This document shows, piece by piece, positions 1 through 52,223 of a DNA stretch of 52,223 bases (position 1 is the stretch's first letter; each line of letters starts with the position of its first letter). The position numbers were made by a program, and so were the translations under genes. Source of the DNA: Chloroflexota bacterium. GTDB taxonomy: Bacteria; Chloroflexota; Anaerolineae; Aggregatilineales; Ch27. Under the pieces are notes generated by a model that was given only the letters and a program-made list of their open reading frames with translations, was not told the DNA's origin and made no database searches. The stretch spans positions 1 to 52,223 of the forward strand of contig JAIOAT010000018.1 in NCBI GenBank assembly GCA_019873685.1, given 5' to 3'.

Positions 1-192
1 CAAGCCTTCATTGAAGCCTTTAATGGCACCCTGCGCCGGGAGGAGTTTGGTCGTGGGTACTTCCGGGCCGACCAGCTGGCCGAAGCCCAGCAGGCCGCTG
101 ATGCCTTCCTTAACTACTATCACCATCGCCGGCCCCATCTTGCCCTGGCCATGATGACGCCTGCTCAATTCGCTGAGTCGCATTTGCTCTGA
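1..192 (+). pseudogene. Transposase C-terminal fragment (integrase core, IS3/IS481-like)
   Basis: The reading frame is open from the first base and stops with TGA at 190-192, giving the last 63 residues of a transposase. The pattern FNGTLRREEF, then NYYHHRRPHLAL and TPAQF, is the end of a DDE integrase core as in IS3/IS481 elements; the E of RREEF lies where the third catalytic acid is expected. The start and the rest of the element lie left of the window, so it could be a complete IS cut by the window edge or a remnant. No terminal inverted repeat is evident in the 89 bases before the next gene. Family assignment is by motif only. Confidence 0.75.
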
Positions 193-206
193 GAGAATGC
201 GGATGT

Positions 207-235
207 TGGACAGCCCTCCGCCTCCTCTGTATAAT
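207..235 (+). promoter_or_regulatory. Sigma-70 promoter for the methyltransferase-sortase genes
   Basis: TGGACA at 207-212 (5 of 6 to consensus), 17-base spacer, TATAAT at 230-235. Transcription would start near 242, about 40 bases before the TTG start at 282. It lies between the transposase tail and the methyltransferase. Confidence 0.7.
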
Positions 236-281
236 CGCCCGTTGAACACCAGCCTGGACACGACCTGCGGGAGAACCACGG

Positions 282-1097
282 TTGCCCGAACATAATCGCC
301 CTACTGTAGCGCCTGAGCTATACACCGAGGAGTATTTCCGCACGGCCTGCGAAGGCTATGACGAATTCAACCGAAGCGAAGGCGAGCAACTCTCACGGCG
401 CTTGAAGGCAGCCTTTGAGCTGGCGGAAATCCGCCCCGGTATGCTGGTGCTGGATGTAGGTTGTGGGCGCGGCGAAATCCTGCGCCACTGCGCTGAACTT
501 GGCGCGCACGCCTACGGCATCGACTACGCGCCGGTTGCCGTGGATCTGAGCGCCACCGTGATCCGTCGCAGCGGCGGCACTCGCGGCAGGATCGGCGTTA
601 GCCAGGCCAACGCCCGCCACCTGCCCTTCCCGGACGCCACCTTTGACCGCGTGTTGATGTTTGATGTGGTCGAGCATCTGTATCCGTGGGAACTGCAGGA
701 AGCGCTCCGGGAAGTGCATCGCGTGCTCAAAGCTGATGGGCGATTCATCGTGCACACCGCGCCCAATGCCTGGTATGATCGTTATGCCTATCCGGTTGTG
801 CGTGCGGTGCGCACACTGATGGGTCAGGGCAGCCATTACCCGGCCAACCCACGGGAATTTCTGGTGGGCGTGAACGCCCACGTGCATGTCAACGAGCAGA
901 GTCTGTTCAGCCTGCGGCGGGTCCTGCAACAGGCCAACTTCGACGCTCATGTCTGGCTGGATAGCCCACCCCAGCGCTGGGGGCGCGATCCGCTGGGCCA
1001 GCTGCGCCGATTGCTGTTCCATATCCCGCCGTTCCGCTGGTTCTTCCAGCGGGAGGTATTCGCCGTCGCTGCCAAGAGAGTCCCAAGGATCAGCTGA
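282..1097 (+). CDS. Class I SAM-dependent methyltransferase
   Basis: 271 residues from a TTG start. It is a Rossmann-fold methyltransferase of the Methyltransf_11/UbiE-like type: motif I VLDVGCGRGEIL at about 56-67, an acidic residue after the second strand (YGIDYAP), and motif IV/post-I FDRVLMFDVVEHLY at about 122-135. The C-terminal third holds aromatic-rich substrate-side segments. The acceptor substrate cannot be read from sequence; small-molecule, quinone or sugar acceptors are all possible. A consensus promoter lies just upstream, and the sortase gene follows after 2 bases, so the two are probably co-transcribed. The start is supported by the promoter position, but no strong ribosome binding site precedes it. 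Confidence 0.8.
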   Translation: MPEHNRPTVAPELYTEEYFRTACEGYDEFNRSEGEQLSRRLKAAFELAEIRPGMLVLDVGCGRGEILRHCAELGAHAYGIDYAPVAVDLSATVIRRSGGTRGRIGVSQANARHLPFPDATFDRVLMFDVVEHLYPWELQEALREVHRVLKADGRFIVHTAPNAWYDRYAYPVVRAVRTLMGQGSHYPANPREFLVGVNAHVHVNEQSLFSLRRVLQQANFDAHVWLDSPPQRWGRDPLGQLRRLLFHIPPFRWFFQREVFAVAAKRVPRIS

Positions 1098-1099
1098 CG

Positions 1100-2182
1100 A
1101 TGCGTGACAAGCGCCCCGTAGACGAACTCTCCATCGAGGAACTGGAACGCATCCTGGCGATTCGCAAGCGCGAGGCGCGGCTGGAGCGCCTGCGCCGGCT
1201 GGGCCTGGAAGGACGCCGCGCCCTGCCGGACCGCGACTCGCTGCCAGGCGGTGCGCCCTCTGGAGCCAATGCGCCTGAGACGGCCATACCGGCCCGGATT
1301 AGTCCGGCTGCACCAGCCCCCAGCAGCGCCGAGACCCCATCACTGGCTGCCGGTGCGGCAGCGTATACCGACACCCCCTCGGACGGCCTTCCCCGTTTCG
1401 AGGAAGAGCCTGCCTGGGCTTCACCGGCCAGCCAGGCGCCGGTTGCCAGTTCGCTGCAGAAAACGATCTGGAATCGGCTGTTGCTGCTGGTCGAGATTCT
1501 GGCGGTCATCGGCCTGCTGATCATCGGCGTGGAGTTGTTCCAGGCCCTCCAAACCCTCCAGGAGGAGACAGCTGCGGTACAGGCTCAGGCCCAGGCTGCC
1601 GCCTTTGCCAGCCTGCCGACCCCGACGGTCACACCGGAGATCAGCCTTAACCGCATCGTGCTGCCCAGCGGCCATACGCCGCCCACCGCCGCCGGAGGCG
1701 CGCAGTTCAACCTGAACGAAATCCCCGCCCACCTGCGCCCGATCGTCCAGCAGCAATTGGCCGCGCCGATCGTGATCCCGACGCCCGGCCCGGAAAGCCC
1801 GGTGCGCATCCAGATTCCGGCCATCGGTGTTGACGCTCCGATCGTCAGCGGCACCGACTGGGAAGCGCTCAAGCGCGGCGTCGGCCACCAGCCCAATACC
1901 GGCCTGCCTGGCCAGCCGGGCAACATGGTCCTGTCTGCCCACAACGACATCTATAGCGAAATCTTCCGCTACCTGGATCGGCTCTCGCCTGGCGATCAGA
2001 TCACCGTCTACACGCTGACGCGCAGCTACACTTACGTGGTGCGGGAGACACAGATTGTGTCGCCGTACGCCGTGCACGTCATGGACCCCACCCGCGAGCC
2101 GACAGCAACTCTGATCTCCTGCTATCCGTATCAGGTAGATAACCAGCGCATTGTCGTCTTCGCCGATTTGCAGCAGGGCTAA
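1100..2182 (+). CDS. Membrane-anchored sortase
   Basis: 360 residues. A class C60 sortase domain occupies about 234-360, with the catalytic triad visible: His281 in LSAHND, Cys341 in LISCYPY and Arg350 in NQRIVVFA. One transmembrane helix lies at about 127-148, so the roughly 120-residue N-terminus (charged helix, then Pro/Ala-rich) would be cytoplasmic and the catalytic domain extracellular, linked by a low-complexity stalk at 150-230. That N-terminal extension is unusually long. Sortases cleave an LPXTG-like signal and join proteins to each other or to the wall; which class this is (D/E-like by its motifs) is uncertain. AAGGA at 1084-1088 serves as ribosome binding site. No protein in the window has an evident sorting signal. 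Confidence 0.9.
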   Translation: MRDKRPVDELSIEELERILAIRKREARLERLRRLGLEGRRALPDRDSLPGGAPSGANAPETAIPARISPAAPAPSSAETPSLAAGAAAYTDTPSDGLPRFEEEPAWASPASQAPVASSLQKTIWNRLLLLVEILAVIGLLIIGVELFQALQTLQEETAAVQAQAQAAAFASLPTPTVTPEISLNRIVLPSGHTPPTAAGGAQFNLNEIPAHLRPIVQQQLAAPIVIPTPGPESPVRIQIPAIGVDAPIVSGTDWEALKRGVGHQPNTGLPGQPGNMVLSAHNDIYSEIFRYLDRLSPGDQITVYTLTRSYTYVVRETQIVSPYAVHVMDPTREPTATLISCYPYQVDNQRIVVFADLQQG

Positions 2183-2222
2183 CGCTCTTTGCTGCCCGAT
2201 AACTACAGCCTAAGGAGAACCC

Positions 2223-2498
2223 ATGGCCCGCAAGAAAGCACCCCGTCGCACAAACATCGCGCAGGAATCTCTGGAGCGCGCCCGGCGTGAAGCTAACGGG
2301 CAGCTCTACGTCCCCCCTGCCCCACGCCCGGAAAGCGCCCCCATCCGTAGCGGCAAAGCGCCGGTCACCGAAGTCCGCAAGACTACCGTGGAAGACCTGG
2401 CCGCCGAATACGCTTATGTGCTGACCGACCTGCGCAATATGGGGACCCTGGCGCTGGCGCTGTTTGCCGCGCTGATTGTCGCATCGTTCATCCTCTAA
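2223..2498 (+). CDS. Small basic protein with C-terminal membrane anchor, function unknown
   Basis: 91 residues, preceded by a good ribosome binding site (AAGGAGA at 2212-2218). The first 50 residues are basic and Pro-rich and start MARKKAPRRT. A middle acidic helix (TVEDLAAEYAYVLTDLRNMG) leads into one hydrophobic segment at about 75-91 that ends the protein. This is the topology of a tail-anchored protein. It lies 40 bases after the sortase and ends at a strong hairpin, so it is probably the last gene of that operon. I do not recognise a family. It has no LPXTG-type motif and so does not look like a normal sortase substrate. Confidence 0.75.
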   Translation: MARKKAPRRTNIAQESLERARREANGQLYVPPAPRPESAPIRSGKAPVTEVRKTTVEDLAAEYAYVLTDLRNMGTLALALFAALIVASFIL

Positions 2499-2522
2499 TC
2501 GCCGCGGCACACCGGCGCAGCG

Positions 2523-2560
2523 AACACCAAGGCCCTCCTGCTCCGGAGGGCTTTGGTGTT
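2523..2560 (+). terminator. Hairpin terminator after the sortase operon
   Basis: Arms 2523-2538 and 2545-2560 pair over 16 positions with one G-T wobble around a 6-base loop. No long T run follows, but position and stem strength suggest termination. Confidence 0.75.
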
Positions 2561-2584
2561 GACTCGCCCACCTGTTCCCCTCTT

Positions 2585-2606
2585 ATTTGTGAAGACTTTC
2601 ACAAAT
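2585..2606. promoter_or_regulatory. CRP/FNR-type palindromic operator
   Basis: Perfect 9-base arms ATTTGTGAA and TTCACAAAT separated by GACT. The core reads TGTGA-N6-TCACA, the consensus bound by CRP/FNR family regulators. It ends one base before the -35 box at 2608, and its centre lies about 47 bases before the predicted transcription start, close to a class II activator position. The regulator itself is not in the window. Confidence 0.7.
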
Positions 2607-2607
2607 C

Positions 2608-2636
2608 TTGACACCCCTCTGCGTGCTGTCTATACT
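2608..2636 (+). promoter_or_regulatory. Consensus sigma-70 promoter of the metallo-hydrolase gene
   Basis: TTGACA at 2608-2613, 17-base spacer, TATACT at 2631-2636. One mismatch overall. A leader of about 64 bases precedes the ATG at 2707. Confidence 0.85.
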
Positions 2637-2706
2637 CTGCCCACTGGCTGGACTTTCCCCTCTGTAACCGGTATGAGTTGCGTTGTCTCAGTGATCGCCC
2701 AGAGCC

Positions 2707-3549
2707 ATGCAGCGTGAACGTGTAGCCGATGACATCTATGTGTTCACCAGCGAGCTGTATGCCCAGGTTACCGCTGGCGCCATCGTGACCTCTGAGGGCG
2801 CTATTCTCATCGACACGCTGGCTTACCCCGAAGAAACGCTCCAGATCAAGAACTTCCTGGAAAGACGCCTCAACTGCCCGGTACGGACAGTCATCAACAC
2901 GCATTACCACGCCGATCACACCTTTGGCACCTACCTCTTTGAGGACGCACTGGTCGTCGGTCATGCCCTGTGCCGCGACCTGCTGGATACCCGCGGGCGC
3001 AAGAGCATGGAAGAAGCCAGGCGAAGCAGTTCCGAATTCGCCGATGCCCGTGTCGTGCTGCCTGCGATGGTCTTCAAGACCGGCACGCTGGCCGTTCACC
3101 TGGGCAACAAGACGGTTGAACTGTGGCACTCCCCCGGCCACAGCCCGGATTCGGTGGTGGCCTATGTGCGCGAAGACCGTATCCTTTTTGCGGCGGATAC
3201 GATCATGCCCATTCCGTACTTCGTAGATGGCAGCTACGCTGACTTCATCAACTCGCTGGAAGCCCTGCGCGGCAAGGGATTTGAGTGCGTTGTCCAGGGG
3301 CACGGCGAGGTCGTCCTGCGCGGCGAGGTAGAAGCCAAACTGGATTCAGACCTGGAGTACCTCAGGCGGATCAGGCAACACGTGGAAAAAGCCCTGGACC
3401 GCAAAAGTCCTGAAAAGTACCTGGAGAAGATCGACATTGAAAGCTGCGGCAAGAGCCGCATAGCCCTCAACGGCGCTGTCCAGGACCTCCACCGTGCTAA
3501 TGTCCGCCTGCTCTACAGCCAGGTGCGCGCCGAAACGGTCCGGGCCTGA
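2707..3549 (+). CDS. Metallo-beta-lactamase-fold hydrolase
   Basis: 280 residues. The two-metal site is complete: HYHADH (His66, His68, Asp70, His71), His145 in HSPGHSPDS, Asp164 in FAADT and His199 in QGHGE. This is the MBL-fold superfamily, close to the glyoxalase II/teichoic-acid-type single-domain hydrolases; the substrate is not predictable. No signal peptide is present (MQRERVADD start), so it is cytoplasmic. It is probably monocistronic, with a consensus promoter and a CRP-like palindrome upstream. A new promoter starts the next gene. A hydrolytic role is well supported by the metal ligands; a beta-lactam role is not implied. Confidence 0.88.
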   Translation: MQRERVADDIYVFTSELYAQVTAGAIVTSEGAILIDTLAYPEETLQIKNFLERRLNCPVRTVINTHYHADHTFGTYLFEDALVVGHALCRDLLDTRGRKSMEEARRSSSEFADARVVLPAMVFKTGTLAVHLGNKTVELWHSPGHSPDSVVAYVREDRILFAADTIMPIPYFVDGSYADFINSLEALRGKGFECVVQGHGEVVLRGEVEAKLDSDLEYLRRIRQHVEKALDRKSPEKYLEKIDIESCGKSRIALNGAVQDLHRANVRLLYSQVRAETVRA

Positions 3550-3556
3550 AGTGTCG

Positions 3557-3586
3557 TTGCCAAACCGTCTCCTTGTACCCTATACT
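3557..3586 (+). promoter_or_regulatory. Promoter of the first DegV gene
   Basis: TTGCCA at 3557-3562, 18-base spacer, TATACT at 3581-3586. The start point would be near 3593, leaving a leader of about 90 bases that contains a hairpin. Confidence 0.65.
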
Positions 3587-3601
3587 CTGGTCAAACCGTC
3601 T
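3561..3601 (+). repeat. Direct repeat CAAACCGTCT flanking the -10 box
   Basis: Identical 10-base copies at 3561-3570 and 3592-3601, 31 bases apart start to start (about three helical turns). One overlaps the -35 end, the other the transcription start. The layout fits a regulator binding two sites on the same DNA face. Confidence 0.5.
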
Positions 3602-3603
3602 AC

Positions 3604-3622
3604 TGCGGAGTCACGCTCCGCA
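3604..3622 (+). promoter_or_regulatory. Leader hairpin before the first DegV gene
   Basis: TGCGGAG (3604-3610), loop TCACG, CTCCGCA (3616-3622): perfect 7-base stem near the 5' end of the predicted transcript. It could stabilise the mRNA or be part of a control element. Confidence 0.4.
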
Positions 3623-3684
3623 TGTTGTTATTCTATGCTTACCCTGCGCCGTGAGTCCCATCATCTTCAGGGAAGGAGCTGCCT

Positions 3685-4533
3685 GTGACGCCGCGATTTG
3701 CCCTGGTTACCGATACCACTGCTGACCTGCCTAACGAACTTGTCCGGCAACACAACATCTATATGATTCCGCAGATTATTGTCTGGGGCCGGGAGAGCCT
3801 GCGCGAAGGCATTGATATCACCAGCGCCGAATTCTTCAAGCGGCTGGCAACGGCCACCGTCATGCCTACTACTTCACGCCCCGTACCTTCCGACACCGTC
3901 GATCTCTTTAAGCGGGCGATCAAGGAGACCGGCGCGGAATCGGTGGTGGCCGTGGTTGTCTCCAAGGATGTCAGCGGCACAGTCTCATCAGTCGAACAGG
4001 CTATGAAGGAAGTTGACTTCCCTGTCCACCTGGTCGACACCCGCACCATCTCGCTGGCGCTGGGCCTGACCGTTCTCAAAGTCGCCGAGGCGCGTGACGC
4101 CGGCGCCAGTGCGGAAGAAGCTGTTGCCCTGGCCAAAGCTACCGCCGCCAACAGCCATGCCATCTTCACGCCCGGCACCCTGGAATTCCTGCGCCGTGGT
4201 GGGCGGATCGGCGGGGCCAAGCATCTGCTGGGCACGGCTCTCAACATCAAGCCAATCCTGACCCTCCAGGACGGGCATGTCGAGCCGCTGGAAAACGTGC
4301 GCACCCGCAAGCGCGCCCTGCAACGACTGATCGAGCTGACGGGCGAGCGGATCGTCCCCGGCAAGCCAGTCCAGCTCGGCGTCGTCCATGGGGCGGTGCC
4401 GGAGGAAGCAGCCGAGGTCGCCAGCGCGCTGGAACAGCTCTACAAACCGGAGCGTTTGCTTCAGAGCTGGATCGGTGCGTCGATCGGCGTCCACGCTGGA
4501 CCTGGTGTCCTGGGCATCATGATCGTGCAGTGA
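3685..4533 (+). CDS. DegV family protein (fatty-acid-binding), copy 1 of 4
   Basis: 282 residues from GTG, with GGAAGGAG at 3671-3678 as ribosome binding site. All DegV landmarks are present: N-terminal VTDTTADLP, the MPTTSRP loop, VSGTVSS, VDTRT, the FLRRGGRIGG turn, NIKPIL, the VRTRKRAL helix and C-terminal GVHAGPG. In the characterised FakB proteins, the Thr/Ser of the first loop, the Ser of SGT and the His of the last motif hold the fatty acid carboxylate, so ligand binding is likely. FakB presents bound fatty acid to the kinase FakA, but no FakA gene lies in the window. This copy has RRGGRIGG, like copy 2, while copies 3 and 4 have RSGRVS. Confidence 0.92.
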   Translation: MTPRFALVTDTTADLPNELVRQHNIYMIPQIIVWGRESLREGIDITSAEFFKRLATATVMPTTSRPVPSDTVDLFKRAIKETGAESVVAVVVSKDVSGTVSSVEQAMKEVDFPVHLVDTRTISLALGLTVLKVAEARDAGASAEEAVALAKATAANSHAIFTPGTLEFLRRGGRIGGAKHLLGTALNIKPILTLQDGHVEPLENVRTRKRALQRLIELTGERIVPGKPVQLGVVHGAVPEEAAEVASALEQLYKPERLLQSWIGASIGVHAGPGVLGIMIVQ

Positions 4534-4570
4534 TCGCCAGCCGTGTAATGGCGCAGCCAACTGCGGTAAT

Positions 4571-4611
4571 CCGGGCCGGTGCAGGAAACAGGTCTCTTGC
4601 CCGGCCTGTTT
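4571..4611 (+). promoter_or_regulatory. Overlapping alternative hairpins between DegV copies 1 and 2
   Basis: CCGGGC (4571-4576) can pair with GCCCGG (4599-4604), while AAACAGG (4586-4592) can pair with CCTGTTT (4605-4611), followed by TGTCT. The two pairings interlock. It may be a terminator of copy 1 or an attenuator of copy 2; no ligand-binding fold is recognised. Confidence 0.35.
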
Positions 4612-4685
4612 TGTCTGGGCAGCAACACTTTGCTGCTGAAGGTGTTACTACACTCGAATAAAACCCTATTGTGAAGGAGGACTTC

Positions 4686-5534
4686 GTGGCCCGCTTTGCC
4701 CTGATCACCGACAGCACCTCGGATCTGCCACCCGCCATTGCCCGCGAGCGGCAGATACACGTGGCGCCACTGTACATCATCTGGGGCCAGGATAGCCTGC
4801 GCGACGGCGTCGACATCACTCCGGAACAGTTCTATCGCCGTCTGGCCATCGACCCCGTGCTGCCGACGACATCGCAGCCGACGCCGGCCGATTTTGCGGA
4901 TCTATACCGGCAGACTCATGCCAGCAGTGACGCCGAAGGTGTGCTGGTACTGACCATTTCCGCCGACCTGAGCGGGACCTACGCTTCAGCGGTCCAGGCC
5001 CGCGACATGGTCGACTTCCCGGTCGAAGTTGTCGACCTGCGTTCGGTAACGCTGGGAACAGCCATGCCTGTGCTGCAGGTCGCTGACGCCCGCGATCAGG
5101 GCGCCTCCCTTCAGGAAGCCGCTGCCCTGGCCCGATCGCTGGCCAACCGGACGCACATCTACTTCACGCTGGACACCCTGGAATATCTGCACAAGGGTGG
5201 CCGCATCGGCGGCGCCAAGCGCCTGATCGGCACCGCCTTCAACATTAAGCCCGTGCTCCAGATCGCCAATGGCAGAGTTGAGGCCAAAGAGAGCATCCGG
5301 ACGCGCAAGCGCGCGCTGAGCCGGCTGGTTGAGCTATTTGAGGAGACTGTTGACCCCACCAAAACGCTATACGTTGGTCTGCTGCATGGCCAGGCCCCGG
5401 CGGACGCCGACTGGCTGGAGGCAGAGATCAAGGCCCGCTGGCAACCCGCCCAGCTGATCAAAGCCCAGGTCGGGGCGGTGATCGGCGTGCATACCGGCCC
5501 GGGCGCCGTAGGCTTTGCGTTGCTGCAACTTTGA
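4686..5534 (+). CDS. DegV family protein (fatty-acid-binding), copy 2 of 4
   Basis: 282 residues from GTG at 4686. A GTG at 4671 in the same frame is less likely because the strong Shine-Dalgarno AAGGAGG (4674-4680) lies between the two. Landmarks: ALITDSTSDLP, LPTTSQP, ISADLSGTYAS, VDLRSVTLG, YLHKGGRIGGAKR, NIKPVLQ, IRTRKRAL, GVHTGPGAVG. The ligand residues of FakB-type DegV proteins (Thr/Ser in TTS, Ser in SGT, His in VHTGPG) are kept. It is closest to copy 1 by its GGRIGGAKR segment. It sits 152 bases after copy 1, with the hairpin region between them, and 82 bases before copy 3. Confidence 0.92.
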   Translation: MARFALITDSTSDLPPAIARERQIHVAPLYIIWGQDSLRDGVDITPEQFYRRLAIDPVLPTTSQPTPADFADLYRQTHASSDAEGVLVLTISADLSGTYASAVQARDMVDFPVEVVDLRSVTLGTAMPVLQVADARDQGASLQEAAALARSLANRTHIYFTLDTLEYLHKGGRIGGAKRLIGTAFNIKPVLQIANGRVEAKESIRTRKRALSRLVELFEETVDPTKTLYVGLLHGQAPADADWLEAEIKARWQPAQLIKAQVGAVIGVHTGPGAVGFALLQL

Positions 5535-5616
5535 GTATCGCTCGGCCAGCCCGGCGCATCGGTAAGCCAGCAGCCTCAGCCGGGCTGGCCACCAGAACAG
5601 AAGAAGGAGTGATGAC

Positions 5617-6468
5617 GTGCCCCCGCAAATTGCGATTGTGACCGAAAGTACGGCGGATATTCCCCGTGAACTGGCCGCCGAGCGCCAGATCTTCACCACC
5701 CCCATGCACATCTACTGGGATGGCGAGGACCTGCGCGACGGCGTGGATATTGCGCCGGTCGAATTCTATGAGCGCCTGGTCACTTCGCGCACGCACCCGA
5801 CTACCTCACAGCCCACTGTGCCGGAATTCGCGGAGACCTTCGAACGTGCTCGCGCAGCAACAGGCGCTGTTGCAGTCATCGTCATGACGATGTCCGCCAA
5901 GCTGAGCGGCACCTACAACGCGGCCTGCCAGGCTGCCCGCGCAGTGGACTTTCCGGTGCACGTCATCGACAGCCGCACGGGTTCTCTGGCGCATGGCCTC
6001 GCCGCGCTAGCCCTGGCTGAAGCGCGGGACGCCGGCATCAGCCCACAGGAGGCAGTTCGGCTGGCCCGTGAACTTGCCGACCGCACCAGGATGATCTTCG
6101 CGCTCAACACGCTCGAATACCTCTATCGCAGCGGACGGGTGAGCAACCTCAAGCGTCTGCTGGGGGCGGCGCTCCAGATCAAGCCCATCCTGCACGTTGA
6201 GGATGGCGGCATCACCCTGCTGGAACAGGTGCGCACGCGCCGCCGTCAGATCGAGCGACTATTCGAGATTTTTGAAGAAGTGGTTGACCGCACCAAACCG
6301 CTGCGTGTTGGCGTGCTTCATGGCAACTCCTTCCAGGAAATGCAGGAATTCGTGGAGAGGATTCGCGCTCGCTGGAATCCGATTCAGCTGGTCACCAACA
6401 CGGTCTGCGCTCCCGTGGGGGTTCACACCGGCCCAGGTTCGCTGGGCTTCGCTATCCTGCAGACATAA
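5617..6468 (+). CDS. DegV family protein (fatty-acid-binding), copy 3 of 4
   Basis: 283 residues from GTG, with AAGAAGGAG at 5601-5609 as ribosome binding site. Landmarks: IAIVTESTADIP, HPTTSQP, MSAKLSGTYN, VIDSRTGSLA, YLYRSGRVSNLKR, QIKPIL, VRTRRRQIERL, GVHTGPGSLG. The Glu in TESTAD replaces the Asp seen in the other three copies. The RSGRVS turn groups it with copy 4. Ligand-contact residues of FakB-type proteins are present. Only 82 bases separate it from copy 2 and no clear promoter was found there, so it may be read through from copy 2. Confidence 0.92.
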   Translation: MPPQIAIVTESTADIPRELAAERQIFTTPMHIYWDGEDLRDGVDIAPVEFYERLVTSRTHPTTSQPTVPEFAETFERARAATGAVAVIVMTMSAKLSGTYNAACQAARAVDFPVHVIDSRTGSLAHGLAALALAEARDAGISPQEAVRLARELADRTRMIFALNTLEYLYRSGRVSNLKRLLGAALQIKPILHVEDGGITLLEQVRTRRRQIERLFEIFEEVVDRTKPLRVGVLHGNSFQEMQEFVERIRARWNPIQLVTNTVCAPVGVHTGPGSLGFAILQT

Positions 6469-6512
6469 CCGGGCGCCTGAGCCACAGTAGGATTTGAAAG
6501 TAGACAGAATAT

Positions 6513-6541
6513 TTGCATTATCTGGACGTAATATATACAAT
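6513..6541 (+). promoter_or_regulatory. Promoter of the fourth DegV gene
   Basis: TTGCAT at 6513-6518, 17-base spacer, TACAAT at 6536-6541, inside an AT-rich island between GC-rich genes. Leader about 80 bases. Confidence 0.6.
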
Positions 6542-6559
6542 ACGGCTACATAACGTCCA
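6523..6559. promoter_or_regulatory. Inverted repeat around the -10 box of DegV copy 4
   Basis: TGGACGT at 6523-6529 and ACGTCCA at 6553-6559 are perfect inverted 7-mers, 30 bases apart start to start, bracketing the -10 and start point. They look like paired operator half-sites; hairpin formation across 23 bases is less likely. Confidence 0.45.
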
Positions 6560-6625
6560 TTTATCCCGGCATACCTGCCGATCAGTGTACAGCGAGCGAC
6601 AGCAAAAGGATTCTGGAATCTGCTC

Positions 6626-7474
6626 ATGAAAACGAAAATTGCCATTGTGACCGATAGCACCTCGGACATTCCCGCCGCCCTCGCCGCCGAGCGCCAGATC
6701 TTTGTGGCCCCCCTGCACATCCTGTGGGGCGGTCAGGATCTGCTGGACGGCGTCGACATCAGCCGGGAAGAGTTCTATCGGCGGCTGACCACCGATCCCC
6801 ACCACCCGACTACCTCCCAGCCCGCCCCGGAGGAGTTCGCCAGCCTGTTCCAGCGCGCCCGTGACGCTACGGACGCCAGCGCCGTGCTCGCCGTGACCAT
6901 CTCCGCCGCCATCAGCGGCACCTACAATTCCGCCGAACAGGCCGCCAGGCTGGTCGACTTCCCGGTTCACCTTGTCGACTCCCGCACGACCTCCGGCGCA
7001 CTGGGTCTGTTGACCCTGGCCATCGCCGACCTGCGCGACAGCGGGGCGCCGGTCGAGCAGATCGTCCAGCAGGCGCGCGAATACGTCAACCGGACCCGGG
7101 CTATCCTGACCATCGACACGCTGGAGTTCCTGCACCGCAGCGGGCGTGTCAGCACCGCCCGGCGCTGGATCGGCGCACTGCTCCAGATGAAGCCTATTCT
7201 GTATGTCAACAATGGGCGGCTGGAGGCCCTGGAGGCCGTGCGCACCCGCAACGTCGCTCTGGCCAGGATGCTGGAAATCTTCAACGGCTGGGTGGACCCT
7301 GACCGCCCGCTGCACGTAGCCATTCTCTACGGCGATACGCCGCAGGACGCCGACGCCTACGAGGCCGTGCTGAGAGAACGCTGGAATCCGGCCTTCATCA
7401 TGAAGGTGATTGCGTCTTCAGCGGTTGGTGTGCATACTGGACCCGGCGCAATGGGGCTGACCCTGTTTCAGTAA
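6626..7474 (+). CDS. DegV family protein (fatty-acid-binding), copy 4 of 4
   Basis: 282 residues from ATG; the ribosome binding site (AAGGAT at 6606-6611) is weak and distant. Landmarks: IAIVTDSTSDIP, HPTTSQP, ISAAISGTYN, VDSRTTSGALG, FLHRSGRVSTARR, QMKPIL, VRTRNVALARM, GVHTGPGAMG. The usual Ile of the KPI segment is preceded by Met, and RTRKRAL has become RTRNVAL, a divergence that may alter partner contacts. Fatty-acid carboxylate residues are kept. It has its own promoter and an inverted repeat, so it may be regulated separately from copies 1-3. Confidence 0.92.
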   Translation: MKTKIAIVTDSTSDIPAALAAERQIFVAPLHILWGGQDLLDGVDISREEFYRRLTTDPHHPTTSQPAPEEFASLFQRARDATDASAVLAVTISAAISGTYNSAEQAARLVDFPVHLVDSRTTSGALGLLTLAIADLRDSGAPVEQIVQQAREYVNRTRAILTIDTLEFLHRSGRVSTARRWIGALLQMKPILYVNNGRLEALEAVRTRNVALARMLEIFNGWVDPDRPLHVAILYGDTPQDADAYEAVLRERWNPAFIMKVIASSAVGVHTGPGAMGLTLFQ

Positions 7475-7507
7475 AGCCCCCTGGTTTGGACACAAGTGAG
7501 GAGCAGT

Positions 7508-7993
7508 ATGGAGCCGTTCACGCCGGAGCATGTCCAGGCGGCGCTGGATCGCTTTGGCCTGGGGCTGAAGATTCGCCTGTTTGAGCAGTCTACCGCCACT
7601 TCTCAGGAGGCCGCCGACGCCATCGGGACGCCGCTCGGCACTATCGTCAAGAGTCTGTGTTTCATGGTGGATGGCCAGCCAGTTGTCGTTCTGGCGGCAG
7701 GCGATCAGCGCATCGATGACCGCAAGCTGGCCGCGCTGTACAACACCTCGCGCAAGAAGGTCAGAATCGCCACCGCGGAGCAGTGCATCGCCATCTTCGG
7801 CTACGCGCCCGGCAGCGTCCCACCGGTCGGCCACCGCACGCCCAACCTGCCGATCTACATCGAGGATTCGCTGGGGCGTTTCACCCAGCTTTATGCTGCT
7901 GCTGGCGCGCCGAATGCCATCTTCCCGGTGACCTACGAGCAGTTGCAGCAGATTACCGGCGGCACGGTCGCCGACCTGAAGCGGGAAGACTGA
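7508..7993 (+). CDS. YbaK/ProX-type aminoacyl-tRNA deacylase
   Basis: 161 residues from ATG at 7508, chosen over GTG 7496 because GAGGAG (7498-7503) is placed correctly only for the ATG. The fold is that of the YbaK/EbsC editing domain: TSQEAADAIGTPLGTIVKSLCF with the key Lys, VVLAAGDQRID, KLAALY, and GYAPGSVPPVGH near the C-terminus. Family members hydrolyse mischarged Cys- or Ala-tRNA(Pro), or act as free-standing editing factors. It follows DegV copy 4 by 33 bases and may share its transcript. Which mischarged tRNA it edits cannot be stated from sequence alone. Confidence 0.9.
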   Translation: MEPFTPEHVQAALDRFGLGLKIRLFEQSTATSQEAADAIGTPLGTIVKSLCFMVDGQPVVVLAAGDQRIDDRKLAALYNTSRKKVRIATAEQCIAIFGYAPGSVPPVGHRTPNLPIYIEDSLGRFTQLYAAAGAPNAIFPVTYEQLQQITGGTVADLKRED

Positions 7994-8047
7994 GTACGTT
8001 CATCCACTATCCCACATCCTTCCCGCTGGATAACCCACCGTTTTCCC

Positions 8048-8087
8048 GCATTATCCCGCACGGAATCCCACCGCTGCGGGATAATGC
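8048..8087. terminator. Perfect inverted repeat between convergent genes
   Basis: GCATTATCCCGCA at 8048-8060 and its exact complement at 8075-8087, 14-base loop. It lies between the ends of the YbaK and tsaC genes and probably acts as a bidirectional terminator, though no T tract follows either arm. Confidence 0.6.
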
Positions 8088-8090
8088 GCA

Positions 8091-8711
8091 TCAGTACCCC
8101 AACACCGCCCGGATTTGCCCTTCCGTGATCGGCCCCTGCCGGAAGATCACCGGCGCCCCGGCATCATCGAAGCCGACCACAGTCGAAGGCGCACCGCCCG
8201 GTGCAGGGCCATCATCCATGTAGTAGGTCACTGCTGCCCCAAGCTGGGCATAAGCCTGCTGAACGCTGAGCGGATTCGGCCCACCGGAGCGATTGGCGCT
8301 GGTCACAGCCAGCGCCCCACCCATCATGCGGATGACCGCCCGTGTGAGATCGTGATCCGGCACACGCACGCCAACCGTCGGCAGGGTTGTCAGGTTCTCC
8401 GGCAGTTCAGGTAATTTCGGCAGCACGATCGTCAGCGGCCCCGGCCAGAACGCTTCAGCCAGCAAGCGGGCTGCACGCGGCGCTTCCTGACACACGTGCT
8501 CGATTCCATCAGGATCGCTGAGCAGGAGCGGGATCGGTTTGTCCTCAGCGCGGCCTTTTGCGGCATACAGGCGGTCAATTGCCACCGAAGAATGCGCGGA
8601 CGCCGCCACGCCGTAGACGGTATCAGTGGGCAGGACGACCAGTTGCCCTTCCCGCAATGCCTGGTAAGCCAAGGGGACGGTCTTAGCGTTGAAAGGGATG
8701 ATGCGACTCAT
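8091..8711 (-). CDS. tsaC: Threonylcarbamoyl-AMP synthase (Sua5/YciO/YrdC family)
   Basis: 206 residues. It makes threonylcarbamoyl-AMP from Thr, bicarbonate and ATP for the t6A37 modification of ANN-decoding tRNAs. Signature stretches: LVVLPTDTVYGV near the N-terminus, the KGRAEDKPIPLLL Lys/Arg motif, WPGPLTIVL, VGVRVPDH and the TSANRSGGPNP loop. At 206 residues it is the short TsaC form, without the Sua5 C-terminal domain. Its ATG overlaps the prmC stop by 4 bases, so it is translationally coupled as the third gene of prfA-prmC-tsaC. The order release factor, its methylase, then YrdC is common in bacteria. The start has no independent ribosome binding site evidence. Confidence 0.93.
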   Translation of the reverse strand: MSRIIPFNAKTVPLAYQALREGQLVVLPTDTVYGVAASAHSSVAIDRLYAAKGRAEDKPIPLLLSDPDGIEHVCQEAPRAARLLAEAFWPGPLTIVLPKLPELPENLTTLPTVGVRVPDHDLTRAVIRMMGGALAVTSANRSGGPNPLSVQQAYAQLGAAVTYYMDDGPAPGGAPSTVVGFDDAGAPVIFRQGPITEGQIRAVLGY

Positions 8712-9568
8712 CGGGTTACCTCCACGACGCGTTCGTGACCAGCGTAATCCGGCAACACCCGCACCTGTGCATCGGGGAACGCCTGCCGACAGAGGGCGCT
8801 TACCGCCCCGCCCTGCCCGGCTCCGATCTCCAGCAGGAGGGCAAAAGTAGGTGGCAGACGGTCGATCGCCTGGGTCACCAGCCGACGGATCACATCCAGG
8901 CCATCCGGCCCGCCATCCAGCGCCAGCCGCGGCTCATGCCGGGCTACGGCCAGAGCATCCAGATCGGCGGAAGGGATGTACGGCAGGTTGGCGGCGATCA
9001 GATCAGGGTTAACGCCTTCTGGCAGCGCGGCCAGCAAATCCCCCTGGCCAAACCGTACATTGGATACGCCAATCTGGATGGCATTACGGCGGGCGACTTC
9101 CAGTGCCGCGGCGCTGCAATCCAGCGCGTAGACGGTGGCCCCGGGCAGCGCCGCTGCCAGCGACAGCGCGATCGCCCCGCTGCCAGTCCCCACATCGGCA
9201 ATGGTCAACCGCTGTGCCGGGCGCGCCTGCGCCCATGCCAGCGCCGCGTCAACCAGATGCTCAGTCTCCGGACGCGGGATCAGCACGTCCGGCGTCACGA
9301 TAAAGTCATGATGGCAAAAGGCACGCCAGCCGGTCAGGTACGGGATCGGCGTCCCTTCCGCCGCCCTGGCAACCAGCTCTGCGTACCGCGCCGCCTGATC
9401 GGGCGTCAGCGGACGCTCCGGGTGAGCCAGCAAAGCAGTGCGCTCCACGCCCAGAACCGCCGTCAGCAGCACGCCAGCGTCAAGCTGTGGCGACCCGGAC
9501 ACTGCACCGAGCGCCTGGCTGGCCTGGCGCAATGCCTCGCCCACCATTTGCCCGGTTATCACGCTCAT
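8708..9568 (-). CDS. prmC: Release factor glutamine methyltransferase
   Basis: 286 residues. It methylates the Gln of the GGQ motif in RF1/RF2. An N-terminal helical domain (about 1-80) is followed by a Rossmann methyltransferase domain with [16 protein letters not shown] (motif I), [14 protein letters not shown], and NLPYIP, the equivalent of the NPPY active-site motif that cradles the Gln; the second residue is Leu rather than Pro, a variant also known in PrmC proteins. It overlaps the prfA stop by 4 bases and the tsaC start by 4 bases, so all three are coupled. The neighbouring RF1 gene is its substrate. Confidence 0.94.
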
Positions 9569-10632
9569 GCCTCGGCCAGCCGTTCCGCCTGCTCGCGGGT
9601 GGCCAGTTCATCGATGAACATATCTATTTCACCAGCCATCACGGCGCTCAGGTTGTAACTGCTCAAGTTGATACGATGGTCAGTCACCCGGTTCTGCGGG
9701 AAGTTATAGGTGCGGATCTTCTCGCTGCGCTCGCCAGTGCCCACCTGGCTGCGCCGCTCCTGTGCCCGTTCTTCCTGCAGACGGCGCTGCTCCATGTCAT
9801 ACAGCCGCGCCCGCAGGATACTCATCGCCCGCAGGCGATTCTGGGTCTGGCTGCGCTCGTCCTGACAGGCCACCACCAGGCCGGTCGGCAGATGGGTTAT
9901 CCGCACGGCGGTCTCATTCTTCTGGACATTCTGACCACCAGCGCCGGCGCTGCGATAGGTGTCGATCTGCAGGTCGTTAGGGTTGATGTCGATCTCCACC
10001 TCGTCCACTTCGGCCAGGACGGCCACCGTCGCCGTACTGGTATGGATACGCCCCTGGCTCTCCGTGATCGGCACCCGCTGGACGCGGTGAACGCCGCTTT
10101 CGTACTTCAGGCGGCTGTAAGCGCCACGACCTTTGATGGTGAAGATGATCTCCTTGTATCCGCCCTGGCCGGTCTCATGGGCGCTGATCACCTCGGTCTT
10201 CCAGTTACGCGCCTCGGCATAGCGCATGTACATACGCGCCAGGTCCGCAGCGAAAAGCGCCGCCTCATCGCCGCCCGTCCCGGCCCGGATTTCCATGATC
10301 ACGTTCTTGTCGTCGCGGGGGTCTTTGGGCAGCAGCAACAGGCGGATCCGCTCTTCCAGCGCATCCCGGCGCTGAACCAGGTTATCGATCTCAGCTTCAG
10401 CCAGCTCGGCCAAGTCGGGGTCTTCTTCGGCGTCCAGCAGGGCGCGGGCTTCCTCCAGCTCTCTGACCACGCGGCTGTATTCCCGCGAGGCGGCCACAAT
10501 CTCGTCAAGCTCGGCCTTTTCCTGGGCCAGTTCCGCCACCCGCTCATAATCCACAATCACCGCCGGATCGGCCAGCAGCTTTTCGATCTCGTTGTAGCGC
10601 GCCTCGATGCCCGCCAGTTTCTTTTGCAGCAT
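9565..10632 (-). CDS. prfA: Peptide chain release factor 1
   Basis: 355 residues, the normal RF1 length. The peptidyl-tRNA hydrolysis motif GGQ is in [15 protein letters not shown], and the tripeptide anticodon region reads [14 protein letters not shown]; the PxT form marks RF1 (UAA/UAG) rather than RF2. An N-terminal helical domain spans about 1-100. It is the first gene of the leftward prfA-prmC-tsaC operon. A -10 TATACT with weak -35 lies at 10726-10755, and a strong GC hairpin stands in the leader. The start ATG has GCAGGA a few bases upstream. Confidence 0.96.
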
Positions 10633-10674
10633 ACATCCTGCTTCCTGAATTTAATCGTTCGATCAACACACAAA

Positions 10675-10696
10675 GCCCCCTCAATCAGCGGGGGGC
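10675..10696 (-). terminator. Hairpin between asnB and prfA (terminator or attenuator)
   Basis: On the minus strand GCCCCC, 10-base loop, GGGGGC, then TTTGTGTGTT. It ends asnB transcripts but also lies downstream of the likely prfA promoter, so it would stand in the prfA leader. Confidence 0.6.
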
Positions 10697-10725
10697 AGCC
10701 AGCAACCAGACATGTCACCAGTTTG

Positions 10726-10755
10726 AGTATAGCGCAGTCCGTCGCCAGGCCGCAA
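10726..10755 (-). promoter_or_regulatory. Candidate prfA operon promoter
   Basis: Minus strand TTGCGG (10750-10755), 18-base spacer, TATACT (10726-10731). The -10 is good, the -35 weak. Leader about 90 bases. Confidence 0.5.
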
Positions 10756-10777
10756 TACACGGAATCAGCGCTAATAC

Positions 10778-12757
10778 TTAGTTGCGCCGTTCACCATCCA
10801 CAAACGCCCGCTGCCATAGTTCCAGTGTGAGCAGGCGCAGGACCAGCTGAATGTGATTCTCCCGCCCGGAGAAATGGCGCTCCACCAGGTCAACCATTGG
10901 CTGCCGCCGGAAGTAGCCACGTTCCAGCGTGCGGCGATCCAGCAGAATCGCCCGCGCCCGGTCGCGCAGCGGCCCATCCAGCCAGGCCTGCACCGGACTG
11001 CCAAACCACTGCTTGGGGCGTTCCAGCGCCCAGGGCGGCAGGTATGGCCGCATCGCTTCCCGCAACAGCCACTTATTGCCGCGCATCTTGAGGGGCGGCG
11101 GCAGGCGGATGGCGAAGTCCAACAGCGGGCGGTCAAAGAAGGGCACGCGCAGTTCCAGGGAATGGGCCATCGTCACCTTATCCGCCACCAGCAGGGCATC
11201 CGCCGGGAGCCAGGTCAGCGCCACCAGCGCCTGCACGAGATCGACCGGATCGCCGCTGCGGCGGCGCGCCTCTGCCAGCAGGTCGGCAAAGGCGGCTTCT
11301 TTGTGACCTGCCTGCCGGCGCAGGGTGTTCAGATCAGGCGAATACAGGCGTCGTCGCAACCCTTCTGAAAGAGTGTAGCCCTCATAAGAGATGCCCCGCC
11401 GCAACGCTTCTTCCACCGGCAAGAGCGGCATCTGCCAGCGCGGCAAGTAGTACGGCAGCGCGCCCAGCACCGGGTAGCGTTTGAGCGTCGCATACCACGG
11501 CTCCAGCAGACCCAGTGGCCGGCCCGCCAGCTTCGCCCGCCACGCCGGCGCGAGCAGGCGGTCCAGACGCGCCGATAGACGTAACAGCAGCGGCCAGGCA
11601 GCATGGGACTGATAGCCACAGAACAGTTCGTCTCCGCCGGTGCCATTCAGCACAACCTTGACTTCTTGCGCGGCGAGCCGGGCCAGCGCCTGCAGGCTGA
11701 CCGCCGAAGGATTGTCGATCGGCTCGTCGGCATGGTAGATAAACGCCTCAAAGTGCTGCCACCAGTCCTCCGCGGTGATGACCAGCTCCCGGTGCCTGGC
11801 GTGAAAATGCCGGGCAACTCGCCGCGCCTGCTCAAGCTCGTTATCGCCGGTGGGGATGTCATAACCAACAGTGAAGGTGACGACGCTGTCCGGCTCGCAG
11901 GCGCTCATCAGCGCCAGCATGGTTGCTGAGTCAATCCCCCCGCTGAGGAACAGACCCAGCGGCACATCGGAACGCAGGTGCAGGCGGACGCTATCCTGCA
12001 GCAGAAGACGCGCCTGTTCCACCGCCTGGTCCGGTGTAGCGGACGCCGGCTCCGCCGCCAGCGGGTCCCGGTCAGCATCCGCCCAGCTCCAGAAGCGCCC
12101 CTGCTCCACCGAGCCAGTTCGTGTGTCCACAACCAGATAGTGGCCGGGCATCAGGCGGCGGATGCCAGCAAACAGCGTTTGCTCACCCAGCATATAGCCA
12201 AAGGTGAGCGCCGTATCCAGTACGACAGGGTCAAGCGCCGCCCGGACTTCAGGATCGACCATCAGCGCTTTGATCTCGCTGGCGAAGAGCAGCCGTCCGT
12301 TGCATTGAGTCAGGTACAGCGGCTTCATCCCGATGTGATCGACAGCCAGCACCAGCCGGGCGCGGAGCGCGTCCCACAGCGCAAAGGCATACATGCCGCG
12401 CAGATGGTCAAACAGGGAGAGACCGTACTGTTCATACAGGTGGACAATCGTCTCGGTATCCGTCTGTGTGGCGAACCGGTGACCCAGTGTGCTGAGCATC
12501 TGGCGCAGTTCGATGTAGTTATAGATCTCGCCGTTGAAGACCAGCGCCAGCGTACCATCCTCGTTGAAGATCGGCTGGTCGCCGCCGGTAACGTCGATGA
12601 TACTGAGCCGCCGCATCCCCAGGGAGATGCCGGGCGCGTCAAAGAAACCCTCGCCATCCGGCCCGCGATGGATGATCCGCGCGGTCATGGCGCGCGTCAG
12701 GGCCGGGTCCACACGATCACGGCCCTGGAGGTCAATGCTGCCTGCTATCCCACACAT
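10778..12757 (-). CDS. asnB: Asparagine synthase (glutamine-hydrolysing)
   Basis: 659 residues. The N-terminal class II glutaminase starts MCGIAGS with Cys2 as nucleophile and includes RRLSIIDV, FNGEIYNY and the ATQTDTETIVH stretch. The C-terminal synthetase domain has the PP-loop LFLSGGIDSATML and downstream HSLELRVPFFDRPLLDF. It converts Asp, Gln and ATP to Asn. Long AsnB forms like this also occur in amidotransferase roles in surface polysaccharide clusters, but no such cluster is adjacent. The ATG lies only about 3 bases after the predicted transcription start and has no Shine-Dalgarno, so the mRNA may be leaderless. It stands alone between prfA and the divergent rpsT. Confidence 0.93.
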   Translation of the reverse strand: MCGIAGSIDLQGRDRVDPALTRAMTARIIHRGPDGEGFFDAPGISLGMRRLSIIDVTGGDQPIFNEDGTLALVFNGEIYNYIELRQMLSTLGHRFATQTDTETIVHLYEQYGLSLFDHLRGMYAFALWDALRARLVLAVDHIGMKPLYLTQCNGRLLFASEIKALMVDPEVRAALDPVVLDTALTFGYMLGEQTLFAGIRRLMPGHYLVVDTRTGSVEQGRFWSWADADRDPLAAEPASATPDQAVEQARLLLQDSVRLHLRSDVPLGLFLSGGIDSATMLALMSACEPDSVVTFTVGYDIPTGDNELEQARRVARHFHARHRELVITAEDWWQHFEAFIYHADEPIDNPSAVSLQALARLAAQEVKVVLNGTGGDELFCGYQSHAAWPLLLRLSARLDRLLAPAWRAKLAGRPLGLLEPWYATLKRYPVLGALPYYLPRWQMPLLPVEEALRRGISYEGYTLSEGLRRRLYSPDLNTLRRQAGHKEAAFADLLAEARRRSGDPVDLVQALVALTWLPADALLVADKVTMAHSLELRVPFFDRPLLDFAIRLPPPLKMRGNKWLLREAMRPYLPPWALERPKQWFGSPVQAWLDGPLRDRARAILLDRRTLERGYFRRQPMVDLVERHFSGRENHIQLVLRLLTLELWQRAFVDGERRN

Positions 12758-12765
12758 GGCGGGTC

Positions 12766-12793
12766 ATTATACCATGCCAGGATTCGCCGCCAA
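12766..12793 (-). promoter_or_regulatory. asnB promoter, start point next to the start codon
   Basis: Minus strand TTGGCG (12788-12793), 16-base spacer, TATAAT (12766-12771). The expected start point near 12759-12760 is 2-3 bases from the ATG at 12757. Confidence 0.65.
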
Positions 12794-12860
12794 TGCATCC
12801 ATGCGACGACGGGCAACCTGCGCAACACTCCCCACCACACACGCAAACGACAACTGCCGC

Positions 12861-12889
12861 TGGACAGTCTGGCTGCCATCTGGTAAAAT
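12861..12889 (+). promoter_or_regulatory. rpsT promoter
   Basis: TGGACA at 12861-12866, 17-base spacer, TAAAAT at 12884-12889; leader about 45 bases with GGGAGAGG before the TTG start. Confidence 0.75.
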
Positions 12890-12940
12890 GCGGCGGCAAG
12901 AAAAAGCACAGGCACAAAAAGTTCGGGAGAGGGTTTTCCG

Positions 12941-13207
12941 TTGGCTCACCACAAGTCTGCACTCAAGCGCATTCGGAGCAACGAACGCAAGCGGATTGCT
13001 AACCGCATCGTCCTGGTGCGTTCGCGCACATTTGTCAAAAAGGCCACGGCGACCATCAGCGGCGGCGATGCCCAGGCAGCCCGCGAAGCGACTCTGGCGG
13101 CCATCCGTGAACTGGACAAGGCTGTGACCAAGGGCGTGTTGCACAAGAACACCGCCGCCCGCAAGAAGAGCCGCCTGATGAAGAAGCTGAACGCCCTCAG
13201 CCGCTAA
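12941..13207 (+). CDS. rpsT: 30S ribosomal protein S20
   Basis: 88 residues from a TTG start, preceded by GGGAGAGG (12925-12932). The typical S20 pattern is present: MAHHKSALKRIRSNERKR at the N-terminus, a long basic helix, and LHKNTAARKKSRLMKKLN at the C-terminus. It binds 16S rRNA early in small-subunit assembly. S20 is often started from non-AUG codons and autoregulated in other bacteria, and the TTG here fits that habit. It is monocistronic, with its own promoter and a terminator hairpin directly after it. Confidence 0.96.
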   Translation: MAHHKSALKRIRSNERKRIANRIVLVRSRTFVKKATATISGGDAQAAREATLAAIRELDKAVTKGVLHKNTAARKKSRLMKKLNALSR

Positions 13208-13237
13208 CCCGGCGCGTTCACCTGCTACAACGAATCG

Positions 13238-13269
13238 ACACAGCCGACCTACAATCCGGTCGGCTGTGT
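13238..13269 (+). terminator. Terminator after rpsT
   Basis: Perfect 12-base stem: 13238-13249 pairs with 13258-13269 around an 8-base loop, followed by a GTTGTTGG stretch. It lies between rpsT and the convergent regulator gene. Confidence 0.8.
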
Positions 13270-13296
13270 GTTGTTGGCTACAGCGGCCCGCTCGCT

Positions 13297-13971
13297 TCAG
13301 GGCGCGGGCGGCACCAGCCGGTAACCCACCCCGCGCACCGTCTTGATAATGCGCGGATGAGCCGGGTCCTCCTCTACGATCTCCCGCAACCAGCGGATGT
13401 GCACGTCCAGCGTGCGTGTATCACCCATATAGTCGGTGTGCCACACCTGCTGGATCAGCGTCTTGCGGGCGATCACGGTATTCGGATGCTTCAGGAAAAG
13501 CCCGGCTAATCCGGCGAGCTTCGGCGTGAGCGGCTTTTCCTGCTCGCCGACCAGGAGCGTCCGCTTGGCCATGTCCAGCCGGAGCGCCCCTGCCTGCAAG
13601 ACCTCGCCCTGCCGATCCCGTTCCTCAACAAAACGCTTGATCCGGTTCACCAGCTTACGCCAGGTCAGCGGATGACAGAGCACCACATCGGCTTCACCGG
13701 GTCCCTCCTGGCCATCTGACGACGGGCGGATATGAATGATCGGCGTCTCTGGCAGGGAAGCACGCAGTGTCCGACAGATCCGGTCGCCGGATGTGCGCAT
13801 CGACGCCGCATCCAGCACGACGACATCCGGCAGCATGCTCTGGGCGAGACTGATCCCCTGCTTGCCGGAATACGCTAACACCAGGTCATACCGCTTACCC
13901 AGTGCCGTCGCAAAGGATTTACCGTTAGCCCGTATGCTTTCGATCAACAAAACTTTTGCCGCGTCGGACAT
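13297..13971 (-). CDS. OmpR-type response regulator with atypical receiver
   Basis: 224 residues from ATG at 13971; a TTG 54 bases upstream in the same frame is possible but less likely. The C-terminal domain is a winged helix of the OmpR/PhoB class: LTPKLAGLAGLFLKHPNTVI, TRTLDVHIRWLREIVEEDP and a final RIIKTVRGVGYRLVPP. The N-terminal domain has the receiver fold and an Asp at about 54 (VVVLDAAS), but the usual acidic pair is reduced to one Glu (VLLIESI) and the conserved Lys is missing (VVLCHPL in place of a TKP motif). It may therefore work without phosphorylation. No partner kinase is adjacent. It runs divergently from the M20 peptidase across a gap of about 520 bases. Confidence 0.88.
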   Translation of the reverse strand: MSDAAKVLLIESIRANGKSFATALGKRYDLVLAYSGKQGISLAQSMLPDVVVLDAASMRTSGDRICRTLRASLPETPIIHIRPSSDGQEGPGEADVVLCHPLTWRKLVNRIKRFVEERDRQGEVLQAGALRLDMAKRTLLVGEQEKPLTPKLAGLAGLFLKHPNTVIARKTLIQQVWHTDYMGDTRTLDVHIRWLREIVEEDPAHPRIIKTVRGVGYRLVPPAP

Positions 13972-14494
13972 CGTCAGGAGAATCACCCCTCTTGCTTCAC
14001 TCACCCTGAATGACCGCGACTGCAATTGCGCAACTCACCTGCACACGGCAAATCGATCGCTCGCCGGATGCCCTCTCCGCATACCGTCGATTATAACTGC
14101 CGGGCACTCCTGAGCAACGAAACATAACTTCAGACCGCTGCACTCGCTGAATCTTTCCATAGGCTTTCTCAATGCTGGCACCGATCCCCTGCCGGTGGGG
14201 GAAAAATGGCTCCTGGAAGCCCACAGATGCCGATCTCCGAGACATCAGGCAGTGCCCTGCGTTTTAACATTCGATTGCCGTATCCGATGGTGCCGGGCAA
14301 AATGCCTTATCCCCAACCGGCACTCTAATAACCCAAGCCAGACGGCCGTTATCCCACACCGTCTAGACGGGACCAACGCGCAGCCAGAGCCTTCCCGAGC
14401 CGGATCGGATAGGCGCAAATCGAAAATGACCGGTACAATAGGTGCCAGATTTTCCGCCGCTATCCACCACTCCGGCACGAAGGGCAGGCTTGGA
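13972..14494. other. Non-coding divergent region, 523 bases
   Basis: It lies between the response regulator (minus) and the M20 peptidase (plus). A reading frame in line with the peptidase runs through from 14195, but its codons give an Arg/Pro/His-rich sequence unlike any M20 N-terminus, so I treat it as leader. A TACAAT at 14434-14439 lacks a good -35. I found no RNA gene or clear operator. Confidence 0.5.
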
Positions 14495-15691
14495 ATGGAC
14501 CTCCAGGAACATGTTCTATGGCTGAGCCGTCAGCCGCGCGTCCAGGACATCTGGCGTTACCTGGACAAAGTGCTGGCCGACATTCTTGCCTCGGCGGTGC
14601 TGATCCAGCAAATCCCTGCGCCGACTTTCCGCGAACTGGTGCGGGCCAACCACGTTCTGAGTTGTTTTGGCTCTTGCGGGTTGGTCGATACCGGGATTGA
14701 CAGCCTGTATAACGTCTATGGTCGGCTGCCTGGCCAAGACCCCTCCGCCCCCGCCCTCCTGATCTCCGCTCATACCGATACTGTTTTTCCAGAAGGGACT
14801 GACCTGGCGCTACGCCACGAAAATGGCAGCCGTATCGCCGGGCCAGGTATTGCCGACAACAGCCTTGGCGTCGCGGCCCTGGTAGCTACCGCTGATATCA
14901 TGCGCCAGTTCCGGATTGAGCCTGAGCGTGACATCTGGTTCCTGGCTAACAGCCGCGAGGAAGGCCTGGGCGACCTGGGCGGCATCCGCGCCTTCTACGA
15001 GCAGCACGGCCACCGGCTGGGACGGGCGATTGTAGTCGAAGGGTTAACACTGGGACGAATCTATCACCGCGGCATCGCCGTGCGCAGGCTGCATGTCGCC
15101 ACATACGCGGAAGGCGGTCACTCCTGGCAGCAGTTTGGCCGGCCCAGCGCCATCCATCATCTGCTGCTGCTGGGGGCCAGGCTCGTCCAGCTCAAGCCGC
15201 CGGAAAAACCACGCACCACCTATAACATTGGCATCATTCAGGGCGGCCAATCGGTCAATTCGCTGGCCACCAGCGCCAGTTTCTACATGGACCTGCGCAG
15301 CGAAGATCCGCAAACGTTGCGCGAACTGGAAACTACCGTACGCGAGATCATCGCCAGCGAAAGCGATCGCGTCGAAGGCATTGACGTCACGGTCGACGTG
15401 GTTGGTGATCGACCCTCCGGGGGCATCGGCGCCGATCACGAACTGGTGCGCGGCGCAGCAGCCGCCCTGCGGGCAGTTGATTTGGATTGCCAGCTTCAGG
15501 CGGGCAGCACCGACGCCAACCTGTTGCTGGACAGGGGCCTGCCTGCTGTAACCATCGGCCTGACCACCGGCGGTAACACCCACCGCGTGGATGAATACAT
15601 CAACACGGAGCCGCTGGTCAAGGGCATGCGCCAGCTCATCCTGCTGGCGCTGGCCGGAGCGGGATGGGAGCCTCCGTCAGAAGAGTTATAA
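14495..15691 (+). CDS. M20 family metallopeptidase
   Basis: 398 residues from ATG at 14495, with AGGGCAGG upstream (14481-14488). Zinc-site motifs are in order: LISAHTDTVFPE (His, Asp), GPGIADNSLGVAAL (bridging Asp), SREEGLGDLGG (Glu base and Glu ligand), VVEGL (Glu), and TGGNTHRVDEY near the end (His). The middle lid/dimerisation domain runs about 190-310. Family members are amino-, di- or tripeptidases and acylases; a PepT-like or carboxypeptidase role is possible, but the substrate is not set by sequence. No signal peptide, so cytoplasmic. It is followed 222 bases later by another metal-dependent deacylase gene. Confidence 0.88.
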   Translation: MDLQEHVLWLSRQPRVQDIWRYLDKVLADILASAVLIQQIPAPTFRELVRANHVLSCFGSCGLVDTGIDSLYNVYGRLPGQDPSAPALLISAHTDTVFPEGTDLALRHENGSRIAGPGIADNSLGVAALVATADIMRQFRIEPERDIWFLANSREEGLGDLGGIRAFYEQHGHRLGRAIVVEGLTLGRIYHRGIAVRRLHVATYAEGGHSWQQFGRPSAIHHLLLLGARLVQLKPPEKPRTTYNIGIIQGGQSVNSLATSASFYMDLRSEDPQTLRELETTVREIIASESDRVEGIDVTVDVVGDRPSGGIGADHELVRGAAAALRAVDLDCQLQAGSTDANLLLDRGLPAVTIGLTTGGNTHRVDEYINTEPLVKGMRQLILLALAGAGWEPPSEEL

Positions 15692-15913
15692 CCGTCCCAA
15701 CCTTATACCCGGGCTGGTCCTGCCGCGGTAGACTCTGCCGGTCTCCGGCTGATCAGCTACACAACCGGCAGGCTCGCCGGACGCACCCTACTCGTTCCAG
15801 CGTTTGCCAGCGGTGCCTGATCAGGGTTGTCACATGGTCGGGGATGGTGCTGGCCCCCGACCCTTAGCGATACTGGTTGCCATGCCCGGCGCATGGCATT
15901 CGAAGGGAGTACT

Positions 15914-17044
15914 ATGAGTCACTCAGTTCACGTTGGCACCGCCACCGCTGTCCCCGGCCAGATTACCTACGGGGTCTTTGAGGGCGTTCCCCTGCCCACC
16001 GGTGGCACTGATCCGATCCCGGTGATCATTGCCCAGGGCAAAAAGGAAGGGCCTACCCTGTGGATCACCGGCAGCATTCATGGCAACGAGTACAGCGGGA
16101 TGGCCGTCATCCATCGCCTGCTGGGGCCTGGCGGCGTGGATTTTCCGCTGGCCGGGCTGGCCGGGACCGTGATTATGGTCCCGACGCTCAACCCCGCCGG
16201 GTTACGGACGGAAGCCCGCTCCCCCTATTACAGCCATGGCTCAGACCCGAACCGCCTTTTCCCGGCTCCCAGACGCGCTAACAAGAACTCTTCCACAACA
16301 ACGGAGGATAGCGTTCCCACGCCACTGGAGCGTGTCTATGAGCGCCTGTTCGAGCGGATCGAAGCGCACGGCGATTTTCTGATCGATCTCCACAACGCCG
16401 TGATCGGCTCGCTGGCTTTTGCCTTCCGCGACCCCATCTACTACGACGGCCCGGAAGATAGGGCAGCAGCCCAGAAACTCCAGGCGCAAAATGACCAGAT
16501 GCTGGCTGCCTTTGGCTTCCCGATCATCAACGAATTCCCGTCGGCCGAGTACCTGAAGAAAAACCTGCATCGCTCGGTCAGCGGAGCGGTGCTCCACCGG
16601 GCACGCCGTCCGGCGTTCACCGTGGAGCTGGGCGGCTACCTGCATGTAGATACGCGCGTACGGGATGCCGCCGTGACTGGCCTGCGCAATGTTATGCGCT
16701 GGGCCGGGATGCTGCCGGGCGAACCGGAAGCGCTGCCGGATATCCCCCGCCCCCGGGTGAACTTCCCGGTACGCCGCCTGATGCATCCGCGCGTGCCCAC
16801 CAGCGGCATCGTCACCCATCTGGTCGACACCGGCGACACCATCCGCACGGGACAGGCGGTCGCCCGCCTGACTGACATCTGCGGGCGACCCATCGGTCCC
16901 GATGGCGGCCTGTTGCGCACCGAGTTCGATGGTTATGTGGTGGGCCGGATGCAGGGGATGGTCTACTACGAAAATGACCCGGTGCTCTGGCTGGCCGTCC
17001 GCGATGATAGCGACCTGTTGGTCCCCTACCCGGACGACTATTGA
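15914..17044 (+). CDS. Succinylglutamate desuccinylase/aspartoacylase family protein
   Basis: 376 residues from ATG at 15914 with AAGGGAG at 15903-15909; the frame extends further upstream but without a signal. It is an M14-like zinc deacylase: GSIHGNEYSG gives the His and Glu ligands, LIDLHNA the second His, and PTLNPAGL and DPNRLFP are substrate-side loops. The C-terminal 90 residues form the beta-barrel typical of this family (SGIVTHLVDTGDTIRTGQ, FDGYVVG). Members remove acyl groups from amino acids; the exact substrate is open. A hairpin follows the stop. With the M20 gene just before, the pair may take part in amide-bond breakdown. Confidence 0.88.
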   Translation: MSHSVHVGTATAVPGQITYGVFEGVPLPTGGTDPIPVIIAQGKKEGPTLWITGSIHGNEYSGMAVIHRLLGPGGVDFPLAGLAGTVIMVPTLNPAGLRTEARSPYYSHGSDPNRLFPAPRRANKNSSTTTEDSVPTPLERVYERLFERIEAHGDFLIDLHNAVIGSLAFAFRDPIYYDGPEDRAAAQKLQAQNDQMLAAFGFPIINEFPSAEYLKKNLHRSVSGAVLHRARRPAFTVELGGYLHVDTRVRDAAVTGLRNVMRWAGMLPGEPEALPDIPRPRVNFPVRRLMHPRVPTSGIVTHLVDTGDTIRTGQAVARLTDICGRPIGPDGGLLRTEFDGYVVGRMQGMVYYENDPVLWLAVRDDSDLLVPYPDDY

Positions 17045-17072
17045 TCCTCAGTCGCCCCCGGAGCAACAAACA

Positions 17073-17099
17073 GGCGGCATGGACGACCTCCATGCCGCC
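17073..17099 (+). terminator. Terminator after the deacylase gene
   Basis: GGCGGCATGG (17073-17082), 7-base loop, CCATGCCGCC (17090-17099), then GTTGATT. Perfect 10-base stem. Confidence 0.75.
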
Positions 17100-17159
17100 G
17101 TTGATTCTCGCGTTCTGCACCCTGAGACAGGCCAGCGCCCTGTTAACACCGTCCGTCCG

Positions 17160-17435
17160 TCAGGCTCCGCCATTGCGATACATGTCCGGCAGGAAGGGCA
17201 CAAAGAAACTCCAACCCTCTTTGGCTGCCTGCAGGCGCTGCTCTTCATTCAAGACCAGAACCGTGTGATGTTCCCCGGAATAAATCTCAACCGTCAGATC
17301 TTCCTGACCGTCATCCACAATCTCGTCGAAGCAGTGGCGCTCGTAGCCCATCGGCTCCCGCAGGAACTTGCCCAGGCAGCGTTCACAGAAGGCAAGCTGG
17401 GCGGTGCAGACATCGCGGTTGATCTTGACGCGCAT
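17160..17435 (-). CDS. Small four-cysteine protein, unknown (ferredoxin-like start)
   Basis: 91 residues from ATG at 17435, with GGGAGG 9 bases upstream; the GTG at 17438 is an alternative. It begins MRVKINRDVCTAQLAFCER, reminiscent of ferredoxin N-termini, with Cys at about 10, 17, 20 and 35 (C-x6-C-x2-C-x14-C). A full Fe-S spacing (CxxCxxC...CP) is absent, so metal or cluster binding is a guess. The rest is acidic and beta-rich (DDGQEDLTVEIYSGEHHTVL), ending FVPFLPDMYRNGG. It is flanked by convergent and co-directional genes with no shared operon. The codon pattern and ribosome binding site support a real gene. Confidence 0.6.
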   Translation of the reverse strand: MRVKINRDVCTAQLAFCERCLGKFLREPMGYERHCFDEIVDDGQEDLTVEIYSGEHHTVLVLNEEQRLQAAKEGWSFFVPFLPDMYRNGGA

Positions 17436-17569
17436 CACGGGTGGCCTCCCCAGCCGATTATCTCCGATGTTGCCTATCCGTAAGGTACAGGATAACGGTA
17501 ACGCGATGTAGTGGCAAATGTCACCTGATGGCAGGGAAAACGCCTGTGCGCCCCGCCGGGCTGGACTTC

Positions 17570-18733
17570 CTAGCGCACCTCAAGGATGCAACGCCCGGAT
17601 TCCGACTCGCGATCGGTCCCCGGGCCGAACTGCAGCTGGCCATCAAAGATCGGGCTGCGCCAGCTCACCCGGTAGGTGATCGTGTGCTGTCCGCGGGTCA
17701 GTGGTTCTGTCACCGGCACATACCAGTAGACCGACCAGTTGCCGTCAGGCTGCTGCGTGATCTGCCCCTGGAACAGGCGCCAGTTATCCAGCAGGCGGCC
17801 ATCAAAGCGCACCTCATAGATCACGTTGTTGATGTGCTGCAGGACATATTCCCGCGTGCTGGCAACCCACCCCCAGAAGATATCGATGGTGGAACCAGCG
17901 CCCAGGGGCGGTGGAACCTGGTTGAACTCCTCACAATAGGCCAGTACATCATACCTGGCAACCACCGGGGCCGTTGCGCCATCTGACAGCTGCGCCGGCG
18001 GGGTCGGGCTGGCCGGGGGCATCGTCGCGGTAGCGCTCGATGGGGTAACTGTGGGGATGTTCAGGCCGCGCGGCGGAGTCAGTGTGGCCGTTGGCGTGGG
18101 GGAGACGGTTCCCGGCGTGCGCGGTATGACGGTGCCCGCGGTCGCCCCCTGGCTGGCCGGCGTGAAGCTGGGCGTGGCGGTGACCGGCAGGCCGCCGAGC
18201 AGGGCCGTAGCCAGCGGTGTGCCGCTGATCTCCACCACCACCCCCGGCGAAGTCAGCGTCGGCTGCGGCGTCGGGCTGGGGAGCACGAAGATCAGATTGG
18301 CCGCGATCCAGCCCTCGGTGCCATCTTCGAGCCGCACGTTGTACCACGTGCGATCTTCGTTAGCGGCCAGGATGATGACATCGGTGTTGTTGACCACGCC
18401 CACAATGGCCGGAAAGGTCACTCCCGGCCCCTGCCGCATATTGACCGCCTCCTGTACAGTGGATACCCGGCCTATCACCGGCGGGGTAGGCGTTGGTGTG
18501 GGCGTATCGGATGGGGTAGGCGGTATGGGCGACGGTGACGGCGTCGCTGTGAAGGTGGGTCGCGGGCTGGCGGTGGGCACCGGTGTGGCGGTATAGCGCG
18601 GCGTGAAGGTCGCCAGCGGCGGCAGGGTGGCTGTCGCCAGACCGGGAGTCGGCGCATAGATGTTGGTGCACCCCGCGCCGAGCAGCCCCGCGCACAGAGT
18701 CAAAGCCAGCAGTGAACGCCTCACGAGAGTCAC
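17570..18733 (-). CDS. Secreted lipoprotein with SH3-like domain
   Basis: 387 residues from GTG (a second GTG 9 bases in is also possible). A signal peptide ends in the lipobox LGAGC, with Cys22 as the lipid site. A Pro/Thr/Ala-rich linker (about 28-88) leads to a bacterial SH3 domain at about 90-150 (VNMRQGPGVTFP, WYNVRLEDGTEGWIAANLI). A second Pro/Thr linker at about 152-248 is followed by a 130-residue C-terminal beta-rich domain with WRLFQGQ and TITYRVSW. SH3b domains bind cell-wall or surface polymers. Thr/Pro-rich spacers of this kind are typical of Chloroflexota lipoproteins. It has its own promoter just upstream. Confidence 0.85.
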   Translation of the reverse strand: MTLVRRSLLALTLCAGLLGAGCTNIYAPTPGLATATLPPLATFTPRYTATPVPTASPRPTFTATPSPSPIPPTPSDTPTPTPTPPVIGRVSTVQEAVNMRQGPGVTFPAIVGVVNNTDVIILAANEDRTWYNVRLEDGTEGWIAANLIFVLPSPTPQPTLTSPGVVVEISGTPLATALLGGLPVTATPSFTPASQGATAGTVIPRTPGTVSPTPTATLTPPRGLNIPTVTPSSATATMPPASPTPPAQLSDGATAPVVARYDVLAYCEEFNQVPPPLGAGSTIDIFWGWVASTREYVLQHINNVIYEVRFDGRLLDNWRLFQGQITQQPDGNWSVYWYVPVTEPLTRGQHTITYRVSWRSPIFDGQLQFGPGTDRESESGRCILEVR

Positions 18734-18789
18734 TTCCTCTCCCCCAGGGTAACGCTGCTCTGCTTCCCAGGACCGATGTGCTGCGGTTG

Positions 18790-18818
18790 AGTATAGTCAG
18801 CCCGACAGGATGCGGCAA
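18790..18818 (-). promoter_or_regulatory. Promoter of the SH3 lipoprotein gene
   Basis: Minus strand TTGCCG (18813-18818), 17-base spacer, TATACT (18790-18795). It lies between the ABC exporter stop and the lipoprotein start. Confidence 0.65.
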
Positions 18819-18836
18819 GAACAGTCCAGCTCTGCC

Positions 18837-20777
18837 TCAAAGCGTCGCCGGTTGCTCCCGCTTGAACTGGGTCTTGTACAGGCGCGCGTATAGCCCACCC
18901 CGCGCCAGCAGTTCGCTGTGCTTCCCCTGCTCCACAATCTGCCCCCGATCCAGCACCAGAATCAGATCGGCAGCCAGAATCGTGCTCAGCCGGTGGGCGA
19001 TGACAATACTCGTCCGCCCGGCCATGACGGTTTTGAGCGCCTCCTGGATCAACGCCTCGGACTGGCTGTCCAGGTGGCTGGTTGCTTCGTCCAGCACCAG
19101 GATACGCGGGTCTTTGAGGATGACGCGGGCGATGGCGATCCGCTGCTTTTCGCCCCCGCTCAGCCGGTAGCCGCGCTCGCCCACCACAGTATCGTAGCCA
19201 TCCGGCAAATCCATGATGAAATCGTGAATATTGGCCGTCCGGCAGGCCGCTTCCAGTTCATCCTGGGTGGCATCAAGCCGGGCATACAGCAGGTTGGTGC
19301 GGATGGTGTCATGGAACAGGTGCGTCTCCTGCGTGACCATGCCGATCTGGCGAGCCAGCGATTCCAGCGACACCATGCGCAGATCGTGGCCGTCCAGCAG
19401 AATACGCCCCTCAGTCGGATCGTAGAGGCGGGGGATCAGGTAGGTCATGGTGGTCTTGCCCGCCCCACTGGGGCCGACCAGCGCCACCAGCTGCCCCGGC
19501 TCAATATGAAACGACACGTGCTCCAGCGCCTTTTCGCGGGCCTGACTGGTCGGCGCGCTGCCGTCATGCGGGCGCTGGGGCGCTGGTGCAGCGCCAGAGA
19601 GCGCCGCGCTAACCGCATCCATCTGCCCGTAACGCGGCACATCGCTCAATAGCAGATGTTCGTCAACACCATATTCGAACGTCACATCTTCAAACGTGAG
19701 CGCCCCTCGCACGCCATCCAGGACCACCGCGTTCGGACTTTCGACAATATCCAGCGGCAGATCCAGCACCTCAAAGACGCGCTCAAAGCTGACCATCGAC
19801 GTGGCAAAGGCGACCGGCGCGTTGGTTAGCCCCTGCAACGCAGCATACAACTGGCCCAGATAGGCGGTGAAAGCCACGATCGTGCCGACGGTAAACACCC
19901 CGCGCAGCACCAGATGCCCGCCCAGCCAGTACACCAGCGCTGTACCCACCGCCCCGACCAGGCCGATAATCACAAAGAACTGGCTACCCAGCACTGCGCG
20001 CCGCACACCAATATCGCGCACCGCCGCAGCCCGCTCCCGGAAGCGGGCAATCTCCACCCCGGCCCGTCCGAACAGCTTGACCAGCAGCACACCGCCTATG
20101 TTGAGCGTCTCGTTCATCATGGCGTTCATCTGCGCGTTGTATTCCATCGCCTGGCGGGCCACACCCCGCAGCCGCGCTCCCAGCCGGCGCGCCGCGAAGA
20201 TGAACAGCGGCAGCACCAGCACGGAAACAAGCGTCAGACGCCATTCCAGCGAAAGCATCACCACCAGTGTTGCCGCCGTCTGGATCAGGTTGGTCACGAT
20301 GTCCACGATGGTGCTGCTGATGGCTCGCTGGGCATCGACGACATCATTGTTCAGGCGGCTCATCAGTTCACCAACGCGGGTGTTGGTGAAGAAGGCCAGG
20401 GACATGCGCTGCAGGTGGGTGTACAGGCTGACGCGCAGATCGTAAATCACGCCTTCGCCGATGGTGGCGTTGAATTTGCGCTGCGCCACACGGATACCGC
20501 CATCCACCAGCGGGATGCACACCAGCGCCAGCGCCAGCAGGTTAAGCCGCCCGGTATCGCCCGCCGGAAGGGTATGGTCGATCAGGTCGCGCAGGATCAA
20601 TGGCGTGAGCAGACCAAGCACTGTGGTCAGCAGGATTGCTCCCAGCAGCGCCGCGATATGCCCCCAGTAAGGGCGCGCATAGGCCAGTACACGCCGCAAC
20701 AGCGCCGGCGTGACTGCCCGCGCCCGTTCCGGCTCATCGCGCAATAGCGAGAACCACCCGCTGCCGTGCATCCCCAT
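18837..20777 (-). CDS. ABC transporter, fused permease and ATPase (exporter type)
   Basis: 646 residues from ATG at 20777, chosen because GGAGG (20784-20788) sits 6 bases before it. The N-terminal half (about 30-320) is an ABC type I exporter membrane domain with six helices. The C-terminal half is a nucleotide-binding domain: Walker A GPSGAGKTTMTY, Q-loop VTQETHLF, signature LSGGEKQRIAIAR, Walker B ILVLDEATSHLD and H-loop IVIAHRLST. An insertion of about 45 residues, rich in Ala, Pro, Ser and Gln, splits the first strands of the ATPase domain (between YGVDEHLLL and LEHVSFHIEPG). It probably works as a homodimer. Substrate unknown; lipid or drug export is typical of the class. Confidence 0.92.
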   Translation of the reverse strand: MGMHGSGWFSLLRDEPERARAVTPALLRRVLAYARPYWGHIAALLGAILLTTVLGLLTPLILRDLIDHTLPAGDTGRLNLLALALVCIPLVDGGIRVAQRKFNATIGEGVIYDLRVSLYTHLQRMSLAFFTNTRVGELMSRLNNDVVDAQRAISSTIVDIVTNLIQTAATLVVMLSLEWRLTLVSVLVLPLFIFAARRLGARLRGVARQAMEYNAQMNAMMNETLNIGGVLLVKLFGRAGVEIARFRERAAAVRDIGVRRAVLGSQFFVIIGLVGAVGTALVYWLGGHLVLRGVFTVGTIVAFTAYLGQLYAALQGLTNAPVAFATSMVSFERVFEVLDLPLDIVESPNAVVLDGVRGALTFEDVTFEYGVDEHLLLSDVPRYGQMDAVSAALSGAAPAPQRPHDGSAPTSQAREKALEHVSFHIEPGQLVALVGPSGAGKTTMTYLIPRLYDPTEGRILLDGHDLRMVSLESLARQIGMVTQETHLFHDTIRTNLLYARLDATQDELEAACRTANIHDFIMDLPDGYDTVVGERGYRLSGGEKQRIAIARVILKDPRILVLDEATSHLDSQSEALIQEALKTVMAGRTSIVIAHRLSTILAADLILVLDRGQIVEQGKHSELLARGGLYARLYKTQFKREQPATL

Positions 20778-20880
20778 CCGCACCCTCCAGTGCTACCACC
20801 GTCTGACGATCTCCGGCCCTGCCGATTATAGCAGCCCTGCCTGTCCTCGCCCGGTCATCTGCCGCTTCCCTGAAAACGAA

Positions 20881-20906
20881 GGAGCGACGGTGCGTGCCGT
20901 CGCTCC
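20881..20906 (-). terminator. Terminator after the P-type ATPase gene
   Basis: Perfect 10-base stem (20881-20890 with 20897-20906), 6-base loop; on the minus strand it is followed by TTCGTTTTC. Confidence 0.8.
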
Positions 20907-20929
20907 TCCCTAATCTACACGTGATCCGT

Positions 20930-23851
20930 TCAGGCAACGCGGCGATGTCTGCGCCGCCGGAAAAACTTCTCGATTTCCACCGCGAACAAGACCAGCGAAG
21001 CCAGCGCCAGTGTCACCAGAAGCTGCTCGCCGGTCAGGGCGACGGTATCGAACGCTGCCTGCAGGAACGGCTCGTAGATAACAAGCAACTGCAGGACAAA
21101 GGTGAGGATCACCGCTCCGAAGAGCAGCCGGTTCCGGCGATACCAGACTCTGAAGAAAGAGCTATCCCCGGCCCGAATGGCCGAGACTTCAAAAATCTGG
21201 GAGAGCGCCAGGATGCTGAAGGCCATTGTGCGGGGCATGGCCAGCGCCAGGCTGATGATATCTGACCCGGCGGCGCCATGTGCCCCCCCGGTCTCTGTGC
21301 GCGTCAACTCCTCAACCCGTTCCGCGACTGACCAGGTGTCCCATAGCTCCGGTACATTCTCCCCACCGATGATCTGGCCAAGCTGGTTAGCGGTGAGATT
21401 TTCCAGGCCCAGCGTGGGACTCAGCGGGGATAACCCCAGGGATTGTTGCGCCCATACATACCCGGCCAGCGTGATCACGCCAAGGAACAGCCCAACCCAG
21501 ATCACATGCAGCCCTACACCCCTAGCGAAGATGCTTTCCTTGGGGTGACGCGGTGGGCGCTTCATGGTATCCGCTTCGGCGGGTTCAAAGCCCAGCGCAA
21601 TCGCTGGCAGGCCATCCGTCACCAGGTTGATCCACAGGATCTGAATTGCCAGCAACGGCGACTTCAGCCCAACCATCAGCCCGACGAACATGGTGACGAT
21701 TTCACCCACATTGGTGCTCAGCAGGTAGCGGATGAACTTGCGGATGTTGTCGTAGATGGTGCGACCTTCTTCCACCGCCGCGACAATGCTGGCGAAGTTG
21801 TCGTCGGTCAGCACCATATCCGCCGCACCCTTGCTGACCTCCGTGCCGGTGATGCCCATCGCCACGCCGATGTCCGCCTGTTTGAGCGCCGGGGCGTCGT
21901 TGACGCCGTCGCCCGTCATCGCCACGATCTCGCCGTGCCATTGCAGCGCATTCACCACGCGCAGCTTGTGCTCCGGGGCGACCCGGGCAAAAGCCGAGGT
22001 CTGCTTTACAGCGACGCGTAACTCCTCGTCGCTCATGGTCTGTACTTCGGCCCCGCTCACCGCATGCTGGCCTTCCTGAAGGATGCCCAGCTGGCGGGCG
22101 ATCGCTTCCGCCGTGAGCTTGTGATCGCCGGTGATCATGATCGTGCGGATGCCCGCCTCGTGGGCAACTTTGACCGCGCGGGCTGCCTCGCTGCGCGGCG
22201 GATCCATGATCCCGGCCAGGCCCAGCAGGAACAAGTCCCGCTCAACGACCTCCGGCTTGAGGTCCTCCCCGTTCGGAATCTGCGGCAGCGGGCGATAGGC
22301 CACTCCCAGCACACGCAGTCCCTGCGCCGCCATCTCATCGATCTTGGCCAGCCAGACCTGCCGCCGTTCTTCGGTCAGCGGAATCGGCCCATCGGGCATG
22401 GTCTCGTGCGTCGCCCAGTCCACCAGACGATCCGGCGCGCCCTTGACGAAAGCTACAGCAGGCGCGTGGTTGAAGAGCGCTGTGGCAAAGCGCCCACGCG
22501 GCTCATGGATGGTGGTCATAGCCTTGCGCTCACTGCTGAAGGGAATCTCCGCCACACGGGGGAGGTCTTCCTGAAGCTGCTCGCGGCTCCAGCCCGCCTT
22601 GCGGGCGGCCACCAGCAACGCCCCTTCCGTTGTATCGCCCACCACCGTCCAGTGGCCGTTCTCACCCTCCTGCTCCACATAGGCATCCGTGCACAGGGCG
22701 GCAGCCTTCAGGAAGCGGGCCAGCGCGTCATCATTCATCGCGTGCAGCCGCTTGCCATCCACAAAGAACTCGCCCACCGGCTGGTACCCTACCCCGCTAA
22801 CGGTCACATCATCATGGCCGGGCAGGGCCACCAGCGTGGTGGTCATCTCGTTGCGGGTCAGGGTGCCGGTTTTGTCGGAGCAAATCGTTGTCACCGAGCC
22901 AAGCGTTTCCACGGCGGGCAGGCGGCGAATCAGGGCATTACGCCTGACCATGCGGCTGGCCCCCAGTGAGAGGCCGATCGTGATGACCGCTGGCAACCCT
23001 TCGGGAATGGCAGCTACCGCCAGGCTGATCGCCGTCAGCAACATCTCCTGAACCGGATTGCCGCGCAGCACACCAGCCACAAACACGATCACCACCAGCA
23101 CGCCGGCTGCCCCCGCCAGGATTTTGCCCAGCCCTTCCAGCCGTTCCTGCAACGGAGTCTTGCCCTTCTGGACGCCCTGAAGCAGGGTCGCGATGTTGCC
23201 CAGTTCGGTCTTTAGCCCCGTACCGGTGACCACAAACTCGCCGCGGCCATAGGCCACCGACGTGCCCATAAAGACCATATTGTGGCGCTCGCCCAGGGCC
23301 GCCTCATTGCTGATCACGGCGGTATCTTTGTCAACCGGCATCGATTCGCCGGTCATCGCCGACTCCTCGATCTGCAGGTTGACCGCCTCAATCAGGCGTC
23401 CGTCCGCCGGGATGCGATCCCCGGCCTCAATCAGGACGATGTCGCCGGGGACCAGCTCGGTCGCGCTGACCGAATGGACATGGCCGCCGCGCCGCACGCG
23501 CACGTGCGGCACCTGCATTGCGCTGAGCGCCGCCAGCGCCTGCTCCGCCCGGTACTCCTGGTAAAAGCCCAGCACCGCATTCAGCACCACAATCGCCAGG
23601 ATAATGAAGACATCCTTGATGTCTCCGAGCACCGCCGAGACGACTGCCGCCCCGATCAGGACAAGCACCATGATGTCGGTAAACTGGGAAAGCAACAGCT
23701 TCCACCAGGGCAGACCGCCCTCAGCAGGCAACGTATTCAGACCATACTGCGCCTGCCGTTCCCTGACCTGGCTCTCGGTCAACCCAACGGCCGCTTCTAC
23801 CCCCAGTTCGGCCAGCGTGTCATGAACTGACCTTCGGTAATAATCTGTCAT
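20930..23851 (-). CDS. P-type cation-transporting ATPase, Ca2+-type
   Basis: 973 residues from ATG at 23851 (GGGAAGGAA upstream). It has the full P2-type layout: N-terminal cation ATPase domain ([13 protein letters not shown]), transmembrane pair, actuator motif TGES, transmembrane PEGLPAV, phosphorylation site [13 protein letters not shown], nucleotide-binding domain, [17 protein letters not shown] hinge, and six C-terminal helices including the [16 protein letters not shown] segment. The PEGLP helix with the later NxxxD pattern resembles SERCA/PMR1 Ca2+ pumps. Ca2+ or Mn2+ export is likely; a Na+ or K+ role cannot be excluded. It runs divergently from moeA and ends at a hairpin before the ABC exporter. 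Confidence 0.93.
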
Positions 23852-24040
23852 CGTACGTGGATTCCTTCCCAATCACTTTTCTTGCGCTATTGGTTTCAAA
23901 GCGTAGTCAGAAACGCGCTGCGATCAACCCCGCAAAATTCGGGTGTTATGGTGCAAAAGAGTCCGAATTTGCCGCCCGGCAGTTATAATACCGGACATCA
24001 GAATGATTGTCATGAGCACAGAACAGGCAGGTCAACCCCG

Positions 24041-25291
24041 ATGCCCCCATTGCTGAATGTCGACGAAACCCTGCGCCTGATCCTGGCCGAGATCGCCACC
24101 CTGCCCGCAGATGAAGTCGCCCTGAGCGACTCGCTGGGGCGCATCCTGGCAACCGATGTCGTCGCTGCAACCCCGCTGCCGCCTTTTGCCAACAGCAGCA
24201 TGGATGGCTTCGCCGTACGCGCCGCGGACACCGGCGCAGCCACACCGGATCAGCCGGTCACGCTGCCGGTCAGCCTGGATATCGCCGCCGGGGACGCGCC
24301 GACGGCGGCATTGCCACCCGGAACCGCTGCCCGGATCATGACCGGCGCGCCGCTGCCGCCCGGCGCGGATGCTGTCGTGCCGCTGGAAGCCACCGATTCA
24401 CGCTGGGCCGCCGGGGACTCCGCTGGGCCGCCAGAAGCGATCCGCATTACTCAGCCTGCCCGACCGGGCGAGTACGTCCGGCCAGCGGGCGAGGACATCC
24501 AGGCCGGGCAGATCGTGCTTCGCGCCGGAGTAGAAATCGACCCACCCGCCATCGGCGTGCTGGCTGCGCTGGGCTGGTCACGGGTGCCGGTCATCCGCCA
24601 GCCCCGTGTGGCCATCCTTTCCAGCGGGGACGAACTGATCGACGTCCAAGAGCCGCTGGCGCCGGGCAAGGTGCGGGACAGCAACAGCTATGTGCTGGAG
24701 GCGCTGGTGCGCCAGCATGGTGGGCTTCCCCGGCGCATCCCGACGGCGCGGGATACCCTGACCGATGTGCGAAGACGCCTGCTGGAAGCGCTGGCCTGGC
24801 GGCCAGACATGCTGATCAGCTCAGCCGGCGTTTCCGTCGGGGCGCATGACATAGTGCGCACCGCCCTGGACGAACTGGGTGAGATCCGTCTGTGGCGGAT
24901 CAACCTGCGCCCCGGCAAGCCGCTGGCTTACGGACGGCTGGCAGGCGTGCCGTTTTTTGGCCTGCCGGGAAACCCAGTTAGCGTTCAGATCACCTTCGAC
25001 GTGATTGTGCGACCGGCGCTGCTTAAGATGGCCGGACGGCCTGACACGACGCCGACGGCGGAAGCGATTCTGGAGGAAGATATCGCTGCTGATGGACGGC
25101 TGACCTACTTTCGCGTCCGGCTCAGGCGCGGCCCTGACGGGCAGCTTTACGCTACTTCCACGGGGACGCAGAGTTCCGGCGCTATGCTCTCGATGGTGCT
25201 GGCCGACGGCCTGCTGATCGTCCCGGCGGGAATTCAGGTTGCCCACGCCGGGGAGCGATTCCCCGTCCGCTTGCTGCGAACCCCCGGCTGA
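24041..25291 (+). CDS. moeA: Molybdopterin molybdenumtransferase
   Basis: 416 residues from ATG at 24041; the frame is open further upstream but codes for nothing MoeA-like there. Motifs: PPFANSSMDGFAVRA, MTGAPLPPGADAVVPLE, the SSGDEL turn, RDSNSYVLEAL, LISSAGVSVGAHD and FFGLPGNPVSVQ. It inserts molybdate into adenylylated molybdopterin to make Moco. The last domain (IV) is present, so the protein is complete. No other moa/moe/mog gene lies in the window, and it converges with the FabL-type gene 15 bases away. A TATAAT at 23984-23989 could be its -10, but no good -35 is seen. Confidence 0.94.
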   Translation: MPPLLNVDETLRLILAEIATLPADEVALSDSLGRILATDVVAATPLPPFANSSMDGFAVRAADTGAATPDQPVTLPVSLDIAAGDAPTAALPPGTAARIMTGAPLPPGADAVVPLEATDSRWAAGDSAGPPEAIRITQPARPGEYVRPAGEDIQAGQIVLRAGVEIDPPAIGVLAALGWSRVPVIRQPRVAILSSGDELIDVQEPLAPGKVRDSNSYVLEALVRQHGGLPRRIPTARDTLTDVRRRLLEALAWRPDMLISSAGVSVGAHDIVRTALDELGEIRLWRINLRPGKPLAYGRLAGVPFFGLPGNPVSVQITFDVIVRPALLKMAGRPDTTPTAEAILEEDIAADGRLTYFRVRLRRGPDGQLYATSTGTQSSGAMLSMVLADGLLIVPAGIQVAHAGERFPVRLLRTPG

Positions 25292-25306
25292 TTGCTGCCT
25301 GCCTGA

Positions 25307-26074
25307 CTAAAACCCCAGCGTGAAGCCGCCGTCCACCAGCAACACTTGCCCCCGGATCATGAAGGCATCCGGCGAGCACAACCAGGCCACCACCCCGGCG
25401 ATATCCTCCGCGGTGACGATGCGCCCGGCAGGGGTGCGCGCGGCGATCTCAGCGATACGCTGGCTGAACTCCTCCCGCCATTGCGGAAAATGTTGCAGGG
25501 CGTCGGTCTGCACCACGCCCGCCGAAACTGCATTGACCACAATTCCCATCGGCGCAAGCTCCACTGCCAGGTAACGGGTGACGGCTTCCAGAGCCGCCTT
25601 GCTGGCCCCGACCAGCACATACTCCGGCAGCACACGCTGGCCGCCAAAGCTGGAGATATTGATGATATGCCCACCGCCGCGAGCGGCCATGATCGGGGCG
25701 GCCAGCTGCGCTCCAAAGAGCGCCGCGCGGGCATTGATGTTCATCGTCCAATCCCAGCCTTTGACCCGCTGCTCCATGACCGGGCGGTTGTACCCGCTGG
25801 CCGCATTGTTGACCAGGATATCCAACCCGCCCAGTTGCTCATTAGCGGTCCGGATCAGGGCTTCCAGTTCGTCGACCTCGCCGACATTCGCCCGGATGAT
25901 CGCGGCCCGCTGGCCCAGGGCTTTGATCTCCCGCGCTGTCTCCTCCGCCGGGGCGCGATTGCGAAAGTAGTTGATCGCCACATCCGCCCCTTCCTGGGCC
26001 AGCCGCAGGGCGATCGCTCTGCCGATCCCCCGCCCACCGCCGGTCACCAGGGCGATCTTATCCTTCAGGTACAT
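25307..26074 (-). CDS. FabL-type enoyl-ACP reductase (SDR family)
   Basis: 255 residues from ATG at 26074, with GAGGAG placed 8 bases upstream. It is a short-chain dehydrogenase: VTGGGRGIGRA nucleotide loop, VNNAASGYNRP and a C-terminal IRGQVLLVDGGF. In place of the classical Tyr-x3-Lys it has Tyr152-x6-Lys159 (YVLVGASK), the spacing of Bacillus FabL, and the following segment AALEAVTRYLAVELAP and the TDALQHFP stretch also match FabL. So enoyl-ACP reduction (the last step of fatty-acid elongation, NADPH-dependent) is favoured over a generic SDR role. It starts 5 bases after the stop of the gene before it, which suggests coupling. Assignment is from memory of the family; 3-oxoacyl reductase remains possible. 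Confidence 0.78.
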   Translation of the reverse strand: MYLKDKIALVTGGGRGIGRAIALRLAQEGADVAINYFRNRAPAEETAREIKALGQRAAIIRANVGEVDELEALIRTANEQLGGLDILVNNAASGYNRPVMEQRVKGWDWTMNINARAALFGAQLAAPIMAARGGGHIINISSFGGQRVLPEYVLVGASKAALEAVTRYLAVELAPMGIVVNAVSAGVVQTDALQHFPQWREEFSQRIAEIAARTPAGRIVTAEDIAGVVAWLCSPDAFMIRGQVLLVDGGFTLGF

Positions 26075-26079
26075 CACGC

Positions 26080-26883
26080 TCACTCCTCAGCCGGTATCAC
26101 CCCAATAGAGAAGCTCTGCAGTTCCAACCACTGCCCGCCGCCGCCGACCAGCCCCCAGCCAAAGCGCCCCTGGGGCGTGACGATAGCGTACTGATTGTCG
26201 ATCCAGGCAATGAATCCCAGCGGCCCACGCGGACTGCGATCAGTGTCCAGCACCACCCGGGCATCGACGGCAAAACGTACCCGGTGGGGGAACCAGTCGA
26301 TGACATACTCATGCGGCTCAGCCAGCCACTCTCCGGGCAGCGCCGCTTCTGCCACGCCCAGCGCCCGCTGGCCCAGCGGCCACAGTGCGCGGTATAGCGC
26401 CGGGAGGCGCATCAGCAGGAAGCCCGGCAGCGCCAGCAGCAGCAGGCCAAAGAAAAGCGGCCTTACCGGATCGAATGTGGCCGCCTTCCAGCCGGATGAC
26501 GGTTGATCCAGAGCCAGGGCCATCCGGCTCTCCGCCCCGCTGAAGAAAAACCACAGTGCGCGCGGCAGGCGCGGGAGTCCTCGCCGTCCCGGCGCAAAGG
26601 GATCATTCCAGAAGCCGAAGCCGGCAGTGCCATACAACATCGCCGCCGGGCCAGAAGCCCGCGCCCGGACGGATAGGCGCAGCGGAGGCTGCCAGGGAAA
26701 GCGCCCCATAGTGCGACTGTCGCCGATCTGGGCGTCCGCGTAGACTTTCGCCGATGCCTCCGGCAGCGTCAGCCGCAACGCACCATCAACCATGGTCACG
26801 GTGCCGCCGCCGGTCGTCCAGGGCTGCCAGCCTGGATCAAGCGTCTGGCCGTCAAAGGCCTGCCGCGCTGCACCACCTACCAC
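26080..26883 (-). CDS. Unknown membrane protein with beta-sandwich-like halves
   Basis: 267 residues from GTG, the first start codon after an in-frame stop. The N-terminal half begins like a concanavalin-type domain (FDGQTLDPGWQPW, then GALRLTLPEA), then an amphipathic FFFSGAE segment; a hydrophobic stretch at about 143-160 (PLFFGLLLLALPGFLLM) could be a single membrane helix. The C-terminal half has YVIDWFPHRVRFAVD and FIAWIDNQYAI, again beta-rich and like the end of such a fold. I do not recognise a family with confidence. The gene ends 5 bases before the FabL-type start, so the two are probably co-transcribed. A hairpin separates it from korB. Confidence 0.65.
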   Translation of the reverse strand: MVGGAARQAFDGQTLDPGWQPWTTGGGTVTMVDGALRLTLPEASAKVYADAQIGDSRTMGRFPWQPPLRLSVRARASGPAAMLYGTAGFGFWNDPFAPGRRGLPRLPRALWFFFSGAESRMALALDQPSSGWKAATFDPVRPLFFGLLLLALPGFLLMRLPALYRALWPLGQRALGVAEAALPGEWLAEPHEYVIDWFPHRVRFAVDARVVLDTDRSPRGPLGFIAWIDNQYAIVTPQGRFGWGLVGGGGQWLELQSFSIGVIPAEE

Positions 26884-26902
26884 CGATCGCCCCCTGACGA
26901 CA

Positions 26903-26926
26903 GGGCGGCCCGCGACGGGGCCGCCC
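26903..26926 (-). terminator. Hairpin after korB
   Basis: GGGCGGCCC (26903-26911), 6-base loop, GGGCCGCCC (26918-26926): perfect 9-base stem between korB and the next leftward gene. No T tract, so termination may be partial. Confidence 0.55.
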
Positions 26927-26945
26927 GCACCGCCTCAAGCACCTC

Positions 26946-27989
26946 TTACAGGCTGGCCATCACCCGCTCCAACGCTTCCCGGCTAGGACGCATTTGCGCC
27001 TCGCTCAGGAGGGCCAGCGGCGTATCAACGATCTGCAGGCTGTCGATCATGGTGGGCCGGCTATTGTCATAGTAGATCAGGCCGGTCAGCAATTCCTGCC
27101 GCAGGTGGGCTTCTTCAAGGACGCGCATGGCCGCCATCTTGTCGGTCGGATCGTAATCCATCGCCAGCGGACGCAGGCGGATCCAGGTCCCGTCGTGGAG
27201 CTGGACTTCGCGCGGCTTCTTGCCGTCGGCCTCTGCTTCCTCATAGTCGTCCAGGATGATCTCATCCGCCAGCGGGATGAAGGTGATGTCGTGCAGGGGA
27301 TTGGCGTGTTCCTTGCCGTAGGCGAAGCTCTTGGTCGAATCCGGGCTGTTGTTGAACGTCACACACGGGCTGATGATGTCCAGCACAGCGGTGCCATTGT
27401 GGTGCAGCGCCGCCTTGAGCAACTCAACCACCTCTTTGACCGAGCCGGAGAACGAGCGAGCCACGAACGTCGCATCCGCCGCCAGCGCCTCCAGGCAGAT
27501 GTCAATCGGCGGCAGGTCGTTCGTGCCGATCTTCTTGATTGTCTGACCCAGGTCAGCCGTCGCCGAGAACTGGCCTTTGGTCAGCCCGTAAACGCCGTTG
27601 TTCTCCACGATGTAGACAATCGGCAGGTTGCGCCGCACCATGTGCTTGAACTGGCCCAGGCCAATGCTGCCGGTGTCGCCGTCGCCGCTGACGCCGATCG
27701 CCGTCAGATGGCGGTTAGCCAGCACCGCGCCGGTTGCCGCGGAGGGCATGCGCCCATGCAGGCCGTTGAAGCCATGTGAACGGGAAAGGAAGTAAGCCGG
27801 GCTTTTACTGGAGCACCCGATACCGCTCATCTTGACCACGGTATGCGGGTTGATACCCAGTTCATACGCCGCCGTGATGATCTGGTTGGAGATGGAATTA
27901 TGACCGCAGCCGGGGCACAGGGTGGACTTGCGCCCGCCGTAATCGGCCTTGGTCAGGCCAATCGCGTTAGTCGTCCGTACAACGCCCAT
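26946..27989 (-). CDS. korB: 2-oxoacid:ferredoxin oxidoreductase, beta subunit
   Basis: 347 residues. It carries thiamine diphosphate: TLCPGCGHNSI at the N-terminus (CPGCGH is typical of the beta subunit), SGIGCSSKSP, then GDGDTGSIGLGQF and VENNGVYGLTKGQFS, the ThDP/Mg binding stretch. With KorA it oxidatively decarboxylates a 2-oxo acid (2-oxoglutarate likely) to acyl-CoA, giving electrons to ferredoxin, or runs in reverse for CO2 fixation. It starts 2 bases after the korA stop, with GGAGGG inside the korA end as ribosome binding site. No ferredoxin gene follows; electrons must go to a protein encoded elsewhere. Substrate choice between pyruvate and 2-oxoglutarate is not certain. Confidence 0.93.
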   Translation of the reverse strand: MGVVRTTNAIGLTKADYGGRKSTLCPGCGHNSISNQIITAAYELGINPHTVVKMSGIGCSSKSPAYFLSRSHGFNGLHGRMPSAATGAVLANRHLTAIGVSGDGDTGSIGLGQFKHMVRRNLPIVYIVENNGVYGLTKGQFSATADLGQTIKKIGTNDLPPIDICLEALAADATFVARSFSGSVKEVVELLKAALHHNGTAVLDIISPCVTFNNSPDSTKSFAYGKEHANPLHDITFIPLADEIILDDYEEAEADGKKPREVQLHDGTWIRLRPLAMDYDPTDKMAAMRVLEEAHLRQELLTGLIYYDNSRPTMIDSLQIVDTPLALLSEAQMRPSREALERVMASL

Positions 27990-27991
27990 GG

Positions 27992-29821
27992 TTACTTGCC
28001 CTCCTGTTCCAGCACACCCTCAACCACAAAGTTAGCCGTCAGCGGCAGCCCGTCCAGGTGGGCTACCGATACCATGCGGGCGGCATGTTCCGGCATCTCG
28101 ATCATCATGATCTGCCGGAGCTGACCTTCCATGTTGTTCTCAACCACATAGATTCGGTCATGAGCAGCCACAAAATCAAAGACCTCCGGCGAAAGCGGCA
28201 GGGCGCGAATGCGCATGTAATCGTACTCACGGCCATAGCGATCGCGCAGGATGTCCCGCGCTTCGACAATGGCCGGTTCCACCGACCCGTAGCACACAAT
28301 TGCCTCCCGGCAACCGTCATGCTCAATCACCGGCTTGGGGACTATCTTGCGGGCGGTGTTATGCTTGCGCAGCAGCCGCCGGGCATTCTCAAAGTAGTCC
28401 TCCGGGCGCTCACTGTAGTTGGCGTATTCGTCGTGCCCGGTGCCGCGGGTGAAGTAAGCAGCCATCGGGTGGTCAGTGCCGGGCAGCGTCCGATAGCCGA
28501 TGCCGTCCTGGTCAACGTCCTTGTAGCGGGCAAAGGATTGAATCCGATCCAGGTCTTCTTTCGTCAGCACCTTGCCCCGGTTGATTGGCTCATCCGGATA
28601 GTCGAACTTGCGGCTCATCCAGATGTTCATCCCCAGGTCGAGATCGGAAAGCACAAACACCGGCGTCTGAAGATACTCGGTCAGGTCAAAGGCGCGCCAG
28701 CCGAACTCAAAGCACTCCTCCATGTTGCCCGGCAGCAGCACCACATGCCGCGTGTCGCCATGGCTCAGGAAATAGACGAACATCAGATCCGCCTGGGAAG
28801 TGCGGGTAGGCAGGCCGGTGCTTGGCCCCACCCGCTGCACATCCCAGATCACGCCCGGCAGTTCGGCGGAATAGCCCAGCCCGGCGTACTCCGCCATGAG
28901 CGAGATGCCAGGGCCAGAGGTAGCCGTCATTGAGCGCGCGCCGGCCCAGCCCGCGCCCAGCACAATGCCCACAGCAGATAGCTCATCTTCCGCCTGGACA
29001 ATCGCGTAGGTCGCTTTTCCGGTCTCCGGATCGCGGCGTAGCAGCGCCAGGTAGTCACGAAGGGCGTCGATCAGGCTGGTCGAAGGCGTGATGGGGTACC
29101 AGGCCACCACACTCACGCCGCCGAAGACGGCCCCCAGCGCTCCCGCCGTGTTGCCGTCGATCAGGATCAGGCCATCGGTCTTATCCATCGGTTCGACGCT
29201 GTACAGATCGCGCTTGGGCAGATGCTCACGGAAGTGGCGGTAGGCCGCCTCCACCACGTCCATATTGAGCTTGATCGCTTTTTCCTTGCCGCCCAGGAAG
29301 AAGCTGACCGCCTCACGGATGTACTCCAGCGGGATACCCAGGACAGCCGCCACCGCGCCGACATAGACCATGTTCTCGATGTAATCCCGCAGGCGCGGCG
29401 CTACATCGACATCCTTGAGCAGGCTCTTGACCGGCATCGGGTAGAACACGAGATCGTCCCGGCCAAATTCAATCCGCCAGTCATCCGGGTAAAAGACCAC
29501 CCCACCCGGCACCACACCAGCAACATCTTCCGCCACGGTCGCCATATTCATGGCCACCAGCACCGCCGGATGTTCCTGGCGGCCCAGGTAGCCATCTTTG
29601 CTGACCCGGATCCAGTACCAGGTGGGCAATCCTTTGATGTTCGAGGGGAACAGGTTCTTGCCGCTAACCGGGATGCCCATCTTGAACAGGGCGCGCAGGA
29701 TCACCCCGTTGGCGGTCTGGCTACCGGACCCGTTGACCGTCGCCGCGACGATCGAGAAATCGTTGACAATCGGGTGTCCCTGGGCCTGTTGCTCAGCAGT
29801 TTTTGTCTCAAGCAAGCTCAT
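27992..29821 (-). CDS. korA: 2-oxoacid:ferredoxin oxidoreductase, fused gamma-alpha subunit
   Basis: 609 residues from ATG at 29821 (GAGTGAGG upstream). The N-terminal 190 residues are the gamma domain (GSGSQTANGVILRALF, PVSGKNLFPSNIKG); the remaining part is the alpha domain with DGNTAGALGAVFGGVSVVAW, YPITPSTSLID, QAEDELSAVG and the SGPGISLM turn. The fused gamma-alpha form is known in many bacterial 2-oxoglutarate and 2-oxoacid:ferredoxin oxidoreductases. It forms the complex with KorB, encoded next. The stop of the GntR regulator gene lies only 10 bases before it, so gntR-korA-korB is one operon. Confidence 0.93.
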   Translation of the reverse strand: MSLLETKTAEQQAQGHPIVNDFSIVAATVNGSGSQTANGVILRALFKMGIPVSGKNLFPSNIKGLPTWYWIRVSKDGYLGRQEHPAVLVAMNMATVAEDVAGVVPGGVVFYPDDWRIEFGRDDLVFYPMPVKSLLKDVDVAPRLRDYIENMVYVGAVAAVLGIPLEYIREAVSFFLGGKEKAIKLNMDVVEAAYRHFREHLPKRDLYSVEPMDKTDGLILIDGNTAGALGAVFGGVSVVAWYPITPSTSLIDALRDYLALLRRDPETGKATYAIVQAEDELSAVGIVLGAGWAGARSMTATSGPGISLMAEYAGLGYSAELPGVIWDVQRVGPSTGLPTRTSQADLMFVYFLSHGDTRHVVLLPGNMEECFEFGWRAFDLTEYLQTPVFVLSDLDLGMNIWMSRKFDYPDEPINRGKVLTKEDLDRIQSFARYKDVDQDGIGYRTLPGTDHPMAAYFTRGTGHDEYANYSERPEDYFENARRLLRKHNTARKIVPKPVIEHDGCREAIVCYGSVEPAIVEARDILRDRYGREYDYMRIRALPLSPEVFDFVAAHDRIYVVENNMEGQLRQIMMIEMPEHAARMVSVAHLDGLPLTANFVVEGVLEQEGK

Positions 29822-29831
29822 GGCAATAACC

Positions 29832-30611
29832 TCACTCCAGAATAGAACCCACCTGTTCAGAAAGATCGCCCGTGTCGTTCGTCGAGGAGGCATAAGCGTG
29901 CTGGGCCAGCGCATGCACCTCCACCGCCGCCGCATGTTCGCTACCGGGTGTGTTCCGGTAACGCAGTAGCCGGGTATGTTCAACAAAAGCATTCAGGCTG
30001 CCATCGATATCCCCGGCACAAATCGCGGCAGCGATGCGTTCGTGGTACTGCCAGACCTCGCGCAGGTAACGATAGTTGACGTAGGTGTTGAACTCCACGG
30101 CCTCATAAGCCTCCCAGAAGGATTCCAGCATCCCGCTGACAAACGGGTTTTCCAGCCGGGAGAAGATGGTCAGGTGAAACTCGCGATGTTCCCCGTGCGG
30201 GATGCGCGCCGGGGTCTCTTCCAGCATGGCTCGCGCCCGCCTGACCAGCGCCATGAGCTTTTCGTGATCTTCCGGCAGCAGCCGCGAAACCGCCTCCCGC
30301 CAGAAGCCAACTTCGACGGCAACGCGCAGATCGGCAAACGGCTGGAACGCGCTGCGATCCTGGGCCAGTGCAAAGAGCAGACTCAGGCGCACCGCTGGCG
30401 CGAAGTTGAATGCACGGACGCGGATGCCGGCGCGGGGACGCACGTCGACCAGGCCCAGAGCGCGAGCAACCTCAAGCTGTTCGCGCAGCTTATTGACGCT
30501 GATACCCAGTTCCTGGCTGAGGTCAGTCAATGCGGGGAGCTGGTCGCCGGGCTTGAGTCGCCGCTGCACCATGTAGACCAGCAGATCAGAGGCCAGATCC
30601 TGTGGAAGCAT
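29832..30611 (-). CDS. GntR family regulator, FadR/FCD type
   Basis: 259 residues. The N-terminal winged helix (about 1-75: LASDLLVYMVQRRLKPGDQL, LSQELGISVNKLREQL, GLVDVRPRAGIRV) is a GntR DNA-binding domain. The C-terminal FCD domain is all-helical and contains the metal/effector site pattern EHREFHLTIF and YHERIAAAICAGD (His and Asp ligands). Effectors of FCD regulators are organic acids or acyl-CoAs. It leads the gntR-korA-korB operon, so it probably controls the 2-oxoacid oxidoreductase in response to a keto acid or acyl-CoA. A palindrome GGATTAATCC lies directly before it, downstream of its promoter. Confidence 0.9.
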   Translation of the reverse strand: MLPQDLASDLLVYMVQRRLKPGDQLPALTDLSQELGISVNKLREQLEVARALGLVDVRPRAGIRVRAFNFAPAVRLSLLFALAQDRSAFQPFADLRVAVEVGFWREAVSRLLPEDHEKLMALVRRARAMLEETPARIPHGEHREFHLTIFSRLENPFVSGMLESFWEAYEAVEFNTYVNYRYLREVWQYHERIAAAICAGDIDGSLNAFVEHTRLLRYRNTPGSEHAAAVEVHALAQHAYASSTNDTGDLSEQVGSILE

Positions 30612-30628
30612 AACAATCCTCTGATTGA

Positions 30629-30642
30629 TCGGATTAATCCAA
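30629..30642. promoter_or_regulatory. Candidate operator of the gntR-kor operon
   Basis: TCGGATTAATCCAA, a near-perfect 14-base palindrome (core GGATT/AATCC perfect). It lies between the -10 and the GntR start, a usual site for autorepression. Confidence 0.55.
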
Positions 30643-30651
30643 CTTTTTAGT

Positions 30652-30679
30652 ACTATAGCACATCATCGGGAAGATGCAA
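30652..30679 (-). promoter_or_regulatory. Promoter of gntR-korA-korB
   Basis: Minus strand TTGCAT (30674-30679), 16-base spacer, TATAGT (30652-30657). The palindromic operator follows within 20 bases. Confidence 0.6.
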
Positions 30680-30681
30680 GC

Positions 30682-30747
30682 AGGCTGCTTTGCGCACCGC
30701 AGATGTTTGCGCCGCAGAAAGCAGCCTTGCTCCCCCGGAAACCGGGG
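30682..30747. promoter_or_regulatory. Two hairpins in the divergent region before the PH-domain gene
   Basis: An imperfect long stem: AGGCTGCTTTGCG at 30682-30694 pairs with the GCAGAAAGCAGCCT stretch at 30714-30727, with a 2-base bulge. A tight second one: CCCCGG (30733-30738), AAA, CCGGGG (30742-30747). They lie between the gntR promoter and the next rightward gene. Function unknown. Confidence 0.4.
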
Positions 30748-30832
30748 TAGCCCTTTGCACGTATACCCTTTAGACTTTTAAGAAGACGTCGTGTTGTTGA
30801 CCGGCGGTAATCCCAGCGAGGGGACAGACGGT

Positions 30833-31570
30833 ATGACCGAAGACGAGCGCCATGCTTACACCCGTATCGAGGAAGAACTGATGCCTGGCGAAGAACTCCT
30901 GTGGGTTGGACGCCCGACCTCACCCTGGCGTGGTTCTGCTGGCGGCGTGGGCTGGCTGTCTATCACCGCCGTGATAGGACTGCTGGTTGCGCTGGGGATT
31001 GTGCTATGGTTCTTCCCAATGGCACGGGGGATGATCATGGTCCCGACCATGTTCTTCTCGCCAATGTGGACGCTGATGATTCTGATCTTCCTGCTGATGC
31101 TGGTGATGGCTGTGGCCAACCCACTCGTCAGGATGTTGAACACCCTGCGCACCACCTACGCCATCACCAACCGCCGCATCCTGATCCTGGATGGCGTCTT
31201 CGCCACCAAAGTCACCTCGTACGGCCCTGACGATATCGAACGCATTGAACGGCGCAGTTACAGCGGTGGCCGGGGAGACATCATCTTTCGCTACGAACCG
31301 CGGGCGTACCGAACCCGCCGCGGCAACTGGTGGCAGACACAGGTTGCCAGCGAACCAATCGGCTTCTTCGGCATCCCGGACGTTCGCGAGGTCGAGCGCC
31401 TGCTGATCGAGACATTCATGCCTGGCGGCGAGATCTACACCAAGCCCAAACGCAAGCGCGACACCGCAGACGAGCTGTCAGAACCCCTCTATGACGAAGG
31501 CGAAGTTGACCTGAGCGACCTGCTCCCGGCGGAGGACCCCGACGAAACGGCTGATTCCTCCAGGGAATGA
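30833..31570 (+). CDS. Membrane protein with bacterial PH-like domain
   Basis: 245 residues from ATG at 30833, with GAGGGG 9 bases upstream; a GTG 42 bases earlier is less likely. Layout: an acidic N-terminus (EEELMPGEELLWVGRP, a common opening of this class), two hydrophobic helices at about 42-62 and 76-98, then a PH-like domain starting TTYAITNRRILILDG (about 110-190) with DDIERIERR. A charged, acidic C-terminal tail of 50 residues ends it. This pattern occurs in YdbT/bPH2-type membrane proteins. Function is not known. It is the first of a rightward set; the next gene follows after 182 bases. Confidence 0.75.
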   Translation: MTEDERHAYTRIEEELMPGEELLWVGRPTSPWRGSAGGVGWLSITAVIGLLVALGIVLWFFPMARGMIMVPTMFFSPMWTLMILIFLLMLVMAVANPLVRMLNTLRTTYAITNRRILILDGVFATKVTSYGPDDIERIERRSYSGGRGDIIFRYEPRAYRTRRGNWWQTQVASEPIGFFGIPDVREVERLLIETFMPGGEIYTKPKRKRDTADELSEPLYDEGEVDLSDLLPAEDPDETADSSRE

Positions 31571-31752
31571 AGCGCCATTGCCCTGCGAAACAACCACAGC
31601 GGGGGAAAAAGCGGCTATAATTCCAGCAGGTCAAGTCGCCTGTAACCGGCATTGGCTCAAAAAGACAAACCGCATTACACTGGTGGCAATAGGCCGTTTG
31701 CGTCACCGGGAAATCCTGCGCCCCGCATGGCACTGGCTGGAGTCGGATACGT

Positions 31753-32769
31753 ATGAATACCGTATGGCCTCTCCCCCGCGTCTCGTTTCGGGAGCTTTCA
31801 ACTGTCACCGAGACACGCCCTGCCGCGCTGCTGACCAGCAAAGGCGTCTGGGCGATGATCAGCCCGCTGCTCAACCTGCCTGTTGTCATCCAGGCAGAGC
31901 CAACCAGCGTCAACCGGGCTTACCTGGAAAATCTCGCCAAGGGCTTGCCGCAAGAGGTGGAAGTCGTCTATGGCGTCGGCGGCGGGCGGGCCATGGATGC
32001 CGCCAAGTTCATCGGCTGGTGGAACCGCAAGCCGGTCATCCTGATCCCGACTGCCCTGCCCGGCGACGTGATGCTCACCTGGGTAGCCCGTGTCCGCGAA
32101 GGGGGTGGAATCACCGATATCGAAACCGGCGTAGCGCGGGAATGCATCATCGACTGGGAAGTCATCCGGGCGGCGCCGCCGCATCTGCGCGGTGGGGGCA
32201 TCGTCGACGTCCTGAGCATTGTCACCGGCTTGCTGGACTGGCGCTACGCGGCAGAGCGTAACCGCAACAGCCCGGCCCAGCGTTTTGTCCCCTGGGCAGC
32301 GGGCATTGCCGCCGCCATCGCTCAGCAGGCCTTCCGCATCGCTGAAGGCATCGGGCGGGGCGAGGTCGAATCCCTCAAGCTGCTGCTGGACTTCCTGGGG
32401 TTGGAAGTGCAACTCTGCAACCAGCTTGGTCATTCGCGTCCTGAAGAAGGCGGCGAACACTACTTCGCCTATGCCATCGAAAATTACATGCCGCGCCGCA
32501 CCCCGCACAGCGATATGGTCGGGCCGGGCATCCTGTTCGCTGCGGCGTTGCACGGACAGGATGTCAAGCCGCTGCGGGATGCCCTGCTGGCCGCCGGTCT
32601 CCGCCTGGATCGTCTCAACCCGCAGGTAGTCCGCCAGGTCGTGCAGACCCTGCCTGAGTACGTGGTCACCCACAACCTGCCCTACGGCATCCTGAACGAC
32701 ATCGATCCTGCTTCGGAGAAGGTCACCAAGGCGCTCATCGCCAGCGGCCTTGAAGTAGAACCTGCCTGA
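31753..32769 (+). CDS. Iron-containing alcohol dehydrogenase, glycerol-1-phosphate dehydrogenase-like
   Basis: 338 residues. It has the group III Fe-ADH / G1PDH / AraM layout: VVYGVGGGRAMDAAKFIGWW nucleotide loop, VILIPTALPGD, GGGIVDVLSIVTG (metal-ligand Asp) and GGEHYFAYAIE and PHSDMVGPGILF (two metal-ligand His). EgsA/AraM enzymes reduce DHAP to sn-glycerol-1-phosphate, the backbone used by archaeal lipids and, in bacteria, for heptaprenylglyceryl phosphate. Glycerol dehydrogenase and 3-dehydroquinate-synthase-like activity are alternatives. A TATAAT at 31616 lacks a good -35. A canonical terminator follows the stop. Confidence 0.8.
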   Translation: MNTVWPLPRVSFRELSTVTETRPAALLTSKGVWAMISPLLNLPVVIQAEPTSVNRAYLENLAKGLPQEVEVVYGVGGGRAMDAAKFIGWWNRKPVILIPTALPGDVMLTWVARVREGGGITDIETGVARECIIDWEVIRAAPPHLRGGGIVDVLSIVTGLLDWRYAAERNRNSPAQRFVPWAAGIAAAIAQQAFRIAEGIGRGEVESLKLLLDFLGLEVQLCNQLGHSRPEEGGEHYFAYAIENYMPRRTPHSDMVGPGILFAAALHGQDVKPLRDALLAAGLRLDRLNPQVVRQVVQTLPEYVVTHNLPYGILNDIDPASEKVTKALIASGLEVEPA

Positions 32770-32776
32770 ATCATGT

Positions 32777-32803
32777 GAGCCGGCAGCAGCCGGCTCTTTT
32801 TTT
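32777..32803 (+). terminator. Rho-independent terminator after the G1PDH-like gene
   Basis: GAGCCGGC, tetraloop AGCA, GCCGGCTC, then seven T. A perfect 8-base stem. Confidence 0.92.
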
Positions 32804-32889
32804 CGGCTCGCTGACGCGCCTTCCGGCTGGCAACAAAGCCCGCCCCATGTTACAAACAGACCAGGCGCGCTGAGCAGGTAGAAATCGGT

Positions 32890-34014
32890 ATGACCAACGG
32901 CGAGCGGCACATCCTGTTTGTCGATGATGATCCTTCCATGCAGAAGATCATCCGCCACCTGCTGGAATCGCGGGGGGTACAGGTGACCACCGCCGATGAC
33001 GGTCGCATGGCTCTGGAGATCATGCAGGCCGGGCTGGTGCCGGATGTGATCATCGCCGACCTGGAAATGCCGGGCATGAACGGCCTGGAACTCTTCCGCG
33101 CCGTGCGCGCCAATGACGCCTGGATCGCCATCCCTTTTATCGTGCTCACCGCCCACGACGAAAAGCCGGTCATGCGCCAGGCTTTGCGGCTGGGCGTTGA
33201 TGACTTCCTGACCAAGCCGGTTGATGGCGAGCGGTTGCTACTGACAATTTACAGCAAGGCCAAACGCGCTCAGGAGCTAACCGGCTATACAGAATCCATC
33301 CACCGCAAGCTGGAATACACCCAGCGCGATATGGCCCGCATGTTCACCCATGAACTGCGGACGCCGCTGGTTTCGCTGAACATGGCGCTTGAGTTATTGC
33401 GCCGCGGCGGTGATAGTCTGAGCAGCGAAGAGATCCACGAACAGCTGGAAACCCTTCAGTCAGGCGTCACCCGCCTGAACCGGCTGGTGGAGCAGATGGT
33501 CCTGCTCATCCAGCTGGACACCGGCGAGCTGCAGAAGCTGATCCAGAGCGCAGGAACGCCGGGAGTCCTGTGGGAAGCAGTACTGGCGGCTACCAATCAG
33601 GCCCGCGCGTTCTCCCACCACCGGCGCGATGTCGAAGTTGTTTACAACGATGGCGGCGTCAGCGGCGAGATCAGGGCTGAGTGGCGTACGCTGCGCCATG
33701 CGCTGGCCGAACTGCTTTCTAATGCGATGGCCTTCTCCCCGCCCGGCGAGCCAGTCCTGGTCACCCAGTGGCGGGACAGCCGTTCAATTGCGATCAGCAT
33801 TGTCGATCACGGTCCCGGCATCCCGCCGGAGATGCAGGGCGATCTCTTCCGGCGCTTCAAACAGCTGGAGCGCGAGAAGCACGAGCAGCAGGGCATCGGC
33901 ATCGGTCTCTACCTGGCACGCAATATCATCGAAGCCACCGGCGGCGAACTGATCCTGATCTCCGATACTGGCCAGGGCACCTCCGTGATCGTCCGCTTTC
34001 CGCTGCTCTCCTGA
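32890..34014 (+). CDS. Hybrid receiver-histidine kinase
   Basis: 374 residues in receiver-then-kinase order. Receiver 1-120: VDDD acidic cluster, phosphoacceptor Asp57 (IIADLEMPG), Thr87 and Lys109 (FLTKP). A HisKA domain follows at about 144-208 with His154 in FTHELRTPL. The HATPase domain at about 260-374 shows the N box ELLSNAMAFSPP, G1 box DHGPGIPP, F box FRRFKQL and G2 box GIGIGLYLA. There is no sensor or membrane segment, so it is a soluble protein whose input is phosphorylation of its own receiver. No output regulator is adjacent. The G1PDH terminator separates it from the preceding gene, so it has its own start, with a weak promoter. Confidence 0.93.
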   Translation: MTNGERHILFVDDDPSMQKIIRHLLESRGVQVTTADDGRMALEIMQAGLVPDVIIADLEMPGMNGLELFRAVRANDAWIAIPFIVLTAHDEKPVMRQALRLGVDDFLTKPVDGERLLLTIYSKAKRAQELTGYTESIHRKLEYTQRDMARMFTHELRTPLVSLNMALELLRRGGDSLSSEEIHEQLETLQSGVTRLNRLVEQMVLLIQLDTGELQKLIQSAGTPGVLWEAVLAATNQARAFSHHRRDVEVVYNDGGVSGEIRAEWRTLRHALAELLSNAMAFSPPGEPVLVTQWRDSRSIAISIVDHGPGIPPEMQGDLFRRFKQLEREKHEQQGIGIGLYLARNIIEATGGELILISDTGQGTSVIVRFPLLS

Positions 34015-34045
34015 TCCAGCGGGAACGCCACCCGGCGGCAGGCCC

Positions 34046-34852
34046 CTACTCCGTGACGCAGGGATTTTCCAGCCGCCCGATCCGCTCGATCTCGACCACG
34101 ATCACGTCGCCGTTCTGCAGGAAGATCGGCGGCTTGCGGAAGACGCCCACCCCATCCGGCGTGCCGGTCAGGATGACATCCCCTGGCTCCAGCGTGAACG
34201 CTGCTGAAGCGAAAGCGATCAGGTGCGCCACGGAGAAGATCATTTCCCCCGTGTGGCTGTCCTGCATCACCCGACCGTTGAGCGTGGTGCGGATCGCCAA
34301 CTTCTGCGGATCGGGGATATCCGCGGCGGTTGTCAGCGCCGGCCCCAGCGGGCAGAAGGTATCCAGGCTCTTGCCACGCACCCACTGCTTATCGCCGTAC
34401 TGCAGGTCGCGAGCAGTAACATCATTAGCAGCGGTGTAGCCAAAGACGTAGTCCAGCGCCTCGGCTTCGGGCACACGGCGGGCTGTCCGCCCGATCACGA
34501 CAGCCAGTTCCGCCTCAAAATCGACCTGGCTGGTCAGCGCCGGCGACCAGCGGATCGGATCGCCCGGATTGTTGATCGCGGTGGTAAATTTGGTGAAGAT
34601 GATCGGCCATTCCGGCGCAGGCTTATTCTGCTCGCGGCAATGATCCCAGTAATTCTGGCCGATGGCGACGATCTTACCGGGTCGTTCCACCGGACTGAGC
34701 AGCCGCGCCCCGGCCAGCGGGATGGTAGCCACGTGATCCGGCTGGCGCCCTGCCAGCACCTCAGACCAGCTCAGGGAGGTCAGGGCAATCCGGTCGCCAT
34801 CCACGACGCCGAATACCGGCTTGCCTTCGTGCATCACCCGTACCCACTGCAT
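34046..34852 (-). CDS. Fumarylacetoacetate hydrolase family protein
   Basis: 268 residues, with AAGGAGAG (34862-34869) before the ATG. It has the short N-terminal domain and the FAH catalytic fold of the FAHD1/HpcE class: IVAIGQNYWDH, IIFTKF, then DFEAELAVVIG (Glu metal ligands) and GYTAANDVTARDLQ (Asp). Later motifs are GKSLDTFCPLGP and LTGTPDGVG. Family members include acylpyruvate hydrolase, oxaloacetate decarboxylase and 2-hydroxyhepta-2,4-diene-1,7-dioate isomerase; the substrate is not set here. It stands between convergent and divergent genes. Confidence 0.9.
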   Translation of the reverse strand: MQWVRVMHEGKPVFGVVDGDRIALTSLSWSEVLAGRQPDHVATIPLAGARLLSPVERPGKIVAIGQNYWDHCREQNKPAPEWPIIFTKFTTAINNPGDPIRWSPALTSQVDFEAELAVVIGRTARRVPEAEALDYVFGYTAANDVTARDLQYGDKQWVRGKSLDTFCPLGPALTTAADIPDPQKLAIRTTLNGRVMQDSHTGEMIFSVAHLIAFASAAFTLEPGDVILTGTPDGVGVFRKPPIFLQNGDVIVVEIERIGRLENPCVTE

Positions 34853-34865
34853 CAGCTATCTCTCC

Positions 34866-34895
34866 TTGGGAATCGGCAGGTCACGCCTCTATAAT
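34866..34895 (+). promoter_or_regulatory. Promoter of the RNase H gene
   Basis: TTGGGA at 34866-34871, 18-base spacer, TATAAT at 34890-34895; leader about 30 bases. It lies divergently from the FAH gene. Confidence 0.6.
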
Positions 34896-34931
34896 ATACC
34901 CTGCGCCAGCGCCAGAAGAACGGAAACGCGG

Positions 34932-35837
34932 ATGTCCACCCTGCCCAGAATCGCAATCTACACAGATGGAGGCTGTTCACCCAACCCCGGTCCCGGCGGA
35001 TGGGGCGCGGTTCTGGTGCACCCGGAGAAAACAGTGGAACTGTCCGGCAGTGACCCGGAAACTACCAACAACCGCATGGAGTTGACCGCCGCGGTAGAAG
35101 CGCTCCGGGCGCTCAAGCGCCCCTGCGCCATCGACTTCTACACCGACTCCGAGTACCTGCGCAAAGGCATCACCGAATGGATTGACCGCTGGGCGGCCAA
35201 CGGCTGGCGTTCCGCCCCCGGCGGCAAGGGCCAGCCGATCGCCAACAGTGATCTCTGGCAGGCCCTCCACCGGCTGGCACGACGGCATGACATCACGTGG
35301 CACTGGGTCAAAGGTCACCAGGGCGATCCCTATAACGAGCGGGCCGACGCCCTGGCCAGTGCCGCAATCCCCCGCTCACAACTGGTGGCTGATCCAGCCG
35401 CTACAGCGGTTTACCTGCGTGTTTCCGGCACCCAGCCACGCGGCCCGCATGGCGCCGCTGCGGCCATTATCCGCGATGGGGAGACGCGCATTTTCCAGTA
35501 TAGCCAGCCGGATGCCACAACCAATGGCTTCACGCTCCAGGCGGCGCTTGCCATACTGCAGGAGCTTCCTGCTGATAAGCCAGTCCGCTTCTACACCAAC
35601 AGCAGCTTTCTGCACGATGGCATCACGCGCTGGGTGGAAGGCTGGCGCAATTCTGGCTGGGCCAGGCCGCAAAAGTTCCGGGCTGAATGGCAGGCGCTTG
35701 ACCGCCTCAACCGGAGCCGCCAGATCACCTGGGTTCGCTTTGACAGCGATAGTGAACCGGAGGCCTTCCAGATGCTCCGCACAGCGGCGGAAGAAGCCCG
35801 GCGCCAGGCTGCCAGCACCCTATCCCCGGAGAACTAG
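34932..35837 (+). CDS. rnhA: Ribonuclease HI with a second, degenerate RNase H domain
   Basis: 301 residues from ATG at 34932. The first domain (1-145) is a complete RNase HI: Asp12 (YTDGG), Glu50 (NRMEL), Asp72 (YTDSEY), His124/129 (WHWVKGHQ) and Asp139 (ERADAL), matching the E. coli D10-E48-D70-D134 set. It cuts RNA in RNA-DNA hybrids. The second (about 155-275) repeats the fold (YTNSSFLHDGITRWVEGW against YTDSEYLRKGITEWIDRW) but the catalytic Asp72 counterpart is Asn and the Glu50 counterpart is Thr, so it is inactive. A C-terminal Ala/Arg-rich helix follows. The extra domain may bind a hybrid or a partner. A good promoter precedes it; no operon is evident. Confidence 0.9.
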   Translation: MSTLPRIAIYTDGGCSPNPGPGGWGAVLVHPEKTVELSGSDPETTNNRMELTAAVEALRALKRPCAIDFYTDSEYLRKGITEWIDRWAANGWRSAPGGKGQPIANSDLWQALHRLARRHDITWHWVKGHQGDPYNERADALASAAIPRSQLVADPAATAVYLRVSGTQPRGPHGAAAAIIRDGETRIFQYSQPDATTNGFTLQAALAILQELPADKPVRFYTNSSFLHDGITRWVEGWRNSGWARPQKFRAEWQALDRLNRSRQITWVRFDSDSEPEAFQMLRTAAEEARRQAASTLSPEN

Positions 35838-36081
35838 GGTTGCGCAGCGACACGTTCACGCGGCGGCGGTGTTCTAGTTCTGGGAGCGTTAGGCAGTTGC
35901 CGGCCCTCAAAATGGCAGGCGACGGCAAGGTGATAGCACTCCCATCAGACTGGCGGTATGATCATCTGTAGCAACACGCTGGCATGCAACAGGATCACAG
36001 TCGCAAACGTATCGTCACCAGAGCTGATCCAGTACCGTCATCGATGACCTGAGGCCCAAAGCGAGAAAGCGACACCTGAAC

Positions 36082-37278
36082 ATGAAGCGAGTCATCTTTT
36101 TGATGTCAGATACAGGCGGCGGGCATCGCGCCGCCGGGCGGGCGATTGAAGCAGCGCTGCAGATTCGCTACCCCGACCAGTTTGAAACCCACTATGTAGA
36201 CGTCTTCCGCGAATACACCCCCGCCCCGATGAAATATGCGCCAGAAATCTACCCCAAATGGGTTAAGCACAGTATCAAGACTTACGGCTGGTACTTTCAG
36301 TTCTTTGACCAGCTGATGCAACTCCCCCTTACCCGCAGCACATTGCCCATGCTGATCGCCGAGGATGCGGTCAAGAAGCTGCTGGCAGACTACGACCCGG
36401 ATATCCTGATCGTGCTGCATGGCGCGTTCTCCCGCTTTGTGGTGGGGGCGCGTAACCGGCTGCGCTTCAACATCCCGATCATGACCGTGATCACCGATCT
36501 GGCTCGCCCGCATGTCGCCTGGTACCATCCCGGCGTGGATCGCTGCCTGGTGCCCTGCCAGGCCGCGTTCCGGCGTGGGGTCAAGCTGGGCGTCGCGCCG
36601 GGCAAGATGCGCGTGGTCGGCCATCCGGCGCATCCCAAGTTCACCCTCTACAAGGCCACCAAGCAGGAAGCCCGCCGCACGCTGAACTGGGCGCCGGACC
36701 GCCCGACGGTCATGCTGCTCGGCGGCGGGGAGGGCATGGGCGACATGGAGGAGATCGCCGACGCTATCAATCGCCGTGCTCTGGACGCCCAGATGGCGAT
36801 CGTCTGTGGCCGCAATGAGGCCCTGCGCACAGCGTTGCAGGCGATGGCCTGGAACATGCAGACGTATATCTACGGCTTCGTGGACAACATCGAGGTCATG
36901 ATGCGCGCCGCCGATGTGCTGGTCACCAAAGCCGGGCCAGGCACTATTGCCGAAGCGGCCATCAGTGGCCTGCCCATGATCCTCAGCGACGCCATCCCCT
37001 ACCAGGAAAGCCCGAACATCGGCTTCGTGGTTGATAATCAGGCGGGCGTCTTTGAACCCTCTCCGGAAGGGATCGCCGCGCTGCTGGCGCAGTGGTTCAC
37101 CCCCGGGGATACCACCCTGCAGATGCTGGCCAAGAACACGCGGCGCATCGCCTATCCCAACGCAACCTTCGATATCGCTGACGAGATCGCCACGATGTGC
37201 GCACAACCGCGTGTCAGCGTCCCGCTGGAGAAGCCCAAAGTCGCCGACAAGCTCTTCAGCCTGATCGATCGCCTGTGA
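36082..37278 (+). CDS. Glycosyltransferase, MGDG synthase-like (GT28)
   Basis: 398 residues. It has the GT28 fold of monogalactosyldiacylglycerol synthases and related enzymes. The N-terminal GGGHRAAGRAIEAAL loop (after FLMSDT) is the MGDG-synthase-type nucleotide/acceptor motif, with IVLHGAFSRF and VITDLARPHVAWYHPGVD in the lipid-acceptor domain. The C-terminal donor domain has LLGGGEGMGDMEEI and VLVTKAGPGTIAEAAISGLP, the UDP-sugar binding stretch. It would add a sugar to diacylglycerol or a similar lipid at the membrane face. Relatives also include processive diglucosyl-lipid synthases and MurG. It starts 244 bases after the RNase H gene; the dNK gene follows after 98 bases. Confidence 0.85.
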   Translation: MKRVIFLMSDTGGGHRAAGRAIEAALQIRYPDQFETHYVDVFREYTPAPMKYAPEIYPKWVKHSIKTYGWYFQFFDQLMQLPLTRSTLPMLIAEDAVKKLLADYDPDILIVLHGAFSRFVVGARNRLRFNIPIMTVITDLARPHVAWYHPGVDRCLVPCQAAFRRGVKLGVAPGKMRVVGHPAHPKFTLYKATKQEARRTLNWAPDRPTVMLLGGGEGMGDMEEIADAINRRALDAQMAIVCGRNEALRTALQAMAWNMQTYIYGFVDNIEVMMRAADVLVTKAGPGTIAEAAISGLPMILSDAIPYQESPNIGFVVDNQAGVFEPSPEGIAALLAQWFTPGDTTLQMLAKNTRRIAYPNATFDIADEIATMCAQPRVSVPLEKPKVADKLFSLIDRL

Positions 37279-37376
37279 TCCAGCCCGGCGGGCTGCCTTT
37301 TCACCGGCAGCGGTGGTAATTCCGGGCCGGGAACGCCACACGGCTGCGCGACAAATAGGCGTGAAGGAGACACCCG

Positions 37377-38036
37377 GTGGAACGAAATACCAGCCTGCAT
37401 CCCCCGACCAAGTACTTCGTCGGCGTGGCGGGCAACATTGGCGTAGGCAAGAGCAGCTTAACCGGCCTGCTGGCCCGTGCGCTGGACTGGGAACCATTCT
37501 TTGAGGCCAACGCTGAGAATCCGTACCTGGCTGATTTTTACGAAGACATGCAGCAATGGAGCTTCCACTCGCAGGTCTTCTTTCTCAGCCGTCGCCTGCA
37601 ACATCACCGCCAGCTGGTCGACCATCCCGGCAGTGTGATCCAGGATCGCACGGTCTATGAGGATGCAGAAGTCTTTGCCCGGAACCTGTACCGCCAGGGG
37701 CACATGAGCCAGCGCGATTATGAAACGTATCATGCCCTGTACCAGGGCGTCTCTGCCTTCCTGCCCGCGCCAGATTTGCTGATCTACCTGCGCGCGCGGG
37801 TCGGCACGCTGGTGGAGCGTATCGCCATGCGTGGCCGGGCCTATGAGCGCCAGATCTCGATCGACTACCTGGCCATGCTCAACACCCTGTACGAAGAATG
37901 GATCAGCAGCTGGAAGGCCTGCCCCGTCCTTATCCTTTCCGCCGATGACCTGGACTTCGTCCATCACGACGCTGACTTCCAGTTAATCCTGAACGACGTC
38001 CGCGCCCATCTGGCGGCCCTCCAGCCCGGCTCCTGA
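37377..38036 (+). CDS. Deoxynucleoside kinase
   Basis: 219 residues from GTG, with GAAGGAGA (37362-37369) upstream. The fold is the thymidylate/deoxynucleoside kinase P-loop family: VAGNIGVGKSSLT near residue 22, then ENPYLADFYED, FFLSRRLQHHRQL, the QDRTVYEDAEVFA segment (the Asp-Arg motif that holds the nucleoside), the MRGRAYERQI lid and the final SADDLDFV. It phosphorylates a deoxynucleoside (dA/dG/dC type by its motif style) for nucleotide salvage. Specificity is not predictable. It is the last gene in a rightward group of two and ends near a hairpin. Confidence 0.88.
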   Translation: MERNTSLHPPTKYFVGVAGNIGVGKSSLTGLLARALDWEPFFEANAENPYLADFYEDMQQWSFHSQVFFLSRRLQHHRQLVDHPGSVIQDRTVYEDAEVFARNLYRQGHMSQRDYETYHALYQGVSAFLPAPDLLIYLRARVGTLVERIAMRGRAYERQISIDYLAMLNTLYEEWISSWKACPVLILSADDLDFVHHDADFQLILNDVRAHLAALQPGS

Positions 38037-38046
38037 GACCACCAGC

Positions 38047-38073
38047 AAAAAGGGCGGCCACCCTGGGCCGCCC
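38047..38073 (-). terminator. Terminator at the end of the first binding-protein gene
   Basis: Minus strand: GGGCGGCC, 6-base loop, GGCCGCCC, then TTTTT (38047-38051). It ends the leftward binding-protein transcript; the deoxynucleoside kinase gene converges on it. Confidence 0.85.
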
Positions 38074-38099
38074 GCTCAGCGCCGTCAGGCCCACCGCCC

Positions 38100-39473
38100 T
38101 CAGGGGGCGAACTCGGTATGGTAGAGCAGGTTGGCATGTTCGTTAGCGGCGTGCAACGCTGACTCAACCCTGGCGCCATCGAAGATGGGCAGGATGCCTT
38201 CCTGCAGGATGATATCCCGCACGGCGTCATACCCGGCCAGCGGCGGGACCATCCGCGTGGCACCCAGCAAGGCAACCGCCGCTGCATAGCGCGGATTTTC
38301 CGCCAGGTCGTCCTGCAGCAGCGCCAGCGCCGAACGCCGCACCGGGAAGAAGTTGGTGATCCGCGCCCAGGCAGCTTGCTGTTCCGGCTCCGCCAGCCAG
38401 CGGACAAAAAGCCACGCCGCCAGCTCTGCCTCCGGTGTGGTCACCGGGATGGAAACAGACGCGCCGTTGAGCTTCTGCGTGGGGGATGCCGCCCCCAGAT
38501 CGGCGTAGGGTAACGCCGCCACTGTCCACTGGAAATCACCGCCCTCGGCTTCAGCAATAGCTGCTTCCACAAAGGGCATGGCCGCGCTGGAAGCGAAATA
38601 GAACAGGTTCACCCGGCGGGCAAAGTCGACGCGATCGCTCCCGGCTTCAGCCACCCGGTTGACACAGTCGCGGGCCAGCAGGTCTTGCAGCACATCCAGG
38701 ACATAGAGCGCCTGAGGTCCGTCGTAGCAGTACTCATCGGCAGCGTAGTCAAAAACATCGCCGCCCAGCCCGAAGATCGTCGCCGCCAGGAAGCTCTCAT
38801 CCGCCGGCAGGCTGAAGCCAACGCGGCCTTCCGCACTGCGGCTCCAGGCGCAGGCCATCTCCCCGAATTCCTGCCAGCTTACCGGCGGCGCGGCATAACC
38901 CAGTTCAGCCAGCCCGTCCAGATTCACGTACAGCATCTCCATCGAGCGGCTCAACGGAAAGCCCAGCCGCATCCCGAACTGCGGGCTGACATCATGATCG
39001 ATAAAGCGAGGGAAGAAATCGGCCAGTTCCGCCGCGGTATAGCCCCATTGCGGATCGGAGACGAACTGTTCCAGGTCAACCAGCGCACCATCCAGCTGGT
39101 ACGTCGCCGCCTGGCCCTGAAAGGCCACCACCAGGTTGGGCAGCTCCCCGGACGTGATCGCCGCCAGCATCTTGCGATAGACGTCGCCATAGGACCCCTG
39201 GCTGGAAGGCTGGACGGTGATCCCCCAGGGATTGGCCGCGTTGAATTCAGCAGCCATGGCATCCAGAGCTTTGGCCCGGTCGCCGCTGTGCTGGTGCCAG
39301 TAGATCACCGTCTGCCCGGCAGGATCAATCCCGGCCAGTGGGCCAGAGGGCGACGGCGTGATCGGCAGCGCCAGCGTACGGGTGATGCTGTCTCCCTGTG
39401 CGCTAACCGGCGCTGCAGCCCCAGACCAGATGCTCAAGGTGACAACAAACAACAGGAATACTATACGTCGCAT
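38100..39473 (-). CDS. ABC transporter substrate-binding protein (family 1), copy 1
   Basis: 457 residues from ATG at 39473 (AGGGAG upstream). A Sec signal peptide of about 25 residues ends near PVSAQG; there is no lipobox Cys, so it is not an obvious lipoprotein. The mature part is a type I periplasmic-binding fold of the sugar-type family (VIYWHQHSGDRAKALDAMAA, WGITVQPSSQGSYGDVYRKM, LPNLVVAFQGQAATYQL, FFPVRRSALALLQD). It is a close paralogue of the next gene upstream. No permease or ATPase gene lies nearby, so its partners are elsewhere. Substrate unknown; carbohydrate is likely by family. Confidence 0.88.
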   Translation of the reverse strand: MRRIVFLLFVVTLSIWSGAAAPVSAQGDSITRTLALPITPSPSGPLAGIDPAGQTVIYWHQHSGDRAKALDAMAAEFNAANPWGITVQPSSQGSYGDVYRKMLAAITSGELPNLVVAFQGQAATYQLDGALVDLEQFVSDPQWGYTAAELADFFPRFIDHDVSPQFGMRLGFPLSRSMEMLYVNLDGLAELGYAAPPVSWQEFGEMACAWSRSAEGRVGFSLPADESFLAATIFGLGGDVFDYAADEYCYDGPQALYVLDVLQDLLARDCVNRVAEAGSDRVDFARRVNLFYFASSAAMPFVEAAIAEAEGGDFQWTVAALPYADLGAASPTQKLNGASVSIPVTTPEAELAAWLFVRWLAEPEQQAAWARITNFFPVRRSALALLQDDLAENPRYAAAVALLGATRMVPPLAGYDAVRDIILQEGILPIFDGARVESALHAANEHANLLYHTEFAP

Positions 39474-39535
39474 TGTCTGCTCCCTGAACATACAGGAACG
39501 TACCGTTATCTTGCCGCTTCTTTTACAGGCAGAAA

Positions 39536-39563
39536 CTGGGGGCGACCGGCGTGTCGCCCCCAG
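39536..39563 (-). terminator. Hairpin between the two binding-protein genes
   Basis: Perfect 11-base stem (39536-39546 with 39553-39563), 6-base loop CGGCGT; on the minus strand it is followed by TTTCTG. It ends copy 2, perhaps partly. Confidence 0.75.
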
Positions 39564-39607
39564 CAGATGTTCAGCCTCGGCCAGGCAGGCTGACTCAGCG
39601 TAGCCTG

Positions 39608-40984
39608 TTACGGCTGGAACTGCGTCTGGTAGATTTCGTTGGCGTAGTCGGTCAGCGAGTCCAGCGTCGACTGCACATCAGCGCCATCCAGGATGGCGAA
39701 GAAGGCATCCTGCTCGATAGCACGGCGGACGGGATCATAGCTGGCGATGGGCGGTTCGGTCTTGGTGTTGTCAAGCAGCTCAAAAGCGGCGGCAAACTGT
39801 GGATTCTCAGCGAAGTAGTCGGCCAGTTCCGCCGCTGCGCTGGCGCGCACCGGGAAGTAGTTGCTGACGCGCACCCACTGCGCCTGCTGGGCCGGCTCCG
39901 ACATCCAGCGGACAAACAGCCAGGCCGCCAGTTCAGCTTCCGGCGTCGTCTTGGGGATGGAGACCGACGCGCCGTAGACATTCTGCGTCGGCTGCGTGGC
40001 GCCGAGATCAGCGTAGGGGATCGCGGCCACCGTCCAGTTGAACTCGCCAGCCTCGCTCTCCGCAATGGCTGAGGCTACGAAGGGCAGGCCAGAGCTGGAG
40101 CCGATGTAGAACAGGTTCTTCCCGTTGGCGAAGTCGTTCTGGTCGCCGTAGCGCTCAGCAATGCGGTTGGCGCAACCCTTGGCCAGCAGGTCCTGCATGA
40201 ACTGCAGGGCGTAGACCGTTTCTTCGCTGTTGAAGACGTACTCGTCATTTTCATAATCGAAAATGTCGCCGCCCAGAGCGAAGGTCGCCGCCGCTACAAA
40301 GCTGGCATCGGTGCGGATGGAGTAGCCCATACGGCCTTCGGCGCTGGCCGTCCAGGCGCAGGCCATCTCACCAAACTCCGTCCAGGAGGTCGGCGGGGCG
40401 TCATAGCCTAGTTCGGCCAGCCCGTCCAGATTGACGTAGACAACTTCCATCGACCGGTTGGGCGGGAAGCCCAGGCGCATCCCACCGAACTGCGGGTTAA
40501 TGTCCTGCAGGAAGAAGCCCTGGAAGAAGTCCGCCTGTTCTTCCTCGCTGTACCCCCACTGCGGGTCGTTGACGAAGATGTTCATGTCGACCAGGGCATC
40601 CTCAAGCTGGTAGGCAGCCGCCTGGTTCTGGTAGGCAACCACCAGGTTGGGCAGGGTGCCGCTGGCAATGCTGGCGATCATCTTCTGATAGATGTCGTTG
40701 TAGCTACCCTGATTGCTGGCCTCCACCGTGATCCCCCACGGGTTGTTGGCGTTGAACTCCGCCACCATCTCGTTGAGGGCAACCTCACGGTCGCCAGGAT
40801 GCTGATGCCAGTAGACGACAGTCTGCCCGGAAGGGTCGACACCGGCCAGGGGGCCTTCTGTCGTCGGCGTGGTGGGCAGGTCGAACGTAGCCACGAAGGC
40901 GCCGCCCTGCGCACCGGCCAGCGACGCGACGCTCAACAGCATGGCCAGGGCGAGCACCAGAGCCAGAACACGGTATCCCTTCAT
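39608..40984 (-). CDS. ABC transporter substrate-binding protein (family 1), copy 2
   Basis: 458 residues from ATG at 40984, with GGAGGAAAGG upstream (that motif overlaps an earlier in-frame ATG at 41002). A Sec signal peptide ends near LAGAQGG, again without a lipobox. The mature protein aligns closely with copy 1: VVYWHQHPGDREVALNEMVA, WGITVEASNQGSYNDIYQKM, LPNLVVAYQNQAAAYQL, FPPNRSMEVVYVNLDGLAELGY. The two arose by tandem duplication and have since diverged. A strong hairpin after it suggests separate expression. The transporter subunits are not in the window. Confidence 0.88.
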   Translation of the reverse strand: MKGYRVLALVLALAMLLSVASLAGAQGGAFVATFDLPTTPTTEGPLAGVDPSGQTVVYWHQHPGDREVALNEMVAEFNANNPWGITVEASNQGSYNDIYQKMIASIASGTLPNLVVAYQNQAAAYQLEDALVDMNIFVNDPQWGYSEEEQADFFQGFFLQDINPQFGGMRLGFPPNRSMEVVYVNLDGLAELGYDAPPTSWTEFGEMACAWTASAEGRMGYSIRTDASFVAAATFALGGDIFDYENDEYVFNSEETVYALQFMQDLLAKGCANRIAERYGDQNDFANGKNLFYIGSSSGLPFVASAIAESEAGEFNWTVAAIPYADLGATQPTQNVYGASVSIPKTTPEAELAAWLFVRWMSEPAQQAQWVRVSNYFPVRASAAAELADYFAENPQFAAAFELLDNTKTEPPIASYDPVRRAIEQDAFFAILDGADVQSTLDSLTDYANEIYQTQFQP

Positions 40985-41105
40985 AGTGAACCTTTCCTCC
41001 ATTTTTGGTGTGGCTAGATCTGAGAGGGGCTACAGCGCGGCAGAACACCAGCAGCCTGGATTGAACGGCACGAGAGTCGCATCTCTGTCGTTCTTCCGCG
41101 CAATA

Positions 41106-41135
41106 CTGGCAGCCTGCCAGCACATCCTGAGTATA
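41106..41135 (-). promoter_or_regulatory. Candidate promoter -10 and palindromic operator of the binding-protein genes
   Basis: Minus strand TATACT (41130-41135), with no good -35, followed by CTGGCAG-N-CTGCCAG (41106-41120), a perfect palindrome with a one-base centre. Its place just after the expected start fits a repressor site. Confidence 0.45.
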
Positions 41136-41243
41136 CACGTATCTTGTTAACGATGCATTAAAACGCCTTTAGGGATGGTCGAAACCAAGCGGGGTTGCCA
41201 GGCTTCAGCGCCAGCGCAGTCGCCGCTTGTGATCATCCCTCGC

Positions 41244-42125
41244 TCACTCCGCCTGCGCTTCTGTGAAGATCGGCGTTTCCCCTGCCGTAGCGGCGATAGC
41301 CGCCTCCTGTTCTTCCGGCGTCATCGGTCGGAAGTTCTCCGCCGCCTTGAACACCAGCGGCAGGATGCGTACGTCGCCCACACTGGGGATAGCCGTCACC
41401 CCCGGTTGAGACAGGGCAAACCGCACACCGCGCTCGACTTCCGGATAGGTGGTGTACGGCTGGTACCAGGTTTGATGCGTCTTAACTCCCGCTGGCCAGG
41501 CGCCCCGCGCAGCAGATTTGATCGCCATGATCCCGACGTCACGCGCCTGCGCTTCCGCCAGCAAGGCCGCCATGTCCCGGCGGTACTGTGTGCTGGCATA
41601 CAGGGCCGGGTAGATCGGGACCATCAGGGTGTCAAAGTCAAAGCGCTGCAACGCCTGCAATTGCAGGGCCGGGGCCTGCAGGCCGTGTCCGGTCAGCCCC
41701 AGGTAATCGACCAGCCCCTGTGCGCGCGCTTCCACCAGCGTCTCGATTGCGCCACCCGGCGCCAGCGCCGCGTCAAGTTCCTCCTGGGTCGTGATCGCGT
41801 GCAGCTGGTACAGTTCCAGATGATCGGTGTGCAGCAACTTGAAGGAGTTTTCCAGGTCAACCCAGGCGGCATCGCGGCTGCGCTCCAGCGTCTTGCAGCC
41901 GATAAAGAAATTAGCCCTCCGGCCTGGCTCGGCAGCCAGCCACTCGCCCAGCACACGCTGGGCGTTGCCATATTGCGGGGCGACATCGATGTGATTTACC
42001 CCGTAAGACTGGGCCAGGTCCAGCGCCGCATTCGCGCCCTCCTGGTCAATCTCCCAGAAGGCAGCCGTGCCCATGATGACCAGGGTGCTCTGGTGATTCG
42101 TCCGCCCTAAACGTCGAGTCTCCAC
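41244..42125 (-). CDS. Aldo/keto reductase
   Basis: 293 residues from GTG at 42125, chosen because GAGGAG (42133-42138) stands 8 bases before it; a GTG 9 bases earlier overlaps that site. It is a TIM-barrel AKR of the YdhF/General-stress class: LGRTNHQSTLVIMGT, NHIDVAPQYG with the catalytic Asp and Tyr, IGCKT with the Lys, and QLHAI with the His. The C-terminal part has TAIPSVGDVRILPLVF. It probably uses NADPH to reduce an aldehyde or ketone. It lies upstream of the binding-protein pair in the same direction, but the 259-base gap suggests a separate transcript. Confidence 0.88.
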   Translation of the reverse strand: METRRLGRTNHQSTLVIMGTAAFWEIDQEGANAALDLAQSYGVNHIDVAPQYGNAQRVLGEWLAAEPGRRANFFIGCKTLERSRDAAWVDLENSFKLLHTDHLELYQLHAITTQEELDAALAPGGAIETLVEARAQGLVDYLGLTGHGLQAPALQLQALQRFDFDTLMVPIYPALYASTQYRRDMAALLAEAQARDVGIMAIKSAARGAWPAGVKTHQTWYQPYTTYPEVERGVRFALSQPGVTAIPSVGDVRILPLVFKAAENFRPMTPEEQEAAIAATAGETPIFTEAQAE

Positions 42126-42545
42126 AATAATCACTCCTCTATAGCATTGCCACGAAACTGCCGGAAATTACCGCCAGGAACCCGGCGGCGAGAAGATACG
42201 CAGGGTACAGGGAAAATCCCTTCTATACCCGGCCAGCGTCACCAGCCACCGCGCGTTCGGCAGACGCTATTTTAGTTCAATTGTCAGCGCAAGCGCACGC
42301 GCCGGATACTGACGAACCTCGCTATTCTTGACACCAAAAGATCAGTTGGCTACAATATTTTTCAGATAAAACATTATCAAAATTATCAACCCTGTGCCAC
42401 ATATCCTGGTAAAGACTGTAGCAGTTGAACCTATTTCCTATTGAGTTCGCCCTGCTTTGGGCGATAGAGTGATGATTGACACAAGCTCCCTTCTCTCCCT
42501 GTGAGCAGCTTCTCGTGTCATACATAACAGACAAGGCTAGCTAAC
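42126..42545. other. Non-coding region with promoter and long leader
   Basis: 420 bases between the leftward reductase and the rightward DUF177 gene. It holds a consensus promoter at 42328-42356, a direct repeat ATTATCAA (42373-42380 and 42382-42389), a small hairpin at 42448-42463 (CGCCC/GGGCG) and then a roughly 180-base leader. No RNA gene is recognised. Confidence 0.6.
42328..42356 (+). promoter_or_regulatory. Consensus promoter of the DUF177-sigA operon
   Basis: TTGACA at 42328-42333, 17-base spacer, TACAAT at 42351-42356. It is the best match to the sigma-70 consensus on this side of the window. The transcript would begin near 42363. Confidence 0.85.
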
Positions 42546-43073
42546 GTGATTCCTCCTAACGGCTTTGTGAGCAACCGGGTGCTCAAGCTGAAAGTAGGCT
42601 TTTTGCTGACTCAGAGCCTGGGCACAAGCCGCGAGGTGGATTTTGATGTCCCCGCCCTGGGCGTAGCCGACGACCTGATCCTGGCCTATCTGCGCGGGCA
42701 AATCCGGCTGAGCCGCACCCGCGAAGGAATCCTGGTTCAGGGCGAACTGCAAACCGCCGTAGAAGGCGAATGCCGGCGCTGCCTGGCGGCCATCGCCATC
42801 CCCATCACCCTCACTCTGGAAGAACTCTTCGCCCTGCACCCGCATCGGGGCGATACCCAGTTCAGCGTCTCGGAGGATGCCATCCTCGACCTGACGCCGC
42901 TGCTGCGCGAAGAAGTTATCATCAGCATCCCCCTGGCTCCACTCTGCAAACCAGATTGCGCTGGCCTGTGCCCCTCCTGCGGCCACAACCTCAACCTCGG
43001 CCAGTGCGATTGTCCTACCACTGATCTTGACCCCCGTTTCGCTGTGCTATCACAGCTGCATGATCAAGAGTAA
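42546..43073 (+). CDS. DUF177 family protein (YceD-like)
   Basis: 175 residues from GTG. The N-terminal beta-rich part is followed by [12 protein letters not shown] at about 74-85 and the C-terminal [14 protein letters not shown] segment, then LGQCDC: the Cys-rich ending typical of DUF177, which may bind a metal. In many bacteria this gene sits beside rpmF (ribosomal protein L32) and is linked to 23S rRNA or 50S assembly; here it sits 32 bases before the primary sigma gene. A strong promoter and a leader of about 180 bases precede it. Start choice is moderate, since no strong ribosome binding site is seen. Confidence 0.85.
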
Positions 43074-43105
43074 TTATCTTTCATGGTATGAGGGGAGAGT
43101 CAGCC

Positions 43106-44263
43106 TTGAAACGCTACGAATCGGACGAACAGGACACGGATGCAGTAAGCGCGTTACTGGACAAAGCCGAGCGCCAGGGTTTTCTGACTTCCGAGGATGT
43201 TTTCGAACTGGTCGCTGACCAGGCTCATAACCTGGACGACATCATCCTCGCCCTTCAAAATGAAGGTATAGACATTCTGGATGACAAAGAAGAGCAGGAC
43301 ATTGACTTTGAGGACGAAGAAGAGATTGAGGAGGATTTTGACCTCTCCGGTATTTCCTCCGACGACACGGTCGGCCTCTACCTCAAGGAGATGTCCCGCG
43401 TCCCCCTGCTGACCACCAAAGAAGAAGTCGACCTGGCCAAGCGTCTGGAGGCCGGTCTGGAGGCGCAGCGCAAGCTAAGCCAGCTCAACGGTCGCAACCC
43501 GGAACTGCGCAGGCAACTGGAGGCCGTCGTTCAGGATGGCATCGCCGCCCGCGAGCATCTGATCAAAGCTAACACCCGGCTGGTTGTCTCCATTGCCAAG
43601 AAGTACATGGGCAGCGGCGTGCACTTCCTTGACCTGATCCAGGAGGGCAATCTGGGTCTGATGAAGGCAGTGGAGAAGTTTGACTATACGCGGGGCTACC
43701 GCTTCAGCACCTACGCCACCTGGTGGATCCGCCAGACCATCACCCGCGCCATTGCCGATCAGGGGCGCACCATCCGCGTTCCGGTGCATATGAGCGACCG
43801 CATCCGCCGCCTGTACAAGGTCGCCCGCAAGCTGGAGCAGGAGAACGGCCGCAAGCCCACCGCCGAGGAAATTGCCGCCGAAATGGACATTGACCCGCGC
43901 AAGGTACAGTGGATGCTCAAGGTCTCCTGGCGTCCCCTGAGCCTGGAACGGCCGGTCGGCGAGGAAGAAGACTCCGAACTGGGCAACTTCATCGAGGACG
44001 ACACCACCCCCACCCCTACCCAGAGCGTCAGCAACAACCTGCTGCGGGAGGAAGTGGAGGCTGTCCTGAGCACCCTGACCCCGCGCGAAGCGCGCATCCT
44101 GCGGTTGCGTTTTGGCCTGCACAACGGCGAGTGCTACACGCTGGAAGAAGTCGGCCAGAAGTTCGGCCTGACCCGCGAACGCATCCGCCAGATCGAGGGT
44201 AAAGCCCTGCGGCGGCTGCGCCATCCGCGCCGTTCCCGCCGCCTGCGTAGCTTCCTGCAATGA
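43106..44263 (+). CDS. rpoD: RNA polymerase primary sigma factor (sigma-70)
   Basis: 385 residues from TTG at 43106, with AGGGGAGAG (43091-43099) correctly placed; the ATG at 43088 lies before that site and is less likely. Region 1.1 is short and is followed by an acidic patch ([19 protein letters not shown]). Region 1.2 is [17 protein letters not shown]; region 2 has [34 protein letters not shown] and [16 protein letters not shown]; region 3 has RVPVHM; region 4 ends with [20 protein letters not shown] and RLRHP. Regions 2.3-2.4 and 4.2 fit the consensus boxes seen throughout the window. It is probably co-transcribed with DUF177 and ends at a perfect hairpin. Confidence 0.94.
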
Positions 44264-44286
44264 TTTCGCTTATCAGCGGGTAAATC

Positions 44287-44313
44287 AACGGGCAGGCCTC
44301 TCGCCTGCCCGTT
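44287..44313. terminator. Terminator after the sigma factor gene
   Basis: AACGGGCAGGC (44287-44297), loop CTCTC, GCCTGCCCGTT (44303-44313): perfect 11-base stem between convergent genes, so it can serve both strands. Confidence 0.85.
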
Positions 44314-44321
44314 TAGCGTCT

Positions 44322-45200
44322 TTATACTGCCCGTGCGTCACCGATCAACTCAGGCGCGTGCTCCTGCAGCCCGGCCAGTGCAGCGCTGACTTCCCACAGG
44401 CGAGTCGCCAGCGCCCGGTCATACGTGATCGGCGCGGTCTGGACAGCGCGATTACGCACAAAGTACTGCCCGGTCACTCCCTCCACCTCAGGCGATGACG
44501 CCAGGTAGATCGGCGTCCTGGCCCCGACATCCGGGCTGATGCCAAAACGCTGCGTTAGCCTGATCAGCGCCTTCCACGGCTGACCGTTGTTCAGCCCGAA
44601 GTTGCTGGCCACAAAGCCCGGATGCAATGCGTTAGCCGTCACCCCTGTTCCCGCCAGTCGGCGTGCCAGCTCGTAAGTGAACAGGATGTTCATCAGCTTG
44701 GATCGCGCGTAAGCGGCAAACCCGCTGTAGCGCCTGGCCATCTGCAGATCGTCAAAGTCCAGCGTTGCGCCGCGGTAAGCATTGGAGGAGACATTGATCA
44801 CCCGGGCCGGTGCGCTGGCCTGGAGAACATCCAGCAGCAGGTTGGTGAGCAGGAAGTAGCTCATGTGGTTCAGTGCAAAAGTCATCTCCAGCCCGTCGAC
44901 GCTAACCTGTCGGGACATGAAAATCCCACCGGCGTTGTTGATCAGCACGTCCAGCCGATCATGCCGGTTGCGAAAGCGCTCTGCTGCTGTGCGAACTGCT
45001 TCCAGTGAGGAGAGGTCCGCCACGATATAGTCCAGTTGGTCGTTGCCTGTCTCGGCCCTGAGCTGTTCCACCACCGCTTTGCAGCGTGCTTCACTCCGAC
45101 TCACAATTACCACCGCCGCGCCCATCCCGGCCAGCGCCCGCGCTGTCGCCGCGCCGATCCCGGAGGTCCCGCCGGTGATCATCACCGTCTTGCCATGCAT
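44322..45200 (-). CDS. Short-chain dehydrogenase/reductase, retinol-dehydrogenase-like
   Basis: 292 residues. A classical SDR: ITGGTSGIGAATARALAG nucleotide loop, VNDQLD-type strand with LINNAGGIF, the catalytic Ser in VINVSSNAY and the YARSK Tyr-Lys pair. It resembles the WW-oxidoreductase/retinol dehydrogenase group, with a longer C-terminus (FGISPDVGARTPIYLASSPEVEGVTGQYF). It starts 19 bases after the CrtC-like gene, so both are in one leftward operon. An oxidoreductase acting on a hydrophobic alcohol is a reasonable guess. Confidence 0.9.
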   Translation of the reverse strand: MHGKTVMITGGTSGIGAATARALAGMGAAVVIVSRSEARCKAVVEQLRAETGNDQLDYIVADLSSLEAVRTAAERFRNRHDRLDVLINNAGGIFMSRQVSVDGLEMTFALNHMSYFLLTNLLLDVLQASAPARVINVSSNAYRGATLDFDDLQMARRYSGFAAYARSKLMNILFTYELARRLAGTGVTANALHPGFVASNFGLNNGQPWKALIRLTQRFGISPDVGARTPIYLASSPEVEGVTGQYFVRNRAVQTAPITYDRALATRLWEVSAALAGLQEHAPELIGDARAV

Positions 45201-45219
45201 CTGTCACACCCTCACTCGG

Positions 45220-46374
45220 TCAAAAACGTCCATTCATCGTACCGGCATAGCCGGTCAACTCCGCATAACCATACCCCGTCACATCGCCGCTGATGCGCAC
45301 CGCGCCTTCCCAGTAAGCAATGCCTTCGCGCAGTTCCTGATCGGCCAGGAGAGGCGTCAGACGCAGGTGCAGCGGAGACCCGTCGCCACCATCAGCAATG
45401 GCGATCTCCCACCCGGCGGGATACTCCGCGCCGGTGTGCGGACTGCGCCAGGTCTGTGTAACAACGATAGTAAAGTCCTCCGCCCTCAGCCGGTGCGTGC
45501 GGCCATCCGGCAGGACTATCAGACCGCCAAAGACCGGCTCAAACCCGCCGTCAAGCAAGCGGATACGCCCCAGCATCACCTCGCGGTTGTCGTCAAGATG
45601 CAGCCCAAACCAGTCCCACCCCTGCGCATCCTCGCCCAGGGCGCTGGTACTGAACTCGTGATCCATCCAGGTTGTTCCCTGCACATGGTAAGTCTGGCCG
45701 CCAATGACGATCATGCCGCTGGTGAGCAGACGCGAGAGCGAATAGTAGTAGCTGGCGTTGCCCGGCTCAGCGCTCTTGGGGCTGAGGCCGCCCTCCCCCT
45801 GCAAAGCGGGCGGCTTGACCTGCTCCAGATACAGGTCAATGGCTGCGTCAGCCTCGTTCGCGGTGAGGCGCGTGCGCAACGCCTGAGGGTCTTCCGCCAC
45901 CACCTGCCAGTCTTCAAGCCAGACGCGGTAACGCGGATCAGTTGTTGCGCCGGCCAGTCCCGCCCCGCCCCGGCTGAAGCGCTGATGTTGGTAGAAGGTC
46001 TGCCCCTGCACATCGGTCACTGTGAAGTGGGCCATGTAGACCTGGTTGGTGCGCCACTCCGAAGCTGTGTCCACTTCCGCCGGTGCAATGGCCCGCCGGA
46101 AGATAGTGAACTGAAACCCGAAGCGTCGCCCGGACTCATCGGCCAGGTTGCCGGTGTAGTACCACCATTCTGTCTGGTAGTCAGGATGCGCGCCATGATC
46201 ACGTGGGAACTGCCAGTCATACGGGCCGATTGCCCGAGCGTAGCCCGCCGCGCTCAGAGGTGCGCTCAGCAGGTCGGCTCTGGCGCGGACCTCACCGCCG
46301 CCGAACTCGACCAGGCTGACGCCAAACAACACAATCGCCAGCGCCGCCACACCCAGCAAAACATACTTCCACAT
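45220..46374 (-). CDS. Lipocalin-like CrtC/AttH family protein
   Basis: 384 residues. An N-terminal hydrophobic helix (about 3-22) anchors it to the membrane or works as an uncleaved signal. The rest is the double lipocalin-like fold of the CrtC (hydroxyneurosporene synthase)/AttH family: WWYYTGNLADESGRRFGFQFTIF split over two strands, YMAHFTVTD, YYYSLSRLLTSG, GTTWMDHEFS (the conserved Trp-x-Asp-His-Glu loop) and WDWFGLHLDD. CrtC hydrates carotenoids; AttH relatives have other, unproven roles. No carotenoid gene is adjacent, so a carotenoid role is not asserted. The gene is in an operon with the SDR downstream and the acetyltransferase upstream. Confidence 0.85.
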   Translation of the reverse strand: MWKYVLLGVAALAIVLFGVSLVEFGGGEVRARADLLSAPLSAAGYARAIGPYDWQFPRDHGAHPDYQTEWWYYTGNLADESGRRFGFQFTIFRRAIAPAEVDTASEWRTNQVYMAHFTVTDVQGQTFYQHQRFSRGGAGLAGATTDPRYRVWLEDWQVVAEDPQALRTRLTANEADAAIDLYLEQVKPPALQGEGGLSPKSAEPGNASYYYSLSRLLTSGMIVIGGQTYHVQGTTWMDHEFSTSALGEDAQGWDWFGLHLDDNREVMLGRIRLLDGGFEPVFGGLIVLPDGRTHRLRAEDFTIVVTQTWRSPHTGAEYPAGWEIAIADGGDGSPLHLRLTPLLADQELREGIAYWEGAVRISGDVTGYGYAELTGYAGTMNGRF

Positions 46375-46414
46375 ACCGTACCGATCCCCGCTTTACTTGC
46401 CTCAAACACAACGT

Positions 46415-47635
46415 CTATGCCGCCCTGGCTCGCGCCCGGATACGCCGGCGCAGATCATGGGGCAGCACCCGCTTGATCATCCGCCATGTCCATCGCAGCA
46501 CCCTGAAGGCCAGCTGCAAACCACGGGCATGCGGGCTGGCGATCCAGTGCAGCGTGTAGTCCAGCGCAGGCTCCGCGCCCCAGCGGAACTTGTACTCCTC
46601 GTCGCCACGCAGAAAATCGTAGTAGCGCATCCCGGCCTCGACTGCCGCCCGCAGCGACATTTCGGTTAGAACCTGGCCGGGGCTGAAGTCGGCATAGGCC
46701 ATATTCAGGCCGGAAGCAAAGTCATAGACCCGCCCATCGTACCAGATCGTATACAGTGCGGCGGCCAGTTCGCCATCAATCTCCAGGCGGTACAGGCGCA
46801 ACCAGCCGCGTTCATGCAGCTGTTGAGTGGCCTCGTGGTGAAAAGCCGCCATCGCCGCCTCAGCAAACGCCCCCGGACGATTCCGGCTCTCCCATTTGGC
46901 CTGGTGAAAGGCCATCAGCGCCGCCAGGGTGGCGCTAACAGAGGCAGGATCATCGGCGACGCACCAGCGCCAGCGCCCCGGATACGCTTCGTCAAGCTGG
47001 CGGATAAAGCGCCGCTGCTCTTTGCGTTTGCCCCGGCTGAGCGTCGTCAGGTAAGTCTCCCAGTTGCCCGGCAGCTTCACCACCGGGCACACGCTGGTCG
47101 CCGGCTGCTCCCACGGCCAGCCGGTAGCGCGGAGCAGGTCGAGGGTCAGCGATTCCTGGGCAAGCCCGGCAAAGTGCAACACATCCCACTCAAAGCGATG
47201 ACGCCAGATCAGGGCGAGAATCGCCTGCAATATTTCTGGCTCACGTCCGCGGGCCAGCACAAAGTCGAGGTGGTCCGCTGCGGCAGCCATGCCGATGAAC
47301 TCCAGTTGCCGCCAGGCCAGCATCCGCAACCCGAAACCGGCGTAAGGCAGAGGATGATGCCAGTTCAGCATCAGGGGGGCAATTCCCACAAGCTGGCCAT
47401 CGGCATCACGGACCTGCACCAGCCATAGCCTGGCCTGCCCATGGGCATGGCGCCAGTAGGCGCTCACCCATTCCCAGGTCACAAAGACTCCGCCCGTGCT
47501 GCCCCGCGCCATCAGCGCCGACCAGTCGTCACGCAGCCGTTCCAGGTCGGCAGGATCATGGGAAAGGGAAGCGGTCAGTCCGGTAGCATGGGCTAGCACG
47601 GTCAATAACCTGTCATTAGCTGGACTATTGTTCAA
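46415..47635 (-). CDS. GNAT/FemAB-like acyltransferase (Acetyltransf_6 type)
   Basis: 406 residues from a TTG at 47635; TTG 47605 or GTG 47599 are also possible, since none has a clear ribosome binding site. It belongs to the BioF2/CelD-like GNAT group with doubled acetyltransferase fold: WSALMARGSTGGVFVTWEWV, LVGIAPLMLNW, then KWESRNRPGAFAEAAMAAFH, GWLRLYRLEIDGELAAALYTIW and MRYYDFLRGDEEYKFRWG. Such proteins act in exopolysaccharide or cell-surface modification, and the flippase next to it supports that. It is in an apparent leftward operon; 82 bases separate it from the flippase. Confidence 0.85.
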   Translation of the reverse strand: MNNSPANDRLLTVLAHATGLTASLSHDPADLERLRDDWSALMARGSTGGVFVTWEWVSAYWRHAHGQARLWLVQVRDADGQLVGIAPLMLNWHHPLPYAGFGLRMLAWRQLEFIGMAAAADHLDFVLARGREPEILQAILALIWRHRFEWDVLHFAGLAQESLTLDLLRATGWPWEQPATSVCPVVKLPGNWETYLTTLSRGKRKEQRRFIRQLDEAYPGRWRWCVADDPASVSATLAALMAFHQAKWESRNRPGAFAEAAMAAFHHEATQQLHERGWLRLYRLEIDGELAAALYTIWYDGRVYDFASGLNMAYADFSPGQVLTEMSLRAAVEAGMRYYDFLRGDEEYKFRWGAEPALDYTLHWIASPHARGLQLAFRVLRWTWRMIKRVLPHDLRRRIRARARAA

Positions 47636-47717
47636 CTATAACAGGCAATTGATTGCGGCAGGGTTAGAGAATCATGAAAGTCACTCTAATGACGGCCAGA
47701 CAGAAGAAGTCAGGCTG

Positions 47718-49202
47718 TCACGGTTCCACCGGCTCGGAGGGCGCGGGAACAGACGGCCGGCGGAGCGCGCCCCGGAAGATTTCCCAGGCTTCCAGGACTT
47801 CGTCCCGTTCCAGCCACCACAGCAGCGCCAGGTACACCAGACCGCCGATCGGGATGGTGGTGACCAGAATCGCCAGATCCGACCAGTCGCTGACCAGCGA
47901 GCGCCACAGCATCACCACCACAAACATGATCCCGCCGCCCACAAGGGGGGAACGGAACACACTGATGTAACGCTTCGGGCTGAAGGCCAGGAAGCGGCTG
48001 GCCAGCCATAGCCGCAGGACAGTCGTGATCATCAGCGCCAGCAGGTTGGCGAATGAAGCGGTGACTGCCAGGGGGGTGCGGGTCGTCATCACCCAGATCA
48101 GAGGAAAGGTGTACATGCCCTCAACCAGCAGCAGTTTGGTGGAAATATCCGGGCGGCCCAGCGCCTTGAACACATCCCCGGCGCTCCAGGGCAACGTAGC
48201 CACCATACCCAGCAGCGCCAGCACCTGCACCAGGATGATCGCCGGTTCCCACTGCTCCCCGAAGACAACTGGCACCATTTCCGGCGCGATGGCGACAATA
48301 CCCAGCCCGATCGGGACGGTGACAAATGCTGTGTATTTGGTCGTCGTCAGGAAGCCCTGGATCAGCCTTGCCCGGTCTTCCTTGAGCTTGGCGTAGGCCG
48401 GGAAGATCACTTTGGTCAACACCAGGCTGAAGTTGATCAGGATCATCTCCGGGACCCGCGCCGCAATCGAATAGTAGCCGAGCTGGGTTTCCCCCAGCAG
48501 CAAGCCGATGAACATCTGATCGGCCTGTTCCAGCGCCACGCCCAGCAGGTTGAACAGCAGGATGTAGACGCCATATCCCCAGAGCATCCTGGCCCGATCC
48601 ATGAAGAAGCGGAAACGTGGGCGCCAGGAGCACAGCACCCACTTGCCGATCATGCGTACCATAGAGCCGATCACATGGCTGGAAACCAGGCTCCAGACCC
48701 CGAAGCCCAGCAGGGCCAGCACAATCGCCGCGATACCCTTGATCACCGCGGAAAAAAGATCGGGGATGTAGCGCTGCTTGAACAGCAATTCCTTCTGCAG
48801 CAGGCCGTCATGCGTGTTGCCCAGCGCATTGAAGATGAAGGTCAACGCCATCACCCGCAGCATCGGCACAATGCGGGGGTCATCCACCAGGCGGAGACTG
48901 ATTGGCGCCAGCAGAAAGGCCAGCCCGTACTGCAGCAGGCCGATGCCGATGTTCATCAGGAAGGCGCTATCTGCCGTATCATCCTGGCGTTCCGAGGAAT
49001 AGATCAGCGCATCCTTGATCCCGAAGTCCTGGGTAGCCTCAATGAAGTTCAGCAGCAACAGGGCGTAACTGATCAGACCGAAGTCATCCGGCACCAGCAG
49101 CCGCGCCAACACTGCCGTGCTCAGCATGGTAAAGAGCCGGCTGCTGAAGTACACAATATAAGACCACATCAACCCGCGTACAGCGCGTTTGGCAATTCCC
49201 AC
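47718..49202 (-). CDS. Polysaccharide flippase (Wzx/MATE-like)
   Basis: 494 residues from GTG. An integral membrane protein with about 12-14 helices, of the MOP flippase superfamily. The N-terminus (AKRAVRGLMWSYIVYFSSRL, then LLVPDDFGLISYALLLLNF) is typical of the polysaccharide-biosynthesis branch, and the GDVFKALGRPDI loop and LLVEGMYTFPLIW segment occur in the same group. It moves a lipid-linked sugar across the membrane. The acetyltransferase next to it, and the aldehyde dehydrogenase 40 bases before it, may work in the same surface-polymer route. No polymerase or glycosyltransferase gene is in this cluster. Confidence 0.9.
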   Translation of the reverse strand: MGIAKRAVRGLMWSYIVYFSSRLFTMLSTAVLARLLVPDDFGLISYALLLLNFIEATQDFGIKDALIYSSERQDDTADSAFLMNIGIGLLQYGLAFLLAPISLRLVDDPRIVPMLRVMALTFIFNALGNTHDGLLQKELLFKQRYIPDLFSAVIKGIAAIVLALLGFGVWSLVSSHVIGSMVRMIGKWVLCSWRPRFRFFMDRARMLWGYGVYILLFNLLGVALEQADQMFIGLLLGETQLGYYSIAARVPEMILINFSLVLTKVIFPAYAKLKEDRARLIQGFLTTTKYTAFVTVPIGLGIVAIAPEMVPVVFGEQWEPAIILVQVLALLGMVATLPWSAGDVFKALGRPDISTKLLLVEGMYTFPLIWVMTTRTPLAVTASFANLLALMITTVLRLWLASRFLAFSPKRYISVFRSPLVGGGIMFVVVMLWRSLVSDWSDLAILVTTIPIGGLVYLALLWWLERDEVLEAWEIFRGALRRPSVPAPSEPVEP

Positions 49203-49242
49203 AGTGCTTACGCTTTCATCCTATCAGGCCCACCTGAGCGCC

Positions 49243-50829
49243 CTACCGCCAGAATGCCCGCAACCGATCCCGCAAGGTCGGGCCGTAGAGGGCATCCACC
49301 AGCCGCCTGGCCAGACCCAGCTTGGCCGGATGATAGGGATACCAGAACGGTTCCACCGGCAGCCGCACCCGTTCCACATCCACCGTCTGGGAACAGGTCA
49401 TCTGCAACAGCCCTTCTTCCCCGTGCATACGCCCGTAACCGCTTTCCTTGACTCCGCCCCAGGGTACCTCAGAAATCCCGCTGATCACCAGGTGGGAATT
49501 GACTGAGACATGGCCGACCCTGAGCTGGCGGGCCACGCGCAGGCCGCGCTCGCGATCCTGTGTCCACACACTGGCGGTCAGCCCAAAAGCGGAGTCATTG
49601 TTCAGGCGGATGGCATCCTGTTCATCCTCGGCCTGCAGCACGGCCACGACCGGGCCGAACGTCTCCTCCCGGCAGATGCGCATCTCTGGCGTGACATCGG
49701 CCAGGATTGTCGGCGCGTAGAATTGCCCGCCAAGCTCCCGGAGCCGTCGCCCGCCGATAATCACGCGCGCTCCGCCGGTCACCGCTTCGTTGACCTGCGC
49801 TTCCACGATCTCGATCTGAAAGGGCGTGGTCACCGCCGCCAGCGTGGAAAGCACCGGACGGCCAGCCGGGTCAAGCAGATGCTCCTGAATGGCGCGTTTC
49901 ATCTCCTCCAGCAGCCGGTCCGCCACCTGCCGGACCACGATGACCCGCTCCACCGAAGCGCATGTCTGCCCGGCGTTGAACATCCCCGCCCAGATGATCC
50001 CTCTGGCTGCATGCGGAATATCCGCGTCCTCCAGCACCAGGGCAGCATCTTTGCCGCCCAGTTCCAGCGTTACCGGGATCAACCTTTCGGCGGCAGCGCG
50101 AGCGATCTTCTTGCCGGTGGGCACACTGCCCGTAAAGGCAATTTTGTCCGGATGCGCCTCGATCAGGGCCTTGCCCACCGCCCCATCGCCATGGAGGATG
50201 TGGAACACTTCCGGCGGGATGCCCGCTTCGGCGATCGCTGCCGCGATGACCTCGCCGACCTGCGTGGCATATTCCGACGGTTTGTAGACCACGCTGTTCC
50301 CGGCCAGTAGCGCCCCCACAATCGGGCCAACCGACAGGAAGAGGGGGTAATTCCAGGGAGAGATGACCAGCACCACGCCATACGCCCGGCGCTCGATGAC
50401 AAAGCGACGATGGGGCTGCAACCGCACGGTCACCGGCACCGGCGCAAGCACCCGCTCACCAATGCGGAGGTAGTGGTCGACCATCTCCATGACAGCCAGG
50501 TGCTCGAACTGCGCTTCCGCCAGAACCTTGCCCTGCTCGGCCATGAGAATGCTGATGATGCGTTCCCGCTGGCGGTACAGGGCATCGCGCAGAGCGCGGA
50601 TAAAGATCAGCCGCCGCCTGACGCCAATCCGTTCCCAGGCGATCTGCCCCAGCCGCGCTTCCGCAAAGGCCGTCTGGATGTGCAGCGGCGTAGCCACCGG
50701 AACCTGGCCGAGGACATCTCCGGTGCGCGGAGAACGGGCAACAATCACCCGGGAGTCAAGGTGAACCCTGGAATGGCCACCATCCTCCCGCTCAGCAGCG
50801 GTCGGAGGGTATTCCCGTGAAACGGCCAT
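49243..50829 (-). CDS. Aldehyde dehydrogenase
   Basis: 528 residues, with AGGAGG (50835-50840) before the ATG at 50829. An NAD(P)+-dependent ALDH: SPWNYPLFLSVGPIVGALLAGN, KPSEYATQVG, FTGSVPTGKKIA, ELGGKDAALVLEDAD with the catalytic Glu, FNAGQTCASVERV with the catalytic Cys, and EETFGPVVAVLQAE. A C-terminal extension of about 60 residues follows (VERVRLPVEPFWYPYHPAK), a feature of the longer membrane-associated ALDH group. It oxidises an aldehyde, probably a fatty or aromatic one. It starts after a 155-base gap from the TPR gene, so it may have its own promoter. Confidence 0.92.
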   Translation of the reverse strand: MAVSREYPPTAAEREDGGHSRVHLDSRVIVARSPRTGDVLGQVPVATPLHIQTAFAEARLGQIAWERIGVRRRLIFIRALRDALYRQRERIISILMAEQGKVLAEAQFEHLAVMEMVDHYLRIGERVLAPVPVTVRLQPHRRFVIERRAYGVVLVISPWNYPLFLSVGPIVGALLAGNSVVYKPSEYATQVGEVIAAAIAEAGIPPEVFHILHGDGAVGKALIEAHPDKIAFTGSVPTGKKIARAAAERLIPVTLELGGKDAALVLEDADIPHAARGIIWAGMFNAGQTCASVERVIVVRQVADRLLEEMKRAIQEHLLDPAGRPVLSTLAAVTTPFQIEIVEAQVNEAVTGGARVIIGGRRLRELGGQFYAPTILADVTPEMRICREETFGPVVAVLQAEDEQDAIRLNNDSAFGLTASVWTQDRERGLRVARQLRVGHVSVNSHLVISGISEVPWGGVKESGYGRMHGEEGLLQMTCSQTVDVERVRLPVEPFWYPYHPAKLGLARRLVDALYGPTLRDRLRAFWR

Positions 50830-50984
50830 TCAACGCCTCCTGCGAGGATGGCTCTTACTGCACTGATGCTGGCGAACACCGGCAAGTTGTAACACGAGCT
50901 ATAGTCGAGGGCAACTATCCGAATCCTGCTCACCCATGGCCAGTCTGTCACCGAACAGTCCGGGGCGGGTGCAGGATTATCCAC

Positions 50985-51536
50985 TCAACTCACCCTGCGT
51001 CCGCGAGGCAAAGCGCGGCGGCTCCGCTGGGCCTGCTTGAGCAGGCGCAGCCAGCTCCGGGCATACCGCTGGCGGCTATCCGCCTGCTCCTGAAACAATT
51101 CCACCGCCGCTATCATCTCGCCGATGGCGTCGTCCAGTTCCCCCAGCCGAGCGTGACACAGCCCCAGATAGTAACGTATCTCCGGGCGCGACGGGGCATG
51201 CAGGTGGGCCGCGACAAACGATTCCAGGGCATCCCGGTATTCCTGAGCAGCGAAGGCGATCATGCCCAGGCAGTAGTGCGCCACCCACTGGCGCGGATCC
51301 AGCCGCAAAGCATACGCGAAATCCGCCCGCGCGAAATCCAGGAACTCAGCCCGATTCGATTCCAGATAGATGAAGCCGCGCGTGGTGTAAAGCTCAGCGT
51401 TGTACGGTTCCTCCTCGATCGCCGAAGTGAGGTCGGCCAGCGCCTCCTCATACTGCTTCTTGTCCAGATGGACGAGGCCGCGTTCCAGGTAACGCTCGGC
51501 CAGACTGCGCCCGGAGAACAGTTTCAAGACCCCCAC
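50985..51536 (-). CDS. Tetratricopeptide repeat protein
   Basis: 183 residues from GTG, with AAGGGA (51541-51546) upstream. About four TPR motifs run from 12 to 155 (ERYLERGLVHLDKKQYEEAL, then AELYTTRGFIYLESN, AHYCLGMIAFAAQEYRDAL, PEIRYYLGLCHARLGELDDA). A basic C-terminal tail (KQAQRSRRALPRGRR) could bind nucleic acid or membrane. TPR proteins are scaffolds; the partner is unknown. No signal peptide, so it is cytoplasmic. It lies next to the tRNA-tuf region in the opposite direction, with a -10 (TATACT at 51580-51585, minus) but no clear -35. Confidence 0.85.
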   Translation of the reverse strand: MGVLKLFSGRSLAERYLERGLVHLDKKQYEEALADLTSAIEEEPYNAELYTTRGFIYLESNRAEFLDFARADFAYALRLDPRQWVAHYCLGMIAFAAQEYRDALESFVAAHLHAPSRPEIRYYLGLCHARLGELDDAIGEMIAAVELFQEQADSRQRYARSWLRLLKQAQRSRRALPRGRRVS

Positions 51537-51592
51537 GGTATCCCTTACCCATCCCGGAATCTACGTTCAATCAGAGCCTAGTATAGGGAAAA

Positions 51593-51613
51593 ACACCGGC
51601 AGCAGCCAGGTGT
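51593..51613. terminator. Hairpin between the TPR gene and the tRNA promoter
   Basis: ACACCGGC (51593-51600), loop AGCA, GCC-A-GGTGT (51605-51613), one bulge. T-rich stretches lie on both sides, so it could act on either strand. Confidence 0.45.
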
Positions 51614-51640
51614 GCGGAGCTTTTTTCGGACTGATGACCG

Positions 51641-51669
51641 TTGACAAACCCCCTCCCTTTCGCTAGAAT
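51641..51669 (+). promoter_or_regulatory. First promoter of the tRNA-tuf operon
   Basis: TTGACA at 51641-51646, 17-base spacer, TAGAAT at 51664-51669. The start would be near 51676, about 65 bases before the first tRNA. Confidence 0.8.
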
Positions 51670-51701
51670 TCGGCCTGCTCATCGATTGAGATACGTCGCT
51701 C

Positions 51702-51730
51702 TGGAAAGCTGCCAGGCGGTATGGTATAAT
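51702..51730 (+). promoter_or_regulatory. Second promoter of the tRNA-tuf operon
   Basis: TGGAAA at 51702-51707 (4 of 6), 17-base spacer, TATAAT at 51725-51730. The start would be near 51737, almost at the tRNA 5' end. Confidence 0.7.
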
Positions 51731-51740
51731 GCCCCGGTAT

Positions 51741-51813
51741 GCCGACGTAGCTCAATCGGCAGAGCAAGCGCCTTGTAAGCGCTAGGTTATGGGTTCAAGT
51801 CCCATCGTCGGCT
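51741..51813 (+). tRNA. tRNA-Thr (anticodon TGT)
   Basis: 73 bases. Acceptor GCCGACG pairs with CGTCGGC, discriminator T. The anticodon loop is CTTGTAA with TGT in the middle; the T arm holds GGTTCAAGTCC. CCA is not encoded, so it must be added. It reads ACA codons, and ACG by wobble. Confidence 0.95.
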
Positions 51814-51841
51814 CAGAACCTGCTGCTTAACAAATCAATAA

Positions 51842-51924
51842 GGGTCGGTGTCCCGAGCGGCAAAGGGGGCGGACTGTAAATCCGCTGGCGGAAGCCTTCG
51901 CAGGTTCGATTCCTGCCCGGCCCA
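51842..51924 (+). tRNA. tRNA-Tyr (anticodon GTA)
   Basis: 83 bases, class II type with a long variable arm. Acceptor GGGTCGG pairs with CCGGCCC (one G-T), discriminator A. Anticodon loop CTGTAAA gives GTA; T arm GCAGG-TTCGATT-CCTGC. CCA is not encoded. It reads UAC/UAU. Confidence 0.95.
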
Positions 51925-51943
51925 CTAGGTACCACCTAAAGCT

Positions 51944-52016
51944 GCCCACATAGCTCAGTTGGTAGAGCACGCCCTTGGTAAGGGCGAGGCCATGGGTTCA
52001 AGTCCCATTGTGGGCT
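51944..52016 (+). tRNA. tRNA-Thr (anticodon GGT)
   Basis: 73 bases. Acceptor GCCCACA pairs with TGTGGGC, discriminator T. Anticodon loop TTGGTAA gives GGT, reading ACC/ACU. CCA is not encoded. It precedes tuf by 96 bases. Confidence 0.95.
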
Positions 52017-52063
52017 CTTTTATTGCGTGCAGGTTCACCACCACATTTCCGCAAGTTGTAGTA

Positions 52064-52088
52064 GACAGGTCAGAATCAGGCGCCTGTC
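52064..52088 (+). promoter_or_regulatory. Leader hairpin before tuf
   Basis: GACAGG (52064-52069) and CCTGTC (52083-52088) pair across 13 bases between the last tRNA and tuf. It may be part of tRNA processing or tuf control. Confidence 0.35.
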
Positions 52089-52112
52089 CGAAATCAGGAG
52101 ATCATAGAGAGC

Positions 52113-52223
52113 ATGGCCAAGTTTGAGCGTACGAAGCCGCATGTGAACATTGGGACGATCGGGCATGTGGATCATGGCAAGACGACCCTGACGGCGGCGA
52201 TCACCAAAGTGCTGGCGATGAAG
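52113..52223 (+). CDS. tuf: Elongation factor Tu, N-terminal part
   Basis: The first 37 codons are present; the gene runs off the window. The start [20 protein letters not shown] and the G1 motif GHVDHGKTT (P-loop of the GTPase) identify EF-Tu. AGGAG lies 13-17 bases before the ATG, with AGAGAG closer. It carries aminoacyl-tRNA to the ribosome. It follows tRNA-Thr-Tyr-Thr, probably in the same transcript. Confidence 0.97.

Follow-up and report, generated by a model that had tools for sequence, protein, structure and literature searches.

A row of four consecutive degV genes in a bacterium of the order Aggregatilineales (Chloroflexota) raises the question of whether such a row encodes a set of fatty acid carriers of the FakB type, how it arose, and how its members might be controlled and used by a FakA kinase. 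The row lies in a window of 52,223 nucleotides, by which the whole stretch of DNA analysed is meant; this window is contig C18 of a 4.1 Mb draft genome in 109 contigs (G000), and the sister species is referred to as G001. The Fak system in Chloroflexota seems to be hardly described in the literature, one paper among those searched mentioning fatty acid kinase together with this phylum. If the copies carry different acyl chains, the row would be a natural and well-preserved paralogous FakB set for studying chain selectivity.

The four genes and their FakB-like features

A preliminary description, made from the DNA letters, had reported four full-length DegV proteins of 282-283 residues in a row, and this was borne out by the open reading frames and their TIGR00762 scores. 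All four frames are intact, lie on the forward strand and code for 282, 282, 283 and 282 amino acids. The genes and their immediate neighbours are as follows:

2707-3549 (+), metallo-beta-lactamase-fold hydrolase upstream of the row; PF00753; same place in G001, G002 and G003
3685-4533 (+), degV copy 1 (FakB-like, 282 aa); TIGR00762 276 bits; orthologues in 5/5 family genomes (support 100/100); dN/dS 0.03
4686-5534 (+), degV copy 2 (FakB-like, 282 aa); TIGR00762 296 bits; orthologues in 5/5 genomes (90/96); dN/dS 0.07
5617-6468 (+), degV copy 3 (FakB-like, 283 aa); TIGR00762 274 bits; orthologues in 4 genomes (100/99); dN/dS 0.05
6626-7474 (+), degV copy 4 (FakB-like, 282 aa); TIGR00762 281 bits; G000 and G001 only; dN/dS 0.06
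7508-7993 (+), YbaK-like aminoacyl-tRNA editing gene; PF04073; 33 nt after copy 4; conserved neighbour

The start of copy 2 is the GTG at 4686, the mechanical ORF start being 4671. Membership of the DegV family is clear for all four copies, which score 274-296 bits on TIGR00762 (curated cut-off 99.7) and 259-281 bits in full-length matches to PF02645 (cut-off 27). On the FakB1 equivalog model NF038249 they reach 154-176 bits, below its cut-off of 350, and they are hence termed DegV/FakB-like and not FakB1. The copies are 41-54% identical to one another. The genome encodes seven DegV proteins, four in the array, one on contig C13 and two on contig C14; since the number per genome ranges from 0 to 10 across the class, with at least seven in 30 of 150 genomes, this total is not unusual.

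Alignment with Staphylococcus aureus FakB1, whose numbering is used here, placed T62, S95, R173, R205 and H270 in all four copies. In FakB, T62, S95 and H270 form the carboxylate network, R173 is the arginine essential for phosphoryl transfer, and R205 serves docking to FakA and the membrane (PMC8892158; PMC9136124). The earlier statement that every copy keeps the residues holding the fatty acid was therefore correct as regards T62, S95 and H270. R173 and R205 are present in all four copies of both G000 and G001, the lone exception among the orthologues being R205H in copy 3 of G004. S. aureus FakB1 and FakB2 share the DegV fold and these five residues with the array copies, to which they are 28-29% identical; S. 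aureus has two FakBs (PMC8892158), whereas seven DegV genes, four of them in one row, are found here.

The array proteins match 25 PDB sequences, including FakB1, FakB2 and FakB3, and their solved relatives are DegV/FakB lipid-binding proteins. An AlphaFold model of copy 4 (mean pLDDT 92.9) had 2dt8 as its best PDB match and gave TM scores of 0.86-0.91 against 2dt8, TM841 and FakB1, which are FakB/DegV lipid complexes. FakB-type fatty-acid binding chemistry of the four copies is supported by these alignments and by the predicted fold.

The copies differ in the acyl tunnel, where positions 121/158 of FakB1 read I/A, V/I, G/M and T/A in copies 1, 2, 3 and 4, respectively; G/M is constant in copy 3 of all four genomes that have this copy. 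Bulkier residues at positions 121 and 158 of FakB1 displace the acyl chain, and the differing residues are compatible with different acyl preferences of the copies, a reading that the preliminary description had thought plausible. In Enterococcus faecalis, the four FakBs overlap in substrate, and neither clade nor pocket residues reliably predict acyl selectivity (PMC12594616).

Neighbourhood and origin of the row

G000-G003 share the gene order methyltransferase, sortase, small membrane protein, metallo-beta-lactamase, degV row and ybaK, followed beyond ybaK, on the opposite strand, by tsaC/Sua5-like, prmC and prfA genes. Throughout the family, the row is accompanied by the YbaK-like gene and by the convergent Sua5-prmC-prfA group (8091-10632). 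Orthologous array copies stand in matching order in five family genomes (G000-G004). The sister species has all four in identical gene order at about 90% nucleotide identity, and the other genera have three or two. A survey of 154 genomes of the order showed the four-copy array in G000 and G001 only.

In place of four copies, the other families of the order have one relative, two in tandem (f3) or a fused double gene (G015) at this locus, often before a ybaK-like gene. A ybaK-like gene follows the degV gene or genes in families f1, f3, f6 and f8. The closest relatives of the array are the single-copy degV-ybaK pairs of other Aggregatilineales families, which are about 43-49% identical to the array copies and in which the ybaK-like gene follows in f3, f6 and f8. 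In G015, the locus L059:5962-7668 consists of one ORF that encodes two fused DegV domains and precedes the ybaK-like gene; in the alignment, R takes the place of H270 in its N-terminal half.

In the tree, the 16 array members from the five family genomes form one clade (support 92/87). Within it, copy 1 forms a set from five genomes (100/100), copy 2 one from five (90/96) and copy 3 one from four (100/99), and copy 4, confined to G000 and G001, groups with copy 3 at 93/91. The preliminary description had proposed two rounds of duplication, giving copies 1-2 and copies 3-4; the second grouping was recovered, but copies 1 and 2 as sisters were neither shown nor rejected (AU p 0.58). It had also distinguished the two subgroups by their motifs, which stand for copy 2 (GGRIGGAKR) and copies 3-4 (SGRVS) but not for copy 1, which reads GGRIGGAKH. 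As most outgroups have GGR too, the motif is no proof that copies 1 and 2 are sisters. A recent origin of copy 4 from copy 3 was rejected (AU p 0.007), and one from copy 2 was borderline (AU p 0.054). From the rejection of a recent copy-3 origin it follows that the four-gene state probably predates the split of the family and was followed by losses; on the sequence data, this state is probably older than the genus, the other genera having lost copies. Between G000 and G001, dN/dS is 0.03, 0.07, 0.05 and 0.06 for copies 1-4, indicating strong purifying selection on each.

It was considered whether the row might not have arisen in place at all. Separate acquisition of the four genes by horizontal transfer could account for the low identity between the copies, yet all 16 array members fall into one clade, and the same place, order and neighbours are found in several genera; a check by tree for separate transfers, which the preliminary description had called for, gave no sign of them. 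This explanation is very improbable and was rejected on the tree and the gene order. Still further from credible is an artefact of metagenome binning and assembly: the genome is indeed a draft in 109 contigs, but at about 90% nucleotide identity the sister species repeats the row gene for gene, and the cluster recurs in other genera, and the artefact was rejected on these grounds. As far as sequences and their order tell, the array is a set of old in-place tandem duplicates of one gene, within one Aggregatilineales family.

The layout had been put forward as a candidate for an undescribed lipid-handling arrangement; that it is unparalleled was not supported, since rows of four degV genes also occur elsewhere in the phylum. 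Three genomes of one genus have the order fakA-degV x4-recG (L202:3891-7421, L203:4018-7551 and L204:3945-7478). Each consists of one contig of 1.4-1.5 Mb and gives 19-28 reductive-dehalogenase matches, features that fit Dehalococcoides, to which we infer that these genomes belong. These rows share with the array the four consecutive degV genes, but they sit inside the fakA cluster and are only 30-35% identical to the array copies; at the H270 position, Y is found in the first and second copies of each row and S in the third. Within the same order, family f3 has unrelated rows of four (G024, contig C110) and three genes (G039, contig C200). In the row of G024 (L050:6437-10169), some members have lost FakB residues (e.g. 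Q62, A95, Y270). Taken with the Dehalococcoides-like rows, those of f3 indicate that degV rows arose at least three times in the phylum, some of these expansions lying within the fakA cluster. A literature search for degV rows in Dehalococcoides or Chloroflexota found nothing relevant.

Regions between the copies

The upstream regions of the copies contain the following elements:

3557-3586 (+), promoter-like site before copy 1, TTGCCA-18-TATACT; 10/12 consensus matches
3561-3604 (+), 13-nt direct repeat before copy 1 (3561-3573 and 3592-3604); 12/13 match; 0/200 shuffles
3604-3622 (+), short hairpin in the leader of copy 1; 8-pair stem with weak T tail; stem largely kept in G001
4572-4612 (+), GC-rich hairpin with short T run between copies 1 and 2; predicted fold; kept in G001
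5544-5590 (+), perfect 12-bp inverted repeat between copies 2 and 3; z -4.5; 0/200 shuffles
6512-6541 (+), promoter-like site before copy 4, TTTGCA-18-TACAAT, overlapping the inverted repeat; 9/12 consensus matches; both hexamers kept in G001
6523-6559 (no strand assigned), operator-like inverted repeat TGGACGT...ACGTCCA before copy 4; 11/13 pairs; 2/200 shuffles

Before copy 1, the preliminary description had seen a promoter with a direct repeat. The promoter is conserved, its -10 hexamer TATACT being kept in G001 and recurring at a comparable position in G002 and G003; the repeat is present but not conserved, its first unit being changed in G001. The repeat is probably without function, and as a regulatory element it was rejected on account of its degradation in the sister species. 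The interlocking hairpins described before copy 2 are kept in G001, but they fold only moderately better than shuffled sequences (z -1.9) and do not extend beyond the genus: the gap between copies 1 and 2 holds a different GC-rich hairpin with a T run in G003 and no clear one in G002 and G004. The hairpin between these copies looks like a weak terminator or attenuator.

Copy 3 had been described as the one copy lacking a special control region, and here the sequence tells otherwise, as the strongest hairpin of the array, with its perfect 12-bp stem, stands before it. The arms of this inverted repeat are unchanged in G001, but G003 and G004 lack the repeat. Conservation of the hairpins preceding copies 2 and 3 is confined to the genus and does not reach the other genera. 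The inverted repeat reported before copy 4 was confirmed, the shuffles being joined by conservation of 25 of 26 arm bases in G001; with the promoter-like site that overlaps it, this region is the best candidate for separate control. A search of the genome for a second site of this repeat gave none that was credible, and a regulon was rejected on this ground. No known RNA families were found at window positions 2500-9000.

FakA and the possible use of the array

As the preliminary description had stated, no FakA kinase is encoded in the window, and the search of the genome that it had advised found a single FakA on contig C14, with all three FakA domains (Dak2, middle and FakA-like C). It lies in the cluster asp23-fakA-degV-degV-recG, so that the degV array is unlinked to fakA, which has a degV pair of its own. 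PlsX and PlsY are both encoded in the genome. With FakA, PlsX and PlsY present, the usual path from FakB-bound fatty acid to acyl-phosphate and on to lysophosphatidate can be drawn.

It is considered likely that the array consists of FakB-type carriers which arose by tandem expansion in this family and supply the one FakA. An ancestral single degV gene before a ybaK-like gene would have been expanded in tandem in one family. Each array FakB would take a fatty acid out of the membrane, enclose its acyl chain and offer the carboxylate to the one FakA, whose gene lies elsewhere in the genome. Acyl-phosphate would then be made by FakA, and PlsY (or PlsX in reverse) would pass the acyl group into phospholipid. 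That FakA uses the array copies is our inference, the copies possibly differ in acyl preference, and copies 1 and 4 may be expressed from their own promoters. The Dehalococcoides-like rows, being placed inside a fakA-recG cluster, support a role with FakA for degV rows; that the array is unlinked to fakA, and its scores on the FakB1 equivalog model, count against reading its members as carriers for FakA. Several FakBs with one FakA are also found in the four-FakB systems of E. faecalis, Streptococcus suis and S. pyogenes (PMC10138225; PMC12594616), from which the array differs in that its four paralogues stand side by side at a single locus and were duplicated inside the family. As four-gene rows arose separately elsewhere in the phylum, the array amounts to a modest variant of a known system of lipid recycling, and a new pathway is not indicated.

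Two other uses of the copies have to be weighed. The copies may share or overlap in specificity and differ mainly in the timing of their production, a matter of dosage or condition-dependent expression; this is compatible with a FakB role and competes only with the acyl-preference part of the explanation above. The differing leader regions point in this direction, the promoter of copy 1 being conserved and that of copy 4 being conserved together with an inverted repeat, as do the FakBs of E. faecalis, which overlap in substrate and may serve different settings (PMC12594616); that the copies are only 41-54% identical and differ at both tunnel positions speaks against it, and we regard it as possible, if somewhat doubtful. 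Alternatively, the copies may bind acyl chains without FakA and serve to buffer or sequester fatty acids in free form. Such a role has been proposed for S. pyogenes FakB4, an example of how acyl-chain binding by a DegV protein need not feed into phospholipid synthesis (PMC10138225). Besides this precedent, the lack of linkage to fakA, whose cluster has its own degV pair, agrees with such buffering; that every copy in G000 and G001 retains R173 and R205 argues against it, and it appears unlikely.

The DegV encoded directly after fakA presents a different picture. R173 and T62 are missing from it in 20 of 20 Aggregatilineales loci checked (L010:6495-7358 on the reverse strand of C14; L042, L044, L049, L154-L164 and L167-L171), with L, I or F at position 173. 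H270 is also lost in most families except the window's own. In the wider class the state varies, with leucine at 173 in L213 and L221, glutamine in L214 and R173 kept in others. The predicted fold is still that of DegV, and a weak structural lead is provided by a match of the model, at rank 49, to DhaQ, the co-activator paralogue of the dihydroxyacetone kinase operon. The loss of these residues beside the kinase suggests a non-carrier role, and this protein is possibly a catalytically dead FakB partner of FakA. A literature search for a FakB of this kind found no description. It would go further, and is rather improbable, that the kinase system of Aggregatilineales is split between a dead DegV beside fakA, without R173 and T62 and perhaps regulatory or serving docking, and carriers consisting of the second DegV of the cluster and, in this family, an unlinked, separately controlled and specialised FakB row. 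A fakA-adjacent DegV without the catalytic arginine is a more unusual observation than the array.
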